NCBI RefSeq assembly: GCF_904842695.1
Contig: NZ_CAJGWQ010000018.1
Location: forward strand, 1 to 37,384
From: Gulosibacter hominis
Lineage (GTDB): Bacteria; Actinomycetota; Actinomycetes; Actinomycetales; Microbacteriaceae
DNA length: 37,384 nt
Direction of reading: 5' to 3'
Part shown: positions 1 through 37,384 of the stretch, piece by piece
Layout: each line of letters opens with the position of its first letter
Position numbering within the stretch: position 1 is the first letter of the stretch
The notes under the pieces: generated by a model
Databases searched by the model: none
Told to the model about the DNA's origin: nothing
The model's input: only the letters and a program-made list of their open reading frames with translations
Position numbers and translations under genes: made by a program

Positions 1-828
1 GTCCCCCACCACATCCCCCGCCCCGAATATGTGGACCGTGCGGAACCAAACGAACCCGATGGCACCGGCGATTTCTACAGCCCTGAAGAGCTCGAACGGG
101 TGCGCGCGGCCTCGCAAATCGCCGCCGACTGTCTCGAATATCTCGAACAGTTTGTAGTGCCGGGGGTCACCACCGATCGGCTGGATGAACTCGCCCACAA
201 TTTCTTGATCGAGCGCGATGCGTACCCCTCGACGCTCGGCTACCGGGGATTTATGAAGTCGTGCTGCACCTCGCTCAATGAGTGCATCTGTCACGGCATC
301 CCCGACAGCACCGTGCTCGAGTCTGGCGATATTCTCAACATTGATGTCACGGCTTATTTCAACGGGATGCACGGTGACACGAACCGCATGTATGCCGTCG
401 GCACGATCGACACCGAGTCACAACAGCTCATCGATGTCGCCCACGAGGCAATGATGCGCGGTATTCGCGCGGCAAAACCGGGCCGCGAGGTCAACGTCAT
501 CGGCCGCGTGATCGAAAAATACGCGGGTCGTTTTGGCTATGAGTCGGTGCGTGACTACACCGGGCACGGTGTCGGTCGCGCCTTCCACAGCGGCCTGATC
601 ATCCCGCACTACGACACCGACCGCTTCACCGATGTGATTGAGCCGGGCATGGTGTTCACGGTTGAGCCGATGCTCGTCACCGGCTCGCAAGACTGGCGGT
701 CATGGGATGACGGCTGGACCATCGTCACCAACGACGGTTCGCGCTGCGCGCAATTCGAACACACGATTTACATTGGCGAGGACGGGCCCGAAATTCTCAC
801 GCTTCCCGCATCACAACGAAACGGATAG
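1..828 (+). CDS. map: methionine aminopeptidase, type I (5' end outside window)
   Basis: Removes the initiator methionine from new proteins in the cytoplasm. The frame is open to base 1 and the first residues read VPHHIPRPEYV, which matches the N-terminal extension of actinobacterial MetAP proteins. The gene therefore starts upstream of the window, and the GTG at 31 is not the real start. All five metal ligands of the family are visible (numbering from base 1): Asp115 and Asp126 around NIDVTAYFNGMHGD, His189 in TGHGVGR, Glu222 in FTVEPM and Glu253 in QFEHT. The stop is TAG at 826-828. ppgK follows after only 10 nt, so the two are probably co-transcribed. The family and function are secure; only the start is unknown. 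Confidence 0.95.
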   Translation, partial: VPHHIPRPEYVDRAEPNEPDGTGDFYSPEELERVRAASQIAADCLEYLEQFVVPGVTTDRLDELAHNFLIERDAYPSTLGYRGFMKSCCTSLNECICHGIPDSTVLESGDILNIDVTAYFNGMHGDTNRMYAVGTIDTESQQLIDVAHEAMMRGIRAAKPGREVNVIGRVIEKYAGRFGYESVRDYTGHGVGRAFHSGLIIPHYDTDRFTDVIEPGMVFTVEPMLVTGSQDWRSWDDGWTIVTNDGSRCAQFEHTIYIGEDGPEILTLPASQRNG

Positions 829-838
829 AGGCAGCAGC

Positions 839-1630
839 ATGGCGAAATCGGCACGCTACGCAATCGGCATCGATATCGGCGGCACCGGCATCAAGGGCGG
901 TGTTGTCGACTGCAAAAAGGGCAAGCTGCTCGGTAAGCGGTGCAAAGAGGCCACCCCGCCGGGTGCTGCCATCGCGGATGTGCGTGCCGCGGTGCTCACG
1001 CTGTTGGAGCGTATCCGCGCTCAGGAACTCGATACCAAAGTTCCCGCGCTCGACACCCTCCCGATCGGTATCTGTATGCCCGCGGTGATTCGCCACGGCC
1101 GTTCGATGACCGCCGCGAATATCGCCCCGGAATGGGTGGGGTTCGATGCCCGCAGCATGTTTGTCGAGGCGCTGGGAGCACCGGTTTCGCTCGTGAATGA
1201 CGCGGATGCGGCCGGTGTTGCCGAGGTGAAGTTTGGTAATGCGGATGCGGCACAGGGTTCAGTGCTCGTGCTGACGCTCGGCACCGGGATCGGTTCGGCG
1301 CTGGTCTATCGTGGCGATCTCTTCCCAAACACCGAGCTCGGTCATATGGAGCTCGACGGTCACGCCGACTATGAGCGGTACGCCTCGGCAAAGGTTCGAG
1401 AGCGTGAGGGAATCGATGACGCCACCTGGTGTGCCCGACTCTCCCCCTATTTTCGCAAGCTTGAGGCACTCTTCTCGCCGGATGTGTTCGTAATCTCCGG
1501 TGGAATTTCAAAGCGCGCGACCGAATTCATCCCGCTCATCGATGTCACCACACCGATCGTGCCGGCAAAGCTAAAAAATAACGCGGGCATTATTGGTGCC
1601 GCGTTGCTGGGAGCTTCGGGCTGGGACTAG
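839..1630 (+). CDS. ppgK: polyphosphate glucokinase
   Basis: Phosphorylates glucose to glucose-6-phosphate using polyphosphate (and usually ATP) as donor; a cytoplasmic ROK-family enzyme typical of actinobacteria. The 263-residue product has the phosphate-1 loop DIGGTGIKG at residues 12-20, the glucose-contact stretch NDADAAGVAE, the phosphate-2 loop LTLGTGIGSAL, and NTELGHMEL with the sugar-binding Glu-His pair. Its length and C-terminus (NNAGIIGAALLG) fit PpgK better than an ordinary ATP glucokinase. The ATG at 839 is preferred over earlier in-frame starts because it follows map by 10 nt and begins exactly at the family N-terminus. A weak purine-rich ribosome site (GAGG) lies upstream. It is convergent with rnpB. 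Confidence 0.92.
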   Translation: MAKSARYAIGIDIGGTGIKGGVVDCKKGKLLGKRCKEATPPGAAIADVRAAVLTLLERIRAQELDTKVPALDTLPIGICMPAVIRHGRSMTAANIAPEWVGFDARSMFVEALGAPVSLVNDADAAGVAEVKFGNADAAQGSVLVLTLGTGIGSALVYRGDLFPNTELGHMELDGHADYERYASAKVREREGIDDATWCARLSPYFRKLEALFSPDVFVISGGISKRATEFIPLIDVTTPIVPAKLKNNAGIIGAALLGASGWD

Positions 1631-1648
1631 CGCCGGTCGGTCCAGCAA

Positions 1649-1703
1649 ATATGAACTAACTCGCAAGGCTCGCAAAATACGAACCGGCTCGTAGAGTACG
1701 AAC
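1649..1703. repeat. decayed repeats of the rnpB 3' strand
   Basis: Two adjacent 19-nt units, 1669-1687 and 1688-1706, agree at 15 of 19 positions (CTCGCAAAATACGAACCGG and CTCGTAGAGTACGAACGGG). A weaker third copy lies upstream around 1641-1659. The core octamer reads ATATGAAC at 1649-1656, ATACGAAC at 1677-1684 and GTACGAAC at 1696-1703. The last of these is the 3' strand of the outer P1 helix of RNase P RNA. The tract fills the space between the convergent ppgK and rnpB. No clear hairpin plus T-tract terminator for rnpB was seen here. Confidence 0.6.
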
Positions 1704-2055
1704 GGGCCGGCCGATACGCCGGGTTCTGTACGGGTTACCCCGTGGCGACCATCTATCTCGGCGGCACGTTACCGTGTCGCTCTAGCAGCTCACCCGGGAA
1801 CTCGGCGAGCCGCGTCAACGTTCCCTATTGGCCTTGCTCCGGACGAGGTTTACCGTGCGATGCGCGTCACCGCGCATCCGGTGCGCTCTTACCGCACCTT
1901 TTCACCCTTACCCGCGCTGCGGGCGGTTTGTTTTCTGTGGCACTGTCTCGCGGGTTACCCCGGGTGGGCGTTACCCACCGTCCTGCTCTGCGGAGCCCGG
2001 ACGTTCCTCGATTCACCAGAGTGAGTCGCGGTCGCCTGGCCGGCCCTGTTCGTAC
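1696..2055 (-). ncRNA. rnpB: RNase P RNA, bacterial class A
   Basis: Catalytic RNA of ribonuclease P, which matures tRNA 5' ends. Read on the minus strand, the conserved 5' core GAGGAACGTCCGGGCTCC appears near 2010-1993 and the conserved 3' core ACAGAACCCGGC...ATCGGCC near 1729-1711. The ends were set by the P1 helix: GGGCCGGCC (2046-2038) pairs with GGCCGGCCC (1712-1704), and the helix continues with GTACGAAC (2055-2048) pairing with GTTCGTAC (1703-1696) across one bulged A. That gives an RNA of about 360 nt, normal for actinobacteria. A TACAAT -10 box at 2067-2062 would start transcription at about 2055. The exact processed ends are inferred. Open frames reading through this segment are shadows. 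Confidence 0.95.
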
Positions 2056-2061
2056 CGACCA

Positions 2062-2067
2062 ATTGTA
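2062..2067 (-). promoter_or_regulatory. -10 box for rnpB
   Basis: TACAAT on the minus strand, five of six matches to TATAAT. It lies 6 nt before the predicted RNA 5' end, which is also where the outer P1 pairing begins; two independent clues thus agree on the start. No good -35 box was recognised 16-18 nt upstream. Confidence 0.6.
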
Positions 2068-2093
2068 GCTGCACGCGCATGAGCGGCGACAGA

Positions 2094-2831
2094 CTATTGC
2101 AGATCTGATCGTGCCGTGCGCACGAGCACTGCCCCGGTGACCGGGCAGTAGGCGAGCTCATCGGCGGCGAGGCTGCGTATTTGTGCCAGCTCGCTTTGAC
2201 CGAGCTCAAGGTTTGAGGCCGTGGAAACAGTGCCAACCAGTTCGGCCGCGCCGATTCCGGAGTTTTTCCGTGCCCGCTCGTATGCCTGCAACAGTTCGGC
2301 GGGGACGCTGTCAATTATGGCTTTACGCCGCAGCTGCAGATCACGCGCCTGCTCGCGAATGTGGTCGCGAGCCTGTTCGCGCCGCTGCAGCAAATCTGCC
2401 GCGAGTTCTTCAATTTCATTGAGCGAGGCGCGCGCGGTGTCGAGCTGTTGCTGGAGCGCAGCCACAGTTTCTTCCTGCTCCAGTTCACTGGCGGCGAGTG
2501 CGTCTGCACGTCGGGTCAGCGTGGCGAGCTCTGCCTGCAGCCCGGCAATTTCTTTCGTGGAGGTCGATTCGGCTAGCAGCTGCTCGTCGCGCGCCCGGCG
2601 CTCTGCCACCACGCGCGAATCGTCGCGGGTGCGGGCGAGCTCTGCCTGTGCCGCATCCAGCGCCCCGTGCGCCTGTGCTGCTGCCTGCCGCCGGCTGCGG
2701 CGATCGTTTTCGATCGAGAGCAAATGCTCCTGCTCGGGCATATTTTTGGCCAGGTGCTGTAGTCGTGCGGTGGCGCTATCCACTTCAGCGAGTTTCAGCA
2801 ATTGCAGCTGTTGTTCGGTGCTGGCTCTCAT
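2094..2831 (-). CDS. coiled-coil protein of the C4 zinc-ribbon family, zinc site degenerate
   Basis: A 245-residue cytoplasmic protein. Residues about 10-175 are a long charged, heptad-like coiled coil (many Ala, Glu, Gln, Arg). The C-terminus (190-240) aligns with the zinc ribbon of this family, but where homologs carry CxxC...CxxC this protein has Ser203, Ser206, Cys229 and Thr232 (VSTASNLEL and YCPVTGAVLVR). Only one of four cysteines remains, so zinc binding is unlikely. The surrounding fold residues (LEL, AVLVRT) are kept. The start is the ATG at 2831 with GAGAGGAG upstream. It follows the Nif3-like gene by 31 nt on the same strand and precedes rnpB, a common actinobacterial order. The molecular function of the family is not well settled; a nucleic-acid or ribosome link has been proposed for relatives. 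Confidence 0.85.
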   Translation of the reverse strand: MRASTEQQLQLLKLAEVDSATARLQHLAKNMPEQEHLLSIENDRRSRRQAAAQAHGALDAAQAELARTRDDSRVVAERRARDEQLLAESTSTKEIAGLQAELATLTRRADALAASELEQEETVAALQQQLDTARASLNEIEELAADLLQRREQARDHIREQARDLQLRRKAIIDSVPAELLQAYERARKNSGIGAAELVGTVSTASNLELGQSELAQIRSLAADELAYCPVTGAVLVRTARSDLQ

Positions 2832-2862
2832 CGTGCCGGTGCTCCTCTCGTCTTGGTGGCCG

Positions 2863-3699
2863 TCACGCCTGCTGTGCCACCGTGAATGTCCACGGGTCGG
2901 TGTTGTGCGTTGACACCCGCACTTCAATATCGGGATGTGCCTCGCGGATGCGCGCGGCCGCGCCATCGAGCCACAGCCACTCGCTAGCAAAATGCGCGGT
3001 ATCAACGAGTGCCGGCCCGCCGGCCAAAATCGCCTGCTCGCGGGCCTCGGATGCCGGATGATGACGCAGGTCACTCGTCAAATACACATCGGCACCGCGC
3101 ACCAGCGGGTGCGAGAGCAGCGAGTCGCCAGCGCCAGAGCAGCAGGCCACTCGGCGCACCGGCTGCTCGGGTTCTCCGGCCACCCGAACCCCGCCCGCGG
3201 TGGCCGGGAAAATCTCGGCCACTCGCTCAGCGAACTCACGCAGGGTGATCGATTCGGGGAGTTCCCCGACCAGGCCGATTCCGCGCTCGGGATTATTCGC
3301 CAGCGGCTCAATCGGGATGCGTTCCTCGGCGCCCGCGGGAATACCGAGACGATCAAAAATGGTTCCGGTGGGGCCTGACTCAACCACATCGGCATTTGTG
3401 TGGGCCGACTCGAGCGCGCATCCACCGCGAATGAGCCGCGCCAAAAGCGCGCCCTTGTATTGGTCTTCGGCAATTGAGGTGACGCCGCGCAGTAGCAGCG
3501 GATGGTGCGTGAACAGCAGCTGCGCTCGCCACTCGAGCGCCTCGGTCACCGTGGCAGCTACCGGATCAACGGCAAAAAGCATCCGCTCGATCACGGCATC
3601 CGGGTCGCCGCTAGCAAGTCCCACCGCATCCCACGATTGAGCGTCGGCTGCGGGATACAGCGCATCAATAGTGGCTCGCAATTCACGCAGAGTGGTCAT
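2863..3699 (-). CDS. Nif3-like dinuclear metal centre protein
   Basis: A 278-residue member of the Nif3/YbgI family, which forms hexameric rings around a two-metal site; some members have been linked to GTP cyclohydrolase I type 2 but the role here is unknown. Metal-site motifs are visible: THHPLLL near residue 64, AHTNAD near residue 98, and DTAHFASEW near residue 233 supplying His and Glu. The start ATG at 3699 is supported by a TACGCT -10 box just 6 nt upstream, implying a leaderless mRNA. It is divergent from the PH-domain gene and probably co-transcribed with the degenerate zinc-ribbon gene downstream. Confidence 0.9.
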   Translation of the reverse strand: MTTLRELRATIDALYPAADAQSWDAVGLASGDPDAVIERMLFAVDPVAATVTEALEWRAQLLFTHHPLLLRGVTSIAEDQYKGALLARLIRGGCALESAHTNADVVESGPTGTIFDRLGIPAGAEERIPIEPLANNPERGIGLVGELPESITLREFAERVAEIFPATAGGVRVAGEPEQPVRRVACCSGAGDSLLSHPLVRGADVYLTSDLRHHPASEAREQAILAGGPALVDTAHFASEWLWLDGAAARIREAHPDIEVRVSTHNTDPWTFTVAQQA

Positions 3700-3705
3700 A
3701 CCGTC

Positions 3706-3711
3706 AGCGTA
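3706..3711 (-). promoter_or_regulatory. -10 box, leaderless start of the Nif3-like gene
   Basis: TACGCT on the minus strand, separated by 6 nt from the ATG at 3699, so transcription would begin at or next to the A of the start codon. No Shine-Dalgarno sequence lies between. The same hexamer at the same distance precedes the M20 dipeptidase gene. Confidence 0.55.
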
Positions 3712-3760
3712 CCGAACTCCAAATCTGAACCCGAGCTACACGCTGTTCACGGATGCGCAA

Positions 3761-3766
3761 TAGGCT
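3761..3766 (+). promoter_or_regulatory. -10 box, leaderless start of the PH-domain gene
   Basis: TAGGCT lies 7 nt upstream of the ATG at 3774, with no ribosome-binding site between them. The identical hexamer lies 6 nt before the apt ATG. Confidence 0.5.
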
Positions 3767-3773
3767 CTTGGGT

Positions 3774-4283
3774 ATGGGAATTCCGAAGCGCCTGCTCGGC
3801 AGCGATGAGCAGATCATCTATCACCTTCGCACGCACATTAAGCGCATCTTGGGCTGGCTGCTGCTCGGCCTGTTGATCGTTATTGCCGCTGTTGTTGGCG
3901 CGCTGCTGCTGCCTTCCGACTGGCAGCCGGTCGGATCGTGGGTCATCTTCGGTCTGGCGGTAATCCTGCTGGTTCCGCTGACATTTGTGCCGCTGTTGAA
4001 GTGGGCTACCACCACCTACACGATCACCAACCGCCGCATCATTACCCGCACCGGAATTTTTAACAAGACCGGGCACGATATTCCCCTTGGACGCATTTCA
4101 AATGTGTCGTATGACCGTTCGTTCATCGACCGGCTCTTCCGCTGCGGCACGCTGATTCTTGAAACCTCAGCCGATAATCCGCTGCTACTCGACGATATTC
4201 CGCAGGTTGAAAAAGTGCATGTGCGCATCACCGAGCTGCTTTTCCGGCTCGACCGCGAAGAACGGCTGGCACCGGATCACTAG
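3774..4283 (+). CDS. PH domain-containing membrane protein
   Basis: A 169-residue membrane protein with a bacterial PH (bPH) domain; function unknown. Two hydrophobic segments, about residues 24-46 and 54-76, are followed directly by the bPH domain, whose hallmark Y-T-(I/V)-TNRRII and IPLGRISNV motifs are visible (residues about 82-110). The C-terminus is short and charged. The ATG at 3774 is preferred over the ATG at 3753: it starts at the family-like MGIPKRLL and sits 7 nt behind a TAGGCT -10 box, whereas the upstream ATG would precede that box. apt follows 29 nt later but appears to have its own promoter. Confidence 0.88.
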   Translation: MGIPKRLLGSDEQIIYHLRTHIKRILGWLLLGLLIVIAAVVGALLLPSDWQPVGSWVIFGLAVILLVPLTFVPLLKWATTTYTITNRRIITRTGIFNKTGHDIPLGRISNVSYDRSFIDRLFRCGTLILETSADNPLLLDDIPQVEKVHVRITELLFRLDREERLAPDH

Positions 4284-4300
4284 CGCGACGCCGAGCGAAC

Positions 4301-4306
4301 TAGGCT
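4301..4306 (+). promoter_or_regulatory. -10 box, leaderless start of apt
   Basis: TAGGCT with a 6-nt gap to the ATG at 4313, and no Shine-Dalgarno sequence. It lies in the short gap after the PH-domain gene, suggesting apt is transcribed from here as a leaderless message. Confidence 0.5.
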
Positions 4307-4312
4307 GAATAT

Positions 4313-4846
4313 ATGCTCAGCCCCGAACTCGAACGCGCACAGTCTCTGATCGTCTCGATTCCCGACTACCCCCAGCCGGGCATCATTTTTCGCGACATAA
4401 TGCCGCTCTTAGCGGATGCAGACGCGTTTCGAGCGATCACGGCCGAGATGCTGCGCCCCTTTGCCGGCCAGTTTGATGTGGTTGCCGGTGTTGAAGCACG
4501 CGGTTTTTTATTTGCCGGTGCGGCCGCGGCCTTCTCGGGTGCCGGACTCGCGCCGATTCGCAAGGCCGGTAAGCTGCCGCGTCCCGCCGCATCAGTGGAG
4601 TACACACTCGAATACGGCACCGCCACCATCGAGATGCACGCCGACCTGCCGCGTGGCGCCCGGGTGCTGCTGCTCGACGATGTGCTGGCAACCGGTGGCA
4701 CACTGCTGGCCGCGCAACAGTTGATTCGCGAAATTGGCTGCGAACTTGTCGGCACCAGCGTTTTGGTCGACCTCGCAGACCTCGGCGGTGCCGAGGTCCT
4801 CAGCCGCTCCGGTGATGCGCCGCTACACCGCGTGTTTAGCTACTAG
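4313..4846 (+). CDS. apt: adenine phosphoribosyltransferase
   Basis: Salvages adenine to AMP using PRPP in the cytoplasm. The 177-residue length is normal for Apt. The N-terminal DYPQPGIIFRDI motif (residues 18-29), the GVEARGFLF segment (59-67) and the PRPP-binding loop VLLLDDVLATGGTL (118-131) are all present, as is the KAGKLP flexible loop near residue 84. The start follows a leaderless-type -10 box. Transcription ends at a strong hairpin at 4925-4956 shared with the oncoming ctaF transcript. Confidence 0.95.
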   Translation: MLSPELERAQSLIVSIPDYPQPGIIFRDIMPLLADADAFRAITAEMLRPFAGQFDVVAGVEARGFLFAGAAAAFSGAGLAPIRKAGKLPRPAASVEYTLEYGTATIEMHADLPRGARVLLLDDVLATGGTLLAAQQLIREIGCELVGTSVLVDLADLGGAEVLSRSGDAPLHRVFSY

Positions 4847-4919
4847 GAGTTCTCGGTTTAACGCCGCTGGTTGCAGACCTCGACGATATCTGTCGGGTTC
4901 ACACCAGCATCCGCCCATA

Positions 4920-4963
4920 ACAAAAGCGCCGGTGCAGGCATAACTGCACCGGCGCTCTTGTTT
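4920..4963. terminator. bidirectional terminator between apt and ctaF
   Basis: A perfect 13-bp stem, AGCGCCGGTGCAG at 4925-4937 and CTGCACCGGCGCT at 4944-4956, with a 6-nt loop. It is followed by CTTGTTT on the plus strand and by TTTGTT on the minus strand, so it can stop both convergent transcripts. Confidence 0.88.
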
Positions 4964-4969
4964 GAGCTA

Positions 4970-5389
4970 CTAGTGGCCGTAGTTGCCGCGGTAGAACTCG
5001 TACGACCATCCAAGCACACCGATAAGTGCGATCGGCGCGAGGAAGAAGGCGGGCCACCAGCCGAAGGCGATGCTCGCAAACACGAAACCAATACCAGCGG
5101 CGGTAACGAACGGCCACATCGAGTGCGGCGCAAAAAAGCCGAGTTCGGAGTCGGCCTCGTGGATCTCAGCCTCTTGTCGGTCTTCAGGCAGCCGCTTCTG
5201 ACGGAACGGCTTGTCTTCAATGTCGAGGTAGAAGGCGATGAACATCGAGAAGGCGATCATCAGCACGAAGGCGACCGAACCGACGGGCTCGGGCTGACCG
5301 GTGTCGACCCAGGTCCACGCGATGTAGGCGGCAGCCATCACCGCGTAAAAAATCGACAGCGCCCAAAGGAGCTTTGCATTTGTACGCAT
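4970..5389 (-). CDS. ctaF: cytochrome c oxidase subunit IV (actinobacterial type)
   Basis: A small membrane subunit of the aa3-type cytochrome c oxidase, found mainly in actinobacteria. The 139-residue product has four hydrophobic segments: residues about 8-27, 37-55, 90-107 and 109-128. The N-terminal MRTNAKLLW and the charged middle loop with Pro-Glu-rich sequence fit the family. It begins 5 nt after the ctaD stop, which implies translational coupling; no clear Shine-Dalgarno sequence is visible. It is the last gene of ctaC-ctaD-ctaF, followed by the shared terminator. Confidence 0.92.
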   Translation of the reverse strand: MRTNAKLLWALSIFYAVMAAAYIAWTWVDTGQPEPVGSVAFVLMIAFSMFIAFYLDIEDKPFRQKRLPEDRQEAEIHEADSELGFFAPHSMWPFVTAAGIGFVFASIAFGWWPAFFLAPIALIGVLGWSYEFYRGNYGH

Positions 5390-5394
5390 GTGTC

Positions 5395-7119
5395 TTAGGC
5401 CTTTCCGCCGACGGTGACAGGCTCGTCGTGTGCACCGGGTGCAGCGAGCTCAGGGTGGTTAAGGTCGAACGCCGGACGCTCCGAGCGGATGCGCGGGATC
5501 GAAGTGAAGTTGTGACGCGGCGGCGGGCAGCTGGTTGCCCACTCGAGCGAGCCACCGTAGCCCCACGGGTCGTTCACGGTTACCTTCTTGCCGTTGCGGT
5601 GGGTGAGGAACACGTTGATGAAGAACGGGATCATCGAAACCGCCAGGATGATGGCACCGATCGATGAAACCTGGTTCATCCAGGTGTAGTGCGCCTCTGC
5701 CTGGTAGGTGAAATAACGACGGGGCATGCCCATCACACCGAGCCAGTGCTGGATCAGGAAGGTGGTGTGGAAGCCGACGAACAAAATCCAGAAGTGGATC
5801 TTGCCCAGACGCTCGTTGAGCATCTTGCCGGTGAACTTGGGCCACCAGAAGTAGAAGCCAGCGAACATTGCGAACACCACGGTACCGAAGATCACGTAGT
5901 GGAAGTGAGCCACCACGAAGTAGGTGTCGGAGACGTGGAAGTCAAGCATCGGCGAGGCCAGGATGACACCGGTGAGACCACCGAAAACGAACGACACCAG
6001 GAAGCCAAGCGAGAACAGCATCGGGGTTTCGAAGGTGATCGAACCACGCCACATGGTACCGATCCAGTTGAAAATCTTCACACCGGTTGGCACCGCGATG
6101 AGCATCGTCATCAGAGCGAAGAACGGCAGCAGCACCGAGCCGGTGACATACATGTGGTGTGCCCACACCGAAGCCGAGAGCGCGGCAATCGAGATGGTCG
6201 CGAGCACCAGGGTCTTGTAACCGAAGATCGGCTTGCGGCTGAACACCGGGAAGATCTCCGAGACGATACCGAAGAACGGCAGCGCGATGACGTACACCTC
6301 TGGGTGGCCGAAGAACCAGAACAGGTGCTGGTAGAGGATCGTGCCGCCCGCGTCGACGTCGTAGATGTGGGTTCCGAAAACACGGTCCATGAGCAGACCG
6401 AACCAGGCAGCGGTGAGCACGGGGAAGGCGAACAGCACCAGGATTGAGGTGATGAGCGTGTTCCAGGTGAACACTGGCATGCGCCACATGGTCATACCGG
6501 GTGCACGCATGGTGAGGATCGTGGTGATGAAGTTCACCGCACCAAAAATGGTGGCGTAACCGGTGAGTGCCAGACCGGCAACCCAGAGGTGACCACCGGC
6601 ACCGGGGCTGAAGGTCGAAAGCGACAGCGGGGTGTAGGCAGTCCAGCCGAAGGATGCGGCACCCTGCGGGGTGAGGAAGCCGAGCACCGCGATGATCGCA
6701 CCGAAGCTGTACAGCCAGTAGGCGAAGTTGTTGAGTCGCGGGAAGGCAACGTCAGCGGTACCAATCTGCAGCGGCACCAGCACGTTGGCAAAGCCAGCGA
6801 ACAGCGGGGTTGCGAACATGAGGAGCATGATCGTGCCGTGCATGGTGAACAGCTGGTTGAACTGTTCCTTGGTGGCAATCATTTCCATGCCGGGTGCGAA
6901 CAGCTGACCACGGATCAGCAGCGCAAGCACACCACCGATGCAGAACCATACAACCGACGAAACCAGGTACATGTAACCAAGCTTCTTGTGGTCGGTGGTG
7001 GTGATTAGGTCAACGATTGCGTTGCCTTTTTTGCCGATCGTGTTGCGGTCGAGGTCGGAAACCGTGAGCGGTCCTTCGTTACCTTCGATGCCTGTCGGCC
7101 GGTTAAGCGTTGAACTCAT
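5395..7119 (-). CDS. ctaD: cytochrome c oxidase subunit I
   Basis: The catalytic subunit of the aa3-type terminal oxidase: it carries heme a and the heme a3-CuB centre, reduces O2 to water and pumps protons. The 574-residue product has about twelve membrane segments. Diagnostic residues are visible: the heme ligand in [10 protein letters not shown], the CuB His with cross-linked Tyr in FGHPEVYVI, the His pair in WAHHMYVTG, and the two heme His ligands in [11 protein letters not shown]. The ATG at 7119 follows the ctaC stop by 12 nt. Nothing is truncated or out of frame. Confidence 0.97.
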
Positions 7120-7131
7120 CTTTACCCTGCC

Positions 7132-8049
7132 TTAGTGCTCTTCGTGTTGAATTTCGGGGACCTTGGTGCCCGGGTTGTGCAAGTTGCGGTTGAACTCGTC
7201 GCCGACGGCGCCAGTGTTGCCCTGGGCGGCGAGGCTGTCGAGGTACTTCCGGTATTCGCCTGCCGAAACCACCTTGACCTGGAACAGCATCATCGAGTGG
7301 TACTCACCACACAGCTCGGCGCACTTACCGATGTAGGTGCCTTCCTCGGTGGGAGTGAACGACATCTGGTTGGTCTTACCGGGGATGGTGTCTTCCTTGT
7401 AGTGGAACTGCGGCACCCAGAACGAGTGGGCGACGTCACGCGACTTGAGGTCGATGGTGACCTTGGCGTCAACCGGCAGGTAGAGCGTGGGCAGCTTGTC
7501 CATGTTGATTTCGCCGGTGGTCTTGCCGTCGGCGTCACGCACTTCTTCAGCCTGCACACCCTGGTAGTACACAGCAGCGTGGTCGTGGGGCGATCCCTCT
7601 ACCTCGAGGTAGTTGAAGTCCCACGCCCACTGCTTGCCGTAGACCTCGATGTGCACCTCGCGCTCATCGTCGGCCCAGTTTTCTTCAATCTTGGCCTGCT
7701 CACGTGCGGTGAAAGCAAAGAAACCGGCGACCAGCACGACGGGGATCACGGTGAACATGATCTCAATCGGCATGTGGTAGCGCATCTGCTGCGGCATACC
7801 GGTTTCGTTCTTGCGGCGACGGTAGGCAACCGAAGCCCAGATAACCAGGCCCCAGGTGAGCAGACCCACACCCATGAGCGCCACCCACGAGTTGGCCCAG
7901 AAGTTACCGATGGCATCACCCACGTCGCTGATGCCCTTGTGGCCTGGCATATAGGCCGCAAGCTCCGCTTCAGTGCAGCCGGTGAGCACGAGCGCCGCTA
8001 GCGCGGCCGTACCTCCGGCTAGCCACTTCTTAATGTGGTTCTTCCGCAC
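7132..8049 (-). CDS. ctaC: cytochrome c oxidase subunit II, lipoprotein
   Basis: The electron-entry subunit of the aa3 oxidase. The 305-residue product begins with a lipoprotein signal: charged MRKNHIKK, a hydrophobic core, and a lipobox ending LTGC with Cys25 as the lipidated residue. Two transmembrane segments follow (about residues 54-75 and 97-118), then an outward cupredoxin domain with the CuA motif CAELCGEYHSMM. The GTG at 8049 is chosen because AAAGG lies 6 nt upstream and it gives a compact signal peptide; an ATG eight codons earlier has no ribosome site. A TACACT -10 box lies upstream at 8092-8087. First gene of ctaC-ctaD-ctaF; qcr genes are not in the window. Confidence 0.95.
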   Translation of the reverse strand: MRKNHIKKWLAGGTAALAALVLTGCTEAELAAYMPGHKGISDVGDAIGNFWANSWVALMGVGLLTWGLVIWASVAYRRRKNETGMPQQMRYHMPIEIMFTVIPVVLVAGFFAFTAREQAKIEENWADDEREVHIEVYGKQWAWDFNYLEVEGSPHDHAAVYYQGVQAEEVRDADGKTTGEINMDKLPTLYLPVDAKVTIDLKSRDVAHSFWVPQFHYKEDTIPGKTNQMSFTPTEEGTYIGKCAELCGEYHSMMLFQVKVVSAGEYRKYLDSLAAQGNTGAVGDEFNRNLHNPGTKVPEIQHEEH

Positions 8050-8086
8050 GATGGACCTTTCGAGAAGACGCATACAGACGACTCAC

Positions 8087-8092
8087 AGTGTA
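8087..8092 (-). promoter_or_regulatory. candidate -10 box for ctaCDF
   Basis: TACACT on the minus strand, about 37 nt upstream of the chosen GTG start, which has its own ribosome-binding site. A strong hairpin at 8099-8155 sits directly upstream, separating this unit from the ErpA gene. No -35 box was recognised. Confidence 0.4.
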
Positions 8093-8098
8093 GTCACA

Positions 8099-8155
8099 TT
8101 TTCGGGCGAGCGGCGCCCACGCCACCCCGCGTGCGCGCCGCTCGTCCCGAAAAAA
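8099..8155. terminator. strong hairpin between the ErpA gene and ctaC, no U-tail
   Basis: Arms TTTTCGGGCGAGCGGCGC (8099-8116) and GCGCCGCTCGTCCCGAAAA (8135-8153) pair along 18 bp with one extra T. The A/T pairs form the base of the stem, so neither strand has a T-run after the hairpin as in a classical terminator; a T-run only precedes it. It probably still marks the end of the ErpA transcript or an mRNA stability barrier. Confidence 0.55.
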
Positions 8156-8184
8156 TGCCTGCCAGTCGCGATTTTTGCCCGTTT

Positions 8185-8574
8185 TTAGTGGAACGAGTCA
8201 CCGCAGGCACACGATCCAGCGGCGTTGGGGTTGTCGATCGTGAATCCCTGCTTTTCAATGGTGTCGCTGAAATCAACAGTGGCGCCCTCGAGATATGGAA
8301 CGCTCATTTCATCCACGATCAGTTCAACGCCATCGAAGTCGACCACTGCGTCATTCTCAAGCTCACGCTCATCGAAATAGAGCTGGTAGATCAGCCCCGA
8401 GCAGCCGCCCGGCTGCACCGCTACACGCAGTCGCAGATCGGTGCGCCCCTCCTGGTTGAGCAGTGCCTTCACTTTGTCGACAGCAGCCTGCGTGAGTTTC
8501 ACGCCGTGCGTGTGCTCGGTCATGGTGATGCCGTCGAGGCCACTCGCCACTTCGGTCTGGGTTTCGGTGGTCAT
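8185..8574 (-). CDS. erpA: iron-sulfur cluster insertion protein (ErpA/HesB type)
   Basis: A-type carrier that delivers iron-sulfur clusters to target proteins in the cytoplasm. The 129-residue product has the HesB domain at about residues 24-128, with the three conserved cysteines Cys58 (PGGCSGL), Cys122 and Cys124 (GSCACGDSF). The N-terminus is a variable 20-residue extension. The start is the ATG at 8574, with GGGAGGA 4 nt upstream; an in-frame TTG four codons earlier overlaps that ribosome site and is rejected. It lies 45 nt downstream of the M20 gene and just upstream of the oxidase operon, a neighbourhood often seen in actinobacteria. The symbol is by family resemblance. Confidence 0.9.
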   Translation of the reverse strand: MTTETQTEVASGLDGITMTEHTHGVKLTQAAVDKVKALLNQEGRTDLRLRVAVQPGGCSGLIYQLYFDERELENDAVVDFDGVELIVDEMSVPYLEGATVDFSDTIEKQGFTIDNPNAAGSCACGDSFH

Positions 8575-8604
8575 GATTCCTCCCAATCGTTTCGCTATGT
8601 AACG

Positions 8605-8619
8605 CCGGCGACCCGCCGG
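8605..8619. terminator. small GC hairpin after the M20 gene
   Basis: CCGGCG (8605-8610) and CGCCGG (8614-8619) pair around a 3-nt loop, immediately after the dipeptidase stop. There is no T-tract, so it may be only an intercistronic structure. Confidence 0.25.
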
Positions 8620-10062
8620 TTATTCCGCTTGCTGGGCTGCGTCGCTTCCCAGCACAAGTCCCGCCAAAAACAGTGCCTCGGCCTTGATGGCCTTGCGCAA
8701 CACGCCCAGGTGCTGCGATTCATTCGGTGAGTGTGCCCGGGTTTCGGGGTCTTCCACGCCGGTCACCAAAATCTGGGCGTCGGGGAAGCGCTCGACGAGT
8801 TCGGCAATGAACGGAATCGAGCCACCGATGGCGGTGAGCTCGGGTTCGACGCCCCACGCATCCCGCATTGCGGAGCACATCTGCGCAACGCCGGCAGCTT
8901 CGGTGTCGACCAGGAAAGGTTCCCCCACATCCAGATCATCAAACTCAAGCTCGGCACCCCAGGGCACCTGCGCCCGCAAATAGTCCATCAGCGCATCGGC
9001 CGCTTCGCCGGCGGGCTGGCCGGGAGCAATACGAGCCGAAACCCGCACCCGCACCTCGGGCAGCAGCGTATTGGATGACTCTGCCACCGATGGTGCGTCA
9101 ATGCCGGTGATGGTAATCGCCGGCTGATACCAGGTGCGTTCCCGCACCGGGCCCACGCCGATCAGCTGACCGCCGATCGCCCCAATTTCGTTCGCCAATT
9201 GCTGCTCGTCATATTCCGGCACCGGTGCGGAATGCGAGTGCAGACCGGGAACCGCGACCGAGCCGTTTTCATCCCACAGGCTGTTCAGCAGACGAGTCAA
9301 TACCAGCATGGCGTCGGGAGCCACTCCCCCGAACATGCCCGAATGCCAGGCACCGGTAAGCGAACGCACGGTGAGTGCAAAGGTCACATTGCCGCGCAGC
9401 GCAACCGTCAGTCCGGGCGTCTCGGTGCTCGGATTATCGCTGTCGGCCACGATGATGTAGTCGGAGCCAAGCGCATCCCGGTGCTCGTCGAGAAAACGAC
9501 CGAAGCTACGCGAACCGTTTTCTTCTTCGCCCTCGATAAACACCGAAATCCCGATCGGCAGCTGCTGCTGATGTGCCTCACAAATATCACGCAGGGCCTC
9601 AAGCGCGGCAATGTGCAGCATCACCCCGGCCTTGTCGTCACTCGCACCCCGACCGTAAAGCCGCTCCCCGCGGATCGTCGGCTCATACACCGGCGAATCC
9701 CACTTGCGCTCATCCCCGGGCGGCTGCACGTCATGATGCGCGTACAGCAGCACGGTGGGCGCACCGGGTGCGGGGGCGCGGTGCGCAATCACGCCCGGTT
9801 GTCCCGGCCGTCCGGCAGCATCCTCATACTGGTGAACTTCGACCTCATCAAAAAGTCCGGTCTGTACGAGCTGCTCGCGCACAAATTCGGCGCTGCGCTG
9901 CACCTGCTCGCGATCAAATGCATCCCAAGAAACTGACGGGATGCGAACCAAATTGGCGAGCCGATCGATGGTGTGGGGCATCCCGAGATCGATCCGGTCG
10001 ACGAGTGCGCTACGGAATTGGTCGAGTGATGCGGAGTTGTCCGCCTGTTGAGATTGCGACAT
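8620..10062 (-). CDS. M20-family dipeptidase
   Basis: A zinc-dependent peptidase of the M20/M25/M40 family, probably a cytoplasmic dipeptidase; the substrate is not predictable. The 480-residue product has the metal-site motif YAHHDVQPPG (residues 108-117, His and Asp ligands), GRGASDDKAG (138-147, bridging Asp) and the catalytic pair in EGEEENGS (178-185). The insert around residues 220-350 is the dimerisation lid, and the C-terminus carries THSPNE-like AHSPNES. The ATG at 10062 lies 6 nt behind a TACGCT box, suggesting a leaderless message. It is divergent from the DUF3043 gene. Confidence 0.9.
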   Translation of the reverse strand: MSQSQQADNSASLDQFRSALVDRIDLGMPHTIDRLANLVRIPSVSWDAFDREQVQRSAEFVREQLVQTGLFDEVEVHQYEDAAGRPGQPGVIAHRAPAPGAPTVLLYAHHDVQPPGDERKWDSPVYEPTIRGERLYGRGASDDKAGVMLHIAALEALRDICEAHQQQLPIGISVFIEGEEENGSRSFGRFLDEHRDALGSDYIIVADSDNPSTETPGLTVALRGNVTFALTVRSLTGAWHSGMFGGVAPDAMLVLTRLLNSLWDENGSVAVPGLHSHSAPVPEYDEQQLANEIGAIGGQLIGVGPVRERTWYQPAITITGIDAPSVAESSNTLLPEVRVRVSARIAPGQPAGEAADALMDYLRAQVPWGAELEFDDLDVGEPFLVDTEAAGVAQMCSAMRDAWGVEPELTAIGGSIPFIAELVERFPDAQILVTGVEDPETRAHSPNESQHLGVLRKAIKAEALFLAGLVLGSDAAQQAE

Positions 10063-10068
10063 AGCGAC

Positions 10069-10074
10069 AGCGTA
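10069..10074 (-). promoter_or_regulatory. -10 box, leaderless start of the M20 gene
   Basis: TACGCT on the minus strand with a 6-nt gap to the ATG at 10062, and no Shine-Dalgarno sequence. The hexamer and spacing are the same as at the Nif3-like gene. Confidence 0.55.
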
Positions 10075-10094
10075 CTGGCAGCTGCTGAGTCAAC

Positions 10095-10100
10095 TAGGAT
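10095..10100 (+). promoter_or_regulatory. -10 box for the DUF3043 gene
   Basis: TAGGAT lies 37 nt before the ATG at 10138. This message has a leader, with GGAGGT at 10120-10125 set 12 nt from the start codon, longer than usual. It lies in the divergent gap with the M20 gene, back to back with that gene's -10 box. Confidence 0.45.
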
Positions 10101-10137
10101 AGACAGGACCTAGCCACCCGGAGGTAGAACAAGAACC

Positions 10138-10734
10138 ATGGCAAAGCACCAGACCCAGCCGGCCGAAAACAGCGACAACGAAGCCGCTGCCCCGACCCAG
10201 GGGAAGAAGGGCCCCACCCCTCGTCGTCGAGAGCGTGAGGCACAGAACTTCCAGCCGCTGGTTCCGGAAGACCGCAAGGCTGCCTCGAAGCAGGCGCGCG
10301 AGCAGATTCGCCGTGAACAGGCGAAGGCACGTGAGGGTATGGCCCGCGGCGAAGACCAGTACCTGCGCCCGAAAGAGCGCGGCCCGCAAAAACGCTTCCT
10401 GCGTGACTTTGTCGACATTCGTTTCACCCTCGGTGAGTTGCTGGTGCCGTTCATGTTCCTGGTGATTTTTGCCACCATGATCCCCGGCCTGCAGTACTAC
10501 AGCACCTTCGCGCTGCTGGCGATCTGGACCTATCTCATCGTCTGTATCGTCGAGGGCGTCGCGCTTGGCCTCATTGCCCGCAAGCGGGTCGCGAGCGTTG
10601 TCGGCGAGAGCCGAACCGAAAACGGCTTTGTGTGGCAGGCAATTTCGCGCAGTATGCAGATGCGGTTCATGCGCCTACCGAAGGCGCGTGTCAAGCGCTT
10701 CAGCTCAATCGAGTTCACCGCCAACTACAAATAG
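10138..10734 (+). CDS. DUF3043 membrane protein
   Basis: A 198-residue actinobacterial protein of unknown function. The first ~100 residues are basic and charged, with Lys/Arg-rich stretches such as PTPRRREREAQN and the repeated pattern EQIRREQAKAREG, and are probably cytoplasmic. Two membrane segments follow at about residues 102-120 and 122-144, then a basic C-terminal tail rich in Arg and Lys. The ATG is supported by GGAGGT upstream and a -10 box. A strong bidirectional terminator follows, so it is a single-gene unit. The DUF assignment rests on the overall pattern and the MRFMRLPKARVK-type end; no biochemical role can be given. Confidence 0.82.
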   Translation: MAKHQTQPAENSDNEAAAPTQGKKGPTPRRREREAQNFQPLVPEDRKAASKQAREQIRREQAKAREGMARGEDQYLRPKERGPQKRFLRDFVDIRFTLGELLVPFMFLVIFATMIPGLQYYSTFALLAIWTYLIVCIVEGVALGLIARKRVASVVGESRTENGFVWQAISRSMQMRFMRLPKARVKRFSSIEFTANYK

Positions 10735-10741
10735 CGCGGCA

Positions 10742-10794
10742 AAAACACCGGTGCCGGGCACTCGCAATCGTTGCGTGCCCGGCACCGGTGTTTT
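10742..10794. terminator. bidirectional terminator between the DUF3043 gene and pyrD
   Basis: Two perfect 20-nt arms, 10742-10761 and 10775-10794, beginning AAAACACCGG and ending CCGGTGTTTT, with a 13-nt loop that can itself pair (GCAA with TTGC). The A4/T4 ends provide a short T-run for both convergent transcripts. Confidence 0.9.
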
Positions 10795-10804
10795 GCGCCA
10801 GTAA

Positions 10805-11863
10805 CTATCGCCCGCGTCGACGCAGGCGTTCGAGTCCGCGGTTAATGGCGGCCGCCCACTGCGGTCCCTCGTAAAGGAATGCCGTGTATCCCTGCACCAG
10901 GGTGGCACCGGCTGCGAGTCGTTCGTGCACGTCATACGCGTCGGTCACGCCGCCCACCGAAATGATGCAGGGTGCATCACCGAGCTCGGCACGCAGCAGC
11001 TTCAGCACCTCGAGCGAGCGTTCCCGCACCGGCGCACCCGATAGGCCACCGGCACCGAATGCTTCCACCACTCGTGAGCTGGTTGCCAGCGGTTCGCGCT
11101 GGATGGTCGTGTTCGTTGCCACGATGCCGGCGAGGCCGATACGCCGCACCAGCTCGGCGATGCGTTGCACCTGATCATCGGCCAAATCTGGCGCGATTTT
11201 TACCAGCAGCGGCACCCCGTCGGCGGCTTCCAGAGTTGCCCGCAAAATCGGTTCCAATGCGTCAAGTTCCTGCAGACCGCGCAGCCCCGGGGTGTTCGGT
11301 GACGAAACATTGATGACGAGATAGTCAGCCTGCCCGCGCAGGGTCTTGGCCGCCGAAACATAGTCGTCAACCGCATCCTCGGCCGCAGTCACCTTGTTTT
11401 TGCCAATATTGATGCCCACAATCGCCTGGCCGTTACGACGCGCTCGCAGATTTTCAAGCGCGGTTTCGGCACCGTCATTGTTGAATCCCATGCGATTGAT
11501 GAGAGCGCGATCGTTGACCAGCCGAAAAAGCCTCGGCTTTGGGTTGCCGGGCTGTGCCTTTGGTGTGATGGTGCCGACCTCGACGTGACCGAAACCGAGT
11601 GCGGTCAGCCCATCAACCAGGTCAGCATTTTTGTCAAACCCCGCGGCCAGCCCGAAGGGCGATGGGAATTCCATCCCGAGCGCTTCTACGCGCAATGAGT
11701 TCGCCGGGCGTGTGCAGCGGCCCAGCACACGCCGAACCGGCTCACAGCGTCCGATGCCCCGCAGCACACCAGCGGCAATGTGGTGCGCTCGTTCGGCGTC
11801 CATCCGGCGAAATACCGTGTTGAACACGACCTGATATCCGGAGCGTACGAGCCGAGTGAACAC
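10805..11863 (-). CDS. pyrD: dihydroorotate dehydrogenase, class 2 (quinone-linked)
   Basis: Oxidises dihydroorotate to orotate in pyrimidine synthesis, passing electrons to quinone at the membrane face. The 352-residue product has the class-2 N-terminal amphipathic segment (residues 1-45), FMN-site residues AAGFDKNAD near 76, the GTITPKAQPGNPKPRLFR motif near 100-117, NRMGFNNDG, the catalytic Ser in NVSSPNTPGLRGLQ, and the terminal ISVGGV and YTAFLYEGP motifs. The GTG at 11863 has AAAGGA just upstream and starts at the family N-terminus; more than 100 in-frame codons upstream belong to antisense reading of nrdR. It follows nrdR by 22 nt. Confidence 0.95.
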   Translation of the reverse strand: MFTRLVRSGYQVVFNTVFRRMDAERAHHIAAGVLRGIGRCEPVRRVLGRCTRPANSLRVEALGMEFPSPFGLAAGFDKNADLVDGLTALGFGHVEVGTITPKAQPGNPKPRLFRLVNDRALINRMGFNNDGAETALENLRARRNGQAIVGINIGKNKVTAAEDAVDDYVSAAKTLRGQADYLVINVSSPNTPGLRGLQELDALEPILRATLEAADGVPLLVKIAPDLADDQVQRIAELVRRIGLAGIVATNTTIQREPLATSSRVVEAFGAGGLSGAPVRERSLEVLKLLRAELGDAPCIISVGGVTDAYDVHERLAAGATLVQGYTAFLYEGPQWAAAINRGLERLRRRGR

Positions 11864-11885
11864 TGTGGTCCTTTCCGCTTGGGCC

Positions 11886-12371
11886 TTAGTCGGCGCTGTC
11901 TGTTTCGCTGGCGTATTTGGCGGTGACGCCGTCATGTTTGAGCTGTTCGATCGCACGCTCAAAATCGTGCATCGAATCGAAGTCGAGGTAGACGCTGGCA
12001 AAACGCAAATACGCGACATCGTCAATTTCGCGAAGGAATGGCAGCACCGCGAGCCCCACATCCCGTGCGCCCACCTGCGACACGCCAGTCGCGCGGATAG
12101 TTTCTTCAACACGCTGTGCGAGCAGCCCCAGGTCGCCCTCGGTGACCGGCCGCCCCTGGCAAGCCTTTCGCACCCCATTTTTTACCTTTTCGCGTGAAAA
12201 CGGTTCCTCAACTCCGGAACGCTTTTTTACGCTGAGGCTGGCGGTTTCAATTGTCGAAAACCGGTTACCGCATTCGGGGCACTGCCGTCGACGACGAATC
12301 GCGGTGCCGTCATCGATCGTCCGAGAATCGACCACCCGCGAATCATCATTCCGACAAAACGGGCAATACAT
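11886..12371 (-). CDS. nrdR: transcriptional repressor NrdR
   Basis: Represses ribonucleotide reductase genes in response to dATP/ATP. The 161-residue product has the N-terminal zinc ribbon with Cys3, Cys6, Cys31 and Cys34 (CPFC and CPECGNRF), and the ATP-cone domain at about residues 49-139 ([36 protein letters not shown]). Its start codon overlaps the hisD stop by one base (TGATG), so translation is probably coupled. No NrdR boxes or nrd genes are in the window; its targets must be elsewhere. Confidence 0.96.
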
Positions 12372-13684
12372 CAGCGCTCCGACTCGAATCGTGCGTCGAC
12401 CGAATCGCCGTGGGCGGGCAGGTCTTCGTCGTGTGAAATGGCGCGGATGTGATCACGCACCGCAGCCAATGCTTCACGGTCATAACGGATGAGCTGCTGG
12501 GAACGCAGGAACGTGTGCGCGCCCAGTCCGGATGCGTGCGCCGATGAGCCGCCGGTGGGCAGCACGTGATTCGAGCCGGCCACATAGTCACCCAGCGGCA
12601 CCGGCGCGTAGGGGCCGATAAAAATTGCACCGGCATTGGTGATCATGGCAACCGTGGCCGCATCATCGGCGGTGTGAATTTCGAGGTGTTCGGGGCCGTA
12701 GACATTCGACACTCGGCAGGCTGCCGCGATATCGTCAACCAGCACGATGGCCGATTGTTCGCCGCGAAGAGCGGTACCGGCACGCTCACTGTGTTTGGTG
12801 GCTGCCACCCGCGGTTCAAGCGCGGCCAGCACGCGGTCGGCGAACGCCTCATCATCGGTGACAAGCACGCTCGAAGCGAGCTCGTCGTGTTCAGCTTGAC
12901 CCAGCAGGTCGGCGGCCACCAAATCGGGGTCGGCCGAACCATCGGCAATGATCAAAATTTCAGTGGGGCCGGCTTCGGCATCAATACCGACCACCGATTG
13001 CACGGCCCGCTTGGCCGCTGCCACCCAAACATTACCGGGACCGGTAATCACATCAACCGGTTCGAGATCAATATCTGCCACACCGTAGGCGAACGCACCG
13101 ATGGCACCGGCACCACCCATCGCGTAGACCTCGGTGACTCCGAGCAGCCCCGCCGCAGCAAGAATGGTCGGGTGAATGTGTCCGTTGTGATCGGCCTGCG
13201 CGGGTGAGGCGATGGCGATGGATGCAACACCGGCCACCTGCGCGGGCACGACATTCATCACGACGCTCGAGGGATAAACCGCCTTGCCTCCGGGAACATA
13301 CAGGCCCACGCGGTCGACCGGCTGCCAGCGCTGCTCGATAACAGCGCCGGGTGCCACCTCGGTGAGTGCCGGCGGCGGCACCTGGGCTCGCGAGGCCTTG
13401 CGCACGCGGGCGATCATCTCTTCAAGCGCGGCGCGCACTTCGGGCTGTAGCTGTGTGGTTGCCGCCTCAATTTCAGCAACCGGCACTCGAATTGACGACA
13501 CCGTGGTGCGGTCGAATCGCTCGGCCTGTGCCTTGAGCGCTGCCTCGCCGTGTTCGCGAACCTCATTGATGAGTTCGGTGGCTCCGGGCACCGCCGCGGT
13601 GACGTCGAGTTGTGGGCGAGGAAGGACGGTACGCAGCTGCCCGGTCGAAAACTGTCGACCGCGCAAATCAATGGTGTTCATCAT
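12371..13684 (-). CDS. hisD: histidinol dehydrogenase
   Basis: The last step of histidine synthesis: NAD-dependent oxidation of L-histidinol to L-histidine, zinc-dependent. The 437-residue product carries the family signature [16 protein letters not shown]...[11 protein letters not shown] (residues about 240-275), the NAD/substrate region [14 protein letters not shown] (129-142), and the catalytic YGPEHLEI near residue 335. Two ATGs lie side by side at 13684 and 13681; either could be used. Other his genes are not adjacent. It lies 57 nt downstream of dnaE and overlaps nrdR by one base. Confidence 0.96.
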
Positions 13685-13693
13685 GATGGTCCC

Positions 13694-13699
13694 ATTCTA
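13694..13699 (-). promoter_or_regulatory. -10 box for hisD-nrdR-pyrD
   Basis: TAGAAT on the minus strand, 9 nt before the first hisD ATG, in the 57-nt gap after dnaE. It implies a leader of only a few bases. No convincing -35 box was seen. Confidence 0.45.
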
Positions 13700-13741
13700 G
13701 TTGTGTGCCCGGAGAGGCTCATCCGCGAGCGCGACTGCAAA

Positions 13742-16700
13742 TTATGACGGACGCTCCCCCAGGCATTCCGGCCCGAGTAGCGCGACAAGTTCTGAGTACA
13801 GTGCTCCCGAGTTTTCCACCCGGTGTGGAAGCTCAAACCGGCGGATCGCATAGGGCGTACGCAGCCTGAGCCGCACCTCGCTCTCGCCGGCATTGCGCCG
13901 CAATAGGGCGTCGAGCTCGGTGACCAGTGGCACAGTAGCTTGGCGATCGTTCAGGGTGATCGTGAGTGCGTGGTTGTCGCCCACCGACAGCTGCGGCACG
14001 GTCACCCCCTGTGCGGTGATCGTAACCCCGTCATCACGCTGCTGTGCCCGGCCGCGGATCACCGCGATCGTGTCAGATTTCAGCTGCGCAGCATACTCCT
14101 GATAGGTCTTGCCGAGGAACATCACCGTGATTTCACCGCCGAAGTCTTCGACGGTCACCATGGCGTAGGGATTACCCGATTGCCGGGCAATGCGGTGCTG
14201 CACCACGGTCATCAAGCCGGCGATCTGCACCTGCGAGCCGTCCGCAACCTGTGCATCCTCGGCCGTCAACTGCAGAATCTGATGGGATGCGAGCTTCGCC
14301 AGATCGGCTTCGAGTCCGCGCAGCGGGTGATCGGAGACATATAGCCCGAGCATGTCACGCTCAAAAGCGAGCTTGTCACGGCGCGAAAATTCGGGGCGTT
14401 CGGGAACCGCCGACTCTTCTTCGGCGAACTCTTCGAGGCCGGCAAACAGATCGACCTGACCGTGCGCCTCATTACGTTTTTTCGCCACTGCCGCGTCGAC
14501 TGCATCCTCGTGAATTTCGACAAGCGCGCGTCGGGTGTAGCCCAGTGAGTCGAAGGCGCCGGCTTTGATGAGCGACTCGATAGTGCGTTTATTGGTCACC
14601 GAGGTCGGCACTTTGTTGAGAAAATCGTGGAAAGAGGTGAACTTCCCCTCGCGTTCACGAGCGGCAACGATGTCGGCAACCACCTGATCGCCGACGTTAC
14701 GCACCGCGCCCAAACCGAAACGAATATCCTCACCGACCGCGCGGAAGCGCAGTGTCGATTCGTTCACATCCGGTTGCAGCACCCGGATGCCCATGTGACG
14801 GCATTCGTTGAGATACTCGGCGAGCTTGTCGCGCGAGTCTCCCACCGAGGTGAGCAGCCCCGACATGTATTCGGGCGCGTAGTGGCACTTGAGGTAGGCC
14901 GTCCAATACGACACCACACCGTATGCCGCCGAGTGTGCCTTGTTGAACGCGTAGTCAGAGAACGGCAGCAGGATGTCCCACAGCGCCTGCACCGCCGCCT
15001 TTGAAAAGCCGTTAGCGTGCATCCCGGCCGAAAATTTTTCAAATTGTTTTTCGAGCTCGGCCTTTTTCTTTTTACCCATTGCGCGCCGCAGCAGGTCGGC
15101 CTGTCCGAGCGAGTAGCCGGCAACCTTCTGGGCGATGGCCATCACCTGTTCCTGGTAGATGATGAGGCCGTACGACTCAGCCAGGATTTCGCGCAGGGGC
15201 TCTTCAAGCTCGGGATGAATGGGAGTCACCGGCTGTAGACCGTTTTTGCGGTGCGCGTAGTTGACGTGCGAGTTCGCGCCCATCGGGCCGGGGCGATACA
15301 GCGCAATCGTTGCCGAAACGTCGTTGAAGTTGTCGGGCTTCATGAGCCGCAGCAGCGCCCGCAGCCCGTCACCATCCAGCTGAAAAACGCCCAGGGTGTC
15401 GCCGCGTGACAGCAAGCGATAGGTGCCGGCATCGTCAAGCGGCATCCGTTCGAGGTCGATTTCTTCGCCCCGGTTTTCGGCAATATTGTCGATCGCATCC
15501 GAAAGGATCGTCAGGTTGCGCAGGCCCAAAAAGTCCATTTTAATCAGGCCCAGCGACTCGCAACTCGGATAGTCGAACTGGGTGACGATCTGGCCGTCCT
15601 GTTCGCGACGCATCAGCGGAATTACGTCGATGATCGGAGCAGACGACATGATCACGCCGGCAGCATGCACACCCCACTGCCGTTTGAGCCCCTCGATCCC
15701 CTTCGCGGTGTCGAATACTTTTTGAAACTCGGGGCTGGATTCAATAACCGAGCGAAGCTCCCCCGCCTCTTTATATCGGGGCGCATCGGGGTTGAACACA
15801 TCGCCGAGCGGAATATCCTTCCCCATGACAGCTGTGGGCATTGCCTTGGTGAGGGTTTCACCCACCGAGAAGGGGAAGCCGAGCACCCGGGATGCATCTT
15901 TGAGTGCCTGCTTCGATTTGATCGTCCCGTAGGTGACAATCTGTGCCACATGGTCGTCGCCATATTTTTCGGTGACGTACTGGATTACTTCGCCGCGCCG
16001 GCGGTCGTCGAAGTCGATATCGAAGTCGGGCATCGACACTCGATCGGGGTTGAGGAAGCGCTCGAAGATCAGCCCGTGTTCGATCGGATCAAGGTCGGTG
16101 ATGCGCATGGCGTAGGCGCACATTGAGCCGGCACCCGAACCACGTCCGGGGCCCACGCGCACGCCGTTTTCTTTTGCCCACTGGATGTAGTCGGCCACGA
16201 CCAGGAAGTAGCCGGGGAACCCCATCTGTTTAATGATGCCGGTCTCGTAGTCGGCCCGTTCGCGCACCTCGGCGGGAATGTTCTCGCCGTAGCGATAGTG
16301 CAGGCCGCGGTCGACCTCTTTTTCAAACCAGCTGGCCTCGGTTTCGCCCTCGGGCACCGGAAAAGCCGGCATGAAGTTTGCCGACTCATCAAATTCGGCA
16401 TTGCAGCGCTCGGCAATCAGCAGTGTGTTGTCGCAGGCATCCTGGAAGTCGCGGAAAAGATGCCGCATCTCGGCGGGCGACTTCAGGTAGTAGCCTTCAC
16501 CGTCAAATTTGAACCGGTTTGGATCATCCAGTGTCGAACCCGATTGCACACACAGCAGCGCCGCGTGATGCACGGCATCTTCTTTGCGCGTGTAGTGCAG
16601 GTCGTTGGTGACCACTCGCGGCAGGTTCATTTCTTTGCCGAGCCGCAGCAGGTCATCCCGCACACGACGTTCGACCTCGACGCCGTGGTCCATGAGTTCG

Positions 16701-17263
16701 AGGAAAAAGTTTTCTTTCCCGAAAATGTCTTGGAACTCGCCCGCTGCCTGTTTGGCAAGCTCGTACTGCCCCAGACGCAGCCGCGTTTGCACCTCTCCCG
16801 ATGGGCAGCCGGTGGTGGCGATAATCCCCTTACCGAAGCGGTTCAGCAGCTCGCGGTCCATGCGGGGCTTGAAATACTGCCCTTCAATCGACGCCCAGCT
16901 CGAGAGCCGAAAGAGGTTGTGCATCCCCTGCGTGGTTTCGGCCAGCATGGTCATGTGGGTGTAGGCACCACCACCCGACACATCGTCACCGCCGCCGTTG
17001 CCCCAGCGCACGCGTTCGCGGTTACTGCGGTGCGTGCCCGGAGTCAGGTAGGCCTCGGTGCCAATGATTGGTTTGATCCCGGCCTGTTTGGCAGCCTTAT
17101 AAAACTCGTAGGCCGAAAACATATTGCCGTGGTCGGTGGTTGCCAGCGCCGGCATCCCCATTTCAGCGGCCAGCTCGCACACCTCGGTGATTTTTGCTGC
17201 GCCATCGAGCATCGAATACTCGGTGTGATTGTGCAGGTGTACGAACGAGTCGGACGTGGACAC
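13742..17263 (-). CDS. dnaE: DNA polymerase III alpha subunit
   Basis: The replicative DNA polymerase catalytic subunit. The 1173-residue product is of DnaE1 length. Domains in order: PHP domain with HLHNHTEYS at residues 9-17, the polymerase palm with the catalytic PDFDIDFDD near residue 410, fingers and tau-binding region, a helix-hairpin-helix region near 820-880, and a C-terminal OB fold (about 985-1070). The GTG at 17263 has GGAGG 4 nt upstream and begins the standard SFVHLHNHTEYS start. A TAGACT -10 box lies 33-38 nt upstream. It is the largest gene in the window, with no frameshift. Confidence 0.97.
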   Translation of the reverse strand: MSTSDSFVHLHNHTEYSMLDGAAKITEVCELAAEMGMPALATTDHGNMFSAYEFYKAAKQAGIKPIIGTEAYLTPGTHRSNRERVRWGNGGGDDVSGGGAYTHMTMLAETTQGMHNLFRLSSWASIEGQYFKPRMDRELLNRFGKGIIATTGCPSGEVQTRLRLGQYELAKQAAGEFQDIFGKENFFLELMDHGVEVERRVRDDLLRLGKEMNLPRVVTNDLHYTRKEDAVHHAALLCVQSGSTLDDPNRFKFDGEGYYLKSPAEMRHLFRDFQDACDNTLLIAERCNAEFDESANFMPAFPVPEGETEASWFEKEVDRGLHYRYGENIPAEVRERADYETGIIKQMGFPGYFLVVADYIQWAKENGVRVGPGRGSGAGSMCAYAMRITDLDPIEHGLIFERFLNPDRVSMPDFDIDFDDRRRGEVIQYVTEKYGDDHVAQIVTYGTIKSKQALKDASRVLGFPFSVGETLTKAMPTAVMGKDIPLGDVFNPDAPRYKEAGELRSVIESSPEFQKVFDTAKGIEGLKRQWGVHAAGVIMSSAPIIDVIPLMRREQDGQIVTQFDYPSCESLGLIKMDFLGLRNLTILSDAIDNIAENRGEEIDLERMPLDDAGTYRLLSRGDTLGVFQLDGDGLRALLRLMKPDNFNDVSATIALYRPGPMGANSHVNYAHRKNGLQPVTPIHPELEEPLREILAESYGLIIYQEQVMAIAQKVAGYSLGQADLLRRAMGKKKKAELEKQFEKFSAGMHANGFSKAAVQALWDILLPFSDYAFNKAHSAAYGVVSYWTAYLKCHYAPEYMSGLLTSVGDSRDKLAEYLNECRHMGIRVLQPDVNESTLRFRAVGEDIRFGLGAVRNVGDQVVADIVAAREREGKFTSFHDFLNKVPTSVTNKRTIESLIKAGAFDSLGYTRRALVEIHEDAVDAAVAKKRNEAHGQVDLFAGLEEFAEEESAVPERPEFSRRDKLAFERDMLGLYVSDHPLRGLEADLAKLASHQILQLTAEDAQVADGSQVQIAGLMTVVQHRIARQSGNPYAMVTVEDFGGEITVMFLGKTYQEYAAQLKSDTIAVIRGRAQQRDDGVTITAQGVTVPQLSVGDNHALTITLNDRQATVPLVTELDALLRRNAGESEVRLRLRTPYAIRRFELPHRVENSGALYSELVALLGPECLGERPS

Positions 17264-17295
17264 GGCGCCTCCGGTAGCTGGTTAGGGATTGCTCC

Positions 17296-17301
17296 AGTCT
17301 A
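17296..17301 (-). promoter_or_regulatory. candidate -10 box for dnaE
   Basis: TAGACT on the minus strand, in the gap between rluD and dnaE, leaving a leader of about 25 nt that contains GGAGG. Two direct copies of CGACTCGCCG (17345-17354 and 17362-17371) lie farther upstream. Confidence 0.4.
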
Positions 17302-17374
17302 GTTGGCGCGGCCACCCGCTGATGCTGTCGCCGGGCAGGGGTAGCGACTCGCCGGTGGCGCCGACTCGCCGCTG

Positions 17375-18307
17375 TCAGTATTCGACGCCGTGGCGAAGCA
17401 CTTCGAGCGCGTGCTGGAGATCGCGGGGGTAGTTCGAGGTGAACGACACGTACTCCCCCGTGGTCGGATGCACAAACCCCAACCCCACCGCGTGCAGCCA
17501 CTGCCGGTCGAGACCGACCGCGGCGGCGAGCTTGGGGTCGCAGCCATAGAGCGGATCGCCCACGCAGGGGTGCCCCTGAGCCGAGGTGTGCACGCGAATT
17601 TGGTGGGTGCGTCCGGTTTCGAGTTTCACTTCGAGTAGCGATGCGCGACGGAACGCTTCAATCGTGTCGTAGTGCGTGATCGAGGGTTTGCCACCGGCCA
17701 CCACGGCAAATTTCCAGCTCGAACCGGGGTGGCGGCCAATTGGCGCATCAATAGTGCCTGAAAGCGGATCCATGAGCCCCTGCACAACGGCGTGATAGGT
17801 CTTGTCGACCGCGCGATCACGAAACGCCTGTTTCAACACCGAATAGGCGGTTTCTGATTTCGCCACCACCATCAATCCCGAGGTGCCAACATCCAGCCGG
17901 TGCACGATGCCCTGGCGCTCAGGCTGCCCTGATGTGGTGATCCGAAAGCCCGCGGCTGCCAGCGCGCCGAGAACGGTCGGCCCGCTCCATCCCACCGAGG
18001 GATGCGCTGCCACGCCAACTGGTTTCATCACGACCACGAATGATGGTTCATCGTGAACGATTTCGAGTTCGGGAACCGGGATGGGCTCGACCTGCAGGGG
18101 CTGTTCGGGTTCCCACTCGACGTGCAGCATTGCACCGGCTGGTAGGCGGTCGGATTTCGCGGCTGCCACACCGTCGACGAGAATGTCGCCGGCTGCGGCC
18201 ATCTCGGCAACCCGGCTGCGGCTCATACCCAGGAGTTTGGCAACACCGGCGTCGACGCGCTCTCCCACGAGACCGTCAGGCAGCGGCAGAATTCGTGTCT
18301 GTTTCAT
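17375..18307 (-). CDS. rluD: RluA-family 23S rRNA pseudouridine synthase (RluD-like)
   Basis: Isomerises uridines to pseudouridine in 23S rRNA; the exact positions cannot be told from sequence. The 310-residue product has an N-terminal S4 RNA-binding domain (residues about 15-75, [17 protein letters not shown]) and the RluA catalytic domain with HRLDVGTSG, in which Asp139 is the nucleophile, plus [12 protein letters not shown] near 230. The ATG at 18307 is chosen for its GAGGA ribosome site and its match to the family start; it overlaps the lspA end by 32 nt. Longer in-frame extensions run inside lspA. Confidence 0.92.
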
Positions 18308-18878
18308 GGCTTTCCTCGGCAGAGTTGGCGCGGGTGGCGGCAGCCTTCGCTTTGGCCGTGCCGCGTTCTCCGTCAAAACCAATGTCGAGGATGGTCAGCA
18401 GCGCGACCGTGATCATGCCGCCGACGATCGCAATATCGGCGAGATTGTAGATGGCTGGAACAATCCACGGGGTCGAAATGTAGTCAACCACGTGCCCTTC
18501 AAAGGTACCCGGTGCCCGGAAGAGCCGATCACCGAGGTTGCCCAGGGTGCCGCCGAGCACGAGGCCGAGGACGATGGCCCACCACACCGAGCGGATACGC
18601 CGCGCGTTTGCCACGATAACCGCGACCACCACGGCGGCAATGATGGTGAAAATCCAGGTCATCCCTGAAGCGATGGAAAAGGCCGCGCCGGGGTTTCGCA
18701 CAAAATGAATTTGCAGTATTTCGCCGAGCACTTCGATGCGCTGACCCTCGACCATATGGTCGACAACGAGCTGCTTGATCAGCTGATCGGCCGCCAACAA
18801 CACGGCCGCGACCCCGACCAGCAATGCGATATGCCTTGCGCTGGCCGCGGGTCGCGGCGCGGTGTTAAATTCAGTCAC
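18276..18878 (-). CDS. lspA: lipoprotein signal peptidase (signal peptidase II)
   Basis: A membrane aspartyl protease that cleaves lipoprotein signal peptides at the lipidated cysteine, for example the CtaC lipobox found in this window. The 200-residue product has four transmembrane segments and the conserved catalytic boxes: [20 protein letters not shown] (first Asp) and [10 protein letters not shown] (second Asp). The C-terminal 30 residues are a charged tail. The start is GTG at 18878, 14 nt after the divIVA stop; the ribosome site is weak. It overlaps rluD by 32 nt. Confidence 0.95.
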
Positions 18879-18892
18879 TCCGGATTTTGCTA

Positions 18893-19591
18893 TTAGGCGT
18901 CAGCCTCGCCGCCACCCGAGGCGTTGAGGTCGTTGAGCTGGCCCTCGATGAAGCTGCGCAGGTTGGTGCGGTAGTCGCGTTCGAACACGCGGAGCTCTTC
19001 GATACGCTCCTCGAGCTTCTGCTGCGATGCTTCGAGGCGGGTGGTGATATCGCGTTCGCGGGTCTCGGCGTTGCTGACCAGCGTGTGTGCGCGGTTTTCG
19101 GCGTCAGCCACGAGGCGGGTTGCCTTGGTCTCGGCCTCTTCGGTTACGGCCTGGGCCTGCGAGTTGGCGTCATCAACAATGCGCTTGGCATTGGCCTCTG
19201 CCTCGGCGATCATCTGGTCGCGGCGTCGAGTACCCTCGGCGACGTGCTCGTCGTGCAGGCGACGCGCCAGCACGAGCAGCGACTGTGATTCGCCAGCTTC
19301 GTCACCGCTGGCTTCTGGAGCGACAGCCGGCACGGGCTCAGCAACGGGTGCCGGAGCCGGAGCTTCCTCCTGAGCTTCCGGAGCAAAGTCTGCGACGGGT
19401 GCGGCTTCGCCAGCACCGCCAGCCTTGAGCTGCTCGTTTTCGGCCTTGAGCTGCTCGTTTTCGGTGATCAGTCGACGGAATTCGGCGACCACCTCGTCAA
19501 GAAAGTCGTCAACCTCGTCCTGGTCGTATCCTTCGCGGAACTTCGTCTGCTGAAACCGCTTGTTAACGACATCTTCCGGCGTAAGCGCCAT
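18893..19591 (-). CDS. divIVA: polar growth and division protein DivIVA (Wag31)
   Basis: A membrane-curvature-sensing coiled-coil protein that marks poles and septa and directs wall growth in actinobacteria. The 232-residue product has the conserved N-terminal lipid-binding domain, LTPEDVVNKRFQQTKFREGYDQDEVDDFLD (shown here only by its ends, residues 3-32), and a first coiled coil to about residue 57. A Pro/Ala/Glu-rich linker follows at about 58-100, then a long second coiled coil (about 105-220). The ATG at 19591 has GAGAGG upstream. It probably has its own promoter. Confidence 0.95.
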   Translation of the reverse strand: MALTPEDVVNKRFQQTKFREGYDQDEVDDFLDEVVAEFRRLITENEQLKAENEQLKAGGAGEAAPVADFAPEAQEEAPAPAPVAEPVPAVAPEASGDEAGESQSLLVLARRLHDEHVAEGTRRRDQMIAEAEANAKRIVDDANSQAQAVTEEAETKATRLVADAENRAHTLVSNAETRERDITTRLEASQQKLEERIEELRVFERDYRTNLRSFIEGQLNDLNASGGGEADA

Positions 19592-19661
19592 GAGTCGGGC
19601 CTCTCTCTTGGTTGATTAGAAAACAGCTCGGTACCGAGACAGATCTCGATCTACATCGACA

Positions 19662-19667
19662 ACCTTA
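19662..19667 (-). promoter_or_regulatory. candidate -10 box for divIVA
   Basis: TAAGGT on the minus strand, with GTGACG 18 nt upstream as a moderate -35 match. The leader would be about 65 nt and contains the 12-bp palindrome CTCGGTACCGAG at 19627-19638. Confidence 0.4.
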
Positions 19668-19713
19668 CGTCACAACCACAACATTCGTCACATTGTCTGC
19701 TCAATTTTCGCCG

Positions 19714-20016
19714 CTACCGTGAACTCACCACGGCCATATAGCTCGCAAAATAGCTCAGCAGATTCAGCGCGATGAGTACCACAAGCCATGAAAGATCGAG
19801 GGCGATATTTCCCACCCGCAGCGGCCGAATCCATTTGCGCAGTAGCTTCAGCGGCGGATCGGTCAGCCGGAAAACGAGGTCGACCAGCACCAGCAGCAGG
19901 CCCTTTGGTCGCCACCGCGGTGCGAGCACCATGGCCCAATCAATAATCAGGCGCGCCCACATCACCGCCGTGTAGATACCGATGACGTAGAACAGTGTGA
20001 TCCACAACAGATGCAA
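19714..20016 (-). CDS. YggT family membrane protein
   Basis: A 100-residue membrane protein with two hydrophobic segments (about residues 4-30 and 72-97) around a loop containing the family motif FRLTDPPLKLLRKWIRP. The role is unknown, but the gene is a standard neighbour of sepF and divIVA in Gram-positive bacteria and is presumed to aid septum or pole assembly. The frame opens after a stop just upstream, leaving only TTG starts; the first TTG, at 20016, has GGA about 6 nt upstream and is the most likely. The start is the least certain part. Confidence 0.87.
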   Translation of the reverse strand: MHLLWITLFYVIGIYTAVMWARLIIDWAMVLAPRWRPKGLLLVLVDLVFRLTDPPLKLLRKWIRPLRVGNIALDLSWLVVLIALNLLSYFASYMAVVSSR

Positions 20017-20042
20017 GTGAGTTCCAACCTGTCAAATACGAG

Positions 20043-20074
20043 ATTGACGGTGCGCCCGTGGGCACACCGTCAAT
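20043..20074. terminator. hairpin between sepF and yggT
   Basis: Ten-bp arms ATTGACGGTG (20043-20052) and CACCGTCAAT (20065-20074), with a further GCCC/GGGC pairing inside the loop. On the minus strand it is followed by CTCGTATTTG, only weakly T-rich, so it may attenuate rather than end transcription into yggT. Confidence 0.5.
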
Positions 20075-20091
20075 GAGGCACGTTAACTAAA

Positions 20092-20592
20092 TTAGCTGAA
20101 GAAGGTGTTGTCGTCAGCCTGACCCGATTCATCATCGTGAACGTTCACGTGCTCGGGTGTCAGCAGGAAGACACGGTTGGTGACGCGCTCGATTTTGCCG
20201 AGGAGCCCCTGCGCGAGACCCGAAGCAAAGTCGATGATTCGGCGTGCATCCCCGTCACTCATCTGCGACAGGTTCATGATGACCGGCACACCGTCACGGA
20301 AGTGCTCGGCAATCACTTTGGCATCGTTGTCGAAGGCCTTCGGGTGGACGGTGAGAATCTCGTTCATCTTTGGTGCCGCGGGGGTCGGCTTCACCACGGG
20401 GGTCGCGTGCGGCGCGGACGCCCGGTTAATGGGGGTTACAGGGGCCGGGGTGGCGCGCTCGGTAACCGGTTCTACGCGGTCGGTTTCAGCGTTCGCCGTC
20501 GACTGAGCGACCTGCCCCTGGCGGTCGTTCTGGTTGTCGGCTTCCTCGGCGAGCCCGAGGTAAACCATTGCGTTACGAAGCGGGTTTCCCAT
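20092..20592 (-). CDS. sepF: cell division protein SepF
   Basis: Anchors FtsZ filaments to the membrane and is the main FtsZ tether in actinobacteria, which lack FtsA. The 166-residue product starts with the amphipathic membrane-binding helix MGNPLRNAMVYLGLAEE, then a variable Pro/Thr/Ala-rich linker (about residues 20-75). The SepF core follows (about 76-155), with ILTVHPKAFDNDAKVIAEH, VIMNLSQMSDGDARRIIDF and NRVFLLTPEHV. The ATG at 20592 has GGAGG 7 nt upstream; an earlier in-frame start would span that ribosome site. The yggS stop lies 29 nt upstream. Confidence 0.95.
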   Translation of the reverse strand: MGNPLRNAMVYLGLAEEADNQNDRQGQVAQSTANAETDRVEPVTERATPAPVTPINRASAPHATPVVKPTPAAPKMNEILTVHPKAFDNDAKVIAEHFRDGVPVIMNLSQMSDGDARRIIDFASGLAQGLLGKIERVTNRVFLLTPEHVNVHDDESGQADDNTFFS

Positions 20593-20621
20593 GTGTGCCT
20601 CCTGACGTTTCTGCAAATACG

Positions 20622-21326
20622 TTACGGGGCGGTGGGCCGATTTCCGGTGATTGCCGTGCCGATTCGCAGGTGTGTCGCACCCTGTGAAATCGCTGAGTGG
20701 AAGTCATGCGACATGCCCGCCGAAATCCATTCCGCATCCGGCACAATCGCTCGAATCCGCTCAGAAGTGAGCCGCACCTGCTCAAATGCCGGGAGCGGGT
20801 CGGCGCCCAATGGTGCCACCGCCATCACACCGCGCAGGCGAATGGTGGGGGTTGCGGCGATTTTTTCGGCAAGCGCCTCAGCTTCGGCAAGCGGCACTCC
20901 CCCGCGATCGGGGTCGCCGTCGAGCGAGAGCTGCATCAGCACGTCGAGTGCACCGGCTTCGCCACGGTCGAGCGTCGACAGCGCGGTGACAAGCTCTTCA
21001 CGGTCGATAGAGTGCACCGCATCTGCGTAGCGTCCCACCTGGCGAGCCTTGTTGCGCTGCAGCTGGCCAATGAAGTGCAGGCGTCCGGCTCCCAGCTCGT
21101 GAATGCGCTGGGCCTTGTTGCGCGATTCGGGGTGTCGGTTTTCGCCAAAATCACGCACACCCAGCTCAGCCAGCACATCGATGAGTTCGAGCGGCTGATA
21201 TTTGGTGACCACGATGAGTGTCAGTTCATCGCTCGACCTGCCCGCCTCACGCGCAGCTTCGGCAATTTCACCCCGCACCCGTTCGAGCCGTTCGGCGACG
21301 GCCGCGGCATCAATCACCGTGCTCAT
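20622..21326 (-). CDS. pyridoxal phosphate homeostasis protein (YggS family)
   Basis: A single-domain PLP-binding protein that buffers free pyridoxal phosphate and affects amino-acid pools. The 234-residue product is an alanine-racemase-like barrel. The PLP-linked lysine is Lys42 in IVVTKYQP; other family motifs are [18 protein letters not shown] and the terminal [25 protein letters not shown] (only ends matter: SAGMSHDF and RIGTAI). The ATG overlaps the ftsZ stop in ATGA, so translation is coupled. In many actinobacteria pgeF lies between ftsZ and this gene; here it is absent. Confidence 0.93.
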
Positions 21327-22579
21327 CGCAAAAACGAAGGGATGTCGAGACCGCTGCTGTCATCATCATCGAACGGGTTGTCGTTCTGGCGCGGCGCAAC
21401 CGTGGGCTGCTCGGCGGTGCTCCAAGCCGGAGTCTGCTCCAGACGCGGAGCGGCCTCCTCGGCGGTCGAAGCGGGCTTAGCTGCCGGTTCTGCCGACTCA
21501 TCAACGGGCTCGATGTTACGAGCGGTGGCTTCGGCCACTGTGGGCAGCGACAGGGGCGCACCCTCAGCCTTCGGTTCTGGCTTCACCAGCTCTTCGCCGC
21601 GAGCGGCAGCCTTCGGGTCGCCACCAATGAAGCCGGCCGCGATAACGGTGACGCGCACCTCATCGCCGAGCGTGTCATCAACGGCGGTACCGAGAATGAT
21701 GTTGGCGCCGTCGAATACCGCGTCGCGCACCAGCTGAGCAGCCTCGGCCACTTCGAACATTCCGAGGTTTGAACCGCCCTGCACCGACAGCAGCACGCCG
21801 TGTGCGCCCTCGATCGAGGTCTCCAGCAGCGGTGATGCCACCGCCAGCTCGGCAGCCTTGACCGACCGGTCGGCGCCACGCGCGGTACCGATACCCATGA
21901 GCGCCGAACCGGCCCCCTGCAGCACCGACTTGACGTCGTTGAAGTCAACGTTGATGACACCCGGGTTGGTGATCAGGTCGGTGATGCCCTGCACACCGGC
22001 CAGCAGCACCTGGTCTGCGGTCGAAAATGCTTCGAGCATTGAGATGCCACGGTCGCTGATCTCCAGGAGTCGGTCGTTGGGCACCACAATCAGCGCGTCG
22101 ACCTCGTCTTTCAGCGCGGTCACACCGGTTTCGGCCTGATCCATACGGCGACGGCCCTCGAAGCTGAAGGGCTTGGTCACGACGCCGATCGTCAGCGCTC
22201 CTATTGACTTGGCAATGCGTGCCACCACCGGCGCGCCACCGGTGCCGGTGCCACCGCCCTCACCGGCGGTAACGAACACCATGTCAGCACCGGCGAGCGC
22301 CTGCTCAATTTCTTCGACGTGCTCTTCGGCGGCGCGGCGACCAATTTCTGGGTCGGCACCGGCACCGAGGCCGCGGGTCAGTTCACGACCAATGTCGATC
22401 TTGACGTCCGCATCCGAAAGCATGAGGGCCTGCGCGTCGGTGTTTACCGCAATGAATTCGACGCCACGCAGGCCGATCTCGATCATGCGGTTGACGGCGT
22501 TCACGCCGCCGCCACCAACGCCGACGACCTTGATGACGGCGAGGTAGTTGTTCGTGTTGGCAGAAGTGGTGTTCGACAC
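21323..22579 (-). CDS. ftsZ: cell division protein FtsZ
   Basis: The tubulin-like GTPase that forms the division ring. The 418-residue product has the nucleotide-binding [13 protein letters not shown] (residues 20-32), the tubulin signature GGGTGTGGA (108-116), the catalytic T7-loop region NVDFNDVKS near 205, a Pro/Glu-rich linker (about 320-400) and the conserved C-terminal peptide [13 protein letters not shown], which binds SepF and FtsW-type partners. The GTG at 22579 has AAGGGG 7 nt upstream; the longer in-frame start at 22624 would add residues not seen in the family. It has its own upstream region of 193 nt after ftsQ, with a promoter candidate and palindrome. Confidence 0.97.
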
Positions 22580-22654
22580 TGCGTGACCCCTTGTCGTTGG
22601 GTGGTTGAGCCCCGTAGCGGGCACAAACCCGGTCGCGGACGATTGTTGGTTGTA

Positions 22655-22660
22655 ACGTTA
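22655..22660 (-). promoter_or_regulatory. candidate -10 box for ftsZ
   Basis: TAACGT on the minus strand in the 193-nt ftsQ-ftsZ gap, about 76 nt before the start codon. The -35 position (17-nt spacing) falls inside the 16-bp palindrome at 22672-22687. Confidence 0.4.
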
Positions 22661-22671
22661 TGGCCGTTTGG

Positions 22672-22687
22672 TCGCTGAGCTCAGCGA
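22672..22687. promoter_or_regulatory. 16-bp palindrome over the ftsZ promoter, possible operator
   Basis: TCGCTGAGCTCAGCGA is its own reverse complement along 16 bp. Outside it, GGTC and GACC add further symmetry with a small bulge. It overlaps where a -35 box would lie for the TAACGT -10 candidate. A second inverted repeat, TCAACC-AGG-GGTTGA at 22724-22738, lies upstream in the same gap. Confidence 0.4.
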
Positions 22688-22772
22688 GACCTCGCGCGTG
22701 TTGCCCGAAGCGTGCAACTTGCCTCAACCAGGGGTTGAAACTTTTACCGGATGCGCGGTACGGCTGCACCCA

Positions 22773-23699
22773 CTACGGTTGCGTATCGCGTGACACCGGG
22801 TTATCCGGGCTCGACACATCAAAATATGCGGGCTGTCCGCCGGATGCGGCTACGAGCGCTTCAAGCACCTGCGCCTTACGGTCGGAATCCTCGGCGCTCC
22901 CCCACACCACGAGTGTGCCGTCCCGCAGCGTCAGGGTGACGCTGTCGAGCGTGTTTGCCGATATATCGGCAACCTTTTTTCGGAACTCATGATCGAGCGC
23001 GATGGATGCCTTGGCAGCCGCCTGGAATCCGGGCGCGTCGACGCTGCTCACGCGAAGCACCGGGATGTCTTCGGGCAGTTGATCTGCCCGCCAGAGCTCA
23101 GTACCAACCGCATCCACCATGACGGCACCGTCATCACCGGCGATCGCTCCCACCGGTACGCGCTCTACCACATCAACTACGAGTGTCGAGGGTGGCTCGG
23201 TGCGCACCGAGTAGCTTTGCACCAGCACAAATTGATCGAGCAGCGCACCCACATCGGCATCGGTTACCTGTGCCAGCGGCTGGCCCTCGAGCTGTTTCAG
23301 TGATGCTTCGATTGCATCCCGATCAGCGCGCTCCACTCCGGTAACGGCCACCTCGCGCACGCTGAACAGCGGCGTGAACACTCCGATCGCCACAAAAGCG
23401 ATGACAAAGGCGGTCAGCCCCGCAATGCCCCACAACACATTGCGACGGGTGCGGGCACGGCGGGTGAAGCGGCGCACCTCGTCACGCTCGAGTTGTTTGC
23501 GAGCGCGGCGCGCCTGTCGCAGCGATGGTAGTGGCGAGTCGGTGGTGCGTTTGTTGCTATCGAGCTCGATGCGGTCGCGTTCGGCACTGGCTGCGGCCGG
23601 CGCTTCGCGTTCGTCGGTGCTGTAGCCATAATCGTCATCGTCGCGGCGCGGGGGCCAGTCTTCCCCCGAACCGCTACGAAAACGATCGAATATCCCCAC
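22773..23699 (-). CDS. ftsQ: cell division protein FtsQ
   Basis: A bitopic membrane protein of the divisome that links FtsL with the cytoplasmic ring. The 308-residue product has a long charged cytoplasmic region (about residues 1-85), a transmembrane segment (about 88-110, NVLWGIAGLTAF), a POTRA domain beginning FSVREVAVTGV near 113, and the beta domain with ERVPVGAI and GTLVVWG. The GTG at 23699 starts 2 nt after the murC stop and gives the usual VGIFDRF-type N-terminus; there is no clear ribosome site, so re-initiation after murC is likely. Longer in-frame extensions read inside murC. Confidence 0.92.
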   Translation of the reverse strand: MGIFDRFRSGSGEDWPPRRDDDDYGYSTDEREAPAAASAERDRIELDSNKRTTDSPLPSLRQARRARKQLERDEVRRFTRRARTRRNVLWGIAGLTAFVIAFVAIGVFTPLFSVREVAVTGVERADRDAIEASLKQLEGQPLAQVTDADVGALLDQFVLVQSYSVRTEPPSTLVVDVVERVPVGAIAGDDGAVMVDAVGTELWRADQLPEDIPVLRVSSVDAPGFQAAAKASIALDHEFRKKVADISANTLDSVTLTLRDGTLVVWGSAEDSDRKAQVLEALVAASGGQPAYFDVSSPDNPVSRDTQP

Positions 23700-23701
23700 T
23701 G

Positions 23702-25156
23702 CTATTCGGCCTGTCCCGAAGCCGCCCCGGCGGCTCCCGAATCGGATGCGCGGGGTGCGCGTGCGTGTAGCGCTTCGAGCAGCTGGGGAATGATGAGGTT
23801 CACATTGCCGCAGCCGAACGTGATCACAAAATCGCCCGGCTCGGTCCATTCGGCAACGCGGGTGGCGGCAGCAGCCCAGTCGGGGCGGTAATCAACCCGG
23901 CTCGGATCTTTGAATTCACGCACCACCAGCTCGCCGGTGACGCCGGGCACCGGGTCTTCGCGGGCGCCGTCAACATCGAGCACCACCGTGTGGTCGGCGA
24001 GCGCCTCGTATGCCGCGGCAAACTCGTCGCTCATCGCCTGGGTTCGCGAATACAGGTGCGGTTGGTGCACGGCGAGGATGCGGCCATCACCGACCACTTC
24101 GCGTGCTGCGGTGAGTGCGGCCACGACCTCGCGCGGGTGGTGAGCGTAATCGTCATATACCGAAACGCCGTCAATCGTGTCGTGCAATTCAAAGCGCCGC
24201 TTCGTGCCACTGAAGGCCGCAAGCCCCCGCAGTGCATCGGCCGGGTCAATACCGAGTTCACGCAGCACAGCCACTGCGCCGGTGGCATTGAGCGCGTTGT
24301 GGAAGCCTGGCACCGCCAATTCGCCCTCGTATTCGATGCCGTCAACGGCGATCCGTAGTCGGGTGCGGCCCTGCATCGGGGTGGTTTCAAGCAGGCGCAC
24401 ATCGGCGTTCTCGGATGCACCAAACGTGACCGTGCGCGGGTGATCAAGTCGTTCATGAAGCGCCACTGTCAGTTCGTCATCGGCGCTGAGCACCACTGCC
24501 TCGCTGGCGCCACTGGCGAAGTCGACGAACGCCTGCTGGAATGCATCCACGCTGCCGTAGTGGTCGAGGTGATCGTTGTCGATGTTGGTAATCAGCGCGA
24601 TCGCCACGTCATAAAACAAAAATGAGCCATCTGATTCATCGGCTTCAACGACGAATTCACTGCCTGAACCGCGGCGCTCATTGGTACCGAGGGGCGCCAC
24701 TACCCCGCCGTTGACAAAGCTCGGATCGTGACCGAGCTCGACGAGAGCCGTGGCGATCATCCCCGTGGAGGTGGTTTTGCCGTGGGCGCCGGCCACCGCG
24801 ATCAACCGCGAGTTTTGGGTCAGCCACACGAGCGCCTGCGAGCGGTGCAGCACCGTGATGCCACGATCGCGGGCTGCCACGAGTTCGGGGTTGTCCGGCC
24901 ACAGTGCCGAGGTGACCACCACCGCATCCACATTTTCAGGAAGGTTTTCGGATGCGTGCCCGATCGCCACCTGCGCGCCGGCCGCACGCAAATTGCGGGT
25001 GTAGTCGGATTCGCTACGGTCAGACCCCGATACCTCGACACCCGCATCAAGAAACATTCGGGCGATGCCGCTCATCCCCGAACCACCAATTCCGATGAAG
25101 TGCGCGCGCCCGATTTTTGCGGGAATCTGCGCATCCGGATCCGGTTTGATTACCAC
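23702..25156 (-). CDS. murC: UDP-N-acetylmuramate--L-alanine ligase
   Basis: Adds the first amino acid (Ala, or Gly in some actinobacteria) to UDP-MurNAc. The 484-residue product has the N-terminal Rossmann domain with [14 protein letters not shown] (residues 19-32), the ATP loop GAHGKTTST near 116, the ligase motif EADESDGSF near 162, [10 protein letters not shown] near 335 and a C-terminal ligase domain with [10 protein letters not shown] and FGCGNVN. The tail after residue 460 is Ala/Ser-rich and variable. The start is GTG at 25156 with GGAGAGGA 6 nt upstream. It is separated from murG by an unusual 134-nt gap. Confidence 0.96.
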
Positions 25157-25213
25157 GGTGATTCCTCTCCTGAACGTTTACCGCCGGCAATCTCGGTGCG
25201 CCGGAGGCGTTAA

Positions 25214-25276
25214 CGGGCCGGCTGAATGGGTGCCTGCTGCGTCAGCGAATTCGCTGCCCACCTGGCAACCGGCCCG
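25214..25276. promoter_or_regulatory. nested inverted-repeat structure in the murG-murC gap
   Basis: Three nested pairings: CGGGCCGG (25214-25221) with CCGGCCCG (25269-25276); GGGTGCC with GGCAACC (one G-T pair); and a central 14-bp perfect palindrome CAGCGAATTCGCTG (25243-25256). On the plus strand it is followed by GATCGGTTTTTC, like an intrinsic terminator for antisense transcription; on the minus strand it lies in the leader of murC. The function is inferred only. Confidence 0.45.
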
Positions 25277-25290
25277 ATCGGTTTTTCAGC

Positions 25291-26400
25291 CTAGGCGCTT
25301 TCACCGATCGCATCCGAGATCAGCTCGGCGAGCCGTTCGGCAGCGTCATTGATCCCGATCGCGGCGGCGTTGGTGGCCAGCTGCGCCATTGCCGCCTCAT
25401 CGTGCATGAGCGGCAGCAGTTCGGCGCGAATCCAATCGGCATCGAGCTCGGCATCCGCCACGGTGCGTGCCGCACCGGCATCAATCACCGAAGCGATGTT
25501 TTTTGCCTGCTCGCCGTTGCCGACCGCATAGGGCACATACACCGCCGGTAGCCCCACGGCGAGAATTTCTGACACCGTGGATGCACCGGCTCGCGAAAGC
25601 AGCAGGTCAGCCGCGGCAAACGCGAGGTCCATGCGATCGCAGTATTCAACCACGTGGTAGTTCGGTAGCTGCGGGTCATCAAACGGTGAGAGCTGCCCAA
25701 CAATGTGCACCACCTGCCAGGCTTGCCCCGATTCGGTTTCGCCCTCGGGCTGCGGGGTGCGGGTGAGCTCGGCTCCGGCCTCGCGAATCGCGTCGTTGAT
25801 GCGTTTGGCTCCGAGCGATCCGCCGGTCACCACGAGGGTGCGTCGCTGCGGGTCGAGCCCAAAATAGGCGATGGCTTCGGGGCGCAATGCCTCGCGATCA
25901 AGCCGCGCGATTTGTTTGCGCAGTGGCATTCCCACCGTCACCGCATTCGGCAGCGGCGTGTTTGAAAACGCCACCGCCACCCGTGCTGCCCAGCGAGCAC
26001 CGAGCCGGTTGGCGAGCCCGGGCATGGCATTGGCTTCGTGCACCACCACCGGAACTTTGCGACGGGCAGCCACATAGGCGGGCGTTGCCGCATAGCCACC
26101 AAAGCCCACCACCGCGTCGACGCCACGGTCGGCAATCAGCCGGCGCACAGAGCGCACCGCGCCAAAAAAGCGGCCGGGAAAACGCAGCGCGGCGCCAGTA
26201 ATCCGGCGTGGAAACGGCACTTTTTCGATGAGCTTGAGTTCGTAGCCGTGGGCGGGAACAAGCCGTTCTTCAAGGCCGCCCCGGGTGCCGAGCACGATGA
26301 TCTCGGCGTCGGGCTCACGTTCACGGAGCGCATCGGCGGTGGCCAGTAGCGGGTTAACGTGGCCGGCGGTGCCGCCCCCTGCGAGCAAATAGGTCGTCAT
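25291..26400 (-). CDS. murG: lipid II synthase MurG (GlcNAc transferase)
   Basis: Transfers GlcNAc from UDP-GlcNAc to lipid I at the cytoplasmic membrane face, making lipid II. The 369-residue product has the GT28 N-terminal loop LLAGGGTAGHVNP (residues 5-17), the second Gly-rich loop VVGFGGYAA near 95, HEANAMPG near 118, the nucleotide-sugar site VTGGSLGAKRIN near 185, and the C-terminal SRAGASTVSE near 275 and GNGEQAKNI motifs. The ATG at 26400 overlaps the ftsW stop in ATGA. The in-frame extension upstream belongs to antisense-free reading of ftsW and is not used. Confidence 0.96.
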   Translation of the reverse strand: MTTYLLAGGGTAGHVNPLLATADALREREPDAEIIVLGTRGGLEERLVPAHGYELKLIEKVPFPRRITGAALRFPGRFFGAVRSVRRLIADRGVDAVVGFGGYAATPAYVAARRKVPVVVHEANAMPGLANRLGARWAARVAVAFSNTPLPNAVTVGMPLRKQIARLDREALRPEAIAYFGLDPQRRTLVVTGGSLGAKRINDAIREAGAELTRTPQPEGETESGQAWQVVHIVGQLSPFDDPQLPNYHVVEYCDRMDLAFAAADLLLSRAGASTVSEILAVGLPAVYVPYAVGNGEQAKNIASVIDAGAARTVADAELDADWIRAELLPLMHDEAAMAQLATNAAAIGINDAAERLAELISDAIGESA

Positions 26401-27632
26401 CGCGAGACGGGCTCCTTTCGCGGTTGGTTTGCACCGGTGGGTTTGGTGCGAGCCGAGCTGGCAGCGGACGGATCGGTGCCGCGACTCACCGACAGCACAA
26501 TTCCCATGGCCAGCATCGTGGTCACGAGGGCCGAACCACCGGATGAAACGAACGGCAGCGGCACGCCGAGCACCGGCAGCAGCCCGATCACCACCGAGAT
26601 ATTCACGAACGCCTGGAAGATGATCCAGCTGAACACCCCACCGATAATGGCTCGGGCGGGTGCATCGGCTGCGCTGCGCCACATCCGCAGCAGCACAATC
26701 GCCAACGCGGTGAACATGCCGATCACCAGCATCGCACCAAGCAGCCCAAATTCTTCACCGATGATGGCGAAGATGTAGTCATTATCGGCTTCGGGTAGCC
26801 ACGACCATTTCGCAGTTGAGTTGCCGAGACCCACCCCGAGCAGCCCGCCGTGGGCGAGCGCATAAAAACCGTGTGTCGTTTGCCAGCACAAATATTCGTA
26901 GTCGCAATCGCCCGAAAAAAATGCGGTGATGCGGGCCACGCGGTTCGGCGAGATTGCGGCGGCCGCAATGGCGCCGGCAGCGGCGAGCACAACACCCCAC
27001 ACCGTCCAGCGCAGCGGCATACCCGAAAACCACATCGTGCCCAGCAGTACGACGGCCATCACCATCACGGTGCCGAGGTCTTTACCGGCCATCGCCAAAC
27101 CGATGATGAGCAGTGCCGGCAGCAGGATGGGCACAATCAGGTGCTGCCAGCGCTCGATTGGTTTGCCCTTCATCCGTAGCACCGCACCAAACCAGACGCA
27201 CATTGCAATCTTGCCGATCTCGGCGGGCTGCAGCGAGGTTACGCCCAGGTCGAGCCAGGCACGGTTACCGCCCTCGGTAATGCCCAGCGGAGTGAACACC
27301 AGTGCCTGCAGCACCAGGGTGACCGCCAGCAGCAGGCCCGCAATTTTGCCGGTCCACAGGTGTCCGGGCAGACGCGAGGCGACATACATGGCGGTGAACC
27401 CGAGCACCGCGAACACTGCCTGCCGCAAAAATTTCGACGAGATCCCGCTGCCGGCCGCGAATGATTCGACAGCCGAGCTCGACAGCACCATCACCAGACC
27501 GAAGCCGGTGAGCAGCGCCACAATTGCCCACAGCATCGTGCGATCAAAATCAGCGGGCGTACCGGGCTTGCCAAGGCGGATGCGGTACGCCCAGCCGCGG
27601 GGCGCATCACCGGCCGGGTTGTGCTGGCTCAT
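26397..27632 (-). CDS. ftsW: septal peptidoglycan polymerase FtsW (SEDS family)
   Basis: A SEDS glycosyltransferase that polymerises lipid II at the septum together with FtsI. The 411-residue product has about ten membrane segments. Family features include the FSWIIFQAFVNISVVIGLLPVLGVPLPF region (ends shown: NISVVIGLLP and GVPLPFVSSGGSA), SLQPAEIGKIA near 132 and ANDYIFAIIGEEFG-type DNDYIFAIIGEEFG near 270. The ATG at 27632 has GAGGGGAG 5 nt upstream. The N-terminal 30 residues are cytoplasmic and the tail is Lys/Arg/Pro-rich. It overlaps murG by 4 nt. Confidence 0.95.
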   Translation of the reverse strand: MSQHNPAGDAPRGWAYRIRLGKPGTPADFDRTMLWAIVALLTGFGLVMVLSSSAVESFAAGSGISSKFLRQAVFAVLGFTAMYVASRLPGHLWTGKIAGLLLAVTLVLQALVFTPLGITEGGNRAWLDLGVTSLQPAEIGKIAMCVWFGAVLRMKGKPIERWQHLIVPILLPALLIIGLAMAGKDLGTVMVMAVVLLGTMWFSGMPLRWTVWGVVLAAAGAIAAAAISPNRVARITAFFSGDCDYEYLCWQTTHGFYALAHGGLLGVGLGNSTAKWSWLPEADNDYIFAIIGEEFGLLGAMLVIGMFTALAIVLLRMWRSAADAPARAIIGGVFSWIIFQAFVNISVVIGLLPVLGVPLPFVSSGGSALVTTMLAMGIVLSVSRGTDPSAASSARTKPTGANQPRKEPVSR

Positions 27633-27669
27633 CGCGGCTCCCCTCGGGCTGATTGGGCTAGTGGGCTGG

Positions 27670-27701
27670 TTCGGTACTGGACTGATTCGGTACGGGACTA
27701 A
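27670..27701. repeat. 16-nt tandem repeat in the murD-ftsW gap
   Basis: TTCGGTACTGGACTGA (27670-27685) is followed directly by TTCGGTACGGGACTAA (27686-27701), 14 of 16 identical. A weaker third unit, TTGGGTTATTGATTCG (27702-27717), contains the murD stop codon. The repeat fills most of the 74-nt space between murD and ftsW. Confidence 0.7.
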
Positions 27702-27706
27702 TTGGG

Positions 27707-29182
27707 TTATTGATTCGTGTCGGCCACCGCTGCTCGGACTGCCTGCTGGAATTTTTCGCCGCGGTCGGAGTAGCTGTCAAACTGGTCCATCGACGCCGCG
27801 GCCGGGGCGAGCAGCACCGTGTCGCCGTCTTGGGCGAGCTCGAGTGCCGCCGCAACTGCCTGTGGCATCACTCGATCAGTGTCGTCGCAATCGATCGCAA
27901 CCAGCGGCACCTCGGGCGCGTGTTGGGCGAATGCGGTCTGCACCGGTTCACGATCGGTGCCAATCACGATTGCTGCGCGCAGCCGCTCGGCGTGGCTGGC
28001 CACAAGCGGCGCGATATCGACGCCTTTGAGCAGGCCGCCCACGATCCACACGACACTGCGATAGGCCTGCAATGAGGCTTCGGCCGCGTGGGTGTTGGTG
28101 GCCTTCGAGTCATCAACCCAGCGAATACCGTTGTGGGTGAGCACCTGCTGGTTTCGATGCTGGTCGGGAGTAAACCCGGCAATCGCGGCCGAAATCTGTT
28201 CGGGGCTCACGTCGATTGCTCGCGCCAGCGCCGCGGCCGCAAGCACATCTTCAACGAGATGTTTCGCGCTCATACCGCGCTCGCGCAGCTCGTCGAGGGT
28301 CGTGAGTTCGAGCGCTCGGGTGCGCCGATCATCGAGAAATGCGCGGTCGACAAGCACCCCGTTGACCACTCCGAGCGCACTCACCGGCGGCACGTCGGTG
28401 CCAAAACCGATGGCCCGGCAGCCTTCCACCACGTCGGCAGCTTCAACCAGTTCGCGGGTTGTTTCGTCGGCGAGGTTGTACACGCACGCAATACGGGCCA
28501 GGTGGTAGGCGCGGCCCTTCGCCTCTCGGTAGGCCGCAAACGAGCCATGCCAATCGAGGTGGTCGGGCGCAACGTTCAGCACCACCGCGGCCTCTGGCGA
28601 CACTGTGTGAGTGTGGTACAGCTGGTAGCTCGAAATTTCGACCACGAGCACGTCGTAACCCTGCGGGTCGCGCACCGCATCCAGCACCGGAATTCCAATA
28701 TTGCCGGCGGGAGCAACGCGCATCCCCGACTCGGCCACCATGTGCGCCGCCAGCTGTGTAGTGGTGGTTTTGCCATTGGTGCCGGTCACGAGCAGCCACC
28801 GTGAAGGCGTACCGGTTTTGTCGCGCAGTCGCCAGGCGAGTTCGATATCTCCCCACACCGGAATTGACTCGTCTTGTGCCCAGCGCAGCAGCGCGTGATG
28901 CGGTGGGTAGCCGGGTGAGGTGACCACCAGATCGGCGTTAAAGTCGCGCAGCTGCTGTGGCACCTCATCCTGTGTTTCGGTGACCACGCACGGCACCTGC
29001 AGCACCTGCAGGATGCGCTGGCGATCTTCATCGGGTTTGCCAGCAATGACGAGCACCTCGCAGCCGAGCTCGGCGAGCGTGTCGGCAACCGAAAAGCCGG
29101 TCATCCCGAGGCCAAACACCGCAACGCGCAGGCCCTGCCATTCAGAGTGCCAGCTGGTGAGCGAATCGAGTTTTTTGGTCAT
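27707..29182 (-). CDS. murD: UDP-N-acetylmuramoylalanine--D-glutamate ligase
   Basis: Adds D-glutamate to UDP-MurNAc-Ala (or Gly). The 491-residue product has an N-terminal Rossmann-like domain with VAVFGLGMTGFS (residues 20-31), the ATP loop VTGTNGKTTTTQL near 135, the EISSYQLYHT segment near 180, NVAPDHLDWHGS near 202, and the C-terminal DDSKATNTHAA and GGLLKGVD motifs. The ATG at 29182 overlaps the mraY stop in ATGA; a longer in-frame start lies inside mraY and is rejected. Slightly longer than most MurD, mainly in the C-terminal tail. Confidence 0.96.
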   Translation of the reverse strand: MTKKLDSLTSWHSEWQGLRVAVFGLGMTGFSVADTLAELGCEVLVIAGKPDEDRQRILQVLQVPCVVTETQDEVPQQLRDFNADLVVTSPGYPPHHALLRWAQDESIPVWGDIELAWRLRDKTGTPSRWLLVTGTNGKTTTTQLAAHMVAESGMRVAPAGNIGIPVLDAVRDPQGYDVLVVEISSYQLYHTHTVSPEAAVVLNVAPDHLDWHGSFAAYREAKGRAYHLARIACVYNLADETTRELVEAADVVEGCRAIGFGTDVPPVSALGVVNGVLVDRAFLDDRRTRALELTTLDELRERGMSAKHLVEDVLAAAALARAIDVSPEQISAAIAGFTPDQHRNQQVLTHNGIRWVDDSKATNTHAAEASLQAYRSVVWIVGGLLKGVDIAPLVASHAERLRAAIVIGTDREPVQTAFAQHAPEVPLVAIDCDDTDRVMPQAVAAALELAQDGDTVLLAPAAASMDQFDSYSDRGEKFQQAVRAAVADTNQ

Positions 29183-30288
29183 AGTGTCAGCCCCGCAGCT
29201 ATTGCCCACTCAGCGTAAAAAATTGCCAGCCCGAGCACCGCGAGCAGGCCTCCGATAATCCAGAACCGCACCACCACGTTTTGCTCGGCCCAGCCTTTGA
29301 GTTCGAAGTGGTGGTGAATGGGTGACATGAGGAAGATGCGCTTGCCCTTGGTCACCTTGAAGTAGGCACGCTGCACGATGACCGAACCGGTCTCAATCAC
29401 GAACAGCCCGGCGATCACCACGAGCAGCAGTTCGGTGCGAGTCATGATCGCGAAGGCGGCCAGTGCGCCACCGAGCGCGAGCGAACCGGTGTCACCCATG
29501 AAAATTTTCGCCGGTGAGGTGTTCCACCACAGGAACCCGACGAGCGACCCCACGATAGCCGCCGCCAAAATCGTCATATCGAGCGGCGCGTGCGCCTGAT
29601 AGCAGGCCTGTGCGACATCGGGTGACAGCCGGGGCGTATCGCACTGCTGGTTGAACTGCCAGTAGCCGACAACACCATAGGTACCGATCGCAAAAATGGA
29701 TGCACCGGTTGCCAGCCCGTCGAGACCATCGGTGACGTTCACGGCGTTCGAGGTTGCGGTGGTGATGAACACAATCCAGAGCACCACCAGCACTGTGCCC
29801 GCCACAGCACCCAGCATGAACAGGTCGATGGGGGTGTCACGAATCACCGAGATAGCGCTCGAGATCACCGGCACATCGTTGGCGTTGACGAATTGCAGCC
29901 CAATCAGCGCAAAAACTGCGGCCACAATCACCTGACCAAAAATTTTTTGCCAGCCGCCCAGACCGAGTGACTGGTGTTTGCGCACCTTGAGGAAATCATC
30001 CACGAACCCGATCACGGCGTGGCCCACCATCATGAACATCGCCAAAAGGCCGGTTGCAGTGGGGCCCTCTCCGGCGGTGTACACGGCAATGAAATAGGCG
30101 ATCACCGAACCGAGCACGAAAATCACACCGCCCATAGTGGGGGTGCCTCGTTTCGCGTAGTGCTCTTTGGGGCCGTCTTCACGGATGTACTGTCCCCAGC
30201 GCAGCCGGTTGAAGACCTTAATGAACACCGGCGTGAGGAAGAGGGTGAACAGCAAACCGATCGCGCCGGCCAGCAGAATGGCGATCAC
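29179..30288 (-). CDS. mraY: phospho-MurNAc-pentapeptide translocase MraY
   Basis: Attaches phospho-MurNAc-pentapeptide to undecaprenyl phosphate, forming lipid I in the membrane. The 369-residue product has about ten transmembrane segments. Catalytic motifs are visible: GFVDDFLKV near 92, NVTDGLDGLATG near 183, FMGDTGSLALGG near 262, and the HHHFELKGW motif near 325. The start is GTG at 30288, overlapping the murF stop in GTGA. The overlaps on both sides mark tight translational coupling. Confidence 0.96.
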   Translation of the reverse strand: MIAILLAGAIGLLFTLFLTPVFIKVFNRLRWGQYIREDGPKEHYAKRGTPTMGGVIFVLGSVIAYFIAVYTAGEGPTATGLLAMFMMVGHAVIGFVDDFLKVRKHQSLGLGGWQKIFGQVIVAAVFALIGLQFVNANDVPVISSAISVIRDTPIDLFMLGAVAGTVLVVLWIVFITTATSNAVNVTDGLDGLATGASIFAIGTYGVVGYWQFNQQCDTPRLSPDVAQACYQAHAPLDMTILAAAIVGSLVGFLWWNTSPAKIFMGDTGSLALGGALAAFAIMTRTELLLVVIAGLFVIETGSVIVQRAYFKVTKGKRIFLMSPIHHHFELKGWAEQNVVVRFWIIGGLLAVLGLAIFYAEWAIAAGLTL

Positions 30289-31694
30289 GCAGTAGTTCCT
30301 TTCACAAACTCGGCAATTCGGTCACCGAGCGCGAGCAGCCCGGCAGAGTTCGATGATTTCACAAGCACAAGATCCCCGGGTTGCAGGTAGCTTTCGAGAA
30401 ACTCAAGTGCGGCATCGGCATCGGCAGCAAAAGTTGCTTCATTATCCCAGCTGCCCTGCGCCACCGCGGCGAGGTAGAGCGGCCGAGCCGCCTGCCCCAC
30501 AACCACGGTCTGAGTGATCCCCAACCGTACCGCGAGCTCACCGAGCCGATCGTGTTCTTGTACGTGCAGATCACCGAGTTCACTCATTTCGCCCAGCACC
30601 GCGACGGTGCGTTGGCCGGGCTTGGCGATCTGTGCGAGTGTGCGTAGCGCCGCTCGCATCGAGTCGGGATTGGCGTTATAGGCGTCGTTGATCACCGTGA
30701 TCGGTTCGCGAACCAGCAGCTCCATGCGGCCACGCTCGGCGCGCGTGACCTGTTCAAGCGTGGCCACGATATCCGGCACCGCGATTCCTTCCGACCACGC
30801 CGCGGCGGTGGCGGCCAGCGCGTTCATCACGTGGTGTTCACCGATCACGGCAAAGTGCACCCGCACCGGTTCATGGTCGGGAACGTGCAGCGTGAACTCG
30901 GTGCCCTGCTGCCCCACCGTGACCTCTGTGGCACGCACCTGGGCGTCCTCCGAGCGACCAAAGGTGATCACGCGGGCCGCTGTCAATTCGGCCATTGCCA
31001 TGACGCGCGGGTCGTCAGCGTTTAGCACGGCGACGCCGTCTTCCTGCAGTGCCCGCACCATCTCTGATTTGGTGCGGGCAGTTGTTTCAATGCCACCGAA
31101 CTCGCCGGCGTGGGCGAGCCCGACCACGAGCACAATGCCCACATCCGGTCGCGCCATCCTGGTGAGCCGGGCAATTTCGCCCTCGGCACTCGCTCCCATT
31201 TCGGCTACGAGCGTGTCGGTGGATGCATCCACCTTGAGGAAGGTCACCGGCGCACCCACCTCGTTATTGAACGATTTGATCGGGGCAACAACATTGCCGT
31301 GCGCACCAAAAATTGCCGCCAGCAGGTTTTTGGTTGTGGTCTTGCCGTTTGAGCCGGTGACCGCAACCACCCGCATCCGGCCCAGTGACCGCACGTGTTC
31401 TACCACGACGCGAGCCAACTCTCCCAGTGCGACGACCGTGTCGGTCACCACAATCTGCGGCACATCCACGTCGAGTTCACGTTCGACGACGCACACGGCA
31501 GCGCCAGCAGCGGCTGCCTGCGGCACGAAGTTGTGGCCGTCGGTGTGTTCACCCGGTTTTGCAAAAAAGATGTCACCGTTGCCGATATTGCGCGAGTCGG
31601 TATCACACACACCGCACACGGTCTGCTCCGGGTCGGCTCCGACCAGCCGGCCGGTCATGGCTGCGGCTATGTCGCCAAGTCGCATTTCGATCAT
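30285..31694 (-). CDS. murF: UDP-MurNAc-tripeptide--D-alanyl-D-alanine ligase
   Basis: Adds D-Ala-D-Ala to complete the pentapeptide. The 469-residue product has the N-terminal substrate domain with DSRNIGNGDIFFA (residues 32-44), the ATP loop VTGSNGKTTTKN near 114, KSFNNEVGAPVTFL near 138, NADDPRV near 215, the MurF marker INDAYNANPDSM near 332 and the terminal VLVKSSNSAGL. All catalytic elements are intact, in contrast to the murE-like gene just upstream, with which it shares an ATGA overlap. It requires a tripeptide substrate, so an active third-residue ligase must exist in the cell. Confidence 0.96.
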   Translation of the reverse strand: MIEMRLGDIAAAMTGRLVGADPEQTVCGVCDTDSRNIGNGDIFFAKPGEHTDGHNFVPQAAAAGAAVCVVERELDVDVPQIVVTDTVVALGELARVVVEHVRSLGRMRVVAVTGSNGKTTTKNLLAAIFGAHGNVVAPIKSFNNEVGAPVTFLKVDASTDTLVAEMGASAEGEIARLTRMARPDVGIVLVVGLAHAGEFGGIETTARTKSEMVRALQEDGVAVLNADDPRVMAMAELTAARVITFGRSEDAQVRATEVTVGQQGTEFTLHVPDHEPVRVHFAVIGEHHVMNALAATAAAWSEGIAVPDIVATLEQVTRAERGRMELLVREPITVINDAYNANPDSMRAALRTLAQIAKPGQRTVAVLGEMSELGDLHVQEHDRLGELAVRLGITQTVVVGQAARPLYLAAVAQGSWDNEATFAADADAALEFLESYLQPGDLVLVKSSNSAGLLALGDRIAEFVKGTTA

Positions 31695-32785
31695 GCCAGT
31701 GTGCCTTTCGGTTCCGGTTCGGAAGGGTTCGGGGATGCGGAGATATCGCCCGCGGATGCCGGCCGGGGAATAATGCCCCTCAGGTCAAGACCATCGTTGC
31801 GGTCGAATGCATCCTGGAGCTGTTCAAGCGCCCAGCCCGCCTCATCCAGGGCAACGAGCGCGAGTGCCAGCACGGTGCGCGCATCCTCGGCGTTTTCGGT
31901 GTGCACCACCGTTGACACGATCCGGTCGTCGCGGCCGCGAAGCGTGAAGCGACCGGCATGATCAATACGTGCTTGCCAGTCGGCGGGGGTGACGCCGAGC
32001 CCGACGGTGGTTACCGGAACCCGCGATTCTTCGACCGCGTGGGTGGCAAGCGCGTCATTGACCAGTACCACTGCGCGCCGCGAGTGGTCGGGGCTCATCG
32101 CGTCGGCGAGCATTGCTTTTGTGCGCGGTTCATCTGCGAGTCCGCCACAGTAGGTCACCACATCGATTTCGACCTCATCAAGGTGATGGCCAGCCATCTC
32201 GTCGCTGGAAAACTCAAATACGGCGGTATCGACGCGCATTTCGCGCAGTCTCGCCAGCAGAGCGTGCAAATCGTCGGCTCGTGCGGGTGAGGCGATGCTC
32301 GCCGCGTCCTCATCGTTGATGCGCGCGACTGACGACTCCATGAGTGCCCGGTACTGCCCGAGCAGTGCCAGCACCGCGTCGGCGCAGCGCGCGACGGCCC
32401 CGCGCTGTGGACCGCCGAGGGTCACGAGCATCCGGAAGTCGTGCTCAGCGGTGCGATATACCCAGGATGCGATTGGGCCAAGCGCAAGCGCGGGGTCGCT
32501 CACCACCAGCATCGGTACATCCACATTCGGTTCGGGGATGCAGTGCGGTGCGGCGATTACCGCAACGGCGCCCCGCTCGACCGCTGCGGCAATTGCGTTT
32601 GCCTCGCTGCCGGCTGGGTCGATGGCGATGTAGAGGTCGCCGGCACGGGTCGTTTCGACGCGGCTGGTCACGCCGGTTACCTCGATCTGGTCGAGGTCGG
32701 CGTCGCTTTCCAACCCGAAGTGTGCGCACAGCTCTGAGAGCTCACGAGCGGCCTGATGGTGGGGACGTAAAGAAGATTCGGACAT
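31691..32785 (-). CDS. truncated, catalytically dead MurE-like protein
   Basis: It sits in the murE position between ftsI and murF. Residues 34-110 match the MurE N-terminal domain (EVTGVTS, RAGDLYIAI, ERGAVAVIA, SWVY), and 168-300 match parts of the central domain (DLHALLARLREMRVD, FEFSSDEMAGHHLD, TKAML, VPVTTVG). The ATP loop expected at about 121-131 as VTGTNGKTT reads VTLGGPQRGAV, and the NLSQDHLDFHG motif is gone. The C-terminal ligase domain is absent: the protein ends after 364 residues with a Pro/Ser-rich tail, against about 500 in MurE. The ATG at 32785 is used here; a TTG at 32809 overlapping the ftsI stop (TTGA) is an equal alternative. The open frame and the coupled murF overlap suggest it is still translated. 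It cannot be a working ligase; its role is unknown. Confidence 0.8.
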   Translation of the reverse strand: MSESSLRPHHQAARELSELCAHFGLESDADLDQIEVTGVTSRVETTRAGDLYIAIDPAGSEANAIAAAVERGAVAVIAAPHCIPEPNVDVPMLVVSDPALALGPIASWVYRTAEHDFRMLVTLGGPQRGAVARCADAVLALLGQYRALMESSVARINDEDAASIASPARADDLHALLARLREMRVDTAVFEFSSDEMAGHHLDEVEIDVVTYCGGLADEPRTKAMLADAMSPDHSRRAVVLVNDALATHAVEESRVPVTTVGLGVTPADWQARIDHAGRFTLRGRDDRIVSTVVHTENAEDARTVLALALVALDEAGWALEQLQDAFDRNDGLDLRGIIPRPASAGDISASPNPSEPEPKGTLA

Positions 32786-32805
32786 AGCTTTCGGTGGGTT
32801 CGTGC

Positions 32806-34596
32806 TCAATAACGCGCGTCAATTTCGGGATAGGGCTCAGGTGACGGCGGAACCTGATACTTTGCGAGCACATATGACATGGTCTGTTGCCAGGCAACCG
32901 GAGTTGACCCGGAACCGGTGACCATCCTAGTCGGCCGGTACATGCCCACGAGCACGGCGAACTGCGGATCGTCTGCCGGGGCGAGTCCAGCCATCGTGGT
33001 GTAGTAGGTGCCCTGGTAGTAGGTGCCGGTTTCGGGGTTCACGGTCTGCGCGGTACCCGATTTAGTTGCCACCCGGTATCCGGGAACGGCCAGGTCTTCA
33101 TGGCCGGGGGCCCGCGCCATCGCTTCCATCCCGTCAATCGCCAGCCGTGCGGCTTCGGGCGACACAACCTGCACCGACTCACCGCCGGGGATTTCCGTGA
33201 GCGTTCCGTCTTCTTGGCGGCAGCCGCGCACGAGTTTGAGTGGTAGCCGTTTGCCGCCGTTGCCGATGGCCTGATAGGCGCTGGCCATCTGGGCGGCGGT
33301 GGCGGTGAGACCCTGTCCAAACATCACGGTGTAGTTGGTTTGGCTGTCCCAGTCTTCCGGGGCGTGCACGGTTCCGGCGGCCTCACCGCTAAACCCGACG
33401 GCGGTCGGCTCGCCGAGACCGAATTTGCGCATGTAGTCGTAGCGCACCTCTCGCGAGAGCCGCGACCCAAATTCTGCCGTACCGACGTTGGACGATACCG
33501 CGAGCACACCGTTGAGGTTCATCTCAATCGGCGCGTGTGACTCGTGGTCACCGAAACTGGCGTCGTCATGCGGCCACTGGTCGGGCACGGTGATGGTTTC
33601 GTGCGGGTCCACCTTGCCCTGGTCGTAGAGCATGGCCGCGGTGAGCGGTTTCATGATCGAGCCCGGTTCGAGCGCGGCACCGAATGTGCGGTTACCACGA
33701 TCATCAGGATTGGCGTCAGTGGGCACGTTCGGGTCGACGGTTGGATACTCGGCGGCAGCAATGATTTCACCGGTTTTTACATTGACCACGGTGATTGTGC
33801 CGTACTCAGCCTGCTGATAGGTGACTTGCTCGGCGAGAATCTGCTGCACGCGATATTGCACATCGCTGTCGATGGTGAGCTCAAGCGTGCCGCCCGGACG
33901 CGGTTTTTCGACCGTGACCACGGTGCCGGGAATGGCGACGCCGTCGGCCGACCGCTCGTACATCTCTTTTCCGTTCGCACCGGCAAGGCACTTGTCGTAC
34001 TGCAGTTCAAGCCCGGCCAGGGGTTCTCCAGCAGCGTCACTGAACCCAACGATATTGCCTGCAACCGCACCGGCTGGATAGCTGCGCTTGGGGTGCGGCT
34101 GCGGGTATACCCAGGGGATGCGGAGCTTACGGATTTCTTGATACTGCTCGAGCGGCACCATCCGCGCCAGATATGCGAAGTTTGCGTCGGGGTCTTCGGC
34201 CAGGATTGCGTCGATTTCGGCACGCAGGGTCTTGGCATCCTGACCGGTGATTTTGGCGATCCGTTGAAGCGAATCATCGACCGTCACGACTTCGGTCTCG
34301 CCGGTTTTGGGGTTCGAGCGGTTGAAGTCGACCATGTTCACGGGCGCGATGGTGATATCGAAGCGATCGACCGAGGTGGCCAGTGGCCTACCTTCGGCGT
34401 CGACGATTGAACCGCGCGTGGTCCACAGCGAGTTGACGACACCGCGCCGGCCGTCAGCTTCTTCGTTGATGGCGGCAGCGCTGAGCACCTGCAGGTCGAA
34501 TAGTCGTCCACAGAAGATGACCAGCATCGTAATGATGAGGCCAAGCGGCACGATAAGCCGCCATTGACGCTCTCGCCGGTGACGCTTACTCTTCAC
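32806..34596 (-). CDS. ftsI: septal transpeptidase FtsI (class B PBP)
   Basis: Crosslinks septal peptidoglycan as partner of FtsW. The 596-residue product has a basic N-terminal tail, one transmembrane segment (about residues 13-33), a dimerisation/pedestal domain (about 55-235) and the transpeptidase domain. The three active-site boxes are visible: SIMK (nucleophile Ser, in EPGSIMKPLT near 313), SSN (VSSNVGT near 371) and KSGTAQ near 515. No PASTA domains follow. The start is GTG at 34596, close behind GGAG. A 118-nt gap with a small hairpin separates it from ftsL. Confidence 0.95.
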   Translation of the reverse strand: MKSKRHRRERQWRLIVPLGLIITMLVIFCGRLFDLQVLSAAAINEEADGRRGVVNSLWTTRGSIVDAEGRPLATSVDRFDITIAPVNMVDFNRSNPKTGETEVVTVDDSLQRIAKITGQDAKTLRAEIDAILAEDPDANFAYLARMVPLEQYQEIRKLRIPWVYPQPHPKRSYPAGAVAGNIVGFSDAAGEPLAGLELQYDKCLAGANGKEMYERSADGVAIPGTVVTVEKPRPGGTLELTIDSDVQYRVQQILAEQVTYQQAEYGTITVVNVKTGEIIAAAEYPTVDPNVPTDANPDDRGNRTFGAALEPGSIMKPLTAAMLYDQGKVDPHETITVPDQWPHDDASFGDHESHAPIEMNLNGVLAVSSNVGTAEFGSRLSREVRYDYMRKFGLGEPTAVGFSGEAAGTVHAPEDWDSQTNYTVMFGQGLTATAAQMASAYQAIGNGGKRLPLKLVRGCRQEDGTLTEIPGGESVQVVSPEAARLAIDGMEAMARAPGHEDLAVPGYRVATKSGTAQTVNPETGTYYQGTYYTTMAGLAPADDPQFAVLVGMYRPTRMVTGSGSTPVAWQQTMSYVLAKYQVPPSPEPYPEIDARY

Positions 34597-34690
34597 GCTC
34601 TCCGCCCATGGTCACAGTTCATTTCGGTGCCGCAGCAGCGCACTGCCGTAGCTTTTTGCATCCCCACTCGCTGCGCAGCCCGGCCCTTCG

Positions 34691-34706
34691 CACACCGTCC
34701 GGTGTG
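34691..34706. other. small hairpin after ftsL
   Basis: CACACC and GGTGTG pair around a 4-nt loop just after the ftsL stop, with outer TTCG/CGAA pairing across a 2-nt bulge. There is no T-tract, so it is more likely an mRNA structure in the 118-nt ftsL-ftsI gap than a terminator. Confidence 0.35.
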
Positions 34707-34714
34707 TTCGAAAC

Positions 34715-35314
34715 CTAGTGCGTGTCGGGTGAACTCAGCTCGAACTCTGACGGTACGCCAGCGGGCTCCGGCTGCGGTGTTGACGCTCCGGGGTTCTTGG
34801 CCTTCTGAGGTTTTTGTTGGGTCTCTTGCTCGGCACGGTCACGGTCACCGCTCGTGATTGCATTCGGCACGAGGTCGGGGTTGATCGCGGGCAGGTTGGC
34901 AGGCGCGTCCGAACCGCCGATGATGCGGCGCTGCTCGATGTCGAGCGAAGGCACGCCCGCTGCCGGAACCATCCCCAGATCGGTGGCCATCTTTGACAGG
35001 TGCTGCGGTGACGCCATGGCGTCAATCTGCTCCTGTGCCGAGGTGCGCTCACGCTGTGCCTGCACGCGCTGGCTGGCGAGTTCATCCTCGGTGTAGGCAC
35101 CGCTAATCAGCAGCAAGCTGAGAGCAAGCCGTACACCGAGCATCCCGGCGATCAGCGCCAGTGCGAAGACCACGGCACGACGCGTGCCCCGTCCCCGAGC
35201 CCGCTTACCTTCAATAACGCGCAGGTCGGGACGGCGTTCAGCTCCTCGTTCGGGTGCTTCGGGCCCGGAGGGCGCGACCGGTCGGACGACCCGGCTGGTT
35301 TCGATCACGCTCAT
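34715..35314 (-). CDS. ftsL: FtsL-like cell division protein
   Basis: A small bitopic divisome protein identified by position and shape rather than strong motifs, as FtsL sequences diverge quickly. The 199-residue product has a basic cytoplasmic part (residues 1-46), one transmembrane segment (about 47-70, VVFALALIAGMLGVRLALSL in part) and a short coiled coil (about 74-100). The FtsL-like segment HLSKMATDLGMVPA follows near 103, then a long Pro/Gln-rich outer tail. The ATG at 35314 overlaps the rsmH stop in TGATG and has AGGAG 6 nt upstream. Likely partner of FtsQ and a DivIC-type protein encoded elsewhere. Confidence 0.82.
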   Translation of the reverse strand: MSVIETSRVVRPVAPSGPEAPERGAERRPDLRVIEGKRARGRGTRRAVVFALALIAGMLGVRLALSLLLISGAYTEDELASQRVQAQRERTSAQEQIDAMASPQHLSKMATDLGMVPAAGVPSLDIEQRRIIGGSDAPANLPAINPDLVPNAITSGDRDRAEQETQQKPQKAKNPGASTPQPEPAGVPSEFELSSPDTH

Positions 35315-36285
35315 CAATTACTCCTGATCCGTTCAACTGCGCGCAAGCGAACCGGCTTGGCGCGGGGGTTGTCGTCAACTTCGTTGTGGTCCGCTTGCTC
35401 GGCCCCGCGAGTGAGTGAGACAAACTCGGGTTCGAGCTCGGGCGGGATAAATGGCAGTCCGGCTGGCACATTGGCCGTGGTGGCCTCGTGGAAGGTGTGT
35501 TTCACAAAGCGGTCTTCAAGTGATTGATAGGCCTCGACTACGACGCGACCGCCCACACGCACCCGCCCCAACGCCTGCGGTATTGCCGACTCGAGCGCCT
35601 CGAGTTCGCGGTTCACTGCGATGCGCAGCGCCTGAAATACGCGCTTGGCCGGGTGGCCGGCGTTGCGCTTGGCCGCCGGGGTGGCCTGTTGCAAAATTTC
35701 GACAAGTTCGAGCGTGGTTGCCGGTGGGTTGGGTGCGGCGACAATCGCACGCGCATAGCGCCCGGCCAGCGGCTCGTCGCCGTAGCGGCGAAACAGGTCG
35801 CGTAGCTCGGTCTCGCTCGACTGCGTGAGCAGTTCAGCGGCGGTGATGCCGACTGACTGATCCATTCGCATATCGAGGGGCGCATCCCGCATATAAGAAA
35901 AACCGCGCTCGGTTTCATCAAGCTGCAGCGACGAAACACCGAGGTCAAAAAACACCGCATCAACCTCAGCCACACCGAGCTCATCGAGCTTTTCGTCGAA
36001 CTGGTCATATACGGCGTGCACGGTGGTGACCCGGTCACCAAACTCGCTCAGCCGCTGCTGCGCGAGCGCAATGGCGTCACTGTCGCGGTCGAAGCCGATA
36101 AGCCGCGCCCGCGGATTAGCTCGCAATACGGCGGCCGCGTGGCCACCCATTCCGAGGGTGCAGTCGACGTAGATCGCATCCGAGATCTCGAGCGCTGGTG
36201 ATACCAGCTCGACCACTCGCTCGACCATCACCGGGGTGTGGATGGCTGCGGGGTCACCGTAGCGGCTGTCTGCGGTGTTTTCCAT
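35314..36285 (-). CDS. rsmH: 16S rRNA (cytosine(1402)-N(4))-methyltransferase
   Basis: Methylates C1402 of 16S rRNA at the ribosomal P site; formerly mraW. The 323-residue product has the HTPVMVERV start motif (residues 16-24), the SAM-binding YVDCTLGMGGHA near 40, GFDRDSDAI near 65, the FFDLGVSSLQLD motif near 113, and AYQSLEDRFVKH near 258. Length and motifs are normal. The ATG at 36285 has AGGGG upstream. It lies 139 nt downstream of mraZ, a gap with a pair of direct repeats, and overlaps ftsL by one base. Confidence 0.96.
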   Translation of the reverse strand: MENTADSRYGDPAAIHTPVMVERVVELVSPALEISDAIYVDCTLGMGGHAAAVLRANPRARLIGFDRDSDAIALAQQRLSEFGDRVTTVHAVYDQFDEKLDELGVAEVDAVFFDLGVSSLQLDETERGFSYMRDAPLDMRMDQSVGITAAELLTQSSETELRDLFRRYGDEPLAGRYARAIVAAPNPPATTLELVEILQQATPAAKRNAGHPAKRVFQALRIAVNRELEALESAIPQALGRVRVGGRVVVEAYQSLEDRFVKHTFHEATTANVPAGLPFIPPELEPEFVSLTRGAEQADHNEVDDNPRAKPVRLRAVERIRSN

Positions 36286-36304
36286 ATCTGCCCCTGTCTG
36301 CTTT

Positions 36305-36425
36305 GTTCTGAACCTCGAACCCGCGCTATTCCCGACCCGCCGCCGGGGAAGGTGCTTCGGGACGTGATCTGCTGCCGGGGAAGGTGCCTCAGATCGCCGA
36401 ACAGCACGAGATCGAAGCTCAGAAC
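36305..36425. repeat. repeats in the mraZ-rsmH gap
   Basis: GCCGGGGAAGGTGC(T/C)TC occurs twice, at 36342-36358 and 36374-36390, 16 of 17 identical with a 32-nt period. Flanking them, GTTCTGAAC-type sequence at 36305 and TCAGAAC at 36419-36425 form an inverted pair (13 of 16 matching when extended). The last bases touch the mraZ stop codon. Confidence 0.6.
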
Positions 36426-36856
36426 TAGAACAGTCCTGGGATCACCTCCTCCGCGGTCTCCGAGAAGCTGGCTTCATTGGCATCGAGGTAGGTCTGCCAT
36501 GCCTGTGCGTCCCAAATTTCGGCGCGATTACCGGCACCGATAACGGCCAGTTCGCGGTCGAGCCCGGCGTATTGGCGCAGCTGCGCGGGAATGGTGACGC
36601 GGTGTTGACGGTCGGGGGTTTCGCTGTGGGCACCCGATAGCAGCAGACGCAGGTAGTCGCGTGCCTGCTTACTGGTGACGGGGGCTTGACGGATGCGGTC
36701 GTGAAACCCGGCAAATTCGTCGTTCGAGAAGACGTAGATGCAGCGGTCTTGACCGCGGGTCATCACCACACCGTCAGCCAGTTCGTCACGAAATTTTGCC
36801 GGCAGGATGAGCCGCCCTTTTTCGTCGAGCTTGGGCGAGAAGGTGCCAAGAAACAC
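36425..36856 (-). CDS. mraZ: transcriptional regulator MraZ
   Basis: A DNA-binding protein that controls the dcw cluster, usually as an autorepressor. The 143-residue product consists of two AbrB/SpoVT-like halves, each with the D-x-x-x-R signature: [16 protein letters not shown] at about residues 11-26 and [17 protein letters not shown] at about 82-98. The start is GTG at 36856 with GGAGG upstream, giving the standard [21 protein letters not shown] boxes at 10-bp spacing lie 29-67 nt upstream. First gene of the cluster; the next gene beyond its control region is an IS481 transposase remnant or element. Confidence 0.96.
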
Positions 36857-36884
36857 GATCGCCCCTCCTCTCGACGCGACTCAT

Positions 36885-36923
36885 CTCCACCAACACTCCC
36901 CACTTTACTCCACTTCACACCAC
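36885..36923 (-). promoter_or_regulatory. MraZ-box array upstream of mraZ
   Basis: On the minus strand, GTGGTG (36923-36918), GTGGAG (36913-36908) and GTGGGG (36903-36898) recur at exactly 10-bp spacing, with a fourth GTGGAG at 36890-36885. Evenly spaced G-rich direct repeats upstream of mraZ are the known layout of MraZ operators. They lie between the start codon and a CATAAT -10 candidate at 36982-36977. Confidence 0.7.
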
Positions 36924-37163
36924 AAAGGCAGATTTCAAGGCCTAAAACTGCGGAAATTTTCAGGTTGTACCGCTGAATTATGCGGGTGGTGCGAAGTGGA
37001 GGAAAAAACCACATTTTGGCGCTTTTAGAACCGCTAAGCTCCGCCGCGGGGAGCGACGGCACACAATTTGCTCCAATCGAGTGGCCGCCAGTGGTGGCAC
37101 GGTGCACTGAAGGCATCGCGCAGAAAGGAGACCACGCAGGCATCGACGCCGTGGAAAAACAAT
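36924..37163. other. intergenic stretch upstream of mraZ
   Basis: No gene recognised. It holds a CATAAT -10 candidate on the minus strand (36982-36977) for the dcw cluster and, at 36986-37005, an inverted copy of the MraZ boxes. Open frames here have no family resemblance, and the region is more AT-rich around 36930-37030 than its surroundings, as expected of promoter DNA. Confidence 0.6.
36986..37005 (+). promoter_or_regulatory. inverted copy of the MraZ boxes
   Basis: On the plus strand GTGGTG (36986-36991) and GTGGAG (36996-37001) have the same 10-bp spacing. The 20-bp segment agrees at 18 of 20 positions with the minus-strand segment at 36923-36904. It faces away from mraZ, toward the insertion sequence. 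Confidence 0.55.
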
Positions 37164-37192
37164 CCCGCCCCAACCGGCTTGGTTGGGGCGGG
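37164..37192 (-). terminator. terminator between the IS481 transposase and mraZ
   Basis: CCCGCCCCAACC (37164-37175) and GGTTGGGGCGGG (37181-37192) form a perfect 12-bp stem with a 5-nt loop. On the minus strand it is followed by ATTGTTTTTCC, so it would stop transcripts running out of the transposase gene toward mraZ. The right arm is duplicated (see the adjacent repeat). Confidence 0.8.
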
Positions 37193-37220
37193 AGAAAAGT
37201 GTTGGGGCGGGAGGAAAGTG
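37183..37220. repeat. 19-nt tandem repeat at the IS481 flank
   Basis: TTGGGGCGGGAGAAAAGTG (37183-37201) is followed directly by TTGGGGCGGGAGGAAAGTG (37202-37220), 18 of 19 identical. The first unit supplies the right arm of the terminator, and the second could pair with the same left arm instead. Confidence 0.75.
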
Positions 37221-37252
37221 GAGCGTCGGCCGAAACGACCGGCTGCTACCGG

Positions 37253-37384
37253 CTAGATGTAGTTGGTCATGACGTTGTCGACACGGGTGTGGAGGCGTGA
37301 GGCCGGTGGCTGGTCACTGCAGGCGGTGTGGGGTCGATGATAGTTGTAGTGATGGTTCCAGGCTTTAAGAGCTTCTCGTCGCTG
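37253..37384 (-). CDS. IS481-family transposase, C-terminal fragment (continues past window)
   Basis: The last 43 codons of a DDE transposase, running in from beyond the right edge. The minus-strand frame reads WNHHYNYHRPHTAC, then QPPASRLHTRV, and ends NVMTNYI before TAG at 37255-37253, the typical C-terminus of IS481-type integrase-core transposases. Whether the rest of the gene is intact cannot be seen. The element's terminal inverted repeat should lie between 37163 and 37253 but was not recognised with confidence. Confidence 0.85.
   Translation of the reverse strand, partial: QRREALKAWNHHYNYHRPHTACSDQPPASRLHTRVDNVMTNYI

Follow-up and report, generated by a model that had tools for sequence, protein, structure and literature searches.

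A case of a MurE protein within a larger assembly comes from Bordetella pertussis, where, according to the available part of PMC6420597, the fused MurE-MurF protein takes part in a complex that has MurG as scaffold. PAP11, the MurE-like subunit of the plastid-encoded RNA polymerase, has kept the DNPR motif in most seed plants, as stated in the accessible sections of PMC9434261. In the accessible parts of the literature on MurE, Mur ligases and peptidoglycan we found no earlier description of a MurE or Mur ligase pseudoenzyme, nor did one appear among the matches listed for second or paralogous murE genes, for the dcw cluster of Microbacteriaceae or for B-type peptidoglycan together with MurE, as far as these sources were available.

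The murE-position gene of Gulosibacter hominis

The window, that is the whole stretch of DNA that was analysed (37,384 nucleotides), belongs to the genome of Gulosibacter hominis (G000), one of the Microbacteriaceae, and the gene in its dcw murE slot codes for a MurE homologue placed between ftsI and murF (Table 1). The MurE profile TIGR01085 gives this protein 44.4 bits, below the curated cut-off of 257.3. As a sequence-only reading of the window had claimed, the catalytic parts are missing. The P-loop GTxGKT is absent, its position reading LGGPQRGA, and so are the DHLD histidine and the carbamylated lysine of the central domain. The C-terminal domain with the DNPR-type amino-acid site is also absent, the frame stopping after domain 2. 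The uninterrupted frame abutting murF, described in the same reading, was confirmed down to the ATGA overlap. The predicted structure is a confident one (pLDDT 84) and, compared with MurE, has the same fold in domains 1 and 2, i.e., the slot gene codes for a probable pseudoenzyme, with the catalytic residues gone and the fold kept. Since the frame is open, the model confident and the loss paralleled in eight relatives, a sequencing or frameshift error is disfavoured.

A genome-wide profile search gave one match above the MurE cut-off in G. hominis (367.8 bits), and the complete ligase that had been expected elsewhere in the genome does exist. This second MurE is complete (518 aa), is unlinked to the dcw cluster and has GTDGKTT, NLSQDHLDDY, the catalytic Lys, DYGHTP, FGADGDRD and DYNPR. 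Read by eye, the genes near it are putative ribonucleotide reductase genes.

Table 1. Coordinates of the features discussed (window positions unless a genome and contig or a locus is given)
Feature	Position	Strand	Remarks
MurE-derived dead protein, domains 1 and 2 only	31691..32785	-	364 codons + stop
Domain 1, ~residues 1-115	32441..32785	-	border placed via alignment and model
Conserved elements of domain 1: N-terminal RPHH...RELSELCAHFGLE segment, ALGPIASWVYRT helix	within 32441..32785	-	
Domain 2, ~residues 116-342	31760..32440	-	central ATPase fold without P-loop, DHLD and catalytic Lys
Former P-loop, residues 120-130	32396..32428	-	LVTLGGPQRGA
ATGA	31691..31694	-	stop codon of dead murE overlaps murF start
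murF	30285..31694	-	all three Mur ligase Pfam domains above cut-offs
ftsI (penicillin-binding protein), upstream neighbour	32806..34596	-	named from position and sequence reading
Second MurE of G. hominis	G000:C6:17906-19333		
Extra MurE-like gene	G002:C18:184888		
Extra MurE-like gene	G004:C34:72063		L033
Extra MurE-like gene	G005:C1:2504256		
Extra MurE-like gene	G008:C215:1182		L034
Extra MurE-like gene	G009:C49:56267		
Third MurE of a g65 genome	G102:C17:56108-57634		L084
g6 slot protein	L054:3221-4189		
g6 slot protein	L114:1465-2688		
g6 slot protein	L115:2010-1009	-	

Active, dead and absent copies

The dcw murE copy is present in all 11 Gulosibacter genomes. It is catalytically dead in nine of them, each with one or two complete MurE elsewhere, and intact in G001 (G. 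bifidus) and G010, where it is the only MurE above the cut-off. No internal stop was found inside the dcw murE matches of any of the 11 genomes (the G008 gene is split between two contig ends), so that orthologues full of stops, the sign of decay named in the sequence-only reading, were not encountered. The Asn of GTNGK, the His of DHLD and the catalytic Lys are lost in all nine dead copies (eight aligned, G008 judged from its two pieces), and the Lys and Thr of GKT are retained in eight, being lost only in G. hominis. A degenerate C-terminal domain remains in G003, G006 and G007 and none in the other six dead copies. In G004 and G008 the frame closes with EAGW, the ending also found in intact dcw copies, suggesting an in-frame internal deletion. 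An extra MurE-like gene above the cut-off was seen in five of the 11 genomes (Table 1); read by eye, L033 and L034 have EDDLK where the DNPR site would be, and their substrate may differ.

In the genus labelled here g65 the dcw copy is intact in 9/9 full copies (G103, the tenth, being truncated) and is accompanied by a second MurE in 7 of the 10 genomes, so a second copy permits inactivation without forcing it. One g65 genome has a third MurE (L084), which groups with the third copy of G048. Within g60, two of nine genomes (G069, locus L073, and G092, locus L072) combine a second MurE with a full-length degenerate dcw copy, six have an intact dcw copy as their sole MurE, and for G094 (68% complete) a second-type MurE was seen but no dcw copy; the second MurE of g60 belongs to another clade than that of Gulosibacter and g65. 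All five g6 genomes have a complete MurE elsewhere. In three of them the slot holds a degenerate protein made of domains 2-3, without domain 1 (frames that stay open for 339-408 codons between stops), in G015 it is empty, and one further genome gave no match. Among the genomes with unlinked MurE, 14 had their slot inspected (G025, G030, G062 and G085 lying outside this set), and it was empty in 13 of them, which represent 12 genera, the fourteenth being G088; the slot gene can therefore be deleted. In the survey sample of 80 genomes slot copies are those among the matches listed, where weak copies could be missed. A MurE from a MAG (L042, M67) has an unusual amino-acid composition and a long branch, with the main motifs intact.

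The suggested relation of the dead protein to B-type peptidoglycan finds no support here. The two active dcw copies and nine second copies in Gulosibacter share the amino-acid-site motif DYNPR; with this motif identical in both active MurE types of the genus there is no sign of a switch of wall amino acid, and 13 inspected genomes get by with their MurE elsewhere and nothing in the slot. Among the Microbacteriaceae MurE copies read, the DNPR position is occupied by DYNPR, DFHPR, DHHPR or DHHSR, variants that may correspond to the amino acid at position 3 of the wall peptide.

Number of inactivations

The tree of FtsI plus MurF (836 columns, 10 Gulosibacter genomes, G008 absent) places the active pair G001/G010 as sister to the dead G003/G006/G007 (99/97), nested well inside Gulosibacter. 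One single dead clade is rejected on these proteins (AU p 0.00076) and marginally on the dcw copies themselves (domains 1+2; AU p 0.043), and a single inactivation of the Gulosibacter dcw murE has been discarded on these grounds. The tree of MurE copies, from which G103 was left out and in which G094 was included (a motif filter dropped those of G013, G026, G027, G047, G082 and G088 among 23 extra loci), agrees with the species tree on the main point (99/94). Taking loss as irreversible, the topology gives at least three inactivations, in G000/G004, in G002/G005/G009 and in G003/G006/G007; that G001/G010 regained an active copy by recombination is formally possible. In the MurE-copy tree the second MurE copies found in Gulosibacter and in g65 fall into a single clade (16 rows, 100/100), and the two-copy state consequently predates Gulosibacter.

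Selection on the dead copies

Omega was fitted on domains 1+2 (337 codons) with the species topology. After inactivation it takes values of 0.063, 0.042 and 0.068 in the three dead clades (the last consisting of G004 and the partial G008, with G000 treated apart) and 0.070 on active branches. Fixing omega at 1 in the dead clades costs 179, 284 and 77 lnL, and with the dead omega set equal to the active one the fit is worse by 3.8 lnL (three parameters); saturation affects many branches, and on near-zero lengths the stem omegas reach their bound. The least saturated pair, G006/G007, gives 0.062 for the dead copy (2dlnL 267), 0.020 for the second MurE and 0.104 for the degenerate domain 3. The dead dcw MurE family is kept under purifying selection after the loss of catalysis, in line with the earlier view of a retained gene. 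Simple decay was rejected, as the matches are free of stops and omega lies well under 1.

The branch leading to the G. hominis copy is saturated, a free fit giving omega 0.036 with the length at the bound, and at fixed branch lengths of 3, 6, 10 and 20 omega is 0.52, 0.25, 0.15 and 0.07. The anchor lengths for this branch are ~6 from MurF and FtsI and 10.5 from the second MurE. On the same branch, omega is 0.057 for MurF and 0.086 for FtsI. In protein terms the branch of the dcw copy measures 1.56, versus 0.27 for MurF, 0.41 for FtsI and 0.47 for the second MurE, and it was the longest dcw branch in three trees (1.56, 2.01 and 2.05). The G. hominis copy is the most eroded member of the family, and its evolution seems relaxed but was hardly neutral over the whole branch.

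Regions conserved in the dead copies

As a reference for conservation we have used the positions invariant in 17 active dcw-type MurE, 27 in the active site and 62 elsewhere. Seven full dead Gulosibacter copies (G000 shown apart, the partial G008 omitted) keep 86/189 active-site cells and 349/434 other cells, the G. hominis copy 4/27 and 38/62, and the g60 dead pair 35/54 and 116/124; these cells are not independent, and Fisher p values on them are therefore not probabilities. Compared by stretches, seven dead copies (here with G000, without G007 and G008) are best conserved at residues 1-25 (0.74), then at 101-125 (0.65) and 26-50 (0.57), and the stretches with active-site motifs range from 0.36 to 0.52, absolute levels not being comparable with those of the active set, which covers several genera and the dead set one. 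Domain 1 is more similar than domain 2 in five of six dead pairs and in none of seven active or second-copy pairs (the pairs share species); in the g60 dead pair it is no better kept (0.70 vs 0.72). The N-terminal RPxH element is found in every dcw copy read (11/11 in Gulosibacter, 9/9 in g65, 7/7 in g60), and in further MurE copies in 0/9, 0/8 and 1/3, respectively. Judged from sequence, this is the pattern, if not the proof, that would be expected if the second copy had taken the chemistry and the dcw copy had kept an N-terminal contact surface.

Discussion

We consider it probable that the original dcw murE lost catalysis, that the second MurE took over the chemistry and that an older role, one without catalysis, stayed with the dcw copy. 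As the tree suggests, the ancestor of Gulosibacter and g65 would have had two complete MurE, one in the dcw slot and the other elsewhere, and the tripeptide ligase reaction would have passed to the latter. At least three lineages of Gulosibacter then saw the catalytic and amino-acid sites of the dcw copy disappear, two of them together with the entire C-terminal domain, the dead copies staying under the purifying selection described above, with a constraint that seems weaker in the most eroded copy, that of G. hominis. Because the losses occurred in parallel and left the same fold and the same N-terminal parts in place, the role would most simply have been present already in the active dcw MurE. 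The likeliest candidate would be protein docking by the N-terminal domain, without chemistry, at the site of precursor synthesis, where the partners might be MurF, FtsI, MurG, division proteins or a kinase. We propose to regard the process as a subfunctionalisation of the two MurE copies, and a scaffolding role of the dead MurE, one of the two functions put forward in the sequence-only reading, is what we infer.

Several other explanations have to be weighed. The frame might be a translated spacer, kept only so that ribosomes reach murF (coupling without polarity) and coding for an inert protein. The ATGA overlap with murF in G000, G002 and G009, the near overlap in G004 and G005, the lack of stops in all the Gulosibacter copies and the different part of murE kept in g6 are consistent with it. 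However, a spacer predicts omega near 1, whereas values of 0.04-0.07 were found and omega 1 was worse by 77-284 lnL; moreover, in G003, G006 and G007 the murF start lies about 50-60 bases further downstream with no overlap, and a slot gene is missing altogether from thirteen inspected genomes, all of which makes this explanation improbable. A functional family in which the G. hominis copy has entered terminal decay, the constraint having been lost late on its branch, would account for the longest branch, for the only loss of GKT, for the lower share of non-active-site invariants than in the other seven and for an anchored omega (0.25 at length 6) above those of MurF and FtsI. It is unlikely, although it deserves to be kept in mind: omega 1 on the whole of this saturated branch is worse by 12.5 lnL, the 364 codons are open when only 1/200 simulated frames remained so under neutral drift of 0.5 draws per base, and the predicted model is confident.

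That the dead protein binds UDP-MurNAc-peptide and reports, regulates or buffers its level depends on the substrate site. Six residues of this site were tested, part of the set in the available text of PMC9434261, mapped by motif and not by structure. Three active copies keep 6/6 and the partial G008 3/6; G003, G006 and G007 keep 5/6, along with a GKTS loop, and G004 4/6, which would suit such a sensor. On the other side, the g60 dead copies G069 and G092 keep 2/6 each, G000 and G002 1/6, and G005 and G009 0/6, and the P-loop is also lost in G. hominis. With residues lost in such a scattered way, precursor binding is hardly the common role, and we give a sensor or buffer a slim chance; in G. 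hominis itself, where five of the six residues are gone, the substrate binding that had been proposed is unlikely. An active ligase of altered type, with the C-terminal domain supplied in trans, would agree with the predicted MurE-like folding of domains 1 and 2 and with the GKT kept in 8/9 dead Gulosibacter copies. It is hardly credible, given the loss of the catalytic Lys and the DHLD His in all nine, and a complete MurE elsewhere in the genome makes it needless.

The loss of chemistry in the dcw copy with an older role kept can be extended beyond Gulosibacter. Bacterial MurE might have an ancestral docking role in the wall or division machinery, separable from its chemistry, which alone sustains the dead dcw copies once a second MurE has freed them, at least three times in Gulosibacter and in two other genera of Microbacteriaceae, an idea that we put forward tentatively and with some doubt. 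Against the docking role proposed above, also within Gulosibacter, the slot is empty in most of the inspected genomes with an unlinked MurE, so the role is either not general or rests with the single MurE there; the g6 slot protein without domain 1 argues against a common role of this domain; and, in the part of PMC3605390 available, no Mur-Mur contacts were detected in the assay, which counts against docking. A locus whose copy is active in some genomes, dead in others and absent from still others separates catalysis from any structural role and bears on the question of a physical Mur ligase complex. Tripeptide synthesis should be able to proceed without the dead dcw gene, which makes the role of this gene testable by deletion or swap. 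For annotation and drug-target surveys, what occupies the murE position need not be the MurE.

Comparison with known systems

MurE ligases, which are UDP-MurNAc-L-Ala-D-Glu:diamino acid ligases (TIGR01085; 2wtz/2xja of Mycobacterium tuberculosis and 8g6p of M. thermoresistibile), have the same fold in domains 1 and 2, whereas the G. hominis protein is without the P-loop, DHLD, catalytic Lys and C-terminal ligase domain. The likeness to PAP11 (8r6s, 8xzv) is one of fold only: PAP11 matches the whole of MurE including the C-terminal part, which the G. hominis protein lacks, and belongs to a different complex in the plastid. The MurE-MurF protein of B. pertussis is, in the sections of PMC6420597 at hand, a bifunctional fused pair of complete ligases, unlike the dead MurE of Gulosibacter. 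In Physcomitrium, as far as the available text of PMC9434261 goes, there is likewise a duplicate MurE, one copy serving wall chemistry and the other, PpMurE2, suggested to act otherwise; it differs from the Gulosibacter case in that PpMurE2 retains the DAP-binding residues and is a plant nuclear gene.
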